Shown here one piece after another: positions 1-64,000 of a DNA stretch of 64,000 nucleotides. The notes under the pieces were generated by a model. That model was not told the DNA's origin, searched no databases, and saw only the letters and a program-made list of their open reading frames with translations. The stretch's first letter is position 1. Every line of letters begins with the position of its first letter. The stretch is from positions 1 through 64,000 of the forward strand of contig NZ_CAJXJS010000016.1 of assembly GCF_913055165.1 (NCBI RefSeq), written 5' to 3'. This stretch comes from an uncultured Devosia sp. GTDB taxonomy: Bacteria; Pseudomonadota; Alphaproteobacteria; Rhizobiales; Devosiaceae. Position numbers and translations under genes: made by a program.

Positions 1-914
1 TCCTTGAACATGGGGAAATCGGTTTCGAACCAGTTCCGGCGTTCGGTGGAATAGCGCAGATAGCCGCCGGTTTCGCCATGGATCCAGTCGCTCATGTCGA
101 TCCAGCGACCGATCTCCTCGGGGCGCTTGCGATACCAGGGCAGATATTCGCTCAGGTGCCCATTGCTTTCGGTCGAATAGACCCCGAAGCGCTTGAGCAC
201 GTCGATGCGCACCTTTTCCTGCTTGGAATAGACGGGGTGCTTCTCGAAGGCGGCGATCAATTCGTCGCTTTCGATCTTCCGGCCCTTGGCGCGGATGTCG
301 ATATACCAGGTCTGGTGGTTGATGCCCGAGCAGACATAGTCAAGCTCGCTGTCGTCGACCCCCAGAACCTGAGCAATCTGATGGGCGCCATGCTGCACGC
401 CGTGGCAAAGGCCCACAACATTGACCCCGCCATACATCTCGGCGGCCCAGGTGTTCATGGCCATGGGATTGGCATAGTTGAGGAACAATGCTCCGGGCTC
501 GGCGACCTCGCGGATATCCTTGCAGAAATCGAGGATCACCGGAATGTTGCGCTGGCCATAAAGAATGCCACCAGCGCAGATGGTATCGCCCACGCATTGA
601 TCCACCCCATATTTGAGAGGGATGGAGATGTCGGTGGCAAAAGCCTCCAGCCCGCCAACGCGGACGCAGCTCATGATGTAGCGAGCCCCGGAAATGGCCT
701 CGCGACGATCAGTCGTTGCCGTCACCTTGGCCGGCAGCTTGTTCACCGACACGATCGTCTCGATGATCTGGCGGACCATATCCAGGTTCTGCGGATTGAT
801 GTCGGTCAGCGCAAACTCGCAGCCAGCGAACTCCGGCACCTTGAGAAGGTCCGAAATCAGGGTCTTGGTAAAACCGACCGAGCCGGCGCCGATGACGGTG
901 ACTTTGAATGACAT
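1..914 (-). CDS. melA: alpha-galactosidase, glycoside hydrolase family 4 (N-terminal part, cut by window edge)
   Basis: Translating the minus strand from the ATG at 914 gives an open frame of about 304 codons that runs off the left edge. It starts MSFKVTVIGAGSVGFTK, a Rossmann NAD-binding motif. It carries the GH4 hallmarks CHGVQ (around residue 170), where Cys and His help bind the metal, and GINHQTW (around 195). GH4 alpha-galactosidases use NAD+ and Mn2+ and cleave alpha-galactosides by a redox-elimination mechanism in the cytoplasm. The start is supported by a GGGAGAGGAAA ribosome binding site just upstream. It is divergent from an AraC-type regulator, which probably controls it. The long plus-strand frame over the same bases is an antisense shadow. 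The family is firm; alpha-galactosidase rather than another GH4 activity (for example alpha-glucuronidase) is likely but not proven. Confidence 0.88.
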   Translation of the reverse strand, partial: MSFKVTVIGAGSVGFTKTLISDLLKVPEFAGCEFALTDINPQNLDMVRQIIETIVSVNKLPAKVTATTDRREAISGARYIMSCVRVGGLEAFATDISIPLKYGVDQCVGDTICAGGILYGQRNIPVILDFCKDIREVAEPGALFLNYANPMAMNTWAAEMYGGVNVVGLCHGVQHGAHQIAQVLGVDDSELDYVCSGINHQTWYIDIRAKGRKIESDELIAAFEKHPVYSKQEKVRIDVLKRFGVYSTESNGHLSEYLPWYRKRPEEIGRWIDMSDWIHGETGGYLRYSTERRNWFETDFPMFK

Positions 915-1017
915 TTTCCTCTCCCGGCGCCGCTGGGGCGCTCACAGTCCGTAGGCAACAAGTAGCGCGGGGCGCAGGAATGTTGTAGAGCAAGCTTGTG
1001 CGAACCAGGGTAATTTT

Positions 1018-1884
1018 GTGCTCACCGATCTACTGGAACATGGCTTCGACATTCGCCGCCTGGTGTTGCCGCGAAGCGCCGCCCCGCTTCACTGCATGAC
1101 CGTGAGCGCGGGCTATGAACAGCGCCGGAACGAGGTCTATTCCTGGGACGGCATGAAGCGCGGAACCGCACCATTCCTGGTCATTCAGCATACGACATTG
1201 GGGGAAGGACGATTGGACTATGCCGGTGTGCAGCACCGCCTCGTCCCGGGCACAACTATGCTCGTGACCATGCCGCACGCTCATCGCTACTTCCTGGAGC
1301 GTGGCGGTCACTGGGAGTATTTCTGGCTGCTGCTGAATGGCCGCGAGGCTTTGCGTCTGGCGCGCGAAATCCTGGATGCCACAGGCCCTGTACTGAATTT
1401 GGAAAGCGTTCAGATCGACCGACTTGCCGGAACCACCCTGAAGGCCATGACGGCTACGGACCCCACGCCGGGGCAGGTTTCGGTTCTTGGCTACGAGGTA
1501 ATGACCATCCTGCATGATGGGGTATTTGGCACCCGGTCACCGGACGACACATCATTACCCGCCGCCATCGAACGCGTGGTCGCCTATATTGAAGGCAATC
1601 TGGGCGCATCGTTGCATGTCGAGCGGCTCGCCGGGGTGGCAGAGATGAGCCGTGCGCACTTCGTGCGCCGGTTTAGTACCTGCGTCGGGCAGTCGCCATC
1701 GGACTATGTGTTGTCGCGCCGCCTCGCGCGAGCCGAGCGCCTGCTATTGGCGACCGAGATGAGCGTGGTGGAGATCGCGCAAATGACGGGCTTTGCGAAC
1801 AGCAACTACTTTGCCAAGGTCTTCCGCAAACACCGCAGCGCGGCACCGCTGGAATACCGGGCAACCCGATTCGAGGCACGCTGA
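1018..1884 (+). CDS. AraC family transcriptional regulator
   Basis: This 288-residue protein has an N-terminal AraC-type sugar-sensing cupin region (roughly residues 20-160, with a PHAHRYFLERGGHWEYFWL stretch) and a C-terminal double helix-turn-helix (roughly 185-285). The second helix-turn-helix shows the usual signature VVEIAQMTGFANSNYFAKVF. The predicted start is a GTG at 1018. It is divergent from the GH4 alpha-galactosidase with about 100 bp between the starts, the usual arrangement for a regulator of an alpha-galactoside operon (melibiose or raffinose type). The inducer is inferred from this context only. Family assignment is very secure. Confidence 0.93.
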   Translation: MLTDLLEHGFDIRRLVLPRSAAPLHCMTVSAGYEQRRNEVYSWDGMKRGTAPFLVIQHTTLGEGRLDYAGVQHRLVPGTTMLVTMPHAHRYFLERGGHWEYFWLLLNGREALRLAREILDATGPVLNLESVQIDRLAGTTLKAMTATDPTPGQVSVLGYEVMTILHDGVFGTRSPDDTSLPAAIERVVAYIEGNLGASLHVERLAGVAEMSRAHFVRRFSTCVGQSPSDYVLSRRLARAERLLLATEMSVVEIAQMTGFANSNYFAKVFRKHRSAAPLEYRATRFEAR

Positions 1885-1939
1885 TCACCTCTCCACCCAC
1901 CAATTCGGCGCGTGCCTGATCCGAAGCAACGATCTAGGA

Positions 1940-4900
1940 TTAGCCGGCGGTCGCGATAAGCGAGGCATTGCCGCCTGCGGCTGTAGTATCGATGCAGACG
2001 TGCCGTTCCACCTGCAGGCGGCTCAGTTCATGCGGGCCGGTGACGATCGGCAGCAGGGGCCCTTTCCGGCCGCTCAAAGCCTGACGAATCGAGCGAAGGG
2101 ACGGCTGATCTCCAAACCAGGCAACCGCGTCGAAACCTTCGCCGGCCTGTAGCCTGTCGAACTCAAGGGCGGCGCGTTCGAACAGACAGCCAGTCCTTTC
2201 GGCCATGGCGATCTGGGCAGCATAGTCTTCGGCCCGAGGGCCAAGGCAGAGCAGTGTACCACGCGGCGCGGTGTGAAGCCGGTTGGTTTCCCCCGTTGGG
2301 CCGGGTAGGTCGAGCGTGGCGGTCTGCAGCGTGGCGCCACATTGGGTAAATCGCGGCAGATAATGAGGACCGCCTGCCTTCGGGCCCGTGCCTGATAGGC
2401 CCTCGCCACCAAACGGCTGGCTTCCGACCACCGCACCGATCTGGTTGCGATTGACGTAGATGTTGCCGGCGTGGACGTTTCGTTCCAACCACTTCACCCG
2501 AGACGATATTCGAGTATGTACGCCAAATGTCAGGCCATAACCCGATGCGTTGATGGCGGCGATGACCCCTGGAAGCTGTTCGCTGCCAAATGTTGCCACA
2601 TGCAACACCGGGCCGAAAATTTCCTCTGGTATCTCCTCGATACCCGACACTTTCAGCACGACAGGGGCGAAGAAGGTCCCTCCAGCAGTTGCACCCAGCC
2701 GATGGAGCACCCGATCCTCGCGCTCTGACACATAAGCCGCGATCTTGTCCCGGGCAGCGTGATCGATCACTGGGCCAATATCGGTTGTCAAAAACCAGGG
2801 ATTGCCGACGCGCAACTCATCCATGGCACCCTTAAGCATCTCCATGGTCCGGTCGTAGGCCTCCTCCTGGATGTAGAGGATGCGAAGAGCCGAGCAGCGC
2901 TGACCGGCTGACTGGAATGCTGACGCGATGATGTCACGCACGGCCTGTTCCGGCAGTGCCGTAGTGTCCACCACCATGGCATTGAGGCCGCCGGTCTCCG
3001 CGATCAAAGGAGCGTTGGCGGGCCCGTGCTCAACCATGGCCTGCTCGATCCGTCGCGCAGTCGGCAGCGATCCGGTGAAGGCTACCCCGGCGATATGTGC
3101 GCTTGAGGTCAGCAACTGGCCGACCTTGGGGCCCCCGGGCAAGAGTTGTACTGCATCCATTGGGATCCCTGCCTCATGCATCAATTGCACGGCACGATAG
3201 GCGACCAGTGGCGTCTGCGGTGCCGGCTTTGCCAGCACAGGGTTGCCTGCCACCAGTGCCGCTGCAATCTGGCCGGTGAATATGGCCAATGGGAAGTTCC
3301 AGGGCGATATGCAGACGAACGGCCCTCTTGGCCCTGCGCCCAACTTTGGCGCTTCATCGGCATAATAGCGCAAGAAATCGACGGCCTCGCGCAATTCGGC
3401 GACTGCATCGGCCCAGGTCTTGCCGGCCTCGCGGGCCAGGATGGCGAAGATTTCGGGGGCATTGGCTTCGTAAAGGTCTGCGACGGTGCGCAACAAGGCT
3501 GCCCGTTCCTCGACGGAGACCTCTGCCCATTGGGAGTTCGAAGCGGCGCTGATTGCCTGCTCCACCTGCTCGCCGGTCGCCTCGGTGACCTTGCCCACTG
3601 TGTCGCAATGCTCCGAGGGGTTGGCGATTGAAGTCCCTTGTTCATCATCAATAGTCATCGCGCCAAGGCAGCGAGCCGTCCACTGGACGCTGGAAAATGC
3701 CTCTCGGGCCGCCTCCATCGCCCCCAGGGCAACCGGGTCGGTCAGGTCCAGGCCCGAGGAATTGCGCCGGCTGCCAAAAATCGCTGAGGGGTGGGCGATG
3801 GCCGGGTTCGGGACATCTTCGCCCAGATGCAACAGCTTTTCGATCGGGTCTTCCGCTACCCTCTCGGCAGGAATGTCGTCATCGGCGATCTGATGGACAA
3901 AGGACCCGTTGGCGCCGTTTTCCAGCAGACGCCGCACGAGATAGGCCAACAAGTCGCGATGGGCTCCGACAGGCGCATAGATGCGCGTTGCCGTACCGCT
4001 CTTCTGGCGCAACACATCATGCAATTGCTCGCCCATGCCATGCAGGCGCTGGAATTCGTAGGTCTCGCTCGACCGCCCTGCCGCCTCGGCCAGATGCAGA
4101 ACGGACGCGGCCGTGTGGGCGTTGTGCGTGGCGAATTGGGGATAGATGTGCCTGGCTGCAAACAGGCGGCGCGCCGCAGCAATATAGCTGACATCGGTCG
4201 CCGCCTTGCGCGTAAATACCGGAAAGCCGGGCAAGCCCAGCACCTGGGCCCGCTTGATCTCGGCGTCCCAGTAAGCACCCTTGACCAGTCGCACCATGAT
4301 GCGCCGGTCCAGCCGCGCCGCCGTCTGCTCCAGCCAGTCGACCAGGGGCAGGACCCGCCGGCCATAGGCCTGCACCACAACGCCGAAACCGTCCCACCCT
4401 GCCAATTCGGGCGTCTCGAGCACTGCTTCGATCACGTCGAGGGAGAGGTCCAGCCGGTCCGCCTCTTCGGCATCAATGTTGAACCCCATGTTTGCCCCGG
4501 CTGCCGCGCGGGCGAGTTCCCGGGTGGTTTCGACGAGTTCATTGAGCACCCGGTCGCGCTGGGCATACTCATAGCGGGGGTGCAACGCGCTGAGCTTGAC
4601 CGAGATGCCGGGATTGTCGCGCACCGAACCGTGAATGCATTGCGGAGCCAGTGCGTTGATGGCGTTGAGATAAGCGGCGCAATAGCGTTTTGCGTCCGCC
4701 GCAGTGCGCGCCGCCTCCCCGAGCATGTCATAGGAGTAGCGGTACCCCTCTGCCTCCGGCTTCTTGGCGCGGGCGATCGCCTCGTCGATGGTCCGTCCAA
4801 AGACAAACTGGCGGCCCATCAGCCGCATCGCCTGGCTCACCGCGGTCCGGATGACCGGTTCGCCCAGCCTCGCCACCACCCGTTGAAGTGCAGACTGCTG

Positions 4901-5311
4901 CGCGACCTCGGGATTGCCCAGCACTTCGGCAGTCAGGTTTAGCGCCCAGGACGAGAAGTTCACCAGCGGGCTTTCCGATCCCCCGAAATGCCGGGCCCAG
5001 TCGCCGCCGCCGATCTTGTCGTGGATAAGCGCATCGATGGTCTCGCTGTCGGGAACCCGCAACAGCGCTTCGGCCAGCGCCATCAGTGCCAGCCCCTCAT
5101 CGCTGTCGAGACCATATTCGGCCAGAAAGCTCTCCATCAGACCTGGCCTTGTGCTCTGGCGCACAGCCTGAACCAGTTCGACGGCCTTGAGCGATACGGC
5201 CTTTCGATCGGCCGGCTCCAGGCCAGTCTCGGCAATCAGTTCCTGAACGAGCTTGGTCTCGTCGGCGTAGAGACGAGAACGAAGCAGCTGGCGCGGCGAG
5301 AAATCGGACAT
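1940..5311 (-). CDS. putA: bifunctional proline dehydrogenase / L-glutamate gamma-semialdehyde dehydrogenase
   Basis: This 1123-residue protein oxidises proline to glutamate in two steps, with FAD in the N-terminal dehydrogenase and NAD+ in the C-terminal aldehyde dehydrogenase. The proline dehydrogenase barrel (roughly residues 165-470) contains RLVKGAYWDAEIKRAQ near 340 and YAPVGAHRDLLAYLVRRLLE near its end. The aldehyde dehydrogenase part (about 520-990) has FTGSLPTAR for NAD binding, the general-base Glu in ETGGLNAM (about 772) and the nucleophilic Cys in AGQRCSAL (about 805). It lacks the N-terminal ribbon-helix-helix found in the 1320-residue E. coli protein, so it should not repress itself. 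That fits the divergent Lrp-type gene next door. The extra C-terminal segment of about 120 residues suggests a type B PutA. Confidence 0.96.
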   Translation of the reverse strand: MSDFSPRQLLRSRLYADETKLVQELIAETGLEPADRKAVSLKAVELVQAVRQSTRPGLMESFLAEYGLDSDEGLALMALAEALLRVPDSETIDALIHDKIGGGDWARHFGGSESPLVNFSSWALNLTAEVLGNPEVAQQSALQRVVARLGEPVIRTAVSQAMRLMGRQFVFGRTIDEAIARAKKPEAEGYRYSYDMLGEAARTAADAKRYCAAYLNAINALAPQCIHGSVRDNPGISVKLSALHPRYEYAQRDRVLNELVETTRELARAAAGANMGFNIDAEEADRLDLSLDVIEAVLETPELAGWDGFGVVVQAYGRRVLPLVDWLEQTAARLDRRIMVRLVKGAYWDAEIKRAQVLGLPGFPVFTRKAATDVSYIAAARRLFAARHIYPQFATHNAHTAASVLHLAEAAGRSSETYEFQRLHGMGEQLHDVLRQKSGTATRIYAPVGAHRDLLAYLVRRLLENGANGSFVHQIADDDIPAERVAEDPIEKLLHLGEDVPNPAIAHPSAIFGSRRNSSGLDLTDPVALGAMEAAREAFSSVQWTARCLGAMTIDDEQGTSIANPSEHCDTVGKVTEATGEQVEQAISAASNSQWAEVSVEERAALLRTVADLYEANAPEIFAILAREAGKTWADAVAELREAVDFLRYYADEAPKLGAGPRGPFVCISPWNFPLAIFTGQIAAALVAGNPVLAKPAPQTPLVAYRAVQLMHEAGIPMDAVQLLPGGPKVGQLLTSSAHIAGVAFTGSLPTARRIEQAMVEHGPANAPLIAETGGLNAMVVDTTALPEQAVRDIIASAFQSAGQRCSALRILYIQEEAYDRTMEMLKGAMDELRVGNPWFLTTDIGPVIDHAARDKIAAYVSEREDRVLHRLGATAGGTFFAPVVLKVSGIEEIPEEIFGPVLHVATFGSEQLPGVIAAINASGYGLTFGVHTRISSRVKWLERNVHAGNIYVNRNQIGAVVGSQPFGGEGLSGTGPKAGGPHYLPRFTQCGATLQTATLDLPGPTGETNRLHTAPRGTLLCLGPRAEDYAAQIAMAERTGCLFERAALEFDRLQAGEGFDAVAWFGDQPSLRSIRQALSGRKGPLLPIVTGPHELSRLQVERHVCIDTTAAGGNASLIATAG

Positions 5312-5341
5312 GAGGACTGGTCCCAGTGAATGCAGACCATG

Positions 5342-5363
5342 ATGCCAGATGCATTGCAGGCAT
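5342..5363. promoter_or_regulatory. candidate PutR operator between putA and putR
   Basis: The divergent putA-putR intergenic region contains a perfect inverted repeat, ATGCC-N12-GGCAT, with a further ATGCAT palindrome inside the spacer. Lrp/AsnC regulators bind imperfect palindromes of roughly this size as dimers. The site lies about 30 bp upstream of the putA start and 70 bp upstream of the putR start, so it could serve both promoters. The repeat is seen; its function is inferred. Confidence 0.4.
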
Positions 5364-5433
5364 TTCGCCTTTTGTGGTACGGACGAATAGGCTCTTTGCC
5401 GGAAAAATGCACAGAATCTGGACAGGTACGCCT

Positions 5434-5901
5434 ATGAATTCACTACACGATAGCCCATTGGACCACACCGATCGACGTATCATCGATGAGCTCGCCCGCA
5501 ACGGCAGGATCAGCGTCGCCGAGTTGAGCCGACGGGTGCATCTGTCAAAGACGCCCTGCCAGGCACGCATCAAGCGGTTGGAACAGGATGGCTACATTCT
5601 GGGCTATCGCGCCGTCATCGACCCCACGCGACTGGGCTTGCCACATGTCGCCTTTGTCGAGGTACGGCTCAGCGACACGCGAAAGGCGGCGCTGGAAGCT
5701 TTCAACATGGCCGTCCGCGCCCTGCCCGAGGTGGAGCAGGCGCATATGATCGCTTCGAGCTTTGACTATCTACTCAAGGTACGCACTAAGGATATCGCCG
5801 CTTATCGCGAAGTACTGGGAGAGAAGATTTCCTCTCTCCCGCATGTGGCGCACACCTCGACCCATGTGTCGATGGAAGCGGTCAAGGACGACGTCGAGTA
5901 G
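5434..5901 (+). CDS. putR: Lrp/AsnC family regulator, probable proline dehydrogenase activator PutR
   Basis: This 155-residue protein has an N-terminal winged helix-turn-helix (LDHTDRRIIDELARNGRISV, then LSRRVHLSKTPCQARIKRLE) and a C-terminal RAM ligand-binding domain. Both its sequence type and its position divergent from putA match PutR, which activates putA when proline is present in Rhizobium and Agrobacterium relatives. I chose the ATG at 5434 because the protein then begins a few residues before the helix-turn-helix, as in the family. An upstream in-frame ATG at 5326 would add 36 residues of non-conserved sequence and reach almost to putA. The ATG at 5407 is a second alternative. Confidence 0.9.
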   Translation: MNSLHDSPLDHTDRRIIDELARNGRISVAELSRRVHLSKTPCQARIKRLEQDGYILGYRAVIDPTRLGLPHVAFVEVRLSDTRKAALEAFNMAVRALPEVEQAHMIASSFDYLLKVRTKDIAAYREVLGEKISSLPHVAHTSTHVSMEAVKDDVE

Positions 5902-5966
5902 CATCGGCCTTGCAAGCGGACCAACCCTCTGCCATTCCGGCATTATCAGCGGTCTGGGGGACTGTT

Positions 5967-6695
5967 ATGAAAACCGTTCTTGTGGTCGGAATCGGAACGG
6001 GCAGCGCCGAACATCTGACTGTGGCCGCCATAGATGCCCTGAACCGCGCCGATGTCCTGTTTGTTCCGGACAAGGGCACCCACAAATCCGACCTCGCCGG
6101 TATCAGGCGGGATATCATCGCGCGCTTCGTACAACGTTCCGACCTGCGTCAGATCAGCTATTCGGTGCCGCGTCGAGACGTGCAAAACCCGGACTATGAG
6201 CAAGGCGTCGCCGATTGGCATCGCGCGCTGAGCGATATCTACGCCAAGCTGATCGCCGATATCCCCCAAAACGGTACGGGCGCTTTCCTCGTCTGGGGCG
6301 ACCCGGGGCTCTATGACTCGACGCTTCGCATTCTTGAGGGCGTGTCCGCACCTTTCGGCGTCGAGGTTGTGCCAGGTATCTCGGCCGTACAGGCCCTCAC
6401 CGCCGCTCACCGCATTCCGCTCAACCGCATCGGCGAGCCGGTGATGATTACCCCTGGCCGCAAGCTGGGCCCGGTGGAAACCGACACCGTGGTGATGCTG
6501 GACGGCCAGATGGCCTTCCGGCACGCCGACCCGGACCTTCAGATCTACTGGGGAGCCTATCTCGGGACAGCCGATGAAATCCTCATCGCGGGACGACTGG
6601 GGGATGTCTGCGAGCGCATCGTTGAGGCAAGAACACAGGCCCGCGAACGCCATGGCTGGATCATGGACACCTATCTCCTGCGCAAGCAACGGTAG
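5967..6695 (+). CDS. cobF: precorrin-6A synthase (deacetylating)
   Basis: CobF methylates C-1 of precorrin-5 with release of acetate, in the aerobic cobalamin pathway. The 242-residue protein begins MKTVLVVGIGTGSAEHLTVA and has the tetrapyrrole methylase layout, with VWGDPGLYDSTLRIL near the middle and VVPGISAVQ following. The ATG at 5967 follows a CTGGGGGA ribosome binding site. A longer frame from 5910 would add 19 residues and start 8 bp after putR, and it has no better signal. This is the first gene of the cob operon. Only 65 bp separate it from putR, too little for a full cobalamin riboswitch, so the operon may be transcribed from inside putR or from this short gap. Confidence 0.93.
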   Translation: MKTVLVVGIGTGSAEHLTVAAIDALNRADVLFVPDKGTHKSDLAGIRRDIIARFVQRSDLRQISYSVPRRDVQNPDYEQGVADWHRALSDIYAKLIADIPQNGTGAFLVWGDPGLYDSTLRILEGVSAPFGVEVVPGISAVQALTAAHRIPLNRIGEPVMITPGRKLGPVETDTVVMLDGQMAFRHADPDLQIYWGAYLGTADEILIAGRLGDVCERIVEARTQARERHGWIMDTYLLRKQR

Positions 6696-6728
6696 TGCCG
6701 GACCGCCGGGGCTGGTAAGAATTGCGCC

Positions 6729-7898
6729 ATGATATCGGCACCCATAGCTGACCCGGCCCGGCGCGGCACCTGCCCAACGCTCCATGCCCCGATGTTGACG
6801 GGCGATGGCTTGCTGGCGCGCGTGCGGGTGCTGGGCCGAGTACTCTCGCTGTCGCAATTCATGGAGATCGCGCGACTGGCGGAACGGCACGGAAATGGCC
6901 TTGTGGAGGTCACCGCGCGCGGCAATCTTCAGGTTCGGGGGCTTACACCTCGCTCCGCGCCCCAATTCGCGGAGGCCGTGGCAGCGCTCGTGGCTATAGA
7001 GTCGGGCCTGGTCGTGGATGTCTCGCCACTCGCTGGCCTTGATCCATCCGAAGCAATGGACCCCAGAGGCCTTGCTGAACGCATTCGCGTTGCAGCAGAG
7101 CCTCTGGCCGACCGGCTCGGCCCCAAGGTCAGCGTCGTGGTCGATGGCAATGGTCAAGTATCCCTGGCAGATATCAAAGCGGACATTCGCCTCACGGCCC
7201 AGACGCCGCAAACCTGGCTTATGACATTGGGCGGGGCGAAGCCGCAGGCAGTGGACGAAGCGGCGGCTTTTTCGACCACGATGGCCGTTCTGGGCGCGCT
7301 GGCGGCAATCGGTCCGGATGCACGGGCGACGGATCTGTTCCCCGCGCCCGTGACGAAACCAGGAAAACACACAGCCCCAGTCGCCTGGCCCGGCGAGATT
7401 ACCTTGCGCACCGGTCATTGTGGGGCGTTTGCCCTGCCTTTTGGCCAGATCGAGGCAGACAGCCTGGTCGGCCTCGCCACCGCAATGGCAGCCGAGGGTC
7501 TGGACTGCCTTCGCCTTGCCCCGGATCATGTCCTGCTCGTTGACGGCATGTCAGCCGCCCTGCTCCAGCAGGCGGACGACCTTGGGTTTGTCACGCGTGC
7601 CGACGACCCGCGCCGGCGTATCAGCGCCTGCAGCGGCAGCCAGGGGTGCGCCTCAGGTCTGATCGCCGCACGCCAGATCGCGCTGCGCCTGGCAGAACAG
7701 GGCGTGACGGAGCAGCATTTGCACGTATCCGGATGCAGCAAGGGGTGCGCCCACCCCGGACCTGCCCGTGTGACATTGGTCGGGCGCACCGACGGGATTG
7801 GCCTTGTCATCGACGGTCGGGCAGGCGATACGCCTCAACAATTGCTGGACGAGGCCGCGCTTCTTGCCGGTGCCGTTCCCTTTCAGGACGGACGATGA
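6729..7898 (+). CDS. cobG: precorrin-3B synthase
   Basis: CobG is the monooxygenase that hydroxylates precorrin-3A and forms the gamma-lactone, committing the pathway to its oxygen-dependent branch. The 389-residue protein is a half-size relative of sulfite/nitrite reductases. The N-terminal part (RGTCPTLHAPMLTGDGLLAR) and the cysteine clusters ISACSGSQGCASG and HVSGCSKGCAHPGPA near residues 300-345 match the iron-sulfur cluster and sirohaem-type site. Its presence shows that the organism uses the aerobic pathway. The stop overlaps the cobH start by 4 bp. Confidence 0.95.
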   Translation: MISAPIADPARRGTCPTLHAPMLTGDGLLARVRVLGRVLSLSQFMEIARLAERHGNGLVEVTARGNLQVRGLTPRSAPQFAEAVAALVAIESGLVVDVSPLAGLDPSEAMDPRGLAERIRVAAEPLADRLGPKVSVVVDGNGQVSLADIKADIRLTAQTPQTWLMTLGGAKPQAVDEAAAFSTTMAVLGALAAIGPDARATDLFPAPVTKPGKHTAPVAWPGEITLRTGHCGAFALPFGQIEADSLVGLATAMAAEGLDCLRLAPDHVLLVDGMSAALLQQADDLGFVTRADDPRRRISACSGSQGCASGLIAARQIALRLAEQGVTEQHLHVSGCSKGCAHPGPARVTLVGRTDGIGLVIDGRAGDTPQQLLDEAALLAGAVPFQDGR

Positions 7899-8527
7899 CC
7901 CGATATGACTACATCAAGGATGGTGACAGCATCTATCGCCAGTCCTTTTCCATCATCCGAGCCGAAGCCGACCTGGCGCGCTTTTCCGAGGAAGAGGCCG
8001 AACTTGCTGTTCGCATGATCCATGCCGCTGGAATGGTCGAGGCAGCGCAGCACTTCACGTTCAGTCCAGGTTTCGTATCGGCCGCCCGGATCGCGCTCAA
8101 CGCCGGTGCCCCCATACTGTGCGATGCCGAAATGGTGGCGCGCGGCGTCACGGCCGCCAGGTTACCGGCAGACAATGCCGTGATCTGCACCCTGCGCGAT
8201 CCGCGCACACCCGTTCTGGCCGACCGTATCGGTAATACGCGTTCAGCAGCCGCCCTGCATCTTTGGGACGAGCATCTCGAGGGCGCTGTGGTGGCTATTG
8301 GCAATGCACCCACGGCGCTGTTTCATTTGCTTGAAATGCTCCGGGACGGGGCACCAAGGCCGGCCGCGATCCTGGGCATGCCGGTCGGCTTCGTGGGCGC
8401 GGCCGAATCCAAGGACGCCCTGGCGGAAAACTCCTATGGTGTGCCCTATGCCATTGTGCGCGGGCGCCTGGGTGGCAGTGCCATCACCGCCGCCTGTCTC
8501 AACGCCCTGGCGAGGCCGGGACTATGA
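7895..8527 (+). CDS. cobH: precorrin-8X methylmutase
   Basis: CobH moves the methyl group from C-11 to C-12 to give hydrogenobyrinic acid. The 210-residue protein starts MTRYDYIKDGDSIYRQSFSI and contains AAGMVEAAQHFTFSPG, in which the conserved His is the catalytic residue of the family. It also has IGNAPTALFHLLEM and GMPVGFVGAAESK. The start is the ATG at 7895 in an ATGA overlap with cobG. The open frame continues upstream inside cobG, but those residues are out of family. The stop overlaps cobI by 4 bp. Confidence 0.96.
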   Translation: MTRYDYIKDGDSIYRQSFSIIRAEADLARFSEEEAELAVRMIHAAGMVEAAQHFTFSPGFVSAARIALNAGAPILCDAEMVARGVTAARLPADNAVICTLRDPRTPVLADRIGNTRSAAALHLWDEHLEGAVVAIGNAPTALFHLLEMLRDGAPRPAAILGMPVGFVGAAESKDALAENSYGVPYAIVRGRLGGSAITAACLNALARPGL

Positions 8528-9249
8528 GCGGGAAGCTGTTCGGTGTCGGCACGGGCCCCGGGGATCCGGACCTGCTGACCATCAAGGCGGTGCGGGCAAT
8601 CGAAACTGCCGATGTGGTGGCCTATTTCGCCAAACGCGGCAATGCCAGCAACGCCCGGGCCATTGCGGCCACTCATTTCCGACCCGAACAGATCGAGGAA
8701 CCCCTCGAATATCCGGTGACCACCGAGATCGATCGGCGCGAGAATGGTTACAAGACCCAGATCGAAGCTTTTTATGCCGAGGCCGCGGACCGGATTGCTG
8801 CCCATCTGGATGCCGGACGGGCCGTCGCCGTTCTGAGCGAAGGCGACCCCCTGTTCTATGGGAGCTATATGCACCTGCATCTGCGACTTGCTCCTCACTA
8901 TGATACCGAGGTCATTCCTGGGATTACCGCCATGTCTGGCTGCTGGTCTGCAGCTGGACTCCCGCTCGTGCAGGGCGACGATATCCTGACCGTGCTTCCT
9001 GGCACCCTCGACCGGGACGAGATCGCCCGGCGGCTGGGCAATACCCAGGGTGCAGTCATCATGAAACTGGGCCGCAACCTGCCTAAGGTGCGCGCCGCCC
9101 TCGCTGACGCCGGGAGATTGCACCAGGCGGTCTATGTCGAGCGCGGCACGACGGCGAGTGGCCGCTCGATCCCTCTCACTGACAAGAGCGATGACGTTGC
9201 CCCCTATTTTTCCTTGGTGCTGGTGCCTGGCTGGAGCACTCGGCCATGA
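8524..9249 (+). CDS. cobI: precorrin-2 C20-methyltransferase
   Basis: CobI adds the C-20 methyl group to precorrin-2, using S-adenosylmethionine. The 241-residue tetrapyrrole methylase has the SAM-binding loop FGVGTGPGDPDLLTIKAVRA at its N-terminus. In the middle it has VLSEGDPLFYGSYMHLHLRL and VIPGITAMSGCWSAAGLPL, the usual CobI/CbiL sequence. It is coupled by 4-bp overlaps to cobH upstream and cobJ downstream. Confidence 0.95.
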   Translation: MSGKLFGVGTGPGDPDLLTIKAVRAIETADVVAYFAKRGNASNARAIAATHFRPEQIEEPLEYPVTTEIDRRENGYKTQIEAFYAEAADRIAAHLDAGRAVAVLSEGDPLFYGSYMHLHLRLAPHYDTEVIPGITAMSGCWSAAGLPLVQGDDILTVLPGTLDRDEIARRLGNTQGAVIMKLGRNLPKVRAALADAGRLHQAVYVERGTTASGRSIPLTDKSDDVAPYFSLVLVPGWSTRP

Positions 9250-10001
9250 CCGGCAAGCTCGTCATCATTGGTACCGGGCCAGGCAATCCGGGCCAGACAA
9301 CGCCGCAGGTGTTGGATGCCATTGGCGATGGCGAGCTCTTCTTCGGTTATGGCCCCTATCTGGACCGCCTGAGCCTGCGCCCCGACCAGGGGCGGATCGC
9401 GTCGGACAACCGGGAGGAAATCGACCGGGCTCGCGCAGCTCTGGATGCTGCGGCAAAGGGCGCTTCAGTCTGTGTGGTGTCAGGCGGCGACCCCGGCGTC
9501 TTTGCCATGGCGGCCGCGGTCTGCGAAGCGATCGAGACCGGCCCGGAGACCTGGCGTCGTCTCGACGTCACCGTCCTGCCCGGGGTCACTGCCATGCTGG
9601 CTGTGGCGGCGCGCGCTGGAGCCCCTCTCGGGCACGATTTCTGTGCGATGTCGCTGTCGGACAACCTCAAGCCTTGGGAGCTGATCGAGCGCCGCTTGCG
9701 CGCGGTCGCCGAGGCAGGCTTCGTGATCGCGCTCTACAATCCAGTTTCGCGGGCCCGGCCCTGGCAATTGGCCACGGCCTTCAAAATCCTGCGTGAAAGT
9801 CTGCCGGTTTCAACTCCAGTCATTTTTGGGCGGGCCGTGGGTCGCCCCGACGAGCGCTTCACCGTTGCACCACTGGGCGAAGCCGATCAGCAAAGCGCCG
9901 ACATGGCCACCTGCGTGATTATCGGAACGGCCGAAACGCGGATCATCGATCGGCCCGGCATGGACCCGCTGGTCTATTCGCCGCGGAGTGCCAACCCGTG
10001 A
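9246..10001 (+). CDS. cobJ: precorrin-3B C17-methyltransferase
   Basis: CobJ methylates C-17 of precorrin-3B with ring contraction. The 251-residue protein has the SAM loop IIGTGPGNPGQTTPQVLDAI, then VVSGGDPGVFAMAAAVCEAI and VLPGVTAMLAVAARAGAPLG, and ends in the family's FGRAVGRPDERFTVAPLGE region. Its stop overlaps the cobL start by 4 bp. In the Pseudomonas denitrificans operon cobK lies at this junction, so cobK is missing here and not just unrecognised. Confidence 0.95.
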   Translation: MTGKLVIIGTGPGNPGQTTPQVLDAIGDGELFFGYGPYLDRLSLRPDQGRIASDNREEIDRARAALDAAAKGASVCVVSGGDPGVFAMAAAVCEAIETGPETWRRLDVTVLPGVTAMLAVAARAGAPLGHDFCAMSLSDNLKPWELIERRLRAVAEAGFVIALYNPVSRARPWQLATAFKILRESLPVSTPVIFGRAVGRPDERFTVAPLGEADQQSADMATCVIIGTAETRIIDRPGMDPLVYSPRSANP

Positions 10002-11209
10002 GCGGGCCCTGGCTTTCAATCATAGGCCTCGGTGAGGATGGCCTCGATGGCCTTTCACTTGCTGCGAGAGCGGCGGTTGCCGAAGCCGAGATCGTGTTTG
10101 GTGGGGAGCGGCATCTGGCTTTGGTGGACCCGATCGTTTCAGGAGAAGCGCGGGCATGGCAAAGTCCGTTCTCGGACTCGATCGAGGCCATTATGTCATT
10201 GCGCGGACGCAGGGTCTGCGTACTCGCCTCAGGCGATCCATTCCACTATGGCGTCGGAGCGACCCTCAGTCGGCACATTGACCCAGCCCAGTTGGTGGTC
10301 ATCCCGCAACCGTCCGCGTTCAGCCTTGCGGCGGCGCGGCTGGGCTGGCCCATTCAGGAGGTCGTCTGCCTCTCCGTGCATGGACGGCCAATCGATCTGG
10401 TGCGACCCTATCTGCACCCGGCCGCCCGGATCCTGGCGTTGACCTCGGATGAACATGGGCCCGGAGCCCTGGCCGCATTGCTGGTGGAGGCCGGGTTTGG
10501 CCGTTCGATCATAACGGTTATGGAAGCGCTGGGTGGTCCTGACGAACATATCCGATCGCAGATGGCGGATGGGTTCACCCTGACCGACATCAACCCGCTC
10601 AATGTGTGTGCGATCACCGTTGCCCCTCTTCCCGGCGCGCGGGTGCTGCCGCTGACGCCGGGTCTGGAGGATGACTTGTTCGAGCATGACGGGCAGATCA
10701 CCAAGCGCGATATCCGGGCCCTTACGCTGGCCGCCCTGGCCCCTCGCCGCAATGAGCTGCTTTGGGATATCGGTGCTGGATCGGGATCGGTCGGGATCGA
10801 ATGGATGCTATCTGACCCGAGCCTGCGCACCATAGCGATCGAAGCCGATCCCGAGCGCGCAGCACGGGTCGGTCGCAATGCCCGCAAGCTGGGCGTCCCC
10901 GAACTGCGTGTTGTGAGCGGCCTGGCGCCACCGGCGCTGGCGGGTCTGGAAGCGCCTCACGCGATCTTTGTGGGCGGTGGCGGTACTGATCCGGGCGTTC
11001 TGGACGCGGCCCGGTCAGTTTTGCGTCCAGGCGGCCGCCTTGTGGCCAATGCGGTCAGCCTCGAAATGGAGCAAACACTGCTGGCGCTCCATACCGAACT
11101 TGGGGGCGACCTCGTGCGGCTTTCGGTGGCGCACGCCGCGCCGCTTGGCACCATGCGAGGCTGGCGTCCGGCGATGCCGATCACCCAGTGGCGCTGGAGC
11201 AAGCCATGA
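9998..11209 (+). CDS. cobL: precorrin-6Y C5,15-methyltransferase (decarboxylating)
   Basis: CobL adds methyl groups at C-5 and C-15 and removes the C-12 acetate carboxyl. The 403-residue protein is the usual fusion of a CbiE-like N-terminal methylase (to about residue 210; [20 protein letters not shown]) and a CbiT-like C-terminal methyltransferase (about 230-400; [16 protein letters not shown] and [17 protein letters not shown]). The predicted start is a GTG at 9998 within the GTGA overlap with cobJ. Its stop overlaps cobM by 4 bp. Its substrate, precorrin-6B, must be made by a reductase encoded elsewhere. Confidence 0.95.
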
Positions 11210-11967
11210 CTGTGCATTTCATCGGTGCGGGCCCCGGGGCGGCCGACCTGATTACGGTGCGCGGTCGAGACCTATTGGCCCGCTGCCCTGTCTGCCTCTA
11301 TGCCGGGTCCATCGTACCGCAGGAAATGCTCGATTGGTGCAGTCCCGGTACGCGCCTCATCGACACCGCCCCGATGTCTCTGGACGAGATTGAGGCTGAA
11401 TATGTCAGGGCGCATGATGCTGGAGAAGATGTCGCGCGCCTCCACTCCGGCGACCTCTCCATCTGGAGCGCCGTGGCGGAACAGATGCGCCGCCTCGACC
11501 GGTGTGGCATCCCCTATACACTGACCCCGGGTGTCCCCGCCTTCGCGGCGGCGGCGGCGGCGCTGGGGCGGGAACTCACCATCCCTGGCGTCAATCAGTC
11601 CGTCGTGCTCACCCGCTTGGGCGGTCGTGCCTCCCCCATGCCCGAGGGGGAGACACTCGCCGCCTTCGCCGCAAGTGGTGCGACACTGGCCATCCACCTG
11701 GCAATTCACGCGCTCGACCGCGTCGTCCACGAACTGCTCCCGCACTACGGCGCCGACTGTCCGGTCGCCATTGTTGCTCGTGCCAGTTGGCCCAATGAGA
11801 CGTTCATTTTGGGTAGCCTGGGCACCATCCAGGCCTCGTTCGACCCCGCAATTGAGCGCACGGCGATCATCTTCGTTGGTAATGGGCTGGGCGCTCAAGA
11901 CTTTCGCGAAAGTTCACTTTACGATCCCGATTACCAGCGCCGCTTTCGCGGCCGCGACGGACTATAG
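11206..11967 (+). CDS. cobM: precorrin-4 C11-methyltransferase
   Basis: CobM methylates C-11 of precorrin-4. The 253-residue protein begins [20 protein letters not shown] and has the CobM/CbiF signatures [51 protein letters not shown] and [10 protein letters not shown] take the ATG at 11206 in the ATGA overlap with cobL. The frame itself could start at 11188. It is the last cob gene. Its stop overlaps the ribosome binding site of the next gene, so the downstream SDR is probably co-transcribed. Confidence 0.95.
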
Positions 11968-11978
11968 GAGGCAAGGCA

Positions 11979-12755
11979 TTGGAAAATCTCATTCTTTCCG
12001 AACTCAAGGGCAAGGCCGTGCTCATCACCGGCGCCTCAACCGGTATCGGCGCCGCGCTGGCCAAGGCATTCGGCGCGCAAGGCGCCATGGTTGGCGTGCA
12101 CTACAATTCCAGCGAGTCCGCAGCTAAATCGGTAGCCGAAGCGGTCGAGACCGCCGGCGGAAAAGCCCACCTGGTCCGCGCCGACGCGTCGAAATCAGGC
12201 GAAATTGCGCGGGCCGTTGAAGAAACGGCGGCCGTGTTTGGCCGGCTGGACGGTCTGATCAACAATGCCGGGGGCATGGTGGCGCGCCTGCCTTATGCGG
12301 AGATGACCGACGAGCACTATGACGCGGTCATGGACCTTAATGGCCGCTCGGTGCTCGCCGCCACGCGGGCCGCGCTGCCACATATGAAGGCAGCGGGCGG
12401 CGGCTTTGTCATCAACACCACCTCGATCGCCGCCCGAAATGGTGCCAGTGGCGGTGCCGGCCTTTATGGTTCGTCAAAGGCCTTCGTCGCCAATGTGACG
12501 CGTGGCATGGCCAAGGAGTTCATCGCCTTTGGCGTTCGGGTCAACGCGGTAGCGCCAGGCGTCATCGAGACGCCGTTCCAGGAGCGCTATTCAACACCGG
12601 ACCTGCTCAAGGCCCAATTGGGAACGATCCCGCAGGGGCGGCTGGGCGTGGCCGAGGACTGTGTCGGGGCCTATCTGTTCCTGGCGTGCCAGAGCCTCTC
12701 GGGCTACATCATCGGCCAGACCATCGAGGTCAATGGCGGCATGCTGATGCCCTGA
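11979..12755 (+). CDS. SDR family NAD(P)-dependent oxidoreductase
   Basis: This is a 258-residue classical short-chain dehydrogenase. It has the cofactor motif TGASTGIGAALAKAFG near residue 17, NNAGG near 95, catalytic Ser in NTTSIAARNG, Tyr-Lys in LYGSSKAFVAN, and a C-terminal QTIEVNGGMLMP. It resembles 3-oxoacyl-ACP reductase/sugar dehydrogenase types, and the substrate cannot be read from sequence. The start is a TTG at 11979, supported by a consensus AGGAGG ribosome binding site 7 bp upstream that overlaps the cobM stop. It therefore rides at the end of the cob operon, but nothing links it to cobalamin. It is convergent with the inositol-monophosphatase-family gene. Confidence 0.85.
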   Translation: MENLILSELKGKAVLITGASTGIGAALAKAFGAQGAMVGVHYNSSESAAKSVAEAVETAGGKAHLVRADASKSGEIARAVEETAAVFGRLDGLINNAGGMVARLPYAEMTDEHYDAVMDLNGRSVLAATRAALPHMKAAGGGFVINTTSIAARNGASGGAGLYGSSKAFVANVTRGMAKEFIAFGVRVNAVAPGVIETPFQERYSTPDLLKAQLGTIPQGRLGVAEDCVGAYLFLACQSLSGYIIGQTIEVNGGMLMP

Positions 12756-12767
12756 TGCCGTCTGGCG

Positions 12768-13583
12768 TCAGGCCTTAGGGTCTTTCCTGGGCACGCTCTT
12801 GAGCTGATCGAGCAAATAGGCATGGGTCGCCGCATTGGCGACCACAAGGCAGCCGGTGCGCTCAAAGACCTCTGGGCCCCTGCCCCACCAATCGGTCACC
12901 ACGCCTCCGGCCTCCTCGACGAGCAGGATACCGGCGGCCGTGTCAACAAAACCGGTTTCCTCGAAATATCCGGTCAGCCGCCCGCAGGCGACCCAGGCGC
13001 AGCTATTGGCAGCGCTGCCGACGATCCGCACAGCGCCGATGGGCGCGCGAATGGCGTCGAGCCGCTGATAGGCGCCGGGATGGAGCGACAGGTTTGGTGT
13101 GGGAAGACCGGTGCCCACGCACATCATGGCAATATCGGTAGAGCGGCTGACCTGCAGCCGCTCGCCATTGAGAAAGGCGCCGCCACCTTTACGGGCGAAG
13201 AACATCTCGTCTGCGACCGGATTATAGACCAGCCCGCACACGGTCACATTGCCGCGCCTGAGAGCGATGGTGATGGTATAGTGCTGGCCGTTGAGGAAGT
13301 TGGTGGTGCCATCGATCGGGTCGACCAGCCAGCGGTGTTGGGGATCGGACCCGTCCACCGGCGCGAACTCCTCTCCGGTCAGGCTCCAGGTCGGATCGAT
13401 GGCCAGAAGGCGCTTGCGGATCAGTTGCTCTGACTCGCGGTCGGCGTCGGACACGAAGTCTCCGGGCCCCTTGATGCCGATTTCAAGCTCGCGAAAGCGC
13501 TTGAAATGGGCCTGGGTCAGCGCTCCTGCCTCGCGGGCAGCGGCAATCATCGCTTCAAGTATGCTGTCGTAATTAATGCTCAT
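12768..13583 (-). CDS. inositol monophosphatase family protein
   Basis: This 271-residue protein belongs to the Mg2+-dependent, Li+-sensitive phosphatase superfamily. It has the two metal-site motifs GEE (about residue 70) and WLVDPIDGTTNFLNG (about 84-98), and a C-terminal segment FVDTAAGILLVEEAGGVVTDW. In the usual GSAALDLAYVAAGRLDG position it reads GSAANSCAWVACGRLTG, so the substrate pocket differs somewhat from typical inositol monophosphatases. It is translationally coupled (4-bp overlap) to the phosphodiesterase gene and forms the distal end of the ABC-transporter operon. It probably dephosphorylates a product released from the imported compound; that role is inferred. Confidence 0.88.
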   Translation of the reverse strand: MSINYDSILEAMIAAAREAGALTQAHFKRFRELEIGIKGPGDFVSDADRESEQLIRKRLLAIDPTWSLTGEEFAPVDGSDPQHRWLVDPIDGTTNFLNGQHYTITIALRRGNVTVCGLVYNPVADEMFFARKGGGAFLNGERLQVSRSTDIAMMCVGTGLPTPNLSLHPGAYQRLDAIRAPIGAVRIVGSAANSCAWVACGRLTGYFEETGFVDTAAGILLVEEAGGVVTDWWGRGPEVFERTGCLVVANAATHAYLLDQLKSVPRKDPKA

Positions 13584-14416
13584 GGTGCAAGGGCCGCGTG
13601 CAGCCCCTCCGGATCGTCGGTTGTGATCTGGTCAACCTTGAGCGCCAGCAGGCGCTCGACCTGTTCGAGGCTGGCCGGGGTGACCTGGCGAATGGTCCAG
13701 GCGTCGATCGTTTTTCCGGCTGCGTGAATGGGCGCGACGATGTCGAACCCGGCATTCTCAGCGGCAAGCACCAGTTCAAATGCCAGGTAGATCATGTCTG
13801 CCTGCGGCGCAGCGATCAGCGCTTCGCCAATGAAGGCAGCAAAGTCGCCAGTCGCCTTGAGGCGCGCCAGGGATTCCCCATAGCAGGGGTCGTATCCGGT
13901 CCTGAGTGCAGGGATGGCATGGGACAGCGCCCTTATGGCACCGATATCGCCGCCGGAGAGGATGAAGGCATCGGCGACAGGGCCGACACTCTTGGCAAAA
14001 TTGGCGATGGTGCGGCCGTCCAGCGCCGCCAGCTCCTCCTTGAAATCGAGCTGCAGCAACGCGCCCTGTCGCGGCGGCTGCTCAACCAGCAGGGCGCAGA
14101 GGTCTTCGAGCAGCATCACCCGGTCTGGCAGGACGGCGCCATCATTGCCTCGCAAATGAAGGCCGCGCAGGACATCCGATGGTGTCTCGCGCACCAGCCC
14201 GGTGCCCGTCGTCTCTTTCTCCAGCGCGAAATTGTGCAGCACGGCGCAGCCATGATCGGCATGTATCACCAGATCAACCTCGACGCTGGCGCCCAACCGC
14301 ATGCCCTCGAGAATGCGTGCGCCGGTAAACACTGGGTCGGTGGCCTTGCGACGCGCGCGATGCCATTTCAGCCAGGTGCGGTGTGCACCCCGCTCGACCA
14401 GCACCGGATGGACCAT
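13580..14416 (-). CDS. glycerophosphodiester phosphodiesterase family protein
   Basis: This protein of about 278 residues has the GDPD layout: HRARRKATD near the N-terminus, GASVEVDLVIHADHGCAVLHN for the ExD metal site, LQLDFKEE for the middle strand, and IDAWTIRQ then KVDQITTDDPEGL at the end. The common HD of the family is HN here and the N-terminal HRG is HRA, so it is a divergent member. I start it at the ATG at 14416, one base after the ATPase stop, with GGAG eleven bases upstream; the frame is open to 14545. Known family members release glycerol 3-phosphate from glycerophosphodiesters. With the importer and phosphatase it suggests uptake and breakdown of such a compound. Confidence 0.82.
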   Translation of the reverse strand: MVHPVLVERGAHRTWLKWHRARRKATDPVFTGARILEGMRLGASVEVDLVIHADHGCAVLHNFALEKETTGTGLVRETPSDVLRGLHLRGNDGAVLPDRVMLLEDLCALLVEQPPRQGALLQLDFKEELAALDGRTIANFAKSVGPVADAFILSGGDIGAIRALSHAIPALRTGYDPCYGESLARLKATGDFAAFIGEALIAAPQADMIYLAFELVLAAENAGFDIVAPIHAAGKTIDAWTIRQVTPASLEQVERLLALKVDQITTDDPEGLHAALAP

Positions 14417-14417
14417 T

Positions 14418-15452
14418 TCAGCTCCGATAGACGCGTGCATTGTCACGATAGGCCGCCATGGCCTGTGGCTTGAGATTGACCTTCTGCCCGGCGCTGAACA
14501 GGTCCGGATGCGCAACCATGGCTTTGAGACGGGTGCCATCGCCAAGGTCGAGATCGACCAGGCCGTGTGTGCCGTAATCGGTCACCCTGTGCACCTGTGC
14601 GACGCCTGTACCCGAGGCTTCCAGGTCCAGCGCCTCGGGGCGAATGGCCAGGGTTGCGGGGCCGTCGGGAATGGGGATGTCGAGCGCCAAACCAGCCCGG
14701 GTAAACCGGCCCTTGGTCACTTCGCCATCGATCAGGTTCATGGTCCCGATGAAACCGGCGACAAAGGGCGTCTGGGGGTCGCGATAAACGACGTCCGGGC
14801 GGTCGATCTGCTCGGTCCTTCCGTCGCGCATGACGACAATGCGATCGGCCATGGCCAGCGCCTCATCCTGTCCGTGGGTAACGAACAGGGTGGTGATCTT
14901 GAGGCGCTGCTGAATATCCCGCACTTCTTCGCGCAGCCGTTCGCGCAAATGCTGGTCGAGGCTGGCGAAGGGTTCGTCGAGCAGCAGGATCTTGGGCTCA
15001 AGCACAAGAGACCGGGCCAGCGCGACGCGCTGCTGTTGCCCGCCCGAAAGCTGGTTGACGCCGCGCGCGCCATAGCCGGCGAGGCCAACCAGTTCGAGAA
15101 CATCTTCGACCTTGTGCCGGATCTGGTCCTGCGGCAGGCCACGCAGCTTGAGACCGAAGGCCAGGTTCTTGAACACGTTCATATGGGTCCAGAGCGCATG
15201 GCTCTGGAACACCATGCCGGTCGGGCGCCGCTCGGGCGGCAGCTGGGTGATATCGTCGCCATCAATGGTCATCTGACCCGAGGTGGGCCGTTCGAAGCCG
15301 CCGACCATGCGCAGCAAGGTCGACTTGCCCGAGCCGGACGGGCCGAGCAGGCAGACCAGCTCGCCGTTCGCCACTTCGAGCGAGAAATTGTCCACCGCGA
15401 CGGTCGGGCCGGCGAAGATCTTGGAGACGTCGGTAATTTTCAGAACGGACAT
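14418..15452 (-). CDS. ABC transporter ATP-binding protein (spermidine/putrescine/Fe3+ type)
   Basis: This is a 344-residue ATPase with Walker [17 protein letters not shown] (about residue 36), signature [15 protein letters not shown], Walker [14 protein letters not shown] and the H-loop VTHGQDEAL. It has a C-terminal TOBE-type regulatory extension from about 270, typical of the CUT1/PotA/AfuC group. The ATG at 15452 matches the family start and follows GGGAAACAAG. The frame continues 16 codons upstream but that overlaps the permease. It powers the importer formed with the two permeases and binding protein upstream. Confidence 0.92.
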
Positions 15453-15462
15453 ACTTGTTTCC

Positions 15463-16317
15463 CTAGCCGCCAAAACCGCGGGCGAAGGCGCCACCGCCAA
15501 TGACGCGGCGGGCGAACATGAGAGCGATGAAGGACGGCACCCACAGCATCACCGAGAGTACGGCACCATACTGGATGACCATCTGGTTGTTGATGAAGGA
15601 GATCATCAGCACGGGCATGGTGCGAATGCCCGGCGCGCCGATCAGCCAAGCGCCTTCGGTTTCATAGAAGGTGCCGACAAAACTGAGCAGCACGGCCGCC
15701 GCGATGGTCGGGCCGGCCTGCGGCAGGGTGATCGACCAGAACACCCGGAAGGGTCCGGCCCCTACGTCGCGGGCTGCTTCTTCCATGCGCCGGTCCACCG
15801 ACTGGAATGCGGCCACGGGGATCCAGATCATGAACAGCAGCGTGCCCACGAGCTGGATCAACACCACGCCCCAGAAGGTGCCGATAAGGTTCAACTGCAA
15901 GAAGATCGCGGCAATGGCGATCAGCAGGCCGAATTTGGGGAAGGCATGGCCGGCCAGGAACGAGAAGAACAGCACATTGCGCCCCGGAAAGCTGAGGCGG
16001 GCAAAGGCATAGGCGGCCGGCAGGCAGATGGCCGCCGAAAGTAGTGTCACGACGGTGGACAATTGCAGGCTGAGGGTCAGCGCCGCCCATACGTCTGCCC
16101 GTGTCAGGGTCTGGTTCCAGAACCGCAGGCCGAATTGCTGCGGGATGACATTGGGATAGCGCCAGACCTCGGTGAAGGCCCAGACGCCAACCACCAGCAG
16201 CGGCACGATCACCGCGGCAGAGAGCAGCACGGCAAAGACAATGCCGGTCCAGTCGGTCGGAATCCGCACCAGGGGTGGGCGCCGGGTCGCAATGGTGGTG
16301 GGAGCAAGCCGTTCCAT
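15463..16317 (-). CDS. ABC transporter permease (second of pair)
   Basis: This 284-residue inner-membrane protein has about six predicted transmembrane helices and the EAA loop MEEAARDVGAGPFRVFWSIT that contacts the ATPase. It matches permeases of the PotC/AfuB-like half. I start it at the ATG at 16317 (MERLAPTTIAT), two bases from the stop of the upstream permease; the open frame extends 18 codons further. It pairs with the permease at 16319-17203. Confidence 0.9.
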   Translation of the reverse strand: MERLAPTTIATRRPPLVRIPTDWTGIVFAVLLSAAVIVPLLVVGVWAFTEVWRYPNVIPQQFGLRFWNQTLTRADVWAALTLSLQLSTVVTLLSAAICLPAAYAFARLSFPGRNVLFFSFLAGHAFPKFGLLIAIAAIFLQLNLIGTFWGVVLIQLVGTLLFMIWIPVAAFQSVDRRMEEAARDVGAGPFRVFWSITLPQAGPTIAAAVLLSFVGTFYETEGAWLIGAPGIRTMPVLMISFINNQMVIQYGAVLSVMLWVPSFIALMFARRVIGGGAFARGFGG

Positions 16318-16318
16318 C

Positions 16319-17203
16319 TCACTTCCCCTGATTGCGTGCGACCGAGCGCACATAAAATAGCCCGAAGGCAATACAGAAACAGAAGGTGATGACCGCCTGC
16401 GTGATCGCGTTGAGCGGGTCGTTCACCTCGCGGAAGGTGCGGTTCATGAACGGGCCCATCATTTCGGGCGAAGCAGGCCCCAGCAGATAGGGCAGCGTGA
16501 AGGACGAGAAAATGCCCAGCACCGCAAAGGAAATGGCCACCAGCACCGAATTGGAGATGCGCGGCAGAATGATGTGCCAGAACACCTGGAAGCGATTGGC
16601 ACCGACATCGCGCGCCGCCTCGATCGCCTGGTTGGCGACATTGCCCAGACCCGAGAGCAGGATCAGCACGGTCAGCGGGATATTGTCCCACACCAGCCCG
16701 ATGACCGGACCCCAGGGGGTCAGATAGGGCGTGCGGATCTTGGGCAGGCCGACCGAATTGAGCAGGATATCGACCATGCCATTGGGGCCGAGTACGCGGA
16801 TGAAGGCATAGGCCAGGATGATCGAGGGCACGAACATCGGGAAAATCGCCATGGCCTGCACATAGGCGGGCAACTTGCCGTGCGAAAATCGCAGATAGAG
16901 CGAAATGGGCAGGCAGATCGCCAGGAGCACGATGGCGCAGACCAGCGTCGTCCACAGGGTGATCGTCAGATTGTTGATCGAGTACTGATCGGAGAAGAAG
17001 AAGACATAGCTGTTGAGGTTGAAACCCAGGGCACCGGTTGCATCGGGGCGCCACAGGGTGCGGCCAATGGCGTTGATGATCGGCCAGATCACCAGCCAGG
17101 CGACCAGGAAGACCGGGATGGCGACGAGCAGGAGGCCATGAGGCCTCCTGCTGTCATTGCTGTCGATAAGCGGTCGAGGTGCCGCCGGAGCTGCGTCGGT
17201 CAC
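16319..17203 (-). CDS. ABC transporter permease (first of pair)
   Basis: This is a 294-residue membrane protein with six or so hydrophobic helices and the EAA loop IEAARDVGANRFQVFWHII near residue 195. The start is a GTG at 17203, overlapping the stop of the binding-protein gene in a GTGA arrangement, so it is translationally coupled. It forms the membrane channel with the next gene. Confidence 0.9.
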   Translation of the reverse strand: MTDAAPAAPRPLIDSNDSRRPHGLLLVAIPVFLVAWLVIWPIINAIGRTLWRPDATGALGFNLNSYVFFFSDQYSINNLTITLWTTLVCAIVLLAICLPISLYLRFSHGKLPAYVQAMAIFPMFVPSIILAYAFIRVLGPNGMVDILLNSVGLPKIRTPYLTPWGPVIGLVWDNIPLTVLILLSGLGNVANQAIEAARDVGANRFQVFWHIILPRISNSVLVAISFAVLGIFSSFTLPYLLGPASPEMMGPFMNRTFREVNDPLNAITQAVITFCFCIAFGLFYVRSVARNQGK

Positions 17204-18351
17204 GAGTTGCGGTCGACGTTCGGTGCCACGTTACGGTACCAGCCATCATTGATGGCGCCGGCCCAGTCACCGCCCGGGAAGGTCGGGATAGATGTTGGCA
17301 CGATATCGGCGAAGCGCTCGCGCAGTTCGGGCGAGACGTAGTCCCAGCTCACGCCGGGGAAGCCGCCGAGTTCGGTCAGGATTGCGCTCTGGATTTCTTC
17401 GGACAGGATGAAATCGGCCAGCTTGAGCGAGGCGTCGCGATTGACACCGTTCTCGATGACGATGGAGCGAGTGAAGCCACCGGCGAGGGCCAGATCCTGA
17501 AGCTGCACCAGGCCGGTATTCTCGGGCAGGACGCCCTGGCTGATCGCCTGCAGGACCTGGTCGGACCAGACCGGGGTCATGGTCACAACGCCCTGCGAGA
17601 GCAGCTGGATCGACTGCGTATTGCCCGACGAATAGGCGCCATTGTCATAAAGCGAGGGCGCGATGTCGCTGAGGATGTCCCAGGCCTTGGTCAGCGCCTC
17701 ATTGCCGAATTCCTCGGTGTAGTTGTCGACGGTGAAGACCGCCGGATCGAGGCCATTGGCCTGGTGAATGGCGCGACGCACGAAATTGCCGCCCGAACCG
17801 CCCTTGTCAGGACGGTTATAGACGAACTGGCCGGGATTGGCCTTGATCCAGGTGACCAGGTCATCCCAGTTCTTGGGGGCGTCGGCCGCGCTGAGCTTGG
17901 TGCTGTCATAGGCCAGGAGAACCTGCGAACCGCGATAGGGCAGCGAATAGTCACTTTCGATCGCCAGCGGATTGACCTTGGCGTAGTTGGACAGGCCGGC
18001 TTCCTTGATGTTGGCGTAGACACCAGCCTCGATGGCACCGGACGGCAACAGGGCATCGCCGGACTCGAAGAAATCGGCCTGCGGGTCTGCGCCCTGCTCT
18101 TTGGCAGCCATGGCGCGTTCACCGATGGCGATAATGCCGGCGCCGTCGCCCGCATCGACCAGATTGATCGAGATGCCGGGATTGGCGGCCTCGAAGGCCG
18201 GCTTGACCGTATTGGCCCAGAAATCGAGGATGTTGGTGTCCGAGCTGGTGTACCAGTCGATCACGCCTTCAGCGGCGAAGGACATGCGGGGCAACAGGGC
18301 CGAACCGGCCACCACACCCGCTGCGGAAATCATGAAGTCACGACGTTTCAT
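17200..18351 (-). CDS. Tat-exported extracellular solute-binding protein of the AfuA/YnjB-like class
   Basis: The 383-residue protein starts MKRRDFMISAAGVVAGSALL and is cut after about residue 27 (MSFAAE). The twin Arg followed by D-F and a hydrophobic stretch is a good Tat signal, so the protein is probably folded before export. The mature part (VIDWYTSSDTNILDFWAN and so on) resembles iron/phosphosugar/spermidine-type family 1 binding proteins. The ATG at 18351 has a GGGAGAAAGAAC ribosome binding site; the frame runs 47 codons further upstream without family similarity. It is the first gene of the operon. AfuA relatives are known to bind phosphorylated sugars, and the phosphatase and phosphodiesterase downstream make a phosphate ester a plausible ligand. 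Confidence 0.88.
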   Translation of the reverse strand: MKRRDFMISAAGVVAGSALLPRMSFAAEGVIDWYTSSDTNILDFWANTVKPAFEAANPGISINLVDAGDGAGIIAIGERAMAAKEQGADPQADFFESGDALLPSGAIEAGVYANIKEAGLSNYAKVNPLAIESDYSLPYRGSQVLLAYDSTKLSAADAPKNWDDLVTWIKANPGQFVYNRPDKGGSGGNFVRRAIHQANGLDPAVFTVDNYTEEFGNEALTKAWDILSDIAPSLYDNGAYSSGNTQSIQLLSQGVVTMTPVWSDQVLQAISQGVLPENTGLVQLQDLALAGGFTRSIVIENGVNRDASLKLADFILSEEIQSAILTELGGFPGVSWDYVSPELRERFADIVPTSIPTFPGGDWAGAINDGWYRNVAPNVDRNS

Positions 18352-18789
18352 GTTCTTTCTCCCATCATGGCGACCGGGGCGGCCACCGCGCTTTACGTCA
18401 CCGATTGCGGAGGCAGCGTCGCGGCGCATACCGCTTTGGCGAACCGGATCGGCACCGGTTGCCCGCCTCATGGGCCTCCTCCCTCTCAGCACTGGCCGGC
18501 GGTAGGCAGTCCCAATTCTGATGTCGGGCCGTGCCTGCCGCGATGAACCATCGCCCTATCAAGACAACACCCAATAGCGCTTGCACACAAGTGCATTTTT
18601 TCGCCTTGTTAGTTGCCTGAGTAACCGCGTTACATAACGCTTTGATGACACAAGGTAACTGCACACATGTGCAATACTTTACCGAAAGCGTTGCAAAAGG
18701 TCGTGCACATCCTCGACCAGCGATCCAGAATGGCGTTTCTTTCAGATGTTTAGCCGCAGGGCCCGCCGGTCCGACCGGCTCTCAATCGG
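18352..18789. promoter_or_regulatory. promoter/operator region of the ABC importer operon
   Basis: No gene is seen in these 438 bp between the LacI regulator stop and the binding-protein start. They contain three palindromes: TGCACACAAGTGCA (18582-18595), the odd-centred GTAAC-CGC-GTTAC (18621-18633), and TGCACACATGTGCA (18660-18673). The two TGCAC-N4-GTGCA sites have centres 78 bp apart and bracket the GTAAC palindrome. Two paired sites about seven helical turns apart would suit a tetrameric or DNA-looping LacI-family repressor. Repeats are seen; binding by the neighbouring regulator is inferred. Confidence 0.5.
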
Positions 18790-19803
18790 TCAGGCGGAGG
18801 CGGGACGAACTGACCTGCGCCAGATGGGAATCGGCTCGATCAGTCTTCGTTCGGAGACGGCTCGCTCGGGCTGCAACAGCAGGTCGACGACTTCGTCCGC
18901 CATGGGATCGAGGGGTTGCCGGAAGGTGGTCAGCTGATAAGACGACCAGCTGGCCTGCTCGATGTCGTCAAAGCCGATGACGCAAAGATCGTCCGGCACT
19001 TTGAGGCCAAATTCCTGGCGCGCCACGTCCATGAACCCCAAGGCCAAAAGATCGGTGACGCAAAACACGCCATCCGGAGATGCCGAGCGCCCGAAGACCC
19101 GTCGCGCCGCTTCCTGGCCTGACTGGTAGCTGGTGGGGCCAGCCTGGGTTACGGTTACATTCAGGCCGGCGTCCCTGGCGGCCTGGACGAACACCTCTTC
19201 GCGCTCAACAAGGCTCGCAGTGCCCGCATTGGAGGTGATCAGACCCAGCCGTTGGCACCCGGCGCGGCGCAGGAGATACAGCGCCTCGCGCCCGGCCATC
19301 GCGTTGTCGACGCCAAGATTGCTCGACCCCTGGAGCCGTTCGTCGCGATTGATCAGAACGACCTGCTGACCATTGGCAATGCAGGTTTCTATCAGTGAGG
19401 CGGGCGGCGTACCCGAGAGAACGACGGTGGCATCGGCGCGATAGTTGAGGGTTTGTCGTAGGGCGGCGGATACGCTCTCGGTATCGGTCTCGGTATTGAT
19501 GACCATCGTGATCTTGCCCGACGCCTGGAGCTTGCGGGTGAGAATGTCGACCATGCGTGCGCGGATCGGTGTGGTCATGTCGGCCACCACGAGACAGACG
19601 ATATTGCTGCGCTCCCGCAGACCACGGGCGAGGTGATTGACGTGGTAACCCAGCGCGTTGGCCGCTTCCATGACCTTGCGACGCGTTGCCTCAGACACGC
19701 TCGCGCCTTCGGTGAAGGTGCGCGAAACGGCTGAGCGCGATACACCGGCGCGGTCCGCGACCATCTGCGCGCTGACAAAGGATGGGGGTTTCAACTCGCT
19801 CAT
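18790..19803 (-). CDS. LacI family transcriptional regulator
   Basis: This 337-residue protein has an N-terminal LacI helix-turn-helix (SAQMVADRAGVSRSAVSRTF, then a hinge helix EAANALGYHVN) and a periplasmic-binding-protein-like sensor domain from about residue 65 (IVCLVVADMTTPIRARMVD ... GVFCVTDLLALGFMDVA ... VIGFDDIEQASW). It is transcribed in the same direction as, and upstream of, the ABC importer operon, with a 438-bp gap that holds paired palindromes. It is the likely regulator of that operon. Confidence 0.93.
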   Translation of the reverse strand: MSELKPPSFVSAQMVADRAGVSRSAVSRTFTEGASVSEATRRKVMEAANALGYHVNHLARGLRERSNIVCLVVADMTTPIRARMVDILTRKLQASGKITMVINTETDTESVSAALRQTLNYRADATVVLSGTPPASLIETCIANGQQVVLINRDERLQGSSNLGVDNAMAGREALYLLRRAGCQRLGLITSNAGTASLVEREEVFVQAARDAGLNVTVTQAGPTSYQSGQEAARRVFGRSASPDGVFCVTDLLALGFMDVARQEFGLKVPDDLCVIGFDDIEQASWSSYQLTTFRQPLDPMADEVVDLLLQPERAVSERRLIEPIPIWRRSVRPASA

Positions 19804-19866
19804 ATTGCAGCCCTGCCACAGGACGGCGCCGATAGTGAAGCGAAATTGGTCGTCGTCAAGCCTGGG

Positions 19867-20685
19867 TCACGACGCCGAGCGCCGGCTGCGGCGCTTGCGG
19901 GGCTCTATAGTTTCGCTGAGGAAGCGGTCTTCGAGCCGGGCCTGCAGCAACAGCATGTGCTGTTCAGCCTCCGCCATGTGCTCGGCCAATATGGCCGCGG
20001 CGGCCTGAGCATCACGCCGCATCATGGCGGCGATCAGATCGCGCTGGTGCCGAATGCCGCTTTCGCGCAGAACCGGCTCTGGCTGCACATAGATGTCCTG
20101 GGCAATGGCGAGATCTTTGAGCAGGCGCTGCAGAAAGCGGGAGGTGAACGCCAATATCGGATTGTCTGAATACTCGGCGACCACGCCGTGGAAATCGAGT
20201 TCGGCCATGCGCTGGTTCCAACGCTCGGTGGCGTCGGCGGGCTCATGGTCATAGATGGAGATGATGGCCTCCAGCCTTTTGACGCCGGCGGCGTCGATAT
20301 GCGGTGTGGCGCTGGCCGCAACCAGGGGCTCAAGCACCTTTCGCATCTCGTAGATATGCGCGATCGTCAGCTTCTTGGCGAAGAGAAAGTTAGAGAGCAG
20401 ACTCATCGCTCGCCCTTCGGACATGCGCTCTATGAACGCGCCCCCACCGGGGCCTGTTCGGACGGAGATAAGACCTTGCACCTCCAGCGCTTTAAGCGCT
20501 TCGCGAACCGTGCCCTTGCTGGCCGAGAACTGCGCCAGCAGTTCGCGCTCCTGCGGCAATCGATCGCCCGGACCCAGACCGTGTTCAACGATCATTCGCT
20601 TGATTGCATCAACGATTTCGTCCGCGCGCTTGCGCCGCGGGGCCTGCTCCGAGACGGGGTGTTCGATTGAGTCCTGCTCGCTCAT
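19867..20685 (-). CDS. GntR family regulator, FadR subfamily (FCD domain)
   Basis: The 272-residue protein has a GntR winged helix (roughly 18-85; VEHGLGPGDRLPQERELLAQ, then FSASKGTVREALKALEVQGL) and an all-helical FCD effector domain (about 100-250), which in this family binds carboxylic acids around a metal or His/Asp set. The first codons overlap the end of the peptide-ABC ATPase by 4 bp, so it is the last gene of that operon and probably controls it. The paired ATTTAT-N4-ATAAAT sites near 25965-26010 are the obvious candidate operators. A very basic tail (EPRKRRSRRSAS) is unusual. Confidence 0.93.
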   Translation of the reverse strand: MSEQDSIEHPVSEQAPRRKRADEIVDAIKRMIVEHGLGPGDRLPQERELLAQFSASKGTVREALKALEVQGLISVRTGPGGGAFIERMSEGRAMSLLSNFLFAKKLTIAHIYEMRKVLEPLVAASATPHIDAAGVKRLEAIISIYDHEPADATERWNQRMAELDFHGVVAEYSDNPILAFTSRFLQRLLKDLAIAQDIYVQPEPVLRESGIRHQRDLIAAMMRRDAQAAAAILAEHMAEAEQHMLLLQARLEDRFLSETIEPRKRRSRRSAS

Positions 20686-21488
20686 GCCATTCCTGAAGTA
20701 TCCAGACGCGGCGCACTGGCGATCAGGGCGCGTGTATAGTCATGCTGCGGTGCGGCGAAGAGTTTGGCTGCATGGTTCAACTCCACCACCTCCCCCAGAT
20801 ACATGACCGCGACGCGGTCGGAAATCGATTCGACGACCGCAAGGTCATGGCTGATAAAGAGATAGCTGAGGTCGAGTTCGTCGCGCAGACTCTGAAGGAG
20901 CAGCAAGACCTGCGCCTGCACGGAAACATCGAGCGCGCTGACCGGCTCGTCCAGCACAAGGATGCGGGCTTCGGCGGCAAGTGCTCGGGCAATGGCAATG
21001 CGTTGCGCCTGCCCGCCGGAGAACTCGTGTGGAAACCGTTCGAGGGTGTCGAGCGGCATCTGCACGGCGTCGACCAACTCTTTCTTGCGGCTGGCACGCT
21101 TGCCGGCATCATAACCGCAGAGCAGGCGCAGTGGGACATCCAGAATGTCGCCGATGGTCTTGCGCGGGTTGAGCGAGGCCACAGGATCCTGAAACACATA
21201 TTGGATGGTCCGCCCGAAGGCGCGGGAACCAGCCGCGGCCAACTCTTCCCAGGGCTTGCCATCGATCTGCATGGTGCCAGATGTCGGGGCCTCGAGGCCC
21301 ACCAGAATGCGCGCCAGGGTGGACTTGCCCGAGCCACTCTCCCCGACAATGCCGAGGGTTTCGCCGCGCTTGACATCGAGCGAGATGCCCTTGGCGGCAT
21401 GAATCTCCCCGGCCTTGCGCCCGAACAGGCTGCGACCACCGCCATAGGTCTTTACCAGATCGCGGATTTCGACAGCGTTGTCGGTCAT
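20682..21488 (-). CDS. oligopeptide-type ABC transporter ATP-binding protein (DppF/OppF-like)
   Basis: This is a 268-residue ATPase with Walker [17 protein letters not shown] (about 50), the Q-loop in [20 protein letters not shown], signature [17 protein letters not shown], Walker [20 protein letters not shown] and H-loop [14 protein letters not shown]. The Q-loop and LDVSVQAQ are typical of the peptide/nickel (DppD/F) group. It lacks the long C-terminal Fe-S-type extension of some DppF proteins. Its start overlaps the permease-ATPase fusion by 4 bp. Confidence 0.93.
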
Positions 21489-23269
21489 GCGCCTGCTCCC
21501 TCGAAAAGTGGCCGGACGCGGTCTAGGAAGGCCTGGCCTTCGCCCAGTTCGGGCACACAGGCGATGAGACGCTTCGTATAGTCGTGCTGCGGATTGCGCA
21601 GCACCTTGCTGGTTTCGCCCTGCTCGACGATCTCGCCGTCCTTCATCACCGCCACACGGTCGCAGACTTGGGCCACCACCCCGAAATCGTGGGTGATGAG
21701 CAGCAGCGCCAGGCCGCGTTGGCGGCGCAGATCGTGAAGCAGTTCAAGGATTTTGGCCTGGACAGTGACGTCGAGGGCGGTGGTTGGTTCGTCGGCGATG
21801 ATGATATCGGGGTCATTTGCCAAAGCCATGGCAATGCCGATGCGCTGGCGCTGTCCTCCCGAGAGTTCATGCGGATAGGCATTGGCGCGACTGCCGGCAT
21901 CGCGAATGCCGACGGTTTCCATCAATTCGACGGCGCGACGATTGGCATGGGTTCTGCCGACACTTTCGTGCACCAGAATGGCTTCGGCAATCTGCTCACC
22001 GACCCGGAACAGGGGATGGAGCGTGGTCAAAGGGTCCTGGAAAACATAGGCCACACGAGCGCCCCGTAGGGCGATCAAAGCGTGCTCGGGCAATCCCAGG
22101 ACTTCCCTGCCCTCGATATAGACGCCGCCGGCGGTGATCACGCCCGGCGGTGAGGCGACCAGCCCCATGAGCGACAGCGCGGTGACGGATTTGCCTGAAC
22201 CGCTCTCGCCGATCAGGCCAAGGCACTCACCCTTGCGCAGGCGGAAACTGATGTCGCGCACCGCCGGCGCAATGCTCCTGCCGTCGTCGAATCCGGTCGA
22301 GAGGTTCTCGACGACCAGCGCCGGCGCGTCCTCGATCTCATTGGCGGGCTTGGTCTTGCGGTCAATCTTGGTCACCGGCATGGGCCGGTCCAGCGCCCCA
22401 GAGCGCAGGCGCGGATCGAGTACGTCCCTGATGCCGTCACCCAACAGGTTGATGCTCATCACCAGGACAAAGATCATGATACCTGGAATGATCGAGGCGT
22501 GCGGCGCGGTAAAGAGCTGGGCCCGCGCCTGGCCGAGCATGGACCCCAAATCCGAGGTTGGCGGCTGCGCGCCCAATCCCAGAAAAGAAAGTCCGGCGGT
22601 TTCCAGGATCATCCAGCCCACTGTGGTCGACATCGTAATCACGATGACCGGCAGCACATTGGGCAGGACTTCAGTAAACAGGATCGCTGGATGGCTCTTG
22701 CCAGAAAGTCGCGCCGCATCGACGAATTCCCGGTTGCGGATTGACACCGTGACACCGCGGATATTGCGGGCAAAGAAGGGGATGTTGACGATGGCGATGG
22801 CGTAGAGCGCGTTGAGCAGGCCCGGCCCCAGCGCCGCCACGATGGCGATAGCGAGAAGGATATAGGGGAAAGCCATGAGCATATCGACAAAGCGCATCAG
22901 CACACTGTCGGTGGCGCCGCGGGCATAGCCGGCGACGAGGCCGATCAGCGAGCCGAAAATGGCTGCCAGCGCCGTGGCACTGACACCCACGATCAACGAG
23001 ACCTGAGTACCCCAGATCAATCGGGAAAGGATATCGCGCCCCAGATGATCGGTGCCGAGCAGGTGTCCGTCGGCGAAGGGCGGCAGCAGGCGGTTGGGTT
23101 GGTCGGTGATGTCGGGGTTGGGCAGCGGCAGGGCCGGTGCCAGCACGGCCAGAACCACGATAAAGCCGAAGATGAACAGACCCGCCGCCGCAAGGCGATT
23201 GGCCATCAGCAATTGCCAGTTGCTGCGCCGTTTGCGGGGTGCGGGTGCGGAAAGGGCCATGTCTGTCAT
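21485..23269 (-). CDS. oligopeptide-type ABC transporter permease-ATPase fusion (DppC-DppD)
   Basis: One uninterrupted 594-residue frame encodes two subunits that are separate in the classical Dpp/Opp systems. Residues 1 to about 285 are a DppC-like permease ([20 protein letters not shown], an EAA-type loop [20 protein letters not shown], ending in [12 protein letters not shown]). After a linker of about 40 residues comes a DppD-like ATPase (Walker [17 protein letters not shown], signature [17 protein letters not shown], Walker [20 protein letters not shown]). The start is the ATG at 23269 in an ATGA overlap with the DppB-like gene. The fusion architecture occurs in other alphaproteobacterial peptide importers. 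Confidence 0.92.
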
Positions 23270-24213
23270 GCCTTGAGCCTCGGATCGAGCAGGGCCTGGG
23301 CAACGTCGGCCAAGAGATTGACCAACACATAGAGCGTGGCGGCAACCAGCACCCCGCCCTGCACCAGCAGCAGGTCGCGGGTAGAGACCGCCTTGACCAG
23401 CATCTGCCCCAGACCCGGCCACTGGAACACCGTTTCGATATAGACGGCACCGCCCAGCACGAAGCCTGCCTGGATGCCGATGACCGGAATGATGGAAACC
23501 AGCGCGGCCCGGAACGCATGACGGTAGATTACCGCGTTCTCGCTCAATCCCTTGGCGCGGGCAGTGCGTATGAAATCCTGTCGCAGCACTTCGAGCATGG
23601 CGGCGCGGGTCAGGCGAGCGACCACGCCTGTAGCCACAATAGCCAATGTGCCGGCGGGCAGGATCAGATGCCGCAACAGGTCAGGCAGATCTCCGCCCCC
23701 ATAAACAGCATACATGCCTGAGGCTGGGAGCAGGCGCCACTGCACTGCAAAGAGCAGGATGAGCACCAGCCCCAGAAAGAAAGCCGGCATCGAAATGCCG
23801 ATCAGCACAAAGAAGGTGACGATGCGGTCGGTCCAGCCGAACTGGCGGACCGCCGAGACGATGCCAGCAAGAATGCCGAGCACCGAACAGATGATCAGAG
23901 ACGCGCCTGCCAGAATGAGGGTGGCGCCGAAGCGCTCCAGCACCTCATCGATCACCGGGCGGTTGAGAATGTAGGAGCGGCCGAAGTCGCCTTGGAGAAG
24001 ATTGCCGATCCAGATGACATATTGCTCGGGCCAGGAGCGATCGAGACCCAAGGCCCGATTGATGCGCTCGACGTTTTCCGGGGTGGCATAGGAGCCCAGC
24101 AGCGCCTGGGCCGGGTCCCCGGGGATGAGCTTCATCACCAGGAAGACGATGATTGAAAGTCCGAGGATAACCGGAACGGCGGCCAGGAGGCGCTTGCCGA
24201 TATAGGCGGTCAT
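23266..24213 (-). CDS. oligopeptide-type ABC transporter permease (DppB-like)
   Basis: The 315-residue protein has the DppB signature: an N-terminal helix MTAYIGKRLLAAVPVILGLS, IPGDPAQALLG, and the EAA loop DFIRTARAKGLSENAVIYRH near residue 215. It has six hydrophobic helices. The ATG at 24213 follows a strong GGGAGG ribosome binding site; the upstream open frame of 21 codons lies in the intergenic palindrome region. It forms the channel with the DppC half of the fusion. Confidence 0.93.
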   Translation of the reverse strand: MTAYIGKRLLAAVPVILGLSIIVFLVMKLIPGDPAQALLGSYATPENVERINRALGLDRSWPEQYVIWIGNLLQGDFGRSYILNRPVIDEVLERFGATLILAGASLIICSVLGILAGIVSAVRQFGWTDRIVTFFVLIGISMPAFFLGLVLILLFAVQWRLLPASGMYAVYGGGDLPDLLRHLILPAGTLAIVATGVVARLTRAAMLEVLRQDFIRTARAKGLSENAVIYRHAFRAALVSIIPVIGIQAGFVLGGAVYIETVFQWPGLGQMLVKAVSTRDLLLVQGGVLVAATLYVLVNLLADVAQALLDPRLKA

Positions 24214-24239
24214 ATCTGGTCCTCCCTCCAGTGAAAGAT

Positions 24240-24326
24240 AGCCCTCATCCGCCCTCCCGGGCACCCTCTCCCACAAGGGGAGAGGGTAGATCGGCCTCGG
24301 GCCGGGAAGGGTGAGGAGTCCCTCGC
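24240..24326. repeat. REP-like intergenic palindromic element
   Basis: The core is a hairpin, CCCTCTCC-CACAA-GGGGAGAGGG, flanked by an outer imperfect inverted repeat (CCTCATCCGCCCTCCCGG on the left, the complement of CCGGGAAGGGTGAGG on the right). Extragenic palindromes of this CCCTCTCC/GGGGAGAGGG type are scattered through Hyphomicrobiales genomes. Here it sits between the binding-protein gene and the permease gene of one operon, where it could stabilise the upstream transcript and lower expression of the permeases. No second copy was noticed in the window. Confidence 0.75.
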
Positions 24327-24333
24327 AGCAAAC

Positions 24334-25899
24334 CTATGGCTTGCTTACCTCGCGCAGAACCAGGCCGAAATCCGGTTGCAATTGGAACGCTTCGACGGCG
24401 CTGGTGACGACCGCGTTCTGCTTCCAATTGGCTACGAAGAGCCAGGGGGCATCCTCATTCACCACCTCCTGCACCTGCTTGTAGAGATCGGCACGTTCCG
24501 CCTGATCAGTGGCGATCCGCGCCTGGTCGAGCAATTCGTCAACCTCGGGATTAGAATAATAGGACGAGTTGAAGCCACCTTCCTCCGGCCAGGCCGCCGT
24601 GCGCAAAGTCAGGAAGGGCAGAGTGTCCGGATCGGAAGTCATCCAGGCCATTTCGGCCATGTCGGCCTTGCCTTCAAGGCCGGGGTTCACTTCGGAAAGG
24701 AAAGTGTTCCATTCATAAGTCTGGATTTCGACATCCAGCCCCACAGCTGCGAGATCAGCCTGAATTGCCGTGCCCATGGGGACGGGATCGAGCATGCCCG
24801 AGCCGCCTTCGGTGACGAGGAAGGTCAGGGACGCCCCGTCTGCCCCGGCCTCGGCAAGAAGCTGCCGCGCCATTTCGGGATCATAGGGATAGGGATCGAC
24901 TTCTTCGTTGTATGCCCAGTTGAAGGCCGGCGGAATCGGGCCGGCGGAGACCTCAGCCGTACCCTGCAGCACATCGTTGACGAGGCTTTCCTTGTTGACC
25001 GCATAGTTCACTGCCTGGCGGACGCGGACGTCGGTGAAGGGGCCTTCTTTGGCATTGAGCATGACATACCAGACATGCGGACCAACGGCCTCAACCACCT
25101 GGTAATTGGCGTCGTCGCGGAACTGGGCGACATTGTCCGGCGGTGTTTCCAGAAGCACGTCGATGCCACCAGAGAGCATTTCGGCAACACGGGTATTGGC
25201 GTCGGTAATGGGACGGAAAATGACAGCCTCAAGCGGCGGTTCGCCATCCCAATAGTCCTGGTTGCGCGAGGCAACGACGCGCGTGTTGGACTGCCACTCT
25301 TCGAACTTGAAGGGGCCCGTGCCGACCGGGTTGCGACCGTAATCCGAGCCATATTGCTCAACAGCTGCCGGCGAGACGATGAGGCCGGTCGGAGAGGCGA
25401 GGTTGGACATGAAGGGGGCGAAAGGTTCGTTGAGCGTAAATTTGACCGTCAGGTCGTCCACGACCTCCACATTTTCCACAGAGGAGAAGAAGAAAGAGAG
25501 CGGAAACGGACCAGTGTCCGCGAAGGGATGGGTCTCGTCCAGCATGCGGTCGAAGTTGAACTTGACCGCCTCGGCGTTGAAGGGGGTCCCATCGTGGAAG
25601 GTGACGCCCTCGCGCAGATTGAAGGTGTACTCCAGACCGTCATCTGAAATCGTCCAATCCGTGGCGAGCGCAGGCTCGATCTCCAGCGTGCCGGATTTGT
25701 TGCGCACCAGCCCGTCATAAAGATTGACCGCGATGCGGAAATCATTGGCTGCGGTGGAGACGTGGGGGTCGAGCGATGCCGGTTCGGCGATCTGGCCGAC
25801 GACCAGCACATTGGGCGGTGTCTGCGCCGCTGTCGGGCCAGAAAGCGCCAGGGCCGTGGCGACCATTAAGGGGGCCAATCCCATCCATTTGCGGTTCAT
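24334..25899 (-). CDS. oligopeptide-type ABC transporter substrate-binding protein (SBP family 5)
   Basis: This 521-residue secreted protein has a Sec signal peptide (MNRKWMGLAPLMVATALALS, cut near AAQT). Family 5 binding-protein motifs follow: EPASLDPHVSTAANDFRIAV, VNLYDGLVRNKSGTLEIEPA, LATDWTISDDGLEYTFNLR and GVTFHDGTPFNAEAVKFNFD. The ATG at 25899 follows GGAGAAACCAC; a longer frame reaches 25953 without a signal peptide at its start. It is the first gene of the importer operon. The ligand could be a peptide or another small molecule such as glutathione or an opine; sequence does not decide. Confidence 0.92.
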   Translation of the reverse strand: MNRKWMGLAPLMVATALALSGPTAAQTPPNVLVVGQIAEPASLDPHVSTAANDFRIAVNLYDGLVRNKSGTLEIEPALATDWTISDDGLEYTFNLREGVTFHDGTPFNAEAVKFNFDRMLDETHPFADTGPFPLSFFFSSVENVEVVDDLTVKFTLNEPFAPFMSNLASPTGLIVSPAAVEQYGSDYGRNPVGTGPFKFEEWQSNTRVVASRNQDYWDGEPPLEAVIFRPITDANTRVAEMLSGGIDVLLETPPDNVAQFRDDANYQVVEAVGPHVWYVMLNAKEGPFTDVRVRQAVNYAVNKESLVNDVLQGTAEVSAGPIPPAFNWAYNEEVDPYPYDPEMARQLLAEAGADGASLTFLVTEGGSGMLDPVPMGTAIQADLAAVGLDVEIQTYEWNTFLSEVNPGLEGKADMAEMAWMTSDPDTLPFLTLRTAAWPEEGGFNSSYYSNPEVDELLDQARIATDQAERADLYKQVQEVVNEDAPWLFVANWKQNAVVTSAVEAFQLQPDFGLVLREVSKP

Positions 25900-25964
25900 G
25901 TGGTTTCTCCTTGCGTTCCCTACCCTTGCCGCAAGCTCCACGCCATGAGACAAGGACTTGCACT

Positions 25965-26010
25965 ATTTATCATCATAAATTTGCCTCTAGGTCAATTTAT
26001 GCTAATAAAT
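25965..26010. promoter_or_regulatory. paired inverted-repeat operators ATTTAT-N4-ATAAAT
   Basis: The divergent region between the binding-protein gene and the DUF1028 gene contains two perfect copies of ATTTAT-N4-ATAAAT, at 25965-25980 and 25995-26010, exactly 30 bp apart (close to three helical turns, so on the same DNA face). Each is followed by TTGC. The right copy ends 20 bp before the DUF1028 ATG. The pair is well placed for cooperative control of both directions, probably by the operon's GntR regulator. The repeats are seen; the binding protein is inferred. Confidence 0.65.
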
Positions 26011-26029
26011 TTGCAGAGAGGTAGAGCCC

Positions 26030-26677
26030 ATGACGTTTTCCATTGTGGCGCGGGACCCGACTACGGGCGCCCTTGGCGTGGCCACGGCGACCGCCGGCGC
26101 CGCAGTTGGCGCACTGGTGCCACATGGGTTGGCGGGGGTCGGCGCCGTTGCCACACAGGCCATGACAAACCCTTATCTGGCCTATGACGCCCTGGACCTG
26201 CTGCAGTCTGGCACGACGTTGGATGTGGCGCTTGCGGAGGCTCTGGCGCGCGACCCGACGCCCGAGAAGCGCCAGTTCATCATTGTAGATCGGTCTGGGG
26301 CCACGACTGCCTGGACCGGTGAAGCTTGCCAGGGAGTAGCGGGCCACAGGCAGGGCCAGGACTTTGCCGTGGCTGGAAATCTGATTGCCAATGAACAGGT
26401 GCTCGACCGCATGGCTAAGGCTTTCGAAGACGCGCGCAAGCTGGGAAGGCTTTCGGATCGCCTGCTGGCGACGCTGGAAGCCGGCGCCGATGCGGGCGGC
26501 GACAGCCGCGGTGTGGGCTCGGCCGCGCTCAAGGTTTTTCAGGACGAACGCTATCCGCTCGTCGACCTCCGCATCGACCGGTCCGACAATGTTATGCTCG
26601 ATCTGCGCGCCCTTCATGCCGAAACGACCTCCGGCGGCTATGCAGATTTCTTCCGCCAGGTTCCCGGCCGATCCTGA
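26030..26677 (+). CDS. DUF1028 family protein (Ntn-hydrolase-like)
   Basis: The 215-residue protein begins MTFSIVARDPTTGALGVATAT, the hallmark of DUF1028, and continues with the family's conserved VGAVATQAMTNPYLAYDALDLL. The fold is related to Ntn hydrolases, and Thr2 could be the exposed nucleophile after Met removal. DUF1028 genes are often found beside peptide-type ABC importers, and an amidase or peptidase role on the imported ligand is a reasonable inference. An AGAGAGGTAGAG ribosome binding site precedes the ATG. Its last codons lie at the edge of a deleted ABC ATPase remnant, so the C-terminus may not be the original one. Confidence 0.88.
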   Translation: MTFSIVARDPTTGALGVATATAGAAVGALVPHGLAGVGAVATQAMTNPYLAYDALDLLQSGTTLDVALAEALARDPTPEKRQFIIVDRSGATTAWTGEACQGVAGHRQGQDFAVAGNLIANEQVLDRMAKAFEDARKLGRLSDRLLATLEAGADAGGDSRGVGSAALKVFQDERYPLVDLRIDRSDNVMLDLRALHAETTSGGYADFFRQVPGRS

Positions 26678-27109
26678 ATCGGTGCCTCGAAGGCACCAAT
26701 GGCGGGGCGGTGAGGGTCAACGGCGAGCCGCTGTGGTATTGCCCGGGCGCTGGCCATGCGCCCCAATATCCTGCTGTTTGACGAATCGACATCGGCGCTG
26801 GACCCGGAGCTTGTCGGCGAGGTGCTCAATGTCATCGGCAAGCTGGCGCATGAACATGATTTGACCATGCTGCTGGTGACCCACGAAATGCGCATTGCCC
26901 GCGAAATCTCGGACCGCGTCTGCTTCTTCGATCAGGGTCGCATGCGCGAGGAAGGGGCACCGTACGAACTCTTCACCGATCCCAATGAAGAGCGGACAAG
27001 GGAGTCAGTACGGTCGATCGTTTCAGACGAGCGAGACCCAGTTTTTCTACTATCCATGCGTGACATTCATCGGCGTTCTTTAAGCCGCTACAAGACGAGG
27101 CGCCCCTGA
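26671..27109 (+). pseudogene. remnant of a polar amino-acid ABC transporter ATP-binding gene, doubly deleted
   Basis: Two pieces of one ATPase are visible. From 26671 one frame reads ILNRCLEGTNGGAVRVNGEPLW, the stretch that follows Walker A in amino-acid importers. From about 26735 another frame reads GIARALAMRPNILLFDEST, then SALDPELVGEVLNVIGKLAH, LLVTHEMRIAREISDRVCFF and FTDPNEERTRESV, which is the end of the signature, Walker B, H-loop and C-terminus. Walker A and everything before it are gone, and so is about a hundred residues between the two pieces. Without Walker A the product cannot be an active ATPase. It marks an old recombination breakpoint at the border of the polysaccharide locus. 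The 178 bp downstream hold no recognisable gene. Confidence 0.85.
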
Positions 27110-27287
27110 TCGGCATCGACAGATAGGAGTTTATTTCAGTCGCCGAGTCATTGCACGACTTACCAGCGAAGTTGCTCCAGTCTAGCCTGCGGCTGGAGAA
27201 TGCTATCGCCGCAATGACCATCGAGGATGAGACTTCGCTTGCACCCCCGCCAAGAAAGCGCGCGCGCGCAGCTTATGGCTACACTCG

Positions 27288-28154
27288 TCAGCCCTTCAGC
27301 ACACTCGAAAGGTAATGGCCATAGGCGTTTTTCTTAAGTGCTTCGGCGAGGCTCTCCAGTTGCCGCTCCCCGATAAAGCCCATGCGGTACGCCACCTCTT
27401 CGGGCGAGGCAATCTTGAATCCCTGGCGCTTTTCCAGGGTGGCAACAAATTGCGCCGCGTCGAGTAGGCTATCGGGTGTCCCTGTATCTAGCCAGGCATA
27501 GCCCCGACCCATCAATTCCACGGAAAGTTGACTCTTTTCGAGATAGATGCGGTTGACGTCGGTGATCTCCAGTTCGCCCCGCGCCGATGGCTTCAGATTT
27601 GCAGCGATGTCTACAACCTGCTCGTCGTAGAAATAGAGCCCAGTCACCGCCCAGTTGGAACGCGGCTTGGCCGGCTTTTCCTCGATGCTGATGGCGTGAT
27701 TGCTCTGGTCGAATTCGACCACGCCGTAGCGCTCCGGATCGGTGACATGGTAGGCAAAGACGCTGGCCCCCGTGGCCCGTGAGGCGCTCCGGCGCATCAG
27801 TTCGGGAAGGCCATGGCCGTGGAAGATGTTGTCCCCCAGGATCAGCGCGGATGGCCCGCCGGAAACAAAATCGGCGCCGATGACAAAGGCCTCCGCCAGT
27901 CCATTGGGATGGGCTTGCGTGGCGAAGGAAAGGGAAATACCCCACTGCGACCCATCGCCCAGCAGGCGACGGAAACCCTCACTGTCATGGGGCGTGGTGA
28001 TGATTAGTATCTCGGTCATGCCCGCCAGCATGAGGGTGGTGAGCGGATAATAGATCATCGGCTTGTCATAGACAGGCATGAGCTGCTTTGAGACGGCCAT
28101 AGTGATCGGATACAGCCGCGTACCGCTGCCGCCTGCCAGAATAATGCCCTTCAT
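27288..28154 (-). CDS. rmlA: glucose-1-phosphate thymidylyltransferase
   Basis: RmlA joins dTTP and glucose 1-phosphate to give dTDP-glucose, the first step to dTDP-L-rhamnose. The 288-residue protein starts [20 protein letters not shown] with the nucleotide-binding loop, followed by [20 protein letters not shown], and has [13 protein letters not shown] and [18 protein letters not shown]. Length and sequence are typical. Its start overlaps the end of rmlD by 4 bp. It is the last gene of the rmlC-B-D-A operon. Confidence 0.96.
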
Positions 28155-29077
28155 GACGTCTGCTCCGGATGAATGGAATTAGTGGCCCGGACGCTTTTAC
28201 CCAGCAGGCGGGCAAGCGTTGAACGAGTGGACGACCGCCAGTCCGGCATGGCCACGCCGTGGACCGCCTGCAGCTTTGCCGATGAAAGCCGGGTATTGGC
28301 CGGGCGCGGCGCAGGGGTCGGGTAGTCAGGCGTACCGATGCGGTTGACCAGCGTCGAAGGACCGCCCAGCGTCGCCGAAACGGCGAAGATCTCGCTCGCC
28401 AAATCCGCCCAGCTGGCGTCACCATGACCTGCCATGTGGAAAATCCCCCGCAGTTGGGCGTCGTCCGGCCGCGACACAAGGTTTCCTGCCACACGTATCA
28501 CCGCATCAGCTATGTCGAGGGCCGAGGTCGGATTGCCGATCTGATCGTCCACAACCCCCAGTGCCGGTCGCTGCTCGGCCAGCCGCAGCATGGTCTTGAG
28601 GAAATTGTTTCCGAACGGCGAATAGACCCACGCGGTGCGCAGGATGGCGTGATTGGCCGTCGCCGCGGCCACTGCCTTTTCGCCCGCAAGCTTGGTCTGC
28701 CCGTAAACACCCAGTGGATTGGTCTGGTCCGTTTCCACATAGGGCGCGTCCTTGCGCCCATCAAAGACATAGTCGGTCGACAAGTGGATGAGCGGAACAC
28801 CCAGCCGATCGGCCAGGCGGGCAATCGCGCCAGGGGCCGTGGCATTGACGGCAACGGCCGAAGCTTCGTCCGCTTCGGCCTTGTCCACTGCAGTATAGGC
28901 AGCCGCCGAGACGATAACGTCGGGACGCAGGTCGGCTATCGCCTCCAGCCCGGCTTCGGGAACCAAGAGGTCGAGTTCCGGCCGCCCCACCAGCGCGACC
29001 TCAACGCCCTGATCCGCCCCGCGTTCAACGAGCGCTGTGGCTACCTGTCCCGTTTTGCCAGTAACGACCAGACGCAT
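28151..29077 (-). CDS. rmlD: dTDP-4-dehydrorhamnose reductase
   Basis: RmlD reduces the 4-keto group to give dTDP-L-rhamnose. The 308-residue extended SDR has the cofactor loop [11 protein letters not shown], the segment [18 protein letters not shown], and the catalytic Tyr-Lys in [13 protein letters not shown]. Its start codon shares one base with the rmlB stop (TGATG), so the two are translationally coupled. Confidence 0.95.
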
Positions 29078-30144
29078 CAGCCGGCCTTCGCTTCTGCTGT
29101 CGGCAAGATGCCCAGGCGCTGGCCATCATAGCTTTGGCGCAGCGGCTCCCACCACCAGGCGTTCTGCAGGTACCAGTCGACGGTCTTCTCGATGCCAGTA
29201 TCAAAGGTCTCGAGCGCCCGCCAGCCCAGCTCGTCTTCGAGCTTGGTCGCGTCGATGGCGTAGCGCGCATCATGCCCCGGTCGATCGGTGACGAAGCGGA
29301 TCAGCTCCTGCCGGGAGCCAGAAACCGGTACCCGTTGATCCAGCACCTCGCAGATGCGGCGCACCACGTCGATGTTCCGCCGCTCGTTTCGGCCACCTAC
29401 ATTATAGGTCTCGCCGATCCGTCCACGCGCGATAATCGCATCAAGTGCACGAGCGTGATCTTCGACATAGAGCCAGTCTCGGATGTTCTCGCCCCGGCCA
29501 TAGACCGGAAGTTCCCGGCCGGCCAGGGCGTTGAGAATGGTTAGGGGAATGAGCTTTTCGGGGAAGTGATATGGGCCGTAATTGTTCGAGCAATTCGAGA
29601 CCACAACAGGCAGCTGGTATGTTCTTTGCCAGGCCTTGGCCAAGTGGTCCGATGCCGCCTTGGAGGCCGAATAGGGCGAACTCGGATCGTAGGGCGTGTC
29701 TTCCCGGAAGAGCCCATCATCACCCAGCGAGCCATAGACTTCGTCGGTCGACACATGCAGGAACCGGAACCGCTCTCGGGACGCAGCGTCAAGACCGGCA
29801 AAATAGTGGCGCGCCGTCTCGAGCAGGCTGAACGTGCCCATGACGTTGGTCTCAACAAAATCCTGTGCGCCGGTGATCGAGCGATCAACGTGACTTTCAG
29901 CGGCCAGGTGCATCACCCTGTCTGGCCGAAAGCTGGCAAAGGCCTCGGCCATCGTTTTCCGGTCGCAGATGTCCGCCTTCAGAAAGCGGTAGCCGGCATG
30001 GTTATCTATGGCCTTGAGCGAAGCGAGGTTGCCTGCATAGGTCAGCTTGTCGACATTGAGGACTTCGTACCCCTGTTCCGCAACCAGGTAGCGGACGAGT
30101 GCCGAGCCGATGAAACCTGCGCCACCGGTCACCAGAACGCGCAT
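29077..30144 (-). CDS. rmlB: dTDP-glucose 4,6-dehydratase
   Basis: RmlB converts dTDP-glucose to the 4-keto-6-deoxy sugar using bound NAD+. The 355-residue protein begins [20 protein letters not shown] and has [25 protein letters not shown], the catalytic STDEVYGSL with adjacent acidic residues, and Tyr-Lys in [12 protein letters not shown] use the ATG at 30144, at the family start. The open frame runs another 45 codons upstream but those lie inside rmlC. Confidence 0.96.
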
Positions 30145-30145
30145 A

Positions 30146-30718
30146 TCAGCTTCCCTCATAGTTAAAATAGGGCGGCAGGTCGCGCAGGGCTGGCTGATGC
30201 CTGTCCTTGGGTGAAAGATGCGCTGGATCCGCGAGATCTGGCCAGGTGATGGCGATGTCCTGGTCGTCCCAACGCACACCCTTGTCGCACGCGCGATCGT
30301 AGTAGGCCGTGACCTTGTACGACACCAGGCAATCAGGCACGAGCGTGCAGAAGCCGTGCAGGAAGCCCGGCGGCACCCAGAGCTGGTTGCCGGCCTCGGC
30401 GCTTAGAACCACCCCGACCCATCTGCCAAAATTCGGTGATCCGACCCTGATGTCGACACCCACGTCAAATATGGCCCCGGCCACGCATCGCACCAGCTTT
30501 CCCTGAGCCGACGGTTCGGACTGGAAATGCAGCCCGCGCACCACGCCGGCGGCCCGGCTGAGGGACTGGTTCTCCTGTACGAAACGGTGCGAGCCGATAT
30601 GGGCCCTGAACCAATCGTCCCTGAATGTTTCGGAAAAATACCCGCGGTCATCACCGTGCCGGAACGGTAATACCTCAAAGACTCCCTCTAGGTCGGTCTT
30701 CTTAAGTATCATAGTCAA
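30146..30718 (-). CDS. rmlC: dTDP-4-dehydrorhamnose 3,5-epimerase
   Basis: RmlC epimerises C-3 and C-5 of the 4-keto sugar. The 190-residue cupin has the catalytic His in [29 protein letters not shown], and [14 protein letters not shown] followed by [14 protein letters not shown]. The start may be the first or third codon (both ATG). It is the first gene of the rml operon, with 141 bp to the ugd stop upstream. Confidence 0.95.
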
Positions 30719-30859
30719 AACCTACATCAAACCGTGGTTCCAGACGATGAGATCGCCCCATTGGGGTCCCCTTCGTCCATTTGACTGTTCTTGCGAACCG
30801 TAGTCGCCGCACGCCAAGATTGGCGAGGATCATGACCGAGGGGTCACGTCTCCTGTCCG

Positions 30860-32203
30860 TCATTCCGCAGCGTCGGAAATGCGATCGTCTACCCCGAAAT
30901 CTGTGCGGCCTATGCTGGCGTAGGTGAAGCCGTGGCGACGCATCTCATGCGGGCGGTAGACATTGCGCAAATCGACAACGGCCGGCGTCTTCATCGCCGC
31001 ACGTAGGCGTCCCAGATCCAGCGAACGGAACTCGTTCCACTCGGTGACTAGCACCACGGCGTCTGCACCTTCGGCAACGCCATAGGCACTGTCGGCAAAA
31101 CGAACGTTTTCCACCATTTCGCGGGCCGCCTTCATGCCCTGCGGGTCGAATGCGACTACCTGCGCTCCCCGGTCCTGCAAACCGCGGATAATGTCGAGCG
31201 AGGGCGCCTCCCGCATGTCATCGGTATTGGGTTTGAAGGTCAGGCCCAGAATGCCGATGGTCTTGCCGCGCACATCCCCACCACAGGCAGCAATCACCTT
31301 GCGGGACATGGCCCGTTTGCGCTGGTCGTTGACCGAAACAGTCGTTTCAACGAGCCGCATGGGACTGCCGAAATCCTGCCCGATTTTGACCAATGCCGTC
31401 GTGTCCTTGGGGAAGCATGAACCGCCATAGCCCGGCCCTGCGTGAAGGAATTTCGAGCCGATCCGGCCATCGAGACCGATGCCCCGCGCCACTTCTTGCA
31501 CATTGGCCCCGGCGGCCTCGCACAGATCCGCCACCTCGTTGATGAAGGTTATCTTCATCGCAAGGAAGGCGTTTGCCGCGTACTTGATCAGCTCGGATGT
31601 CCGACGATCGGTGAACAGGAGTGGCGCCTGGTTGAGAGAAAGCGGTCGATAGACCTCGGTCATAACCTCACGGGCCCGCTCATCGTCCATGCCAATAACA
31701 ATTCGGTCCGGACGTTTAAAATCATCGATGGCCGCACCCTCACGCAGGAATTCCGGATTTGAGACCACCGCAACATCGGCATCAGGATTGACTGTCTTGA
31801 TAATGCGCGAAACCTCGTCGCCCGTGCCGACGGGTACCGTGGATTTGGTGACGACAACGGTGAAGCCAGATACAGCCTCCGCGACTTCGCGGGTCACCGC
31901 ATAAACGTAGCTCAGGTCGGCATGGCCATCTCCGCGCCTGCTGGGCGTACCCACAGCGATGAAAACGACATCGGCCTTGGCCACAGCTGAGGGCAGGATC
32001 GTCGTGAACGAAAGCCGCCCGGCCGCGACGTTGGAGTTGACCAGCTCGGAGAGACCCGGCTCGTAGATCGGTACAATGCCTTGCTCCAAAGCCGCAATCT
32101 TGGTCTGCTCCTTGTCGATGCAAATGACCTCGTGACCGAAATCGGCGAGGCAGACGCCGGTGACGAGGCCGACATAGCCTGATCCAACAATGGCAATTTT
32201 CAA
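30860..32203 (-). CDS. ugd: UDP-glucose 6-dehydrogenase
   Basis: This 447-residue enzyme oxidises UDP-glucose twice to UDP-glucuronate with NAD+. It has the Rossmann motif GSGYVGLVTGVCLADFGH at the N-terminus, the catalytic Cys in GYGGSCFPKDT (about residue 260), and the UDP-binding C-terminal domain (GLTFKPNTDDMREAPSLDII). The product would feed the divergent UDP-glucuronate 4-epimerase at 33019, giving UDP-galacturonate as well. It lies in the same direction as the rml operon. Confidence 0.95.
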   Translation of the reverse strand: MKIAIVGSGYVGLVTGVCLADFGHEVICIDKEQTKIAALEQGIVPIYEPGLSELVNSNVAAGRLSFTTILPSAVAKADVVFIAVGTPSRRGDGHADLSYVYAVTREVAEAVSGFTVVVTKSTVPVGTGDEVSRIIKTVNPDADVAVVSNPEFLREGAAIDDFKRPDRIVIGMDDERAREVMTEVYRPLSLNQAPLLFTDRRTSELIKYAANAFLAMKITFINEVADLCEAAGANVQEVARGIGLDGRIGSKFLHAGPGYGGSCFPKDTTALVKIGQDFGSPMRLVETTVSVNDQRKRAMSRKVIAACGGDVRGKTIGILGLTFKPNTDDMREAPSLDIIRGLQDRGAQVVAFDPQGMKAAREMVENVRFADSAYGVAEGADAVVLVTEWNEFRSLDLGRLRAAMKTPAVVDLRNVYRPHEMRRHGFTYASIGRTDFGVDDRISDAAE

Positions 32204-33018
32204 CTGGTCATTCTCCTATATGCCTGGCATGGCCCTTGACCGGACGGCCACTCTCTGGCCAGCCCAGAGAACCATCAAAGTCAGGACTAGACTAGGTAAG
32301 GATATGTAACCCTCGCCTGCATTCACAGTAAACACCGGTGCGCGGGTTTGAACGGGACGGACTCGGACCGATTAGTCTGCAAATCCAATACCCTGCCTCT
32401 CCAGCCCTCGCTTGCCCGAGGCCAGGGCGGCCGCGCCCTAACATGCCCTCAGGTGCGCTGGGTCTATGGGGCGGGGGCGTCGCATCGTTCTCGCGTCCAC
32501 CGGCACCCAAAGCATGCTCGCCAGATAGATGATGACGGTTCCGCCGATCTCATCGGGTCTTCTATCCTGCTCGGTCAGCTGATGGCAGGCACCCAAATAG
32601 ACTCTCATGGAGTGCTCGCCTTCTTCGGTAAGAAAGATCATCGAGGGAAAGAAAGGTTATCGAGCGGATGGCTAGAGCACCATTCTGGAGGCGGCTGGTA
32701 TTATACTGGACGTCGATGGCATCGAGATTAGCTTCGAACACGTCGCCCAGCGGATCGCCGGCGACCTTGCCGATGAAAGCAGTGTTGCCGCCGGATATCT
32801 GCCGCCGCCCAGGGGCATCTTGGAATGGATCTCTTCCGCCCGATGGAATCGATCAAGTGCACGACGGCCGCCCAGCCGCGACCGACGCGATTGCTAAGGC
32901 GAAGGCGAACATGCTTGCCGTTTGGCACGATGCCGGTGACTGCATTGGGGTGGCGAACCAATCTATTCCAGCGTAAGACCTCCTCACTGTGCCGATTCCA
33001 TTTCGCAAAGGCTCGCTC
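32204..33018. other. divergent intergenic region of about 0.8 kb without a recognisable gene
   Basis: This gap lies between ugd (minus) and the epimerase gene (plus). Several short frames on both strands (for example 32348-32731 plus, 32668-32976 plus, 32728-33063 minus) have no family resemblance and no good ribosome binding site. One minus-strand stretch around 32690-32830 reads GKVAGDPLGDVFEANLDAID and looks protein-like, but it is broken within about 60 codons, so a decayed gene is possible. The promoters of ugd and of the plus-strand block must lie here. Confidence 0.5.
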
Positions 33019-34053
33019 ATGAAAGTCTTGGTTACGGGCTCTGCGGGGTTCATCGGCTTCCATCTAGCACGGAGGTTGCTTCAGAGAGGCGATGAGGTCG
33101 TCGGGCTCGATGTGGTTAACGACTACTACGACCCAGCGCTCAAGGAGCGGCGGCTGGCGACACTGGCTGATCTCGCGACCCAGTCCGACAAGCGCTATGC
33201 ATTCGTGCGCGGCAACATGGCAGACAGACCGGTGCTGGATAGGGTTTTCGAGCACAACCGGTTCGATCGGGTCATCCATCTGGCGGCCCAGGCCGGCGTT
33301 CGCTACAGTCTGGAAAATCCCCATGCCTACGTGGAATCTAACCTGATCGCTTTCGTCAACCTACTCGAAGCGTGTCGGCACAACAATGTTGCTCACCTGA
33401 CCTATGCTTCGACATCAAGCGTATATGGTGCCAACACCAATATGCCTTTTTCCGAGCACCACGGCGTAGACCATCCCCTGCAGTTCTACGCTGCGACCAA
33501 GCGCGCCAATGAACTGATGGCACACAGCTACAGCCATCTGTTCCGCCTGCCGACCACGGCGCTGCGCTTCTTTACCGTCTATGGCCCATGGGGCCGGCCT
33601 GACATGGCGTTGTTCAAATTCACTAAGAACATCCTTGAAGACCGCCCGATCCAGTTGTTCAATAACGGCAATCACGTCAGGGACTTCACCTATGTCGATG
33701 ATATCGTCGAAGGCGTGATCCGGGCATCGGATGCGATCGCGCAGCCTAATCCGACCTGGGACAGCGTCCGGCCCGATCCGGCCACGAGCGACGCGCCCTA
33801 CCGAATCTACAATATCGGCAACAACAACCCAGTCGCGCTTACCGCCTACGTGGATGCGATCGAGGCCGCACTAGGCAAGGTCGCCAAGCGTGAGTATCTG
33901 CCGCTGCAACCCGGCGATGTCCCGTCGACCTATTCCGATACGAGCGAACTCGAGGGTCAGCTGGGCTATAAGCCAGTAACGCCAGTGATCGAGGGTGTGC
34001 GGCGCTTTGTGGAGTGGTACAAATCCTATTATGGGGCCGACACAAATTACTGA
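33019..34053 (+). CDS. lpsL: UDP-glucuronate 4-epimerase (NAD-dependent epimerase, LpsL/CapI type)
   Basis: The 344-residue extended SDR begins [20 protein letters not shown] and has [18 protein letters not shown], a stretch typical of UDP-glucuronate/galacturonate epimerases, [19 protein letters not shown], catalytic [14 protein letters not shown] and [15 protein letters not shown], and [20 protein letters not shown]. The enzyme would make UDP-galacturonate from the ugd product. I start it at the ATG at 33019, directly before the cofactor loop; the frame opens at 32989. Confidence 0.93.
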
Positions 34054-35095
34054 AGCGTCCGTAAGCACCGCGGCAGGCACGGCAAAGGTAGACGCGCCGC
34101 GTATCCTGCTGATTTGCCCTAAGTTCTTCTCTTACCCCGCCCGAATGATGGCTGCCTTCGGGCAACTTGGATATGCGACCGTTTGGTGGGACGACCGACC
34201 CAGCCATAACACCGCATTCAAGGCCGCACTTCGCTATTTCTCCCGCCTCACCAGCCAGCTGTCGACACCTCACTTCCTCTCCAAAATCACGGCCGAGCCT
34301 GTCAACAGCTTCGAGCACGTCGTTGTGGTGAAGGGTGAAGCCTTGTCGCGAGCCGCCGTGCTGGCCATGCGTGCACGTTTCCCAAGGGCCCGCTTCTCGC
34401 TTTATCTGTGGGACGCGGTGAAGAACGCGCGAAGCGGCGGCCGGATTGCGCCGCTGTTCGATGCCGTATCAACATTCGACCCGCGGGATAGCAGCCGCGG
34501 AGGATGGGAATACCGACCGCTTTTTCCTTCCATTTCAGAAACGCATGCGGAGCCGGCCGGTGACTATCAGTATGACTGGAGCTTTGTAGGCACGATCCAT
34601 TCGGACCGCGCCGCAGTGCTGTCTCGCCTGGAACGCGCCGTGGGGCCGGCACATCCCGGCTACGTCTTCGGCTATTTCCCGAGCCCGTTGCTCTACGCAC
34701 TCAAGTTCATGTTCAGCGACTATGTCCGGCGTTCGCCAAGCGGCCGTTTCTCCCTGGTGCCACTACCGATTGAGGACGTCGAAAGGATCGTGCGCTCGTC
34801 ACGCGCTTCCGTTGATATCGAACATGTGCGGCAAACTGGCCTAACCACTCGGTGTTTTGATGCCCTGTTCGCCGGGCGGAAGCTGATCTCGACCAACCGG
34901 CTACTGCTCGACAGCCGCCTCTACCACTCATCGAGGGTGTGCGTGGTGGACCGCACCGCTCCTGCTGTCCCGGAGTCGTTCTTTGCCGAACCCTTTTTGT
35001 CCTTGGACATCGAAACACGATATGCCTATTCAGCCCTGAGCTGGGCGCGCCACGTGCTGGGGCTGCCCCACCCAATTGCATTTGAGAGCTACTGA
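34031..35095 (+). CDS. putative glycosyltransferase (CgeB-like)
   Basis: This protein of about 354 residues is not closely recognised. Its N-terminus ([34 protein letters not shown]) looks like a GT-B Rossmann domain. The C-terminal part ([20 protein letters not shown], then [17 protein letters not shown]) resembles the nucleotide-sugar-binding half of CgeB/spore-type glycosyltransferases. The ATG at 34031 overlaps the epimerase gene by 23 bp, with GGAGTGG upstream; the frame opens at 33995. Its position in a polysaccharide operon supports a glycosyltransferase role, but acceptor and donor are unknown. Confidence 0.65.
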
Positions 35096-35110
35096 CAGGG
35101 GGCGTGGTTC

Positions 35111-36067
35111 GTGAGCGCACGTTATCTGGTAACCGGTGCCAACGGCTTTGTTGGCAGGGCGGTCTGCAGGGCCCTGCAGGACCATGGTGCCCAGGCGCGT
35201 GGCGTCGTGCGCATCGGTGCCGAGCCGGGGCCGGGTATTGACGCCTTGCGTTTGGATTTGTTGGACGCCGAGAAGCTCCCCCGCGCGGTAGACGGCTGCG
35301 AGGTGGTCATTCATCTTGCCGGCGCAGCCCACGGCAAGCTCGGCCGCTCGGCCGACCTGGAGGCGTTCCGCCGCGTCAACACCCGCGCAACGCTCGATCT
35401 TGCGGCGGCTGCCCAGGCTGCGGGCGCCAGACGCTTTGTCTTCGTCAGCACAATCGGAGTGCATGGAAGCCTTGGCAGAAGAGCGGCGATCACGGAAGCC
35501 AGTCCGGAAGCACCCAATACATATTACGGGCAGTCAAAATGCGAGGCTGAACACGGACTGCGCGCGTTGCTGAGCACTTCGGGTATGGAATTGTGCATTG
35601 TTCGTCCACCGCTAGTTTATGGACCGGATGCCCCCGGAAATTTCAGATTGCTCCTGAAATTGGCCGCGACAGGCATACCCCTTCCCCTGGCGTCGGTGCG
35701 CAATCGGCGAAGCCTGATTGCACTCACGAATCTTGTCCACTTTCTCGAACTTTGTTCCGTCCATCCGGCAGCCGCCGGCCAAACCTTTGTCGTTTCGGAT
35801 CAGCAGGATGTTTCAACGCCAGAAATTCTACAGCATATTTGGTGCGGTATGAGCCTACGGCCCAGGCTGGTCCCTTTGCCGCCGCAATTGTTGCACCTGG
35901 CGGCTGCCCTGTTTGGCAAGCGAACGATGGTGCGCCAGTTGACGGACTCGCTGTGGATCGACACCGAAAAATCCTCCAGACTGCTAGGGTGGTCCGCCCC
36001 GCAAAACGCCGCCGAGGCGCTGGCGGCGGCCGGCAGGGATTATCTGGGCCTGAAGGACAGAACATGA
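35111..36067 (+). CDS. NAD-dependent epimerase/dehydratase (extended SDR)
   Basis: The 318-residue protein has the cofactor loop YLVTGANGFVGRAVCRAL, IHLAGAAHGKLGRSADLEAF, catalytic Ser in FVSTIGVHGS and Tyr-Lys in YYGQSKCEAEHGL. It resembles WbpV/FnlB-type 4-ketoreductases or epimerases that act together with an initiating WbpL-type transferase. Such enzymes reduce UDP-4-keto-6-deoxy-HexNAc made by WbpM-type dehydratases, and one is encoded at 58316-60241. The start is a GTG at 35111. The exact reaction is inferred. Confidence 0.8.
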   Translation: MSARYLVTGANGFVGRAVCRALQDHGAQARGVVRIGAEPGPGIDALRLDLLDAEKLPRAVDGCEVVIHLAGAAHGKLGRSADLEAFRRVNTRATLDLAAAAQAAGARRFVFVSTIGVHGSLGRRAAITEASPEAPNTYYGQSKCEAEHGLRALLSTSGMELCIVRPPLVYGPDAPGNFRLLLKLAATGIPLPLASVRNRRSLIALTNLVHFLELCSVHPAAAGQTFVVSDQQDVSTPEILQHIWCGMSLRPRLVPLPPQLLHLAAALFGKRTMVRQLTDSLWIDTEKSSRLLGWSAPQNAAEALAAAGRDYLGLKDRT

Positions 36068-36108
36068 CGGCCATTCCACCATCAACGCTCATATAGCCAG
36101 GCCCACCG

Positions 36109-37269
36109 GTGACTGACCTCCACGTTCTTTATATCTCTCCGTCGACGCTGCCCTCACGCACAGCCAACGCAGTGCATGTCGTCCAGCAATGTGAGGGATT
36201 TTCCCAGAATGGCGCCCGGGTCGAATTGCTGGCCCGACGCGGCTCCGGATCGCCCGCCGCCGCGCGCGCCCAAGTCCTCGAAACCTACAATGTGGCGTTC
36301 ACCAACGTCCGCCTGAGCACCGTTGCCCTTCCGGTGCGCGGTGCTATCGGAGCGCTGGCAGCGATAGGGTTGATGCGCGCCATTGCGTCGCGCGCAGCTA
36401 GACCGACCATTCTGTCGCGGAACCTCTATGCATCCTATGGCTTGGCGCTGGCGGGCATCCCCCACTTCTACGAGACTCACCAATTGGGTCTCGGTCGCCT
36501 GAGGCGTTTGGAGCATTTCATCCTGACACGGCCGTTTGTTCGTACCATCCTGATCTCGGCGATGCTCAAAACTATTCTTGAACAGCATCACCAGCTTCGG
36601 CTCAAGGATGCGCTGATCCTGCATGACGCTGCGCCTTCGGGGATCGTCCGCCTATCACAAGACAAGCGGCAACTCGCCCGCGCCGAACTGCTGCAACAGG
36701 CCGGGTTACCACCGGCGCCGTTCGTAGCCGGGTATTTTGGACACCTCTATGCCGGACGCGGGCTTGAAGTCATCGAGGCGATGGCCGCTGCCCACGGGGA
36801 CGTTCCCTTCCTGGTGTTCGGGGGGAACGAAGCCGACCTTGCCAGTCACCGGGCGCGCGCCCACCCCCAGAATTTGCATTATGTGGGTTATGTGCCGCAT
36901 CGCCGAGCTCAGAAGGCCATGCTGGCCTGCGATGCGCTGCTGATGCCGTATCAACGTTCAGTCTCAATAGGCGTCGAGGGGCAGGATACGGCCCGGTGGA
37001 TGTCGCCAATGAAGATGTTCGAGTACATGGCGAGCGGAAACGCTATTCTTTCGTCCGATCTCCCGGTACTTTCCGAGGTGCTTCGCCACGGGCAAAACGC
37101 GCTGCTTGTTGCCCCGGACGATACCGGGGCGTGGATTGAAGCGCTTGGCAGGGTTAGGGCAGATGTGGGCCTTCGCGACGCTATTGGGCTACAGGCCCAC
37201 AACGACTATCGTCAGCATCACACTTGGGAGCGCCGGGCGGCCGCCATTCTTGAGGCATCCCGACCGTGA
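36109..37269 (+). CDS. glycosyltransferase family 4 protein
   Basis: This is a 386-residue GT-B glycosyltransferase. The N-terminal half begins with LHVLYISPSTLPSRTANAVH and has FYETHQLGLGRLRRLEHFI. The donor half has GYFGHLYAGRGLEVIEAMAA, VHYVGYVPHR-like VGYVPHRRAQKAM and the donor-binding WMSPMKMFEYMASGNAILSS with downstream acidic residue. The start is a GTG at 36109. It overlaps the next glycosyltransferase by 4 bp. Linkage and sugar cannot be read from sequence. Confidence 0.9.
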   Translation: MTDLHVLYISPSTLPSRTANAVHVVQQCEGFSQNGARVELLARRGSGSPAAARAQVLETYNVAFTNVRLSTVALPVRGAIGALAAIGLMRAIASRAARPTILSRNLYASYGLALAGIPHFYETHQLGLGRLRRLEHFILTRPFVRTILISAMLKTILEQHHQLRLKDALILHDAAPSGIVRLSQDKRQLARAELLQQAGLPPAPFVAGYFGHLYAGRGLEVIEAMAAAHGDVPFLVFGGNEADLASHRARAHPQNLHYVGYVPHRRAQKAMLACDALLMPYQRSVSIGVEGQDTARWMSPMKMFEYMASGNAILSSDLPVLSEVLRHGQNALLVAPDDTGAWIEALGRVRADVGLRDAIGLQAHNDYRQHHTWERRAAAILEASRP

Positions 37270-38384
37270 CGCATTTTGTGAATGTCTTCATCCTGGTGCC
37301 GTCCTTTTCTCCGGCCGGTCCGGTCAAGGGCGCCGTTGCCCTCGCCAATGCACTTGCCGCGGATCAAGCTGTCACGCTGTGTGCCATCAAGCGAGGGCCC
37401 GGTGCCGAGGCCCCGATCGACCCCAAGGTGAGAACCGTCGTTTTGGCTGAGCGGTCAGGCTCCCGCATGCAGCAGTTCCTCGCCTACCGGAAAATGCTGA
37501 AGCGGGCGGCCTCCCAAGGCGCGGTGGGTTCGATTTCGTTTTGCCTCTCCGCCGACGTGTTCAACGCTCTTTGCGGGGACTGCGCCGCGACCCTGTCCAG
37601 TGTACGCGGAAACCTGCCCATGAACTACCGGCTGGACTATGGGCCGGTCGGAGGACCACTTGGCTATGCCCACTTGATCGGCCTGCGGTGGATGCACGCT
37701 GTGGTTGCCATGAATACTCCGATGGCAAGGCAGATCCGGCAGATGACGGGAAGGGATGTCCCAATCATAGGGAATTTCATCGATGAGGGTCCGGTCGAGC
37801 CGTTCCGGCAGCCCCCCGATCTTCATGCGCCCGCTTCGCTCGCTTTCCTGGGGAGCCTTACCGAGCGCAAACAGCCGCTCGAGCTCATTCGTGCCCTGAC
37901 CGCCCCCGAGCTGGACGGTGACTGCCTGTTGCATATCATCGGCGATGGCCCCCTGCGCCAGCAATGTCGGGCCGAGATCGAACGGCTTGGGCTAGGCGAA
38001 CGCGTCGTCATGCATGGCGCCCTCGCCAACCCCTTCAAGGTGCTGGCCGGTGTCGACTGCCTGGTCATGCCATCGCTTTCGGAAGGCACCGCTCGTGCCG
38101 CCCTTGAGGCGCTTCATCTCGGCATTCCCGTGGTCGCGCGCGATGTCGACGGCAACCGGGAGCTGATAGAACCAGGCGTTAACGGTATACTATTCAGCAC
38201 CGATGATGACCTGCCCGACGCGATAGGGCAAGCGATCAGGTTGTCCCGGAAATTGGCGCCGTCGAGCGGCGGGCGCCAGACCCTGCTACCTGCTCACCAC
38301 CGACAGCATCCCAATGCGGCTGCCTTTCTCAGCATACTCCGACAAAGCAGCTCGTCACGCCTCAGCCCCCCCTCGTCGGCGTAA
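37266..38384 (+). CDS. glycosyltransferase family 4 protein
   Basis: The 372-residue protein has the GT4 C-terminal domain: LAFLGSLTERKQPLELIRAL, LHIIGDGPLRQQCRAEIERL, VVMHGALANPFKVLAGVDCL, and the EX7E donor site SEGTARAALEALHLGIPVVA. It starts at a GTG at 37266 in a GTGA overlap with the previous gene. The last 30 residues are Ser/Pro-rich but remain in frame with a plausible helix before them, so I see no frameshift. Confidence 0.9.
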   Translation: MTHFVNVFILVPSFSPAGPVKGAVALANALAADQAVTLCAIKRGPGAEAPIDPKVRTVVLAERSGSRMQQFLAYRKMLKRAASQGAVGSISFCLSADVFNALCGDCAATLSSVRGNLPMNYRLDYGPVGGPLGYAHLIGLRWMHAVVAMNTPMARQIRQMTGRDVPIIGNFIDEGPVEPFRQPPDLHAPASLAFLGSLTERKQPLELIRALTAPELDGDCLLHIIGDGPLRQQCRAEIERLGLGERVVMHGALANPFKVLAGVDCLVMPSLSEGTARAALEALHLGIPVVARDVDGNRELIEPGVNGILFSTDDDLPDAIGQAIRLSRKLAPSSGGRQTLLPAHHRQHPNAAAFLSILRQSSSSRLSPPSSA

Positions 38385-38459
38385 AGTTTCTTGTCGGTTG
38401 AATGTCGGGTAGCGCTTGTGGCATAGGTCGGCAGCCGTCGCATTGAGGGAATCGAGCCA

Positions 38460-39032
38460 TTGACCGAACACGCCGACTTTGAGACTTACCACAACTATCT
38501 CAAAGGCCGGAGCAGCTTGGGATACATGTATCGTCGGTATTGGCTCTATCCTATGCTCAGCCACCACCTCAGTGGTACCGTTCTTGATATCGGCTGCGGC
38601 ATCGGGGACATGCTCAGCTTTAGGCCAGACACGGTCGGCGTGGATATCAACCCGCTCAACGTGCAAGACTGCCTCGCGCGCGGCCTCGATGCACGGCCCA
38701 TGCAGCCCGACAGCCTGCCCTTTGCCGATGGCACCTTCCAGGGCGCCATCCTGGACAACGTCCTCGAGCACATCACCAATCCGACGGCCCTGCTGGCCGA
38801 GGCTCATCGAATACTGGCGCCCGGAGGTACACTTATCTGTGGCGTGCCCGGTGAGAAGGGCTATGCTAGCGATAGCGACCACAAGGTCTTCTACAGCGAG
38901 GCAGCACTCGTTGAGCGCCTCGCCCAGGCCGGCTTTACCAGTCGTGTCGTGCTGCATGCGCCGGTGAACCTACCCAACCTCAGCAGGTTCATGCGCCAGT
39001 ACTGCCTCTATGGCGTCTTTACCCGAATTTAG
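38460..39032 (+). CDS. class I SAM-dependent methyltransferase
   Basis: The 190-residue protein has motif I VLDIGCGIGDMLSF, motif II TVGVDINPLNV, and post-motifs AILDNVLEHITNPTALLAEA and HRILAPGGTLICGVPGEKGY, a complete methyltransferase-11-type fold. The start is a TTG at 38460 preceded by GAGGGAAT. It is one of five methyltransferases in this locus and lies just before the nonulosonate synthase gene, so it may methylate a sugar or a glycan end. Confidence 0.86.
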   Translation: MTEHADFETYHNYLKGRSSLGYMYRRYWLYPMLSHHLSGTVLDIGCGIGDMLSFRPDTVGVDINPLNVQDCLARGLDARPMQPDSLPFADGTFQGAILDNVLEHITNPTALLAEAHRILAPGGTLICGVPGEKGYASDSDHKVFYSEAALVERLAQAGFTSRVVLHAPVNLPNLSRFMRQYCLYGVFTRI

Positions 39033-39059
39033 TCCGAAACCTACCTCCAGGACGATGAA

Positions 39060-40100
39060 ATGAGCACATTCTACATCAACGACCGCCCGGTCGGGCCGGA
39101 GCATCCGCCGCTGGTGCTGGCCGAAGTGGGCATCAATCATGAAGGCAAGATCGACAAGGCGATCCAGTTGGTGGACGCAGCCGTTGCCGTCGGCGCCGAG
39201 GTGGTGAAGTTTCAGTGCCACATTACCGAGAAAGAGATGATCCCGACCGATATGACGCCGGGCGCCATATCCACAGAACGGTTGTGGGATATCATCAAGC
39301 GCTGTGAGCTGACGGCGTCCGAAGAAGCACAGGTCAAGGACTACTGCGCTGAAAAGGGCATCATTTACCTGTCTACGCCGTTTTCGCGGGAAGCGGCCGA
39401 CCGGCTCAACGAGTTCGGCGTGGGCGCATTCAAGATTGGCTCGGGAGAGTGCAACAATCACCCGTTGCTCAACCATGTGGCCGCCATGGGCAAGCCGATG
39501 ATTGTCTCGACCGGCATGAATGACATCCAATCGGTCCGCAAGACGGTCGCGATCCTGGAGAACCATCGCGTCCCTTACGCCCTGCTGCATTGCACCAGCA
39601 TGTACCCCACCCCCTACGATCAGGTCCGGCTGAACGCAATCACCGACCTGCAGCAGGCGTTTCCGGGTATTCCGATCGGCTCGTCGGACCATTCAATGGG
39701 CATCTGGACTGCCTTGGGTGCAGTCGCGCTGGGCGCCTGCATCCTCGAGAAGCATTTCACTATCTCGCGATCGTGGCCGGGCCCGGATACCGGTATTTCC
39801 ATTGAACCCGACGAACTGGCCGACCTCGTGCAAGGTTCGCGCGCGGTTTGGGAGGCCATGGGCGGGAGCAAATCCATATTGCCCGAAGAAAAGCCGGTGA
39901 TCGAGTTTGCCTATGCCACGGTGGTGACCACCGCTCCGATCGCCGCAGGCGAGGCCTTCACCCGCGATAATATCTGGGTCAAGCGTCCGGGAACGGGCAA
40001 GATCCTCGCGGAGCAATATGAAAGCGTAATCGGCAAACGTGCCGCGCAGGCGTTGCCGGCCGACGTACATGTCAACCCCGAACACGTGGCGGATTTCTAG
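39060..40100 (+). CDS. legI: N-acetylneuraminate/legionaminate synthase family protein (NeuB/LegI)
   Basis: The enzyme condenses a ManNAc-type hexose with phosphoenolpyruvate to give a nine-carbon nonulosonic acid. The 346-residue protein has the NeuB barrel (VLAEVGINHEGKIDKAIQLV, EVVKFQCH, LSTPFSREAADRLNEFGVGA, FKIGSGECNNHPLLNHVA, GSSDHSMGIWTALGAVALGA with metal-binding residues) and a C-terminal SAF/antifreeze-like domain (about 285-345). The LegB, LegG, PtmE and LegF homologues at 49.4-54.3 kb show that a nonulosonate pathway is present. Legionaminate synthase is more likely than sialate synthase on this evidence, but see the missing LegC/LegH. Confidence 0.88.
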   Translation: MSTFYINDRPVGPEHPPLVLAEVGINHEGKIDKAIQLVDAAVAVGAEVVKFQCHITEKEMIPTDMTPGAISTERLWDIIKRCELTASEEAQVKDYCAEKGIIYLSTPFSREAADRLNEFGVGAFKIGSGECNNHPLLNHVAAMGKPMIVSTGMNDIQSVRKTVAILENHRVPYALLHCTSMYPTPYDQVRLNAITDLQQAFPGIPIGSSDHSMGIWTALGAVALGACILEKHFTISRSWPGPDTGISIEPDELADLVQGSRAVWEAMGGSKSILPEEKPVIEFAYATVVTTAPIAAGEAFTRDNIWVKRPGTGKILAEQYESVIGKRAAQALPADVHVNPEHVADF

Positions 40101-40123
40101 GCGGAGCCGAGGAAAGGGTTGGT

Positions 40124-41323
40124 ATGAACGGCGCAGCGACTTCCCGATTTGATGCATTCGTCGACGGCTGTCGCGTGGGAGAAGCGGACTTCCGGCTGTT
40201 CGAGGACGCTGAGCCTACGGCCTATGCGCGCTGCTTCGGGGTGTTTGCGCTATGGCTAACACGCCGGCGCCCTGTACTGCTGCAGAGCAGGGACGCTTTC
40301 GTCGAAGCGCTGGTCGGGGCCGTGGTGGCCAGGCGCGGAGAGGACAATGCGCCGCCATCCGACAAGGGCTACCGTCAGTTGCTAACGCTGACCCTCAGCG
40401 CCCTGGCCATACTGGGTGCCGCGAACGACAGGCGTATCGCGGCATTGGTGGCCGAACAGGTCCCTACGAACCTTGCTGCCGAATTGGAGCAGTTGGGGTG
40501 CCTCGCGGGCAAGCCGCAGTCGGGGAATCAGGCCATGTTTCTGGCGATTTTCATGCTGTACGCCGAGCAATTCCTCGGCGCAGACAACAAGTCCGACTTG
40601 GCACAGTGGTGGCAGTTGCACGAACAGAACATGAATCGGTTTGGGTTCTGGGGGCCAGATACGGGACCGACGCACCTGCACTTCCAGAACGGCTACCACC
40701 AGTACGAGATCATGGAATATCTCGACGTGGCCAATCCACGGCAATCGGAAGCCCGGTCGGCCGTGCGGGCGGTAGCGGACTATCAAGGTCACTATGCACC
40801 CTATCCGGGTGGCGGCGGATGCTTCGACTACGACGCCGTGTTCATCCTCACGGCGGATGGAAGGGTGCCGGACGCCGCGACAGGTGCCCTGCTCCGCGGT
40901 ACGGAGGCGACGATCCGGTCGGAACAGCAGGTCAACGGCGGTTTCTGCGAGAGTCTCCATGTGCGGCCGCGCCTAACCAACCTGCACCGCTTTGCCGGCC
41001 GCCTGGCGTCTGCCCGCAATTGGGCCTTGTTCAATGAGCGCCTGCGCGCTGGCATCAGCGTGTGTCGTCCCAAGAATGATCGCGTAATTACCCACTGGAG
41101 CCGGACGCATCGCGGTTGGGGACAGGCAAACCTCTGGGACAGCTATTTCCGTATGTTGTTGCTGGCGCGAATAGAATGCGCCTTTGATCCCATGCTCACC
41201 ACCCAATGGGGTTTCATCGATTTTCCCGGCATCGGCTGGCATCCGTCCTTGCGCAAGACCGCCGGCCAACTCGCCACGAACATTGCGGCACCTGCCGCAG
41301 CTGGATCAGGAGCCCATTTGTGA
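40124..41323 (+). CDS. protein of unknown function in the nonulosonate block
   Basis: I do not recognise this 399-residue protein. It is mostly helical by composition, with aromatic-rich repeats FGFWGPDTGPTHLHFQNGYH, YAPYPGGGGCFDYDAVF, QQVNGGFCESLHVRP and HRGWGQANLWDSYFRMLLLA, spaced about 60 residues apart. That pattern suggests an alpha/alpha toroid of the terpenoid-cyclase/prenyltransferase-like or glycosidase type. No signal peptide or membrane segment is seen, so it is cytoplasmic. It sits between the NeuB-type synthase and a glycosyltransferase, sharing a GTGA overlap with the latter, so it should act on the sugar or on the lipid-linked glycan. No function is assigned. Confidence 0.8.
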   Translation: MNGAATSRFDAFVDGCRVGEADFRLFEDAEPTAYARCFGVFALWLTRRRPVLLQSRDAFVEALVGAVVARRGEDNAPPSDKGYRQLLTLTLSALAILGAANDRRIAALVAEQVPTNLAAELEQLGCLAGKPQSGNQAMFLAIFMLYAEQFLGADNKSDLAQWWQLHEQNMNRFGFWGPDTGPTHLHFQNGYHQYEIMEYLDVANPRQSEARSAVRAVADYQGHYAPYPGGGGCFDYDAVFILTADGRVPDAATGALLRGTEATIRSEQQVNGGFCESLHVRPRLTNLHRFAGRLASARNWALFNERLRAGISVCRPKNDRVITHWSRTHRGWGQANLWDSYFRMLLLARIECAFDPMLTTQWGFIDFPGIGWHPSLRKTAGQLATNIAAPAAAGSGAHL

Positions 41324-42300
41324 CCAGCACCGACGCAAAGCGGATCCATTTTACCTATCGACATGTCGACAGACCCTGGGGTGGCGCGAACAACTTCACT
41401 CGCGCGCTGGCGGCACATCTCTCCGAAAAAGGTGAGTGGGTATTGACCGGTTCACCCACCGATACTGTCGATATCATGTTCATGAATCAATTGGGGCTCG
41501 GGCCGGGTTCGGATAAGCGCCGTCTTCGGATTTCCGAAGTCACGAAAATGAAAGTGCTCGACCAGCGGAAGGTCGTGGTTCGCGCGGTCAACCTCTACCG
41601 TCATGCCTTCCGTCTCGGCCCGCGCAACCTGATCTACGGGGCGCTGGAAGACATAGCCACCCTGAGGTTGCTCGGCCTGGCCGACCAGGTCATTTTCCAG
41701 AGCGAGTATCAGCGCAGTGTCTTTCAGAAGGCCGGCTATCGGGGGGTGAATCACGTCGTGATCCACAACGGCGCGAGCGAACTGTTCTGGAACCAGGCAC
41801 CACCTGTCGCACCCACCGGCCCGCTGCGGATCGTTTCTGCCACAGCATCCCCCCGGCAGACGAAACGTCACGACGTGATACTGGCGATTTCGTTGCTGCC
41901 CGATGTTGAGGTGATGCACTTCGGCGCCTGGCCGAAGGGGTTGAATTCGGGAAACGTACGCCTCATGGGTACTTGCGACGGAGCGACTATGGCCCGGCAC
42001 TATGCGCAGGCACACATGATGCTGCACCCCGCCATCAAGGACCCCTGTCCAAACGCCATCTTCGAGGCTGTGTGTTCCGGCCTGCCAGTGCTCTACAATC
42101 CCGATATCGGGTCGAGCGCGGAGATTGTGGGGGAAAACGGCGTCGCTCTCGACCTAGCCGATCTTGTGGGCAGCGTGGCCACGGCACGGACCATGCTGGC
42201 AGACCTCCAGGAGCGGGTGCGCCAGAACCGAGAGTATTATCACATCGGACGGGCGACCCGCGCCTATGCCGACACGTTTCGTGCCGTAGCGGAGGCTTAA
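41320..42300 (+). CDS. glycosyltransferase family 4 protein
   Basis: The 326-residue protein has an atypical, short N-terminal half (IHFTYRHVDRPWGGANNFTR, a form seen in polysaccharide glycosyltransferases) and a GT4 donor half: LRIVSATASPRQTKRHDVIL, VMHFGAWPKG, MGTCDGATMARHYAQAHMML, and DPCPNAIFEAVCSGLPVLYN. The start is a GTG at 41320 overlapping the stop of the unknown gene. The frame extends upstream to 41206, but that part overlaps the unknown gene heavily. Confidence 0.87.
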   Translation: MTSTDAKRIHFTYRHVDRPWGGANNFTRALAAHLSEKGEWVLTGSPTDTVDIMFMNQLGLGPGSDKRRLRISEVTKMKVLDQRKVVVRAVNLYRHAFRLGPRNLIYGALEDIATLRLLGLADQVIFQSEYQRSVFQKAGYRGVNHVVIHNGASELFWNQAPPVAPTGPLRIVSATASPRQTKRHDVILAISLLPDVEVMHFGAWPKGLNSGNVRLMGTCDGATMARHYAQAHMMLHPAIKDPCPNAIFEAVCSGLPVLYNPDIGSSAEIVGENGVALDLADLVGSVATARTMLADLQERVRQNREYYHIGRATRAYADTFRAVAEA

Positions 42301-42301
42301 C

Positions 42302-42976
42302 ATGACAGCCGAACCCGACTTCGAGCGCTACGCGGACCAGAAGACCTTCAACACCTCCATCCCGCCCACCTGGCGAGCCGCGTATGACCGGCTCGTCGCC
42401 GATCGCGGCTGGAAGGCCGCCGATATCCGCTTTCTCGACGTGGGATGCGGGGACGGAAAGTTCTTCGAGTATCTCAAGTCCAAGGGACTGGCGCTCGACC
42501 ACATCGACGGCGTCGAGGTATCGCACAAGCGCGTCGAACGCTGTCATGCCATAGGCTGGACCAGCGTCCGCTATATGGCCCCCGGCAGCGCGCTCCCCTA
42601 CCCGGACCAGAGCTTTGATGTCATCAACCTCATGGAAGTCGTCGAGCATGTGCCCGCCGGAACCATCGATTCCCTTCTTGCCGAGGTGACGAGAGTCCTC
42701 GCGCCGACGGGCGTCGTGCTGATCTCCACGCCCAACTATCCGATCAAGCGCTTCTATGACTTCTTCAATGCCTTCGTGCACGGCAAGTGGAAGCGGCTGA
42801 GGGACGATCCGACCCATATCACCCTCTACAATCACAACAGGCTGCGCAGTCGGCTAGGCAAGCACTTCGGCACACTGGAAGAACTGTCCTTCAAGGACGG
42901 CTTTCTCTATAAGCGCTGGCCACGACCCTTTTTTCGGCACAAGTTGTTCTTCGCCTGTTCGGACGTCAGATCATGA
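42302..42976 (+). CDS. class I SAM-dependent methyltransferase
   Basis: The 224-residue protein has motif I IRFLDVGCGDGKFFEYLKSK, motif II IDGVEVSHKRVERCHAIGW, FDVINLMEVVEHVPAGTIDS and VLAPTGVVLISTPNYPIKRF. This is a complete methyltransferase-11-like domain with a C-terminal extension of about 60 residues that is common in glycan methyltransferases. It overlaps the next methyltransferase gene by 4 bp. Confidence 0.9.
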   Translation: MTAEPDFERYADQKTFNTSIPPTWRAAYDRLVADRGWKAADIRFLDVGCGDGKFFEYLKSKGLALDHIDGVEVSHKRVERCHAIGWTSVRYMAPGSALPYPDQSFDVINLMEVVEHVPAGTIDSLLAEVTRVLAPTGVVLISTPNYPIKRFYDFFNAFVHGKWKRLRDDPTHITLYNHNRLRSRLGKHFGTLEELSFKDGFLYKRWPRPFFRHKLFFACSDVRS

Positions 42977-43893
42977 AACGCGTTGAACAATGCCCAGCCT
43001 GCGCCGAGGCTGGCGGCTCGCGCATTTACCGGGAGGCTAACGCATCCCAGCGCCAGAGCTTTCTCGACTTCAGCCGCAACACCTATGCGGGAGCAATGGA
43101 CGACTGGCTGGACACTATTGAGCTCGTCGTTATGCATTGCACCAACTGTGGCCATTTCTGGTACCGGGACCAGCCCGGTTGGGAGCAATTGTCGGAAATG
43201 TACGACGCTACCGCACGAAGGCATGCGGCCAAGGGTGTGTCTCTGGAGCCCACGCCACGCTCTCGTATTCAGTTAGCCCGGCTGTTCCGACTGGTCGGGA
43301 AGAAGGACGGAGTCGACCACCCGACCTTGCTCGACTATGGCTCAGGCTTTGGCCGGTGGGCACGAGCGGCCAAGGATGCCGGATTTGCGGTTACCGGATT
43401 TGAGCCCAGTACAACGCGCTTGAAGGAGGGCAATGCTGATTTCGAACTGGTCAACACGTTGGCTGATCTTGAGGGACGACATTTCGATGCCATCAACATC
43501 GAACAGGTTCTCGAACATGTGGACGACCCTTTCACAGCGCTGAGCAACCTGCACCAATACTGCCACGCAGACACCGTCTTACGCATCACCGTGCCCAATC
43601 TCGAACGCAGCTTTGAAGGCTCGACCCTGTGGTCGACATGGCCATATGACGGCACGCGGGCCCATACGCTGGCGCCATTCGAGCACTTGCAGGGTTTTGT
43701 ACCGAAGTCACTGCAACTGCTGGCCCGGCGTGCTGGTTTCCGAGAGGTGCCCCTCGTCCGGGTATTGGCTGTCGATCCGATCCTGGGGTTGCGACGCATG
43801 CTGCGTTCGGTCTATGCGAAGGGTGACAGCACCCACCTGTTCGTGCAGCCACAGACCCCGCCCGCCGGCGCAGGCACGCCGGTTCGAGGCTGA
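42973..43893 (+). CDS. class I SAM-dependent methyltransferase with N-terminal Cys-rich domain
   Basis: The 306-residue protein starts MKRVEQCPACAEAGGSR and later has HCTNCGHFWYRDQPGWEQLS, so two CxxC pairs form a probable zinc ribbon. The methyltransferase core follows: LLDYGSGFGRWARAAKDAGF, VTGFEPSTTRLKEGNADFEL, INIEQVLEHVDDPFTALSNL. This architecture is seen in sugar C- and O-methyltransferases of polysaccharide and antibiotic loci. It is coupled to the preceding methyltransferase by an ATGA overlap. Confidence 0.9.
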   Translation: MKRVEQCPACAEAGGSRIYREANASQRQSFLDFSRNTYAGAMDDWLDTIELVVMHCTNCGHFWYRDQPGWEQLSEMYDATARRHAAKGVSLEPTPRSRIQLARLFRLVGKKDGVDHPTLLDYGSGFGRWARAAKDAGFAVTGFEPSTTRLKEGNADFELVNTLADLEGRHFDAINIEQVLEHVDDPFTALSNLHQYCHADTVLRITVPNLERSFEGSTLWSTWPYDGTRAHTLAPFEHLQGFVPKSLQLLARRAGFREVPLVRVLAVDPILGLRRMLRSVYAKGDSTHLFVQPQTPPAGAGTPVRG

Positions 43894-43901
43894 CTGACGC
43901 A

Positions 43902-45479
43902 ATGAGTGAGAAACGTATTGCCTCCGCGCCCCGCTTGCCGGGCAAACGCCAGATGTTGGTCAATGCCGGGTCGGCCTGGACCTTCAAGCTTGCCTCGATG
44001 GTGGTCTCGCTGGGGACGACAGCCATTGCCGTTCGCGAATACGGCTTGGATGGCATGGGGTTGATCCTACTGGCCAGCCAAGTAGCAACCTATGCCGGTC
44101 TGGCGGAACTGGGCATTCCGTCGAGCTTGTCGCGCCGACTGCCCGGCCTGCTGGCGGCCAACAACTTGAGCCTCGCCTATCGTCTATGTGCCTCGTGCCT
44201 GCTGGTGTTACTTTGCTCGGCAGCGGTTGGCTTGCTGTTGGTACCGGTGGCGCTGCTGATGCTTCCCTCCGCCTTTGCCATTCCCACGGAACAAAAGGAC
44301 ACGGCCGGGGTGCTGTTTGCCCTAACGATCGGGGCCATTGCGCTGCAGATGCCGCTGCGCATCGGCTATGGCATGCTGTCCAGCGCGCACCGGTTCGCCA
44401 GCTACTTCGCGATCGAACTCGGGGCGCTGGTGGTCAAGATGGTCGCTGTCGTGGGCTGCCTCTACTTTTTCGATCCGCCAGTCTGGGTCTATGTACTGCT
44501 GACGATCCTGCCTATCCTTGGCGCTGCGCTAATCGAATATCGCCTGGGCCGAAGCGTGCTGCCAGGCTGGAGATTCTCGCTGTCGCAGGTGTCCCGATCG
44601 TCCATACTGGAGCTCGTCTCGTTGTCTTCGGCGGTTATGCTGGGGACCCTGGCCAGTGCCGTCGTCCTGAATGGCGGCGGGCTGGTGTTGGCCGTGTTCT
44701 TTGCCCCACGCCTGGTTGCCGAATATACCCTGCCAACGGTTCTGGCCTTTAGCCTGATGGCCTTCGCGGCTTCGGCATCCGCCTTTCTGTCGCCGATTGC
44801 TAGCCAACTGGTGGGTCATGATGACCGGCGTCTGTCCCAAACGGTGATGCTGACCTCGCGCTACTCCGCCCTGACCGCGGGAGCGATCCTCGTAGCCGCT
44901 GCCGCGCTAGGCAAAGTCATCCTGGAGTTGTGGCTCGGCCCCGAGACCACTCCGCAAACCCTGGAAGCCATGTACCACGTCCTCCTGATCGCCTCGCTCA
45001 GCGGACTGCTGTCCATTCCAGGCACAACAGCGCGTGGCGCCTTGGTGGCGATGGGCCACCATTGGCGTGTGGCCTATATCGAGTTGATCACAGGCATGGT
45101 GGGCCTGGTCGCGGGCATTCTACTGGCGCTCAGTCTTGACGCTCCCCCGCCGCTCAGCGTGGCGGTCTGCTTCTGCCTTTCCAACCTCGCACGAGGTATT
45201 TTGCTCGCGACGTTGTTCAGTCGGTCGGTCGAGTCCGGCGCCCCATTCTACCAAGCCAATCTATTGTCGATCGCACCGGCTGTGCTGGCCGGCCTGTCCG
45301 TGGTCGTGGCCTATGCATACTGGGGCGAAGGCGGCCTGGTGTCCGCGCTTGCGGTCGGTGTGCTGGCCGGTACCGCCTTTATTATCGTGGGGACGTTCAC
45401 CGCTGTCGAACCCCACCATCGCCAAGAGATGCTACAACGAGCCGCGCGACTGCTGCGCGCCCGGAGAGACCCACGATGA
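43902..45479 (+). CDS. polysaccharide flippase (Wzx-like, MATE superfamily)
   Basis: The 525-residue protein is strongly hydrophobic with about 12-14 predicted transmembrane helices and begins with an amphipathic segment followed by GSAWTFKLASMVVSLGTTAI. No other flippase is seen in the locus, and a single Wzx in a locus with a Wzy-like polymerase and WbpL-like initiator fits a Wzx/Wzy-dependent polysaccharide. The start ATG at 43902 lies just after a methyltransferase stop. The assignment rests on topology and context as well as family resemblance. Confidence 0.82.
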   Translation: MSEKRIASAPRLPGKRQMLVNAGSAWTFKLASMVVSLGTTAIAVREYGLDGMGLILLASQVATYAGLAELGIPSSLSRRLPGLLAANNLSLAYRLCASCLLVLLCSAAVGLLLVPVALLMLPSAFAIPTEQKDTAGVLFALTIGAIALQMPLRIGYGMLSSAHRFASYFAIELGALVVKMVAVVGCLYFFDPPVWVYVLLTILPILGAALIEYRLGRSVLPGWRFSLSQVSRSSILELVSLSSAVMLGTLASAVVLNGGGLVLAVFFAPRLVAEYTLPTVLAFSLMAFAASASAFLSPIASQLVGHDDRRLSQTVMLTSRYSALTAGAILVAAAALGKVILELWLGPETTPQTLEAMYHVLLIASLSGLLSIPGTTARGALVAMGHHWRVAYIELITGMVGLVAGILLALSLDAPPPLSVAVCFCLSNLARGILLATLFSRSVESGAPFYQANLLSIAPAVLAGLSVVVAYAYWGEGGLVSALAVGVLAGTAFIIVGTFTAVEPHHRQEMLQRAARLLRARRDPR

Positions 45480-46144
45480 TCGTTGAACCACGCCCCAGAA
45501 CCTGGAGCAGGGCCAAGGCACTGGTAGCCTCGGTGCGCACCAAATCCTTTATTCGGGCGTTCGAAATCGAAATCCTGACCGACATAAAGCTGGCTGGCGA
45601 CAGCCTTGACATAGGCGGTGGCAGAAAAGCGCAGTATCGCGAATTGATCACTGGCTATGACACGGTCGCTTCGCTCAACATCGATCCGGCGCTTGAGCCC
45701 ACGATCCTTGCCAATGCAAACGAGACGTTCCCGATCGCCGACAACAGCTACGACACCATCGTCTCGTTCAACACACTGGAGCACCTGATCAACGACGTGC
45801 ACGTGGTCCACGAGACGTTCCGCATCCTGCGTCCACACGGAAGGGCACACATATTCGTGCCTTTCCTCTTTCCAGTGCATGGATCGCCACAGGACTTCCA
45901 TCGCCATACCGGTCTCTATTGGGACGACCTGCTGCATTCCATCGGCGCTGAGGAGGTGGTAATCGAGCCTATGGTTTGGAGCCCGTCCGTCAGTGCTCTG
46001 GCGACGCTGGGCCATGCGCGATGGGCGAAATGGCTGGCGCGCGCCATCGTGCTCTATACCGGCCTCGTGCAGCGGCGTCCTGCGCCGCGCGACGCCAATT
46101 TCGCCATGGGCTATTTCATTCGTTTCACCAAACCCGTCGCCTAG
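45476..46144 (+). CDS. class I SAM-dependent methyltransferase
   Basis: This 222-residue protein has LDIGGGRKAQYRELITGYDT as motif I, INIDPAL-like LNIDPALEPTILANANETFP, YDTIVSFNTLEHLINDVHVV and ILRPHGRAHIFVPFLFPVHG with FHRHTGLYWDDLLHSIGAEE. It overlaps the flippase gene by 4 bp and closes the plus-strand block. An IS element is inserted at its stop codon: TA of the stop is the IS target and the next G is supplied by the element, so TAG is kept and the protein is not altered. Confidence 0.87.
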   Translation: MIVEPRPRTWSRAKALVASVRTKSFIRAFEIEILTDIKLAGDSLDIGGGRKAQYRELITGYDTVASLNIDPALEPTILANANETFPIADNSYDTIVSFNTLEHLINDVHVVHETFRILRPHGRAHIFVPFLFPVHGSPQDFHRHTGLYWDDLLHSIGAEEVVIEPMVWSPSVSALATLGHARWAKWLARAIVLYTGLVQRRPAPRDANFAMGYFIRFTKPVA

Positions 46145-47184
46145 AGCGTTTCATTGTGAAGCTCACTCGGGGGATTCCCGTTTTGGTTGATCTGTAATTC
46201 AAGTTGATGCTGGATTGGAGGCCAGCATCGATGACGGGACCTCTTTCGCGTGATCTTCGAGAGCGTGTTGTGGCGGCGGTGTTGGCCGGGGATAGCTGTC
46301 GAACGGCAGCGAGCCGATTTGATGTTTCGGTGTCGTCGGCCATCAAGTGGAGTCGGCGCTATCGGCTGACGGGCTCGGTAGCGCTCGGCCAAATGGGCGG
46401 ACATCGCCGACCGGTTCTGGCGGATCCCGCGCTTTCATTCTGGAGCGGATCGCGCAAACCCCACACCTGACGCTGCATTGTCTGAAGGATGAGCTGGCGG
46501 CGCGTGGGGTGAAGGTGTCCCATAATGCGGTGTGGATGTTCATGAAGCGCGAGGGGCTGAGCCTTAAAAAAAGTCCCGTTCGCGTTTGAGCAAGGCCATG
46601 CAGCCGTCGCCCGGCGGCGCAAACGCTGGAAGTCCATCCAGCCCCATCTCGATCCCCAGCGACTGGTGTTCATCGACGAGACGTGGATCAAGACCAACAT
46701 GGCCCCGCTCCGCGGCTGGAGCGCAAAGGGCGGTGGTTGCGCGGCTACGCCCCCCAGGGCCAATGGCGAACCATGACCTTCGTGGCGGCCCTGCGCTGCG
46801 ATGGGGTCGTCGCTCCCTGTGTCTTCGATGGTCCGATCAACGGGGTCAGCTTCCGCGCCAGGGTCGCCCAGCAACTGCTCGACACGATCGGCCCCGGCGA
46901 CATTGTTGTGATGGACAATTGGGGCAGCCACAAATCCATCGAGATCGGCCGCGCCATACGTGCTCGTGGCGCAAGACTTTGGTATCTGCCTGCCTACTCC
47001 CCCGACCTCAATCCAATCGAGCAGGCCTTCGCCAAGATCAAGCACTGGATGCGCATAGCCCAGCGCCGATCCGTTGACGATACCTGGCAACAGATCGGCA
47101 AACTCGTCCAGACAATCGCTCCCGCAAAATGCCAAAACTACATCGCAAACGCAGGATATGGAGCCACCTAAACGTGAAACGCTC
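46144..47184 (+). mobile_element. IS630 family insertion sequence, 1041 bp
   Basis: The ends are inverted repeats, GAGCGTTTCA at 46144 and its complement TGAAACGCTC ending at 47184, flanked by TA on both sides (46142-46143 and 47185-47186), the target duplicated by IS630/Tc1 elements. The content is a single frameshifted transposase. The element separates the plus-strand polysaccharide block from the minus-strand operon, and it sits exactly in the stop codon of a methyltransferase without changing it. Confidence 0.92.
46231..47171 (+). pseudogene. IS630-type transposase, broken by frameshifts
   Basis: The reading frame changes several times. Frame 1 gives DLRERVVAAVLAGDSCRTAA and VALGQMGGHRR to about 46415. 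The frame then drops by one to AFILERIAQTPHLTLHCLKD and VKVSHNAVWMFMKREGLSLK, moves on by one at a run of seven A (46566-46572) to FEQGHAAVARRRKRW and RLVFIDETWIKTNMAPLRGW, and drops again near 46725 to LRGYAPQGQWRTMTFVAALR, VVMDNWGSHKS and YSPDLNPIEQAFAKIKHWM. The three catalytic acids (DET, DNWGSH, NPIEQ) are all present. One shift could be programmed, as in some IS630 members, but three changes suggest that the transposase is inactive. Confidence 0.85.
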
Positions 47185-47209
47185 TAGCAAAGCGGGGGGC
47201 TGCAGAAGC

Positions 47210-47890
47210 CTATTTTGACTTGATGAAGCGCCGCGCCAGTTTTCCCATGCCTTCGCGCAGGGTCAGGTCGAAGCTGTTGCGGCCGCCATTCGCGGGATCC
47301 CATGGCGTTCCCGCCAGCCGCTGGCGCCAGCGTTCCGGGCTGCGGGTGGCGACGCACAGGTGATAGATCGCTTCGCCGCGGCCGTGGTTGGACGTAGTCA
47401 GAACCGGCTCGAGGCCATGGTGGCGAAAGAGTCGTTCGAGCCCGAGCGGTGTGAACCGCCAGAAGTCGGAGAAGCTCTCGGTGGTGTGCTGTTCCTGCAG
47501 AAACGGCACGACCACCACGACCGTATCGCGCGACATGGCGCACAGATTTCTGGTCGCGGCAAAAACGTCAAATACGTGCTCGAGCGTGGTATGGTTGAGT
47601 ACCACGTCGTAGGCTTGGTGCAGCGTCTGCGGGAGGTCCGCCTCCAGGTCTAGGCGGACTTCACCTGGCACACCTTCGCCGCGCTCACCACCGTAGTTGG
47701 ATACGTCATACCGGCGCACATTGGGGAAATAGTCGCGGTAGTGCCCGCCCTGCTTGTCCTCATCGAGCCAGCCGCTGACATTGATCATGTCGCCCTCAAA
47801 TAGCGGACCGAGCTTGCGCAGGACATCGTTGGACCATAGCCGCGGCAGGCGAAAGCGGTGGTCTTGCAGAAACCGGGGTAGGTCGGCCAT
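47210..47890 (-). CDS. class I SAM-dependent methyltransferase-like protein
   Basis: The protein has 226 residues from the ATG at 47890, which shares one base with the stop of the gene upstream (TGATG). A GTG two codons earlier is an alternative. It has MINVSGWLDEDKQGGHYRDY, RRYDVSNYGGERGEG, YDVVLNHTTLEHVFDVFAAT and VVVVPFLQEQHTTESFSDFW, the core of a methyltransferase family often found in capsule and O-antigen loci. The classical glycine-rich motif I is degenerate here. It is the last gene of the minus-strand nonulosonate operon. Confidence 0.78.
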   Translation of the reverse strand: MADLPRFLQDHRFRLPRLWSNDVLRKLGPLFEGDMINVSGWLDEDKQGGHYRDYFPNVRRYDVSNYGGERGEGVPGEVRLDLEADLPQTLHQAYDVVLNHTTLEHVFDVFAATRNLCAMSRDTVVVVVPFLQEQHTTESFSDFWRFTPLGLERLFRHHGLEPVLTTSNHGRGEAIYHLCVATRSPERWRQRLAGTPWDPANGGRNSFDLTLREGMGKLARRFIKSK

Positions 47891-49455
47891 CACCACACTC
47901 CGTCGATGGATCGCGTCGCGGCAGGCGCAGCAATTTGGGAATAGAACCGCAACAGGTAATGTGCCAGCGTCTTCGCTTCGCCTTCGAAATCCGACGATCG
48001 TTCGGTATGAACGTTCGCCTTGGCCAGCAGAGTCGAATAGAGCTGGATGCTCTCCGAGTTGGCAAAGGAAGCGGCGACATAGCGCTCGAGCGCTGCGTCG
48101 TCCCGGCCATAGCTGCGGAGAAGATCCTTGGCGTCGGCAACCAGATTGCGCGGATCTGTCACCCGCCGCACCATAGTGGGCGGCAATGCATTATAAGGAC
48201 AGTCGCCGAAGGTGAGCACTGGCCGGCCAATAATGGCTGCCTCCAACGCAATCGAACCGGTAATCACCGCCACCATCGCGGCATTCTGGATAAGCAGCCG
48301 GGCGTCCAGCGACGGCTTGACGAGCCGCACGCGCGGAATATTGAGCAACGACCGGTAGTAGTCCATGGAACGCTTCCCCACCATCCAGGGATGTTCCTTG
48401 ACCAGCAGAATTTGGTCGGCCGGTAGGCACATAGCCAAAGCGCGGATCACTTCGATCTGGTTGACATAGGGCCTGCCGTAGACCAGCAGCGACACTTCTG
48501 GCTCGGTATGGAGCGGGAAGAAAGTGTAGCGGGTAGAAGCGAGCTTGGTCTCCGGGAAGTAGGCCGCCGCCAGCGATCGCCGCGATAGACGCGCCCGCAT
48601 CGGGTTGATCACGGCCGAATGTAGCAGCATCGTAGTGGGATTCACCACATGGTTGTCGGAATGACTCAGGGTTCGCCGGTAATCCCGATGGTTGGCGATG
48701 GTGGCCCGCAGCGCCGCGAGCGGAGACCGTCGCGCCCGGTTGAGCTTGAGCGCGGGCTTGTCCGAGGCCCTGACCACGCCCTCGTAGCGGCCATGGACCT
48801 CGCGCACCCGCTGAATATGCGCCCTGGCCGCCTCGCGATGCGGTGCCATGGCAATTTCATCTTGCATGGCCTCAAGAAATTCCGGCGCAGGATCATTGAG
48901 ACGCGTGGCAAAGCTGACGCGGTCGCTGATCCTTGTGGGGCGAAGGTTGAGCACGGCGAGCTTGCGCGAGCGAGCCACCAGGTAGGCCAGGTAGTCGAGG
49001 AAAGTCACGCAGATAAACCCCACAAGGGCTTCGGGGCGCAGCTCATCGAACAGCGCCTCCACGCGCCGAACGCCCTCGGCCAGTATCGAGAGCATGGCGT
49101 CGTCGCCAAACCGGCGGCGGTAATCCTGGGTGAATGTGCAGTCCGGGCCCATCCAGAGCCGGCGGTCCGCAACGAGCGCGCCGAACAGGCCCGCATCACC
49201 GCCCAACTGGGCTTCCTTGCTCGCTAGCCAGTCCGCGTCGGGTGGCGCCGCGGTCTTGGCGGTGACTTCCCATTCCTTGAGCAGGCTGTGTCCTTGCGAG
49301 GCGAAGCCGGGGTTGTCACGGGTGTACTTGGCGAATGCCCAGCGGTCCGAAACAATAAAGCCTGCGGCGTCGCACTGGCCGAGCTGCTGCAGTTCGTTCC
49401 GAACGCTTTCGAAGACCTTGAGGCTCTCACTCTGAGCGCAGAACAGAATTCTCAT
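47890..49455 (-). CDS. capsular polysaccharide synthesis-like protein (KpsS/KpsC-type domain)
   Basis: The 521-residue protein has a C-terminal domain typical of the capsule-synthesis superfamily: SLLVYGRPYVNQIEVIRALA, DQILLVKEHPWMVGKRSMDY, IPRVRLVKPSLDARLLIQNA, and VITGSIALEAAIIGRPVLTF. Known members (KpsS, KpsC) are beta-Kdo transferases that use CMP-activated sugars. It overlaps legB by 4 bp within the nonulosonate operon, so it is a good candidate for the transferase that uses the CMP-nonulosonate. The N-terminal half is not recognised beyond a possible GT-B fold. Function is inferred. Confidence 0.7.
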   Translation of the reverse strand: MRILFCAQSESLKVFESVRNELQQLGQCDAAGFIVSDRWAFAKYTRDNPGFASQGHSLLKEWEVTAKTAAPPDADWLASKEAQLGGDAGLFGALVADRRLWMGPDCTFTQDYRRRFGDDAMLSILAEGVRRVEALFDELRPEALVGFICVTFLDYLAYLVARSRKLAVLNLRPTRISDRVSFATRLNDPAPEFLEAMQDEIAMAPHREAARAHIQRVREVHGRYEGVVRASDKPALKLNRARRSPLAALRATIANHRDYRRTLSHSDNHVVNPTTMLLHSAVINPMRARLSRRSLAAAYFPETKLASTRYTFFPLHTEPEVSLLVYGRPYVNQIEVIRALAMCLPADQILLVKEHPWMVGKRSMDYYRSLLNIPRVRLVKPSLDARLLIQNAAMVAVITGSIALEAAIIGRPVLTFGDCPYNALPPTMVRRVTDPRNLVADAKDLLRSYGRDDAALERYVAASFANSESIQLYSTLLAKANVHTERSSDFEGEAKTLAHYLLRFYSQIAAPAATRSIDGVW

Positions 49456-50453
49456 CGGCTGTAGCGATCAACATCGAAGTGTTGCAGGTTGCGGCAGATC
49501 CACTCATAGGTTCGCGCAAGTCCGTCGGCGAAGGATACTTGCGGCCTCCAATCGGTCATGCCGGTAATCTTGCTGTTGTCGCACAGGAGCCGGTCCACCT
49601 CGCTTTTTGCCGGCCGGATTCGCTCGGGATCCTGCTCAATGTGCACTTGCACACCTGCAATGCCGGACAAGATCTCAACGACTTTGGCGATCGTATGCTC
49701 TTCGCCTGAACCGATATTGATCGTCTCACCCATGGCCGCATCGGACAGGGCCAGGGCGCACATGCCAAGGGCGGTGTCCGAAGCATAGTTGAAATCGCGG
49801 CTGGGCGTAACCGACCCCATTGAGAGCCGTGTCTTGCCTGCAGCGATCTGGCTGGCGATCGTGGGGATAACGGCGCGTGCGCTTTGGCGCGGGCCATAGG
49901 TGTTGAACGGGCGAGCGATCACCAGCGGCAGTTCAAAGCTCAGGTGATAGGATTCCGCCATCTTGTCAGCCGCAATCTTGGAGGCCGAGTAGGGCGACTG
50001 ACCGACCAGAGGATGCTCTTCGCTAATCGGCACGAATTGCGCTGTGCCGTAGACTTCCGAAGTCGAAACGTGAACAAGACGATCGAGGGAGTCACTGGCG
50101 CGGCAGGCCTCAAGTACGTTGGTGGCGCCAATGATGTTTGTATCGACATAGGAGCGCGGAGCCAGGTAGCTATAGGGAATGGCGATCAGGCTCGACAGAT
50201 GGAATACGTACTGTTTCCCTGCCGCCAGCGCCCGGATCCGCTCGGCGTCGCGAATATCGCCCACCTGCAGATCGACCTCCCGTAAAATCTGCGAAGGTAT
50301 GTCCTTCAGCCAGCCAATCTCATTCCAAGAATTATAGAGCACCAAGGCCGTTACCTTGGCGCCGCGGCTTACCAGCAACTCGGTGAGATGGCTTCCGATG
50401 AAGCCATCCGCGCCTGTAATTAGAACAGTCGAGCCGGAAAAGTCTTTGGGCAT
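49452..50453 (-). CDS. legB: nucleoside-diphosphate HexNAc 4,6-dehydratase (LegB family)
   Basis: LegB turns GDP-GlcNAc into GDP-2-acetamido-2,6-dideoxy-4-keto-hexose, the first dedicated step to legionaminic acid. The 333-residue extended SDR has ITGADGFIGSHLTELLVSRG, YVFHLSSLIAIPYSYLAPRS, STSEVYGTAQFVPISEEHPL and YSASKIAADKMAESYHLSFE, close to the LegB family. I start it at the ATG at 50453, two bases after the stop of the ptmE-like gene. The operon partners fit the GDP-linked legionaminic route. Confidence 0.88.
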   Translation of the reverse strand: MPKDFSGSTVLITGADGFIGSHLTELLVSRGAKVTALVLYNSWNEIGWLKDIPSQILREVDLQVGDIRDAERIRALAAGKQYVFHLSSLIAIPYSYLAPRSYVDTNIIGATNVLEACRASDSLDRLVHVSTSEVYGTAQFVPISEEHPLVGQSPYSASKIAADKMAESYHLSFELPLVIARPFNTYGPRQSARAVIPTIASQIAAGKTRLSMGSVTPSRDFNYASDTALGMCALALSDAAMGETINIGSGEEHTIAKVVEILSGIAGVQVHIEQDPERIRPAKSEVDRLLCDNSKITGMTDWRPQVSFADGLARTYEWICRNLQHFDVDRYSR

Positions 50454-50454
50454 G

Positions 50455-51510
50455 TCAGTTTTCTTTCTGTCCAAAAAGCGCCCGCACCCGCTCAAGATCG
50501 TCGAGAGTGCCTATATCGCTCCAGAATTCGTGTAATGGATACGCGATCACTTTCAGATTCGCTGCAATACATTCTTCCATCAAGTCGGTCATATTGTAGA
50601 AGTTCCTCGTTGGCACCCTGCTGACTGCCTCTTCCGACAGGACGTAGATGCCGGCGTTGCACAAAAAGCGCTGCGAGGGTTTCTCCTCGATTGCGGTCAC
50701 CTGGCCATCCAGGCGCGTCGACAGCACGCCGAAAGGAATCTTCACGATATGATCGACCGTGGCAACGGTGAGCGCGGCGCCTTCTTGGGCGTGAAACTGC
50801 GCCAGTGACCCGAAATCGCAACTGGTGACGAGATCGCCGTTCATGACAATCATGCTTCCCCCAACTTCGACAAGCGAGAGCGGCCCCGCAGTGCCAAGCG
50901 GCGTGGTCTCGCGCAGATATTCGATGGAAACACCGAAGGCGGCGCCATCGCCGAAATGGCGTTCGATCTGTTCGCTGAGGTAGTTGACCGACATCAGGAT
51001 GCGCTCGATGCCCGAGCTCTTGAGGCGGCGCACCTGCCGCTCCAACACGGGCATCTCCCCCACCTCCACCATGGGCTTCGGGATGGTCTCGGTCAGCGGG
51101 CGGAGCCTCCGGCCCTCGCCACCAGCCATGATCACTGCGGTTTTGATCGGCGTTTCGTGAAACGCCATATCGTCCTGGTAACCCAGATCTGTCAGGTGCA
51201 CGATGCGCAAAAAGCGCCCTTCGCCATCCACCACCGGTGCTGCCAAGACGTTGCGCTCCTTGAGGGCGCGGACAATGTCTTGCTCCCGCCAACCAGGCCT
51301 GACCACGACAGGAGTGGCGTTCATGAGCATTTTGGCCGCGACGTTCATAGTTGCGCCCCGCAATAAGGCCCGACGCACATCCCCATCGGTGATCGTGCCT
51401 AGCACATGCTGCTGACCGTCGACGATAACAGCCAACCGGCGCCGGCTCTGCTCTATCGCCGTTACCGCGTCGAGCAGGGAGGCTTCCGGTCCAAGCGCCC
51501 GCTCACTCAT
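50455..51510 (-). CDS. ptmE: CBS-domain nucleotidyltransferase, probable glucosamine-1-phosphate guanylyltransferase (PtmE-like)
   Basis: The 351-residue protein has two CBS motifs in its first 120 residues (LAVIVDGQQHVLGTITDGDV, VLAAPVVDGEGRFLRIVHLT), then a nucleotidyltransferase domain starting AVIMAGGEGRRLRPLTETIP and KPMVEVGEMPVLERQVRRLK, with MIVMNGDLVTSCDFGSLAQF and EFWSDIGTLDDLERVRALFG. This is the architecture of Campylobacter PtmE, which supplies GDP-glucosamine for legionaminic acid. The ATG at 51510 overlaps the legG stop (ATGA). The frame continues 57 codons upstream inside legG. Confidence 0.88.
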   Translation of the reverse strand: MSERALGPEASLLDAVTAIEQSRRRLAVIVDGQQHVLGTITDGDVRRALLRGATMNVAAKMLMNATPVVVRPGWREQDIVRALKERNVLAAPVVDGEGRFLRIVHLTDLGYQDDMAFHETPIKTAVIMAGGEGRRLRPLTETIPKPMVEVGEMPVLERQVRRLKSSGIERILMSVNYLSEQIERHFGDGAAFGVSIEYLRETTPLGTAGPLSLVEVGGSMIVMNGDLVTSCDFGSLAQFHAQEGAALTVATVDHIVKIPFGVLSTRLDGQVTAIEEKPSQRFLCNAGIYVLSEEAVSRVPTRNFYNMTDLMEECIAANLKVIAYPLHEFWSDIGTLDDLERVRALFGQKEN

Positions 51511-52727
51511 CGAAACCAGCCATCCTGGCTGCGCCCTTCCAACATCATCCGCTTGCGAATAAGGCTCTGGTCGAGCGAGACTTCGGCGAGCACCTTTGCG
51601 ACGCACTTGCCTGCACCACCCTTGAAGTAGGGATTGTCGCCGTCGCGGCTCCGCTGCCTGAACTGATCGTCGAACAGGCACTTGTTGACCGCCTCGAACA
51701 CCTGATCGGCGTCATAGTCGGCATCGATCACATTGTCGCCGCGCAGCCTGCCCTGCTGGCGCGAGCCAATGTTGACAGTCGGACAACCAAAGGCCGGCGT
51801 TTCCTTGATGCCGGACGACGAATTGCCCACGCATGCGACACGAATCTGGGGGTTGCGCGCCAGGGCGAGCACGCCGTGATAGAGACTGCGACCTAGCGAC
51901 CGGTGCAACTGCACATTGGCAGGGCGCTGCAGCATGAAAGCTTCAAGTGCGTCCACGATGGTGCGTCCGCCCACATCATTATTGGGATAGGTCAGCACGA
52001 CCTGGACGCCATTCGAGGCCAGGCGGCCCATAGCTTCGAGCACCGGCGCAATCTGGCCGGCTGAAGCTTCGAATTCAGTAGTTATGGAGTGCTGGGTGAA
52101 CAGCACGACCGGCCGCGACAGGTCCAGATCGAGACGCTGCTGCACGTCCCGCTCGCTGGCGAAGCGTCCCTCCTCGATCAAGTCAATGGCCGGGAAACCA
52201 ACATTGTGTACGCGCCAGGGCTCTTCGCCCATGGCCATGACGCGGGTCGCTGCTTGATCGTTGGTGGTAAAGTGGAGATGGGCCAGCTTGGTCATGGCGT
52301 GGCGGACAGAATCATCCAGCGCGCCGCCCTCGGTGATGTCACCACCCTCGATGTGGGCGGTTGGAATGTTCATCTGCGTGGCCGCGATCACTGCGGCAAA
52401 CCCCTCGAAGCGGTCAGCATAGACTACCATTATGTCGGGATTGATACGTTTCAGCGCGCGGCTGATCGAAAGCACGCCGCTGCCGATGGCTACGGCCGTT
52501 GCGACCTTGGAGGTCTCACCCATCTCGATGATAATTTCCTCGTCGATGCGGAAGCCATCCCGCTCGATTTCCTGTCGGGTCGAGCCAAATTCCGGATCGA
52601 GATGCGCTCCGGAAACGATCAGCAAATAACTGAGATCAGGATGTGCCTCTATTGCACGCAGAATGGGGTATTGCAGACCGTATTCGGCGCGATTTCCGGT
52701 GAAGACGGCGATTTTTCGTTTAGTCAT
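51507..52727 (-). CDS. legG: hydrolysing NDP-HexNAc 2-epimerase (LegG/NeuC family)
   Basis: This enzyme removes the nucleotide and inverts C-2, giving a free ManNAc-type sugar for the synthase. The 406-residue GT-B-fold protein has FTGNRAEYGLQYPILRAIEA, VYADRFEGFAAVIAATQMNI, HIEGGDITEGGALDDSVRHA and CVGNSSSGIKETPAFGCPTV with NIGSRQQGRLRGDNVI. These match NeuC/LegG hydrolysing epimerases. I use the ATG at 52727, which overlaps the SDR gene by 8 bp; a TTG four codons upstream is possible. Confidence 0.92.
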   Translation of the reverse strand: MTKRKIAVFTGNRAEYGLQYPILRAIEAHPDLSYLLIVSGAHLDPEFGSTRQEIERDGFRIDEEIIIEMGETSKVATAVAIGSGVLSISRALKRINPDIMVVYADRFEGFAAVIAATQMNIPTAHIEGGDITEGGALDDSVRHAMTKLAHLHFTTNDQAATRVMAMGEEPWRVHNVGFPAIDLIEEGRFASERDVQQRLDLDLSRPVVLFTQHSITTEFEASAGQIAPVLEAMGRLASNGVQVVLTYPNNDVGGRTIVDALEAFMLQRPANVQLHRSLGRSLYHGVLALARNPQIRVACVGNSSSGIKETPAFGCPTVNIGSRQQGRLRGDNVIDADYDADQVFEAVNKCLFDDQFRQRSRDGDNPYFKGGAGKCVAKVLAEVSLDQSLIRKRMMLEGRSQDGWFR

Positions 52728-53544
52728 CGGAGGGCGCAATCCTTTGCCTTGCCATTGCAGCTATCATCGTCAGCGGATCTATTTGGGGAGTCCAACCCAG
52801 TTCGTGTCTCGACCTGGAGATATCGAGGCTGAATTCGGGGCTCGGAGAAGCGTCAATCCGGCTGAGAATTTGACGATCCGGTCGCCCCGCTCCCGCGAGA
52901 GCTGCTTGCGCGACCTGCCTTACACTAACAGATTGACCATAGGCCAGATTAAAGACGCCGACAGCTTCTCCCACCACGGCCGAAACGAACCCGCGACCCG
53001 CGTCAGATGCACATAAGAGATCAAGCTGGGCGCCTGCACTGCGAACCAACAAAGGCCCGTGACGGGTGATCTGACCCAGGATATCGCTGCACACGGTGTT
53101 GGCGGCGGGCGGGTCGGACAGGACGTTGGAGAGACGGAGCACGACGCCGCCGCGGCGCAGGCAGACGTTTTCGCTGGCCAGCTTGACCTGGCTGTACGCG
53201 TCGGCGCCGCCGGGAGACCGGTCCTCACTAATCTTCCCCGCCAACTGGCCGTAGACTGCCGTACTGGAGGCGTAGACGATGCGGCGCCAGGGTCGCGCGC
53301 ACAGCGCCTCGAATAGGGCCAGCGCCGCCTCGGGCGTCGCGCTGTCGACGCTGTTGCGGTCGGCTGGCTGCGCAAGATGGACCAGGACGTCGCCGTCCGG
53401 CACGTCCCGATAGTCACCAACCTTGATCATATCGGCGCCAGCGCGACTGCGGCTGGCGCCCACCATCACATGGCCAGCGCGTCGCCCGGTCGCCAGGACA
53501 CTGCCGCCGACGATCCCCGAGGCGCCGGTCACGATGACACGCAT
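52720..53544 (-). CDS. extended SDR, possible 4-ketoreductase or epimerase of the nonulosonate pathway
   Basis: The protein has about 274 residues from the ATG at 53544 (MRVIVTGASGIVGGSVLATG); an in-frame ATG at 53565 would add seven residues and overlap legF. It has the cofactor loop, VLVHLAQPADRNSVDSATPE, catalytic Ser in YASSTAVYGQLAG and the Tyr-Lys pair in ADAYSQVKLASENV, so it should be active. The C-terminal half is shorter than in dehydratases and more like RmlD-type reductases or small epimerases. It sits between legF and legG, where canonical legionaminic loci have an aminotransferase and acetyltransferase. Reduction of the 4-keto group is my inference. Confidence 0.75.
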   Translation of the reverse strand: MRVIVTGASGIVGGSVLATGRRAGHVMVGASRSRAGADMIKVGDYRDVPDGDVLVHLAQPADRNSVDSATPEAALALFEALCARPWRRIVYASSTAVYGQLAGKISEDRSPGGADAYSQVKLASENVCLRRGGVVLRLSNVLSDPPAANTVCSDILGQITRHGPLLVRSAGAQLDLLCASDAGRGFVSAVVGEAVGVFNLAYGQSVSVRQVAQAALAGAGRPDRQILSRIDASPSPEFSLDISRSRHELGWTPQIDPLTMIAAMARQRIAPSDD

Positions 53545-53551
53545 CGGTGCG

Positions 53552-54301
53552 TCAGTCCCCGCCATCGGCCCGCAGGCGCCGTTCGAGCAGAAACTCTATG
53601 ATCTGAAAATCCAGCTCGTTGTCGATGTCAAAGGTCTTCTCGGCCGACACCTCGTAGCCGATGACGACGCCTTCAAGCAGGTGGTTGCTGGTGCGCAGAT
53701 AATCCGGCTTCAGCACATAGACCCCTGCAACATGCTCATAGACGGGCGGAGCCGCCTGGCGCGCCAGCACCGTAGGGCCTCTTGACTTCGACATCCTCAA
53801 CGCGCCCGATGCGTCCGGCTCAACCAGGTTGAAATAGGGATTCCGGCGCGCCGGACCCACTGTCATCACGGCATCGACCGCAGTGCGGTTTGCGTCAAAC
53901 AGGCTAACGGCTCCGACATAATCGGAGATCTCAAGCAGGGGATTGGTGCAATCGATATCGACGAATGTGCCAAAGGTTCGCCCGAGGGCTTCCTCGGAAG
54001 CAGATAACGCGTGCTGCCAGACCTGAAATTTTCCCGCCGACGATGTCGCCAGATCGGCCGGACGCCTGAATGGCACCAGCGCCCCTGCCTGCAGCGCTGC
54101 GGCGGCGATATCGTCGGAATCGGTGCTGACAACCACGGCATCAAACAGGCCCGAAGCCAGCGCGCGCTCTATGGTCCACGCAATGACCGGCTTGCCCCGC
54201 AGATTTCTGATGTTCTTTCCGGGTACGCCCTGGCTGCCGCCACGTGCGCCGACAACGCAGAGCCGCGCGCCCTCGACTCCCTGTGCAGATAACACTGTCA
54301 T
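53552..54301 (-). CDS. legF: acylneuraminate cytidylyltransferase (LegF/NeuA family)
   Basis: This enzyme activates the nonulosonic acid with CTP to the CMP-sugar. The 249-residue protein has the family motif CVVGARGGSQGVPGKNIRNL, GKPVIAWTIERALASGLF, VVVSTDSDDIAAAALQAGA, FVDIDCTNPLLEISDYVGAV and a C-terminal FDIDNELDFQIIEFLLERR. It is the first gene of the minus-strand operon. The ATG at 54301 is the family-like start; the frame is open 45 codons upstream, into the promoter region shared with the divergent polymerase gene. Confidence 0.9.
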   Translation of the reverse strand: MTVLSAQGVEGARLCVVGARGGSQGVPGKNIRNLRGKPVIAWTIERALASGLFDAVVVSTDSDDIAAAALQAGALVPFRRPADLATSSAGKFQVWQHALSASEEALGRTFGTFVDIDCTNPLLEISDYVGAVSLFDANRTAVDAVMTVGPARRNPYFNLVEPDASGALRMSKSRGPTVLARQAAPPVYEHVAGVYVLKPDYLRTSNHLLEGVVIGYEVSAEKTFDIDNELDFQIIEFLLERRLRADGGD

Positions 54302-54439
54302 CTCGATCTTTCTGGCGACGGTGAATCCGTCGGTCAAAACTGTAAAATCATACCGGACTGTTGCTCGCAAGGCCTTCCTTTGGCCGCCAGCTCGATTAAG
54401 GTGCAGCGCAAGAATCCCCGAAAGGAGCCTCTTCAAGTC

Positions 54440-55858
54440 ATGACGGAGCAGACGTCAAAACAGCGTTCTAGACCGAGGTTCATCAATAGCCATTACGTGT
54501 TGCGGTTATTGGCTGTCGTGTTGCTGCTGGCACTATCCGTCAAATACAAGGAGGTAGGACTTGAGGCCACCCGGCCCTTTCACAACGTGACCATTGCTTT
54601 GCTTGGCCTGGCCGGACTTTATTGTGGCGTGGCCCGGCTTCCCATTCGCTTTCATTTCCATCCAATATCCATCCTGCTTTATCTGGGCGCGGGCTACCTG
54701 TTTTTTGCGGACGCGCTGGCCGGCGAGCGGGGTTTCAAGGATGGCGTCTACCTGATTGCCAACTCGGTAGCGGTCTATTGGCTGCTTGCGGCCGTGGTCG
54801 AGGCGCTGACTATGGACCGCTTCCTTAGCGAGGCGACCCTGGTGGCAAGGCTGTTGGGCGTTGTTGTCGCGTTACCCACGCTCATCATTTGGGTTTGGCC
54901 CGCGGCAGGACTGGGCATTATCGAGCCCAGTCCGTCCTACCTGGCCCGCGCCCACGGCCTGCTTGGGGATCCCACAAATTTTGGCTGCTTCTGCGCCGCG
55001 GCCCTGCTTTTTGTCGCGGCGCGTTCGTCTGCCCTCCCGGACCAACCGAGCTGGAGCGGCGACCCACTGAACCAGGTGGTCATGGCGATCATGATGCTGG
55101 GGGTCATTGCCAGTGGCAGTCGCATGGCGATGCTGGGTGGTGCCACCGGCTTTGCCTTGCTCCTTGTGTTCAGGCAGTTGCGCTGGAAGGCCGTTTTAGT
55201 AGCGGCTCCCACCGGCGTCTTGCTCTACCCCGCCCTGCTCTATCTGAAAGCGCGCGAACTCAACTATCTGGGAACCGACATCCCCAGCGGCGACGCTCCG
55301 TCGATCGAGGTGACCTCGACAGGTTCGCCAACGGTCGCTGAAAACGAGGCCGTCATGGCCCAACTGGCACAGGGGGCCTTCCGTATCGAAGAGGGAGGCT
55401 CCGAAGCACGGCTGGGCCTGTTGGATTTTGGCATTTCGACCTTCCGCTCGCTTCCGATACACGAGAAGTTTCTTGGCTGCGGCTACACGTGCATTGAATC
55501 GTTGGGGCGCTCATCTCACATCGGCTATCTCGACATGCTGGTGAACTATGGGCTCGTTTTCCTTACGGTCCTTGTCGGCTTGCTTTTAGCCGCAACGATT
55601 GCCTCGATCTGGTTGGCCAAACACGGCGGCGCAATTCCGCTCGCACTACTGGGCCTGTTCATAACCACAACGGCCTTCCTGTCCTGGCCCTTCAACAGCT
55701 TCTTCAACTATCCGTTCTTTTGCGCCCTCGTGAGTTTGGCCTGCCTGGCAGCCTTCTGCCGGTCTCCAGTTCCAGGCTACCTTCGACACATCGAGGAAAA
55801 TCGCTCGATGGCGCGCGTGTTGCTCGGCGCAGTCGGGCCAAAACTGACCCCGCGCTAG
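54440..55858 (+). CDS. O-antigen polymerase/ligase-like membrane protein (Wzy/WaaL type)
   Basis: The 472-residue protein has about ten hydrophobic helices and a large hydrophilic loop around residues 260-350, then GCGYTCIESLGRSSHIGYLD, a motif region resembling the conserved part of O-antigen ligase/polymerase proteins, followed by FNSFFNYPFFCALVSLACLA. The ATG at 54440 follows AAAGGAG by 13 bases; the frame opens at 54380. It is the only Wzy/WaaL-like protein seen. It is divergent from the legF operon with 138 bp between the starts. Confidence 0.8.
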   Translation: MTEQTSKQRSRPRFINSHYVLRLLAVVLLLALSVKYKEVGLEATRPFHNVTIALLGLAGLYCGVARLPIRFHFHPISILLYLGAGYLFFADALAGERGFKDGVYLIANSVAVYWLLAAVVEALTMDRFLSEATLVARLLGVVVALPTLIIWVWPAAGLGIIEPSPSYLARAHGLLGDPTNFGCFCAAALLFVAARSSALPDQPSWSGDPLNQVVMAIMMLGVIASGSRMAMLGGATGFALLLVFRQLRWKAVLVAAPTGVLLYPALLYLKARELNYLGTDIPSGDAPSIEVTSTGSPTVAENEAVMAQLAQGAFRIEEGGSEARLGLLDFGISTFRSLPIHEKFLGCGYTCIESLGRSSHIGYLDMLVNYGLVFLTVLVGLLLAATIASIWLAKHGGAIPLALLGLFITTTAFLSWPFNSFFNYPFFCALVSLACLAAFCRSPVPGYLRHIEENRSMARVLLGAVGPKLTPR

Positions 55859-55939
55859 AAGCGGACTAACCCGACCCATTGACTGCACGGCCAGTCTAGG
55901 CCACCCAGCGCACGCAAGAGATCAAGAGACGCGGACAAC

Positions 55940-57214
55940 ATGAACCTCGAGACGCTCAAACTGGCCATTGTCGGTCTCGGCTATGTAGGCCTACCGCTTG
56001 CGGTGGAGTTTGGAAAGCACCGCCCGACCATCGGTTTTGACATCAATGGCCACCGCATATCGCAGTTGCGCACGGGCCGGGACGTGACCCTTGAATGCAC
56101 TCCCGCCCAGCTGGCTCAAAGCAGCTACCTGCAGTTCTCTAGTGATTCCGCCGATCTGGCTGATTGCACGTGTTTCATCATCACCGTCCCCACCCCTATC
56201 GATGATCACAAGCGCCCGGATCTGACGGCCCTGCAGAAGGCCAGCGAAACGGTGGGGCGGGCGCTCAAGCCCGGCGATCTGGTGATTTACGAATCGACGG
56301 TCTACCCAGGCGCTACCGAGGAAGAGTGCATCCCGATCCTCGAACGCACCTCTGGCCTGCGCTTCAATGTGGATTTCTTTGCCGGCTACAGCCCCGAGCG
56401 CATCAATCCCGGCGACAAGAAGCACCGCCTGACGGAAGTCATCAAGGTGACGTCCGGCTCGACGCCGGAGGTGACGGAGATCGTGGATGCGCTCTACCGC
56501 CAGATCGTTACCGCTGGGACGCACAAGGCCGGCAGTATCAAGATAGCGGAAGCCGCCAAGGTCATTGAGAATACCCAGCGCGACGTCAACATCGCCCTGA
56601 TCAATGAACTGGCGCTCATCTTCAATCGCCTCGACATCGATACGGAAGCCGTGCTGCGGGCCGCAGAGACCAAATGGAACTTCGTGTCCTTCCGTCCCGG
56701 CCTGGTGGGGGGCCATTGCATCGGGGTAGATCCCTATTACCTCACACACAAGGCGCAGGCCATCGGCTATCATCCCGAGATTATCCTTGCGGGACGTCGG
56801 CTCAATGACGGAATGGGGGCCTATGTAGCCGCACGACTGGTTAAGGCCATGCTGCAACGCGGGATCGAAGTCAGTGGCGCTCGAGTACTGGTACTGGGTC
56901 TTGCCTTCAAGGAGAACTGTCCCGACATTCGCAACACCCGCGTTGTGGACGTGGCCGATGAGCTTCGCCAGTATCAGCTGGAGGTCGACATCTTCGATCC
57001 CTGGGTCGACCCGATAGAGGCGGAGGCCGAACTGGGCATCGCGCCGATAACGGCGCCGCAGCCCGGACAGTATGATGCCATCATCATCGCGGTCGCCCAC
57101 CAGGAATTTTCGCGCATGGGGCCAGACCAGATTCGTTCGCTGGGAAAGCCGCAGCATCTGCTGTATGACCTCAAATATGTGCTGGCCGCTTCGGCTAGCG
57201 ATCTGCGACTTTGA
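55940..57214 (+). CDS. nucleotide-sugar dehydrogenase (WbpA/TviB-like UDP-HexNAc 6-dehydrogenase)
   Basis: The 424-residue protein has [79 protein letters not shown], and the catalytic Cys in [20 protein letters not shown]. These match UDP-GlcNAc or UDP-GalNAc 6-dehydrogenases and not the UDP-glucose enzyme at 30860. It probably supplies a HexNAcA sugar. The start has GACAAC directly before ATG and only a weak ribosome binding site. Confidence 0.93.
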
Positions 57215-57239
57215 ATCCGGCAGATAGTCTCCCTTCGGT

Positions 57240-58319
57240 TTGGCACAAGACTCTGTCCACGCGTTCGACCCCGAGAAACCTGCCGAATTCATCCATACAG
57301 GTGTGTTGGTGATTATTGTTGTCATCTGCGTGGTATCGGCTCTCTGGACCATTGCCATTACTGCGCTCATCTTGAGGTTTGCCGGGAACCTGAAACTGGT
57401 TCAAGCGGTCAACGATCGATCCTCGCATGTCAGGCCCACGCCCACGGGAGGCGGCGTAGGCTTCGTGACGGCAAGCGCATTGGCCAGCGGCTTCGCCGTG
57501 ACGGCGCTCGGACAGCCGATGCTGGTGCTGACCGTCTTGGCATTGGCGATCGCCGCCCTTGGCCTCGCAGACGATATCCTGGAGCTCAAGGCCGGCACGA
57601 GGTTTGCGATACAGGGTCTTGCCCTCGCCATTCTGGTTTGGCAGCAGCCGATTGAGATGCTTGGGCTGCCGTTGGCTGGTCTGTCCCCCATAGTTGTTGG
57701 CCTGCCGGTGGTCCTGATGGGCTTGTGGTGGGTCAACCTGTTCAACTTCATGGATGGAATTGACGGCCTGGCGGCCAGCCAGGCCCTTCTTATCCTGCTC
57801 GCCTCGTTCGGGCTTGTCATGCTCGGACAGCCGGATGCTGCGGGAGAACCTGTGCTGTGGTGGATGCTTAGCCTGGCAGCGGCGCTGGCAGCCTTCCTGG
57901 TATTCAACTGGCCACCGGCCAGTATATTCATGGGAGACGTGGGCAGCACTTATCTCGCTTTCGTCATTTTCGGCCTGGCACTCGTCTGCGCTGCGTCCGG
58001 TTGGATTGCGCTACCCATCTGGGCCATATTGGGCGCGACGCTGATCGTGGATACAAGCGTGACCCTGATCACACGGATGTCGGCCGGGGAGAGGTGGCTT
58101 GCCGGACATCGGCAACACGCCTATCAGCATCTGTCACGCCATCTTGGAGGGCATCGTACGGTCACACTTCTGTACGGGGCCGTAGTTTTGCTCTGGCTCG
58201 TTCCCATCGCATCACTGGCCCATTTTCAGCCGGGCATTCTGTGGCCCTGCGTGGTCGTGGCCTATCTTCCACTGCTGATCGCGGCAGTGTCGCTCAAGGC
58301 AGGACGTCGCGTGCCATGA
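57240..58319 (+). CDS. undecaprenyl-phosphate HexNAc-1-phosphate transferase family (WecA/WbpL-like)
   Basis: The protein has up to 359 residues and ten or so hydrophobic helices. It has the PNPT superfamily motifs NDRSSHVRPTPTGGGVGFVT, ADDILELKAGTRFAIQGL, NLFNFMDGIDGLAASQAL and NWPPASIFMGDVGSTYLAF with HRQHAYQHL near the end. These are the metal- and lipid-binding residues of enzymes that load the first sugar on undecaprenyl phosphate. The start is uncertain: the frame opens at a TTG at 57240, with later GTG/TTG codons at 57303-57309 just before the first helix. It overlaps the dehydratase gene by 4 bp, as wbpL and wbpM are neighbours in Pseudomonas. Confidence 0.92.
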   Translation: MAQDSVHAFDPEKPAEFIHTGVLVIIVVICVVSALWTIAITALILRFAGNLKLVQAVNDRSSHVRPTPTGGGVGFVTASALASGFAVTALGQPMLVLTVLALAIAALGLADDILELKAGTRFAIQGLALAILVWQQPIEMLGLPLAGLSPIVVGLPVVLMGLWWVNLFNFMDGIDGLAASQALLILLASFGLVMLGQPDAAGEPVLWWMLSLAAALAAFLVFNWPPASIFMGDVGSTYLAFVIFGLALVCAASGWIALPIWAILGATLIVDTSVTLITRMSAGERWLAGHRQHAYQHLSRHLGGHRTVTLLYGAVVLLWLVPIASLAHFQPGILWPCVVVAYLPLLIAAVSLKAGRRVP

Positions 58320-60241
58320 TTAACGGAACCATACAATACATCATCGGCATGCCCCGGCACTGGAAGCGCGTGGTGCAGGTTGGTAGCGATGTCGTCGCGC
58401 TGTGCGTCGTTCTGTGGGGATCCTATTCGCTGCGCTACAACACCTTGTTCGTACCGGATGCGGATCAGGCTTTGCTCATGGCGGCCGCGCCCTGTGTAGC
58501 CTTGCCGATTTTCATCCGCATGGGCCTCTACCGGTCGGTCATCCGGTATCTTCCCGAACGTGCTGTGTGGACCATCTTTCAAGCGATGACCCTGGCCACG
58601 TTGGCCTGGGTATTCGTCGCTTTCCTGACGTCCTTGGCGGTTGGCGAGACGGTACCCCGGTCGGTGCCAATCATCTACTGGGCTCTGGCCACCATTGTGA
58701 TGGTCAGTACACGCTTTGCAGCCAAGATGATCCTCTGGCCCAGAGAGAAAGCGACGTCGGTGGGCGGGCAACTGGTTATTTACGGCGCGGGGAACGCGGG
58801 ACAGCAACTTGCCGCTGCCCTGAGGGGAAGCGGCAAAGGTCTGGTAGTCGGCTTCATTGACGACAATCCCGGCCTGCACGGCCGCGAGGTTGCTGGAATC
58901 CGGGTGTATCACCCCGAGTACCTGCAAACGCTCGTGCGCAACTACGGCGTGGGCGAAGTCATCCTGTGCATGCCGTCCGTCAGCGCACAACGCCGGCAGG
59001 AGCTGTTGGCGAGCTTGACGCCGCTATCGCTGCGGATAAGGATCCTGCCTGCAATTGCCGATATCGCCGCCGGCAAGTACCTCATCAGTCAGGTCCGGGA
59101 AATCGATATCGATGAGCTGCTCGGCCGATCTATCGTGCCCGCTGACGGAAACCTGCTGCGGACCATGATCGAGGGTCGGTCTATCATGGTCACCGGCGCA
59201 GGAGGGTCCATCGGCTCGGAGCTCTGCCGACTTGTTGCGCGTTGGAAACCAGCCCGTCTCGTGCTGTTGGAGGCCAACGAATTTGCGCTTTATCAGATTG
59301 ACCGTGAGCTTCGCAGCGCAGAATTGGCACCGGTTGCAGTCCTCGCGTCCGTACGCGACGGCGAGACCGTTGATGCTACGATCAAGCAGTATGGCATTGA
59401 TGCCATTTTTCATGCCGCGGCTCACAAGCACGTTCCCCTGGTGGAGGAAAATGCCCTTGAAGGCATCCGGAACAATGTATTCGGAACCCAGGTCCTGCTC
59501 GACAGGGCGTTCCATAACGGGGTCAAGAACTTCATTCTCATTTCGTCCGATAAGGCCGTGCGCCCAACAAACGTTATGGGGGCGACAAAGCGCTGGTCGG
59601 AACTGCTGGTTCACAGCTACGCGGCGCGCGCGCAGGCAGAACAGACCGGGCAAAAATTTGCCGCAGTCAGATTTGGCAATGTCTTGGGTTCAAGTGGCTC
59701 GGTCGTTCCGCTGTTCCGGGAGCAGATTGCCAAGGGTGGCCCTGTGACGCTTACCGACGAAGGCATGACTCGCTACTTTATGTCCATCCACGAGGCAGCC
59801 GAACTCATCGTGCAAGCAGGAACGTTGTCTCAGGGAAACGACGTCTTCCTCCTGGACATGGGCAGCCCGATCGCCATCATGGATTTGGCAACGAACATGA
59901 TCAGATTGGCCGGTCTTTCAGTGCGCGATGCGCATAATCCTGCCGGTGACATCCGCATCGACGTGATGGGCAAGCGCCCAGGTGAAAAGATGTTTGAGGA
60001 GCTGTTTTACGATCCGCATACGGTCGAGACGACAAGCCACCCAAAGATCATGCGCGCATCGCCCGCGGCAGCGATGGATATCTCACCTCAGGTAGTCTTG
60101 TTGCGGCGAGCGCTGGAAGCGCGCGACGAGATTGCCGCGAGAAGCATTCTGTTTGACGTGATAGCCGAGGGCAGAAATCCACTTAACGATGCCCCGATGG
60201 ATGTTCAGACAAACCGAACTGCCTCTCAGACAGCAACTTGA
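58316..60241 (+). CDS. membrane-anchored UDP-GlcNAc 4,6-dehydratase (WbpM/CapD/PglF-like)
   Basis: The 641-residue protein has four N-terminal helices, a first Rossmann domain (VIYGAGNAGQQLAAALRGSG at about 155) and a catalytic SDR domain from about 280. That domain has TGAGGSIGSELCRLVARWKP, IFHAAAHKHVPLVEENALEG, FILISSDKAVRPTNVMGATK and RFGNVLGSSGSVVPLFREQI. The catalytic Tyr of ordinary SDRs is Met here (NVMGATK), as in WbpM. The product, UDP-4-keto-6-deoxy-HexNAc, may be the substrate of the epimerase/reductase at 35111. The start is the ATG at 58316 in an ATGA overlap. Confidence 0.94.
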   Translation: MINGTIQYIIGMPRHWKRVVQVGSDVVALCVVLWGSYSLRYNTLFVPDADQALLMAAAPCVALPIFIRMGLYRSVIRYLPERAVWTIFQAMTLATLAWVFVAFLTSLAVGETVPRSVPIIYWALATIVMVSTRFAAKMILWPREKATSVGGQLVIYGAGNAGQQLAAALRGSGKGLVVGFIDDNPGLHGREVAGIRVYHPEYLQTLVRNYGVGEVILCMPSVSAQRRQELLASLTPLSLRIRILPAIADIAAGKYLISQVREIDIDELLGRSIVPADGNLLRTMIEGRSIMVTGAGGSIGSELCRLVARWKPARLVLLEANEFALYQIDRELRSAELAPVAVLASVRDGETVDATIKQYGIDAIFHAAAHKHVPLVEENALEGIRNNVFGTQVLLDRAFHNGVKNFILISSDKAVRPTNVMGATKRWSELLVHSYAARAQAEQTGQKFAAVRFGNVLGSSGSVVPLFREQIAKGGPVTLTDEGMTRYFMSIHEAAELIVQAGTLSQGNDVFLLDMGSPIAIMDLATNMIRLAGLSVRDAHNPAGDIRIDVMGKRPGEKMFEELFYDPHTVETTSHPKIMRASPAAAMDISPQVVLLRRALEARDEIAARSILFDVIAEGRNPLNDAPMDVQTNRTASQTAT

Positions 60242-60257
60242 TTGTATCTGGTCAGCT

Positions 60258-61523
60258 TCACCAGGGGCTTAGATCTCGGTGACTTTGAGCGGTCAGAGCC
60301 AAAATTGCACGCCGCGCAAGGTAATGGGCGAAGATGGCACAGACTCGTCCTCGGTCTCAGGGAACGGCACATGCACTTGCCGCTCCATCCGCCCGGGGCG
60401 CACCAGAGCGGCATCGAGCCGCTCGAAGAAATTGGTGGCACCGATGATCATCACCGGCTAGCCCGAGCTGCGGACGCGGTCGATCTGCTTGATGAAAAGA
60501 TTGACGATCGGCGTCCACCATTGCCGATCCCTTGCATCGAGCGTGGCGCGATCGGGCAGGCCATCGAGTTCATCGATGAAGCCGACGCAATTTTCGGTCT
60601 CGAGCAGCGTGTCGAAGAAGCGGACGATGGCCTTGCTGACGCCGCCCAGGTGTCCATCGCTGCTGTCGAACCAGTCCCCCATCGTCGCCGATACCAGATG
60701 CCAACCCGCCGAGCGCGCCAGAGCCTCGACAATCATCATCTTGCCGGTCCCCAGCGGGCCCCTCCAGCAAGGCTAAGCGCAATTGCTGCGGGTCCAGCGT
60801 GCCGCCCCAGACCTGGTTGAGATCATCGAGACAGCTCATCGCCCAGCCCCGAAGAGCAGCCGGAAGCGGCAGATCTGCGAGGCGCGGTCCGGCGCTCCGC
60901 TGCGCGGCACCCCGGGCCATCCGCTGCTTTTCCGCGAGGGCCTTGATGCGCCGGACGCAATTGCGGGCCGAACTGCCGGACCGCATGGCCATGACCAGAT
61001 CGGAAAAATCGAGCCTTTCGATGTCCTCGAGCGCAAGGCCATTTGCCCGCTGGCCGCAAAAGGCACGGATGGCGCGATTGGGGGCGGCGACATCGATCCG
61101 GGGCAGCTCGAGCCGCAGGTCGATCGCGCCCTGGACTTCCACGGGCAGGAGGTCTGACTGGTCCGTGGTCGAAAGAAGACAATGCACCCCGCTCATCAGA
61201 TGTGTCTGCATTTCGGGCACGATCCAGGCATTCCTGTCCTTCTTGACCTTAGTCACGGACAGCGTGCGCACCTCAGGGTGGGCGAGCTTGGCCTCCCGGC
61301 TGAAAGCCAGAGCCCAGGTCGGGCTGGGCGAGACGATGTGAGTGACCTGCGGCACGTCCGAGCGCAAAGCGGCCCGGATCGCGGCGGTCCTGCCCTTGAG
61401 CAGCGCCTCGACGGGCAGCCGATCGGGCCGCACGGGCTGGGCATCGGTCGCGGTCTCGACCGCATCGGCATTGTCGAACTCGTCATCCTCGAGGACGAGG
61501 GTGATGCTTTCAAAATTAGCCAT
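60258..61523 (-). pseudogene. decayed AAA family ATPase
   Basis: The gene starts MANFESITLVLEDDEFDNAD at 61523 and reads well to RLALLEGP, where one extra base in Walker A (near 60760) breaks the frame. Without it the text would be GPLGTGKMMIVEALARSAGW. The next piece continues in another frame with GVSKAIVRFFDTLLETENCV, GFIDELDGLPDRATLDARD (Walker B) and FIKQIDRVRSSG, then meets a TAG codon. It goes on with [20 protein letters not shown] and [18 protein letters not shown] (sensor and arginine-finger region), and a second frameshift follows before [11 protein letters not shown] and a stop at 60258. Two frameshifts and a nonsense codon mean that no full ATPase can be made. It is followed upstream by the GIY-YIG-like gene in the same direction. 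Confidence 0.85.
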
Positions 61524-61618
61524 GATGCTTCCTTGGCGGCCGCGCATTCACGCGCCACAGCAAAAAGAGAGGAAAGGGAGAGTCGGGTGGCCCGGAGCCA
61601 CCCGTTACGGTGTGGGCC

Positions 61619-62596
61619 TCAGGTCCCGGAACCCCAGGTCTCGGGGTCCATGCCGCGAGCATCGGCCATTGGCCGCCAAAGCTCGGGTTTGACCCTTGAG
61701 CCGGCCACGAAATTGGCGGCGCCCGATGGCGTGTCTAAACCGACATCCACGGTCAGGACCAGATGATTGCCCTCACGGACGAGGCCGCCATCGGGCAAAA
61801 GGTCCTGGCGCTCCTTGAGCGCGGCACTGCCGGCCGAGGGGACAGGTTCGAGCTGGACCTGACTTCCAGCCAAAACCCAGAACTTGCCGTCGGCGATCCT
61901 CGCCTGGGCGGTAACGCCGCAGCTTTCCATGATGAGGTGCTGGCCTTCCCCCTGCCCGTCCGGTGCGGCTTCGAGCGGCTCGGGTTCGAACGGCCCAGGA
62001 TTGGTCCTGCCGAACGGTCCTGCAGCGGGGGCAACGGGATCAAGCACCCCAGCCTGTTCGATGCGCTCGAAGAAGGTGGCGCCGAAGCGATCGTTGGCCA
62101 TATAGGGACCGGAAGCGAGCCGATCGCCGGCCGGGAGAGCATTGATGAGCGTCAGGCCCGGATGCTTGATCACCATGCGGGCAGCGAGGCGCTCGGCGGT
62201 GCGGGCCTGGGCTTCGCTCAAAAGCTGTTGCTTGTCTACCGCCGCGATGATGCGATCGGGCAGGCCGTTGCGCCTCAAATGCGCGCCCCAGGCAATGCGG
62301 CAGGCCGTATCGCCGGAGCGGTCGACATAGACCGTGCGGCCATAAAGGGCGAGGTAGATGCCCTTCTGCCGCAGCCGCGGCTCCTTGACGAAATAGGAGC
62401 GGTCGATGCCCGAGGCGAAGAAAATGTCTGGCTCGGGCGCAATGACCTTGAGATGCTGCACGCCCTTCTTGGGGGCTTCGGAGGTCGATGTTGCCTTCTG
62501 GCGCAAGGGCGGATTGACCCTCCGCGCCACCTGGCTATGGGCATCGATGAGGCCGGAAGAGGTGTTGACGAGCGCGCCCTCGCGGATCAGGGCCAT
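61619..62596 (-). CDS. GIY-YIG/DUF4357-like protein
   Basis: This protein of about 325 residues has a middle region GIYLALYGRTVYVDRSGDTA, then DRIIAAVDKQQLLSEAQART, AERLAARMVIKHPGLTL, which matches the GIY-YIG nuclease fold with Tyr changes at the motif (GIY-LYG). The C-terminal part has FWVLAGSQVQLEPVPSAGSA and VGLDTPSGAANFVAGSRVKP, as in DUF4357. Such proteins are often phage- or plasmid-linked. It is upstream of the decayed AAA ATPase and probably formed one unit with it. I start it at the ATG at 62596; the frame opens at 62647. There is no clear ribosome binding site, so whether it is expressed is uncertain. Confidence 0.65.
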   Translation of the reverse strand: MALIREGALVNTSSGLIDAHSQVARRVNPPLRQKATSTSEAPKKGVQHLKVIAPEPDIFFASGIDRSYFVKEPRLRQKGIYLALYGRTVYVDRSGDTACRIAWGAHLRRNGLPDRIIAAVDKQQLLSEAQARTAERLAARMVIKHPGLTLINALPAGDRLASGPYMANDRFGATFFERIEQAGVLDPVAPAAGPFGRTNPGPFEPEPLEAAPDGQGEGQHLIMESCGVTAQARIADGKFWVLAGSQVQLEPVPSAGSAALKERQDLLPDGGLVREGNHLVLTVDVGLDTPSGAANFVAGSRVKPELWRPMADARGMDPETWGSGT

Positions 62597-62779
62597 GAGA
62601 ATGCACAATAACGGCGGTCTTGGCGCTGATGGCCCGTGCTTGGGCAAGGTTCAAAACCACACAATCACAACGAAGACGGGCGTCACGGTGGCGCCAAACG
62701 GTCTCGACATCGCGTTCCGGTCTTTTGCCCGTGGCCATTCGCTGCTACCTGACCCCGGCACGATCGGGCAGGAGACGAC

Positions 62780-63712
62780 ATGAGAATTGCCGCAGTGACA
62801 GGATATTACGATGTGGGCCGGGGTGGCTATGACAATCGCACGCCGGATCAATATGTCGCCTGGCTGAATCAGACGCTGCAAGCGCCGCTGCGTTTCATCA
62901 TCTTCCTCGACCCCGAGTTTGATGCGAGCGCCGTTTGTCCCAAGCCCGGAGACCGAATCGTTCGGGTCGCCAAGCACGATCTGATCATGTTCGGCCATCG
63001 AAACCGGATCGAGGAGATCGTCAAGGACAGCAAGGTCGTCAATCGGCGCGATATCGCCTTCAACCTCGTCGAATATGGCATGATCGTCATGTCCAAGCCA
63101 GAGTTGCTCAAACGCGCGGCCAAGGACACGGACGCAGAATACCTGTTGTGGGTGGACGCCGGGCTCTGCCGGTTCATGCCGGATCTTACGGGCAAGACGG
63201 TCAGCGTCATGCCTTCCGAGCTTGAGGGTATGCGCATCGGTCTCAACACAACCTGGCACCTGGCGCAACGGATGCGCATCGGCAAGTTCCCCCGAACGAT
63301 GATCGGACGGACACTCGCCATGATGAGTGCCGGGGATCTGATCGTGCGCCGAGACTTCGCGGAAGAGTTATCCGACCGCCTCGAATTCCTCGTGGAGAGG
63401 GAATGGCTGCCAGCGGGGTTGTGGGACAATGAACAGGTGGCGATCGGCAATCTCTTGTTCAGGGGAGGCCTACCGGGCGCACGCGTGTTGAGGACCGATG
63501 TCGGCGGCGGCGGCAATACCCTCAGATGGCTGTTTGGCGCCCTGCCCTACCCCTCGCGAACACCACTCTATGTCCAATGGCGCCTGCTGCTCGACGAGTT
63601 TCGCACTCGGCTTGCGCCGGCGCATGAGTGCTATCTCCGTGGCGACTTTCCGGAGGCGGAATTCAGGGCCTGGCAGGAACAGAAGAAACGTCATGGGAGC
63701 GCGTCCCGCTGA
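62780..63712 (+). CDS. HtrL/WlaTC-like glycosyltransferase-type protein
   Basis: The 310-residue protein begins MRIAAVTGYYDVGRGGYDNR and has PDQYVAWLNQTLQAPLRFII, FRHRN-type KHDLIMFGHRNRIEEIVKDS, LLWVDAGLCRFMPDLTGKTV and LWDNEQVAIGNLLF, which resemble the HtrL/YibB and WlaTC-type family found in lipopolysaccharide loci. The IIFLDPE and WVDAG motifs suggest a GT-A-like fold with a metal-binding DxD-type site. The start ATG at 62780 lies after GGAGACGAC. It closes the surface-polysaccharide locus. Confidence 0.75.
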   Translation: MRIAAVTGYYDVGRGGYDNRTPDQYVAWLNQTLQAPLRFIIFLDPEFDASAVCPKPGDRIVRVAKHDLIMFGHRNRIEEIVKDSKVVNRRDIAFNLVEYGMIVMSKPELLKRAAKDTDAEYLLWVDAGLCRFMPDLTGKTVSVMPSELEGMRIGLNTTWHLAQRMRIGKFPRTMIGRTLAMMSAGDLIVRRDFAEELSDRLEFLVEREWLPAGLWDNEQVAIGNLLFRGGLPGARVLRTDVGGGGNTLRWLFGALPYPSRTPLYVQWRLLLDEFRTRLAPAHECYLRGDFPEAEFRAWQEQKKRHGSASR

Positions 63713-63806
63713 GGCTCAGCTTGGGGAATTGAGGCAGGTTCCACTCTGCTGAGTCTGAGCAACGGCGGCATGTCTTGAGGGTCTTAGTGGGGCGCCCGGG
63801 GTGCTG

Positions 63807-64000
63807 CTACGGCGCGGGGCGATAGCTGGAGAGGACCGAGAGCCGCAGGGACTCGGCTGAGGCGCGCGCCGCCATTTCCTGGGCGCCTTGGGACGATGCA
63901 ATATCGACAGGCGTCAGCTTGCCGCTCTGATAGGCGATATCGGCGAAACGCGTGGCTTCGAAGAGGATGCGATCGTCTCGGGAGATGGTGACGCTTGCCT
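63807..64000 (-). CDS. C-terminus of an unidentified protein (cut by window edge)
   Basis: An open minus-strand frame enters from the right edge and ends with a TAG at 63807-63809. The last 64 residues contain VTISRDDRILFEATRFADIA and VDIASSQGAQEMAARASAES and end RLSVLSSYRPAP. It resembles the end of a periplasmic lipoprotein of the LptE or similar kind, but this is weak. The codon use looks like that of real genes. No other gene is seen between 63713 and 63806. Confidence 0.5.
   Translation of the reverse strand, partial: ASVTISRDDRILFEATRFADIAYQSGKLTPVDIASSQGAQEMAARASAESLRLSVLSSYRPAP

Follow-up and report, generated by a model that had tools for sequence, protein, structure and literature searches.

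The window, the whole 64,000-nucleotide stretch of Devosia DNA that we analyzed, carries six tightly packed genes on the minus strand, in the order LegF, SDR, LegG, PtmE, LegB, and a capsule-like gene (Table 1). The LegF open frame extends up to 54436, with the likely ATG at 54301, and the LegF and SDR genes overlap by 14 bases. The LegB frame reaches 50495, and its ATG lies at about 50453, one base past the PtmE stop. LegB scores 36 bits below the cut-off of its best model, with the next model at 166 bits, a gap of 273 bits. The LegG of the window is 64 to 66% identical to the LegG proteins of five other alphaproteobacterial loci, and a homologue of the capsule-synthesis-like gene also follows LegB in loci L107, L121, and L132. 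The sequence-only reading had listed homologues of five legionaminic steps in this stretch; profile matches place all five where it had put them and in the families it had named, except that the synthase it called LegI-type is Neu-type. A chance origin of the cluster is unlikely, because the identical gene order is found in other phyla.

Table 1. Genes of the proposed nonulosonate module in the window
Feature	Position	Strand	Evidence
LegF/PseF-like CMP-nonulosonate cytidylyltransferase (predicted)	53552..54301	-	PF02348, 71.9 bits; best model TIGR03584, 114.6 bits, below cut-off of 205.7
Extended SDR, proposed NDP-4-keto-6-deoxy-GlcNAc 4-reductase, replacing LegC/LegH	52720..53565	-	PF01370, 47.3 bits
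LegG/NeuC-type hydrolysing NDP-HexNAc 2-epimerase	51507..52727	-	TIGR03568, 382.8 bits, above cut-off of 235.9
PtmE-like nucleotidyltransferase, proposed supplier of GDP-linked hexosamine	50455..51510	-	PF00483 (NTP_transferase), 135.2 bits; PF00571 twice (two CBS domains)
LegB, NDP-GlcNAc 4,6-dehydratase (predicted)	49452..50453	-	best model TIGR04180, 438.9 bits, cut-off 475
Capsule-synthesis-like protein	47890..49455	-	PF05159, 28 bits; 4-base overlap with LegB
Neu-type nonulosonate synthase	39060..40100	+	sole NeuB-family gene found in the genome

LegC, LegH, and the module in other genomes

In Campylobacter, the legionaminic pathway is GDP-linked and PtmE comes first. Its Leg steps are given in PMC6137143 as LegB-LegC-LegH-LegG-LegI-LegF. 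Like this pathway, the window has PtmE-like, LegB, LegG, and LegF homologues in one operon; unlike it, the window has a synthase of the Neu rather than the Leg type and an extended SDR instead of LegC, which we did not find there, and of a NeuD-type LegH, for which nothing exceeded the cut-off. We extended the search to the whole draft genome (94.4% complete, 123 contigs), where the LegC model TIGR04181 had no matches at E ≤ 1e-3. Seven partial matches to the DegT model PF01041, the best of 34 bits, exceeded the Pfam cut-off of 19.8 bits; we rejected them as sugar aminotransferases, since each scores 176 to 584 bits in another family of PLP enzymes (Cys/Met metabolism, class V, class I/II twice, SHMT twice, and beta-eliminating lyase). 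The NeuD-type LegH model TIGR03570, the one LegH model used, gave 13 matches, the best of 62.5 bits and none above the cut-off of 160.8. A single protein, the window's own synthase, matched the NeuB model PF03102. The earlier statement that LegC is missing thus holds at the scale of this draft, with neither a TIGR04181 match nor a DegT-family aminotransferase; for LegH, the NeuD-type search is in line with it.

We sampled related loci by LegG, not by the SDR, and all counts of loci below are drawn from the best 80 of 85. An extended SDR adjoins LegG in 61 of these 80 as well as in the window, and the carriers belong to many phyla; what the sequence-only reading took for an alphaproteobacterial variant is therefore far broader. 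Named carriers include Polynucleobacter sp. MWH-HuK1 (L118), Alteromonas sp. KUL42 (L154), Oceanibaculum pacificum (L162), and Catenovulum sediminis (L158), the last two with no LegF match in the sequence examined around the locus. In 46 of the 62 SDR loci, with the window counted, the SDR lies at most 400 bases from, or overlaps, both the synthase and LegG. Among the 45 SDR loci with 4 kb of sequence on each side, 39 have a PtmE match of at least 150 bits. Some of the related loci, but not all, also contain classical SDR and Gfo/Idh genes. L140 and L141, which have LegB and no SDR adjoining LegG, count against the pathway proposed below.

LegC above the cut-off was found in only 3 of the 50 genomes tested for the 61 SDR loci; seven further genomes had matches to the LegC model of 310 to 353 bits, below the cut-off of 420. 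These figures bear on the idea that the canonical legionaminic pathway is incomplete or dispersed here, with LegC and LegH located in sequence missing from the assembly and di-N-acetyl-legionaminic acid as the product. The state of the draft and the restriction of the LegH search to the NeuD-type model leave room for it, and in one related locus, L106, a true LegC (496 bits) sits directly after LegG, followed by a canonical synthase. However, LegC above the cut-off was found neither in the other 47 module genomes nor in the single-contig genome G449, and the synthase is not of the Leg type, all of which makes a dispersed pathway very improbable.

The SDR and its tie to a 4,6-dehydratase

An SDR with an intact Ser-Tyr-Lys triad had been reported between LegF and LegG, and the alignment bears this out, with S101, Y124, and K128 all present in the window copy. 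Among 61 aligned orthologues, column 101 is Ser in 45 and Thr in 16, while Tyr124 and Lys128 are kept in every one. The acid/base pair of dehydratases is missing: column 102 is never Asp, Glu, or Lys, and column 103 is Glu in 2 of 61. This is the pattern of a 4-reductase, one that 4-epimerases share. The window copy itself is divergent, at 31 to 36% identity to five alphaproteobacterial relatives. Two near-invariant residues, Arg at 181 and Gly at 150, are missing from it; where 56 of the 61 SDRs have Arg just before the invariant Asp182, the window has Leu. This copy may therefore be altered or weakened; the relative in L107, by comparison, is consensus-like.

When compared with solved chains, the SDR profile matched 143 distinct sequences, named 4-epimerases and reductases alike; the top chain was MoeE5, and GalE-named chains and the GDP-6-deoxy-D-mannose reductase 6x3b were also among them. 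At the end of beta2, 44 of 61 SDRs have Arg, and 16 of 61 have an acidic residue one column earlier; because of the latter, we do not claim a preference for NADPH from the Arg. Both the mixed profile matches and this acidic residue would suit an SDR that acts elsewhere, as a nucleotide-sugar 4-epimerase or a late nonulosonate oxidoreductase, with an unlinked enzyme handling the 4-keto group. Yet epimerizing C4 ahead of LegB would be pointless, because LegB oxidizes C4, and the module has no second oxidoreductase of such constancy: classical SDR and Gfo/Idh genes are confined to part of the loci. We regard a role of the SDR elsewhere as quite unlikely.

Close to home, we found no strong relative of the SDR in 151 genomes (own included); the best match besides the gene itself scored 47 bits. 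Plasmid searches by tblastn matched nine records at 25 to 33% identity; the six that were placed, two in pseudaminic loci (L040 and L041) and four elsewhere, are not orthologues by context. A second SDR of the window, at 35111-36067, was dismissed as a close paralogue (33 bits, 30% identity over 145 residues).

The SDR is tied to a 4,6-dehydratase. In 41 of the 45 well-flanked SDR loci, such an enzyme is encoded inside the locus, as LegB in 37 and as a WbpM/PglF-type protein in 4; the genomes of the remaining 4 (L106, L127, L130, and L164) have LegB elsewhere. The substitute is a PF02719 protein with the motif TDK..Mx3K that adjoins the synthase in L108, L110, L115, and L117. Table 1 of PMC8987622 gives this motif as that of WbpM/PglF and as C5-retaining. 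The dehydratase family has thus been swapped while the SDR, LegG, and synthase remained constant. The LegB of the window has the motif TSE..Yx3K, as do 42 of 45 LegBs of SDR loci. At E ≤ 1e-80, LegB is present in 39 of 385 genomes of an even class sample (own included) and in all five other genomes of that sample with a strong SDR relative. Fourteen SDR genomes have no LegB in the locus, and nine of these have none at E ≤ 1e-80. Six of the nine have a PF02719 protein, and in L096 a LegB match is cut by the contig end; the remaining two, L113 and L122, are contigs of 4.2 to 4.3 kb in which no dehydratase is accounted for. The genomes of L106, L127, and L121 were each found to have a single LegB, which may feed a Leg route as well.

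A Neu-type synthase

The synthase of the window shares 50% identity with the meningococcal NeuB and 37% with a canonical LegI (from L039). It scores 364 bits against TIGR03569, below the cut-off of 399.65, and has the Neu-type residues His57 and Phe288. In a tree, 56 sequences, including the window synthase and NeuB, separate from 15 Leg/Pse-type synthases plus the divergent L142 and L171 (FastTree 1.0, UFBoot 100); the full split of 58 against 15, with L142 and L171 counted among the 58, is weaker (FastTree 0.388, UFBoot 93). By these sequence comparisons, the enzyme is Neu-type and not Leg-type. This fits a substrate with a hydroxyl rather than an N-acetyl group at C-4 of the hexose, and so a hydroxyl at C-7 of the product, yet it also raises the prospect that the product is Neu5Ac. 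Like the Neu5Ac pathway (NeuC-NeuB-NeuA), the window has a hydrolysing 2-epimerase, scoring above the TIGR03568 cut-off, and a Neu-type synthase; unlike it, the module includes a linked 4,6-dehydratase and SDR, and the cytidylyltransferase is nearest the PseF model.

The main rival explanation builds on this likeness. It assigns the genes of the operon to two pathways. CMP-Neu5Ac would come from LegG, the Neu-type synthase, and LegF; a GDP-6-deoxy-hexosamine, such as GDP-QuiNAc, would come separately from PtmE, LegB, and the SDR and enter the same polysaccharide as a further residue. The NDP-QuiNAc reductases of Pseudomonas aeruginosa and Rhizobium etli are WbpV and WreQ, respectively. PMC4514872 names reductases from these two species and describes the Bacillus cereus pair Pdeg and Preq, a 4,6-dehydratase and a 4-ketoreductase that make NDP-QuiNAc, so that pairs of this kind are known. 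In addition, L129 and L152 resemble a Neu5Ac locus: both combine a synthase with LegG and PtmE, but LegG has no adjoining SDR and no LegB reaches 250 bits. We looked at the synthase regions near C4-C6 of the sugar, taken as in section 7 of PMC7371886. Clade A synthases have Asn at positions 74 and 184 in 22 of 24 members each (NeuB counted), the residues of the meningococcal enzyme, and some members could therefore make Neu5Ac. However, clade B, to which the window belongs, is mostly unlike NeuB in this region: position 74 is mostly Glu or Lys (Ala in the window), position 80 is Trp in 31 of 35, and position 184 is Ser in 34 of 35. Two separate pathways would place the SDR with LegB, whereas it touches the synthase and LegG in most SDR loci, and independent pathways are not expected to keep one order across so many phyla. 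We consider the two-pathway explanation unlikely.

In the tree, the Neu5Ac synthase of the meningococcus falls inside the module synthases, as part of a clade of eight sequences (FastTree 0.995, UFBoot 100), and may therefore descend from the pathway of the module.

Proposed pathway and its product

The SDR co-occurs with a 4,6-dehydratase, a hydrolysing 2-epimerase, and a synthase, and LegC was not found; the best reading of this gene set is reduction of the 4-keto group, leading to a 7-hydroxy, 9-deoxy nonulosonate. We think it likely that the cluster encodes a variant form of nonulosonate synthesis, with a ketoreductase taking the place of both the LegC aminotransferase and the LegH acetyltransferase. 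From the genes, we infer the enzymatic steps, the sugar configuration, the cofactor, and the use of the product as follows. PtmE would supply GDP-GlcN(Ac), and LegB would dehydrate GDP-GlcNAc to the GDP-4-keto-6-deoxy sugar. The SDR, with NAD(P)H, would reduce the 4-keto group to give GDP-6-deoxy-HexNAc, more likely gluco (QuiNAc) than galacto. LegG would then hydrolyze and epimerize this compound to free 6-deoxy-ManNAc, to which the Neu-type synthase would add phosphoenolpyruvate. After activation by LegF, the predicted product is CMP-5-acetamido-3,5,9-trideoxy-nonulosonate with a hydroxyl at C-7, 9-deoxy-Neu5Ac or its 7-epimer, probably destined for a surface polysaccharide. The released nonulosonate would have a mass of 293.11 Da, compared with 309.11 Da for Neu5Ac and 334.14 Da for di-N-acetyl-legionaminic acid.

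The dehydratase and SDR follow the logic of NDP-QuiNAc synthesis by Pdeg and Preq on a 2-acetamido hexose, a likeness drawn at the level of the pathway. Unlike in that system, the pair here is linked to LegG, the synthase, and LegF, which would probably convert the 6-deoxy-hexosamine into a nine-carbon sugar; and unlike in the UDP-linked QuiNAc route, the sugar is probably GDP-linked. Fusaminic acid of Fusobacterium nucleatum (5-acetimidoylamino-3,5,9-trideoxy-gluco-nonulosonate), which the sequence-only reading offered as an example, resembles the predicted product in being 3,5,9-trideoxy with a hydroxyl at C-7, a comparison made on sugar structure. It is a poor stereochemical match: PMC13014188 assigns it, tentatively, as L-glycero-L-gluco, but the C5-retaining type of both LegB and the TDK..Mx3K substitutes points to the D series. 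We therefore set fusaminic acid aside as the product. WbuX-type amidotransferase homologues in 12 of the 45 well-flanked loci suggest a 5-acetimidoyl form of the product.

Among the matches listed for open-access PubMed Central titles and abstract beginnings, we did not find such a pathway, and we do not claim its absence from print. We lean slightly toward a broader reading, in which dehydratase-reductase pairs make 9-deoxy-neuraminic acids in Proteobacteria, Elusimicrobia, Omnitrophota, Acidobacteria, and other phyla by a further major nonulosonate pathway beside those to Neu, Leg, and Pse. PMC8053191 describes the prediction of nonulosonate type from synthase phylogeny. Since the module synthases group with NeuB, this method would then misread carriers as Neu5Ac producers, and widespread environmental bacteria may be counted as producers of Neu5Ac or as incomplete producers of Leg. 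If the reading is true, the module would plausibly explain in terms of genes how 3,5,9-trideoxy nonulosonates are made, and it would be a clean case of pathway diversification, an aminotransferase swapped for a reductase; the 293-Da core would become a direct target for mass-spectrometric surveys of biofilms and cultures. With the gene set present in many phyla, a sialic-acid-like sugar minus one oxygen, one that would escape gene-based predictions, may be a product of many microbes.

Module genes in the window

The minus-strand cluster encodes, in order, LegF-like (cytidylyltransferase), SDR (the extended SDR proposed as a 4-keto reductase), LegG (hydrolysing 2-epimerase), PtmE-like, LegB (NDP-GlcNAc 4,6-dehydratase) and capsule-like proteins. 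Every gene is backed by family models and neighbours overlap, except PtmE and LegB, which are one base apart; this bears out the coupled operon from LegF to LegB proposed in the sequence-only reading. We searched the organism's own genome, a 123-contig draft that is 94.4% complete, for LegC (aminotransferase) and for LegH (N-acetyltransferase) of the NeuD type. LegC had no match at E ≤ 1e-3, and the NeuD-type LegH model gave nothing above cut-off. PF01041 had seven matches above Pfam's low 19.8-bit cut-off, and all seven proteins belong to other PLP families. Elsewhere in the window, a second extended SDR, a transferase and a long dehydratase could form a separate UDP-QuiNAc and O-antigen priming route, with a possible likeness to WreQ/WbpV.

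Features of the window
Feature	Position	Strand	Remark
Extended SDR	35111-36067		
Synthase	39060-40100	+	apart from the cluster; sole NeuB-family gene detected in the genome
DDE transposase remnant-like open frames	46586-47171		within polysaccharide region; by eye
Cluster, LegF-like to capsule-like	54301-47890	-	
SDR of the cluster	52720-53565	-	
WecA/MraY-like transferase	57240-58319		by eye
Long WbpM-like dehydratase	58001-60241		PF02719, 374 bits

Conservation of the module and its 4,6-dehydratase

A search of 151 genomes, the organism's own included and most of them from its genus or family, yielded no close relative of the SDR. In a class-wide sample of 385 genomes, strong SDR relatives (92-127 bits) occur in five besides the organism's own. 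Synthase, SDR, LegG and LegB stand together at all five loci, and PtmE at four; it was not seen at L073/L112. We used the LegG alignment as a profile against genome contigs of 84,980 species, which gave 85 confirmed loci, and the best 80 were kept. A script located an SDR with a profile score of at least 60 bits, on the same strand as LegG and within 1.7 kb of it, in the window and at 61 of these 80 loci. It lies within 400 bases of, or overlaps, both synthase and LegG at 46 of the 62. The SDR belongs to a conserved module. Among the groups named in the record titles are alpha-, beta-, gamma- and deltaproteobacteria, Elusimicrobia, Omnitrophica, Acidobacteria, KSB1 and Aminicenantes; most of the records are metagenome bins, for which single assignments may be wrong. 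L140 and L141 are seemingly one locus, with equal scores and spacing, in a Planctomycetota bin and in one of Elusimicrobia; contamination of one or both bins is probable. Within the module, LegF often has a classical SDR and a Gfo/Idh-type oxidoreductase as neighbours (L107, L111, L132, L135, L136, L139 and others). In Boseongicola and Kangsaoukella (L153, L155, L156, L157), LegG adjoins PtmE, with no LegB, synthase or SDR match in the surrounding stretch; this pair is perhaps another use of GDP-GlcNAc.

We defined as well flanked the 45 SDR loci (44 and the window's) in which 4 kb or more of sequence lies on each side of LegG. This set has synthase matches at 44, PtmE at 39 and LegB at 37, LegB not being nearby at eight. 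L108, L110, L115 and L117 have, directly before SDR or synthase, a PF02719 protein of about 400 residues carrying TDK..Mx3K, the WbpM/PglF motif, placed among C5-retaining enzymes in Table 1 of PMC8987622. L097 (70% identity) and L123 (56%), both outside the set, hold homologues. The genomes of L106, L127, L130 and L164 each have one LegB elsewhere (438-511 bits); since those of L106 and L127 carry LegC, their LegB may also have a role in a Leg route. Counting all 45 SDR loci with LegB, a different set from the well-flanked one, LegB has TSE..Yx3K in 42; Table 1 of PMC8987622 gives [ST]SExnYx3K for GDP-mannose 4,6-dehydratase. At E ≤ 1e-80, 39 of the 385 class-sample genomes have LegB, among them all five that hold a strong SDR relative. 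The SDR goes with a 4,6-dehydratase of whatever family. As exceptions, L140/L141 have LegB and no SDR beside LegG, and L129 and L152 have neither that SDR nor a LegB of 250 bits; 4.4 kb upstream, L129 has an SDR-like frame with 139 bits to a LegB. At L163, left out of the 61, an SDR-family gene adjoins the synthase, not LegG. LegB at E ≤ 1e-80 was not found in the genomes of L113 and L122 (short contigs).

LegC is mostly absent from genomes carrying the module. Matches of at least 300 bits occur at two well-flanked loci: directly after LegG in L106 (496 bits to TIGR04181), followed by a canonical synthase, and 7 kb off on the opposite strand in L127. Weaker LegC-type matches (132-176 bits; L104, L111, L139, L144) and PseC-type or other aminotransferase matches (L092, L094, L107, L115, L127, L154, L160, L162) also occur. 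L165 and L170, canonical in order and picked up alongside, have LegC and no SDR. Genome-wide, LegC exceeded its cut-off of 420 bits in three of 50 genomes tested from the 61 (those of L106, L121 and L127), and seven more reached 310-353 bits; a superfamily member at E ≤ 1e-20 was present in 49 of the 50, as in 11 of 14 control genomes. In G526, the genome of L121, a cluster recognised by eye some 20 kb from the module joins LegC to a further synthase, a further LegG and a NeuD-like gene; the single LegB detected is the module's own. The synthase of this canonical cluster shares 36% identity with that of the window, whereas the module synthases of five alphaproteobacterial relatives reach 57-70%. 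In G449, a one-contig relative of G526, the module is present and LegC gave no match above cut-off.

SDR, synthase and predicted product

The predicted Ser-Tyr-Lys triad is kept in all 61 SDRs (Ser/Thr at column 101, Tyr124, Lys128). The dehydratase acid/base pair is absent: column 102 is never D, E or K, and column 103 is E in two of 61. These residues point to a reductase or epimerase rather than a dehydratase. Among the solved chains that the SDR profile hits are MoeE5, others named 4-epimerase, UDP-glucuronate decarboxylases and GDP-6-deoxy-D-mannose reductase. At the end of beta2, 44 of 61 have Arg, but 16 carry an acidic residue one column earlier; the cofactor could be NADH or NADPH. 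The window's copy may be altered in function; it has Leu where Arg precedes an invariant Asp in 56 of 61, and Ser where Gly stands in 59.

The synthase had been called LegI-type. It is 50% identical to meningococcal NeuB versus 37% to canonical LegI, and a tree of 73 sequences separates NeuB and 55 module-type synthases, the window's included, from 15 Leg/Pse-type sequences plus L142 and L171 (FastTree 1.0, UFBoot 100); with the divergent L142 and L171 on the module side, support is 0.388 and 93. All synthases grouped with NeuB (clade A, 24) or the window's (clade B, 35) have His57, except one fragment of L137, and Phe288, except L142 and L171; the 16 others have Phe57 in 11 and Phe288 in none. 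From its sequence the enzyme is Neu-type, and the LegI assignment falls. In a LegB pathway, such an enzyme fits a substrate that bears OH at C4 but lacks it at C6. The main rival is that clade A synthases could use plain ManNAc. Positions 70-85, near substrate C4-C6 (section 7 of PMC7371886), are mostly as in NeuB in clade A (Asn74 in 22 of 24, NeuB counted), which favours that rival, and mostly unlike it in clade B (5 of 35).

For the 6-deoxy substrate, GDP-GlcNAc would be converted to a 4-keto-6-deoxy sugar, reduced to GDP-6-deoxy-HexNAc and passed through 6-deoxy-ManNAc to 9-deoxy-Neu5Ac, or its 7-epimer, and the CMP-sugar. As precedent for the reduction, PMC4514872 describes Preq yielding UDP-QuiNAc with NADPH and a Rhizobium enzyme taking NADH. 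An N-acetyl sugar amidotransferase homologue, without a match in the window, occurs at 12 of the 45 well-flanked loci (L093, L094, L102, L103, L105, L106, L115, L118, L127, L130, L151, L164), 11 with a HisF-like match too; the WbuX assignment was confirmed for L130 only. These homologues suggest a 5-acetimidoyl form of the product there. Fusaminic acid is described in PMC13014188 as a 5-acetimidoyl, 3,5,9-trideoxy nonulosonate, tentatively L-glycero-L-gluco.

Among the open-access papers listed in our searches, none reports such a gene set in its title or the beginning of its abstract. Meningococcal NeuB is nested within clade A, in a clade of eight (0.995, UFBoot 100); this position suggests an origin of a Neu5Ac synthase from the module pathway or close to it. 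Judged by its genes, the module would be a widespread nonulosonate pathway with one step exchanged and a different predicted product.
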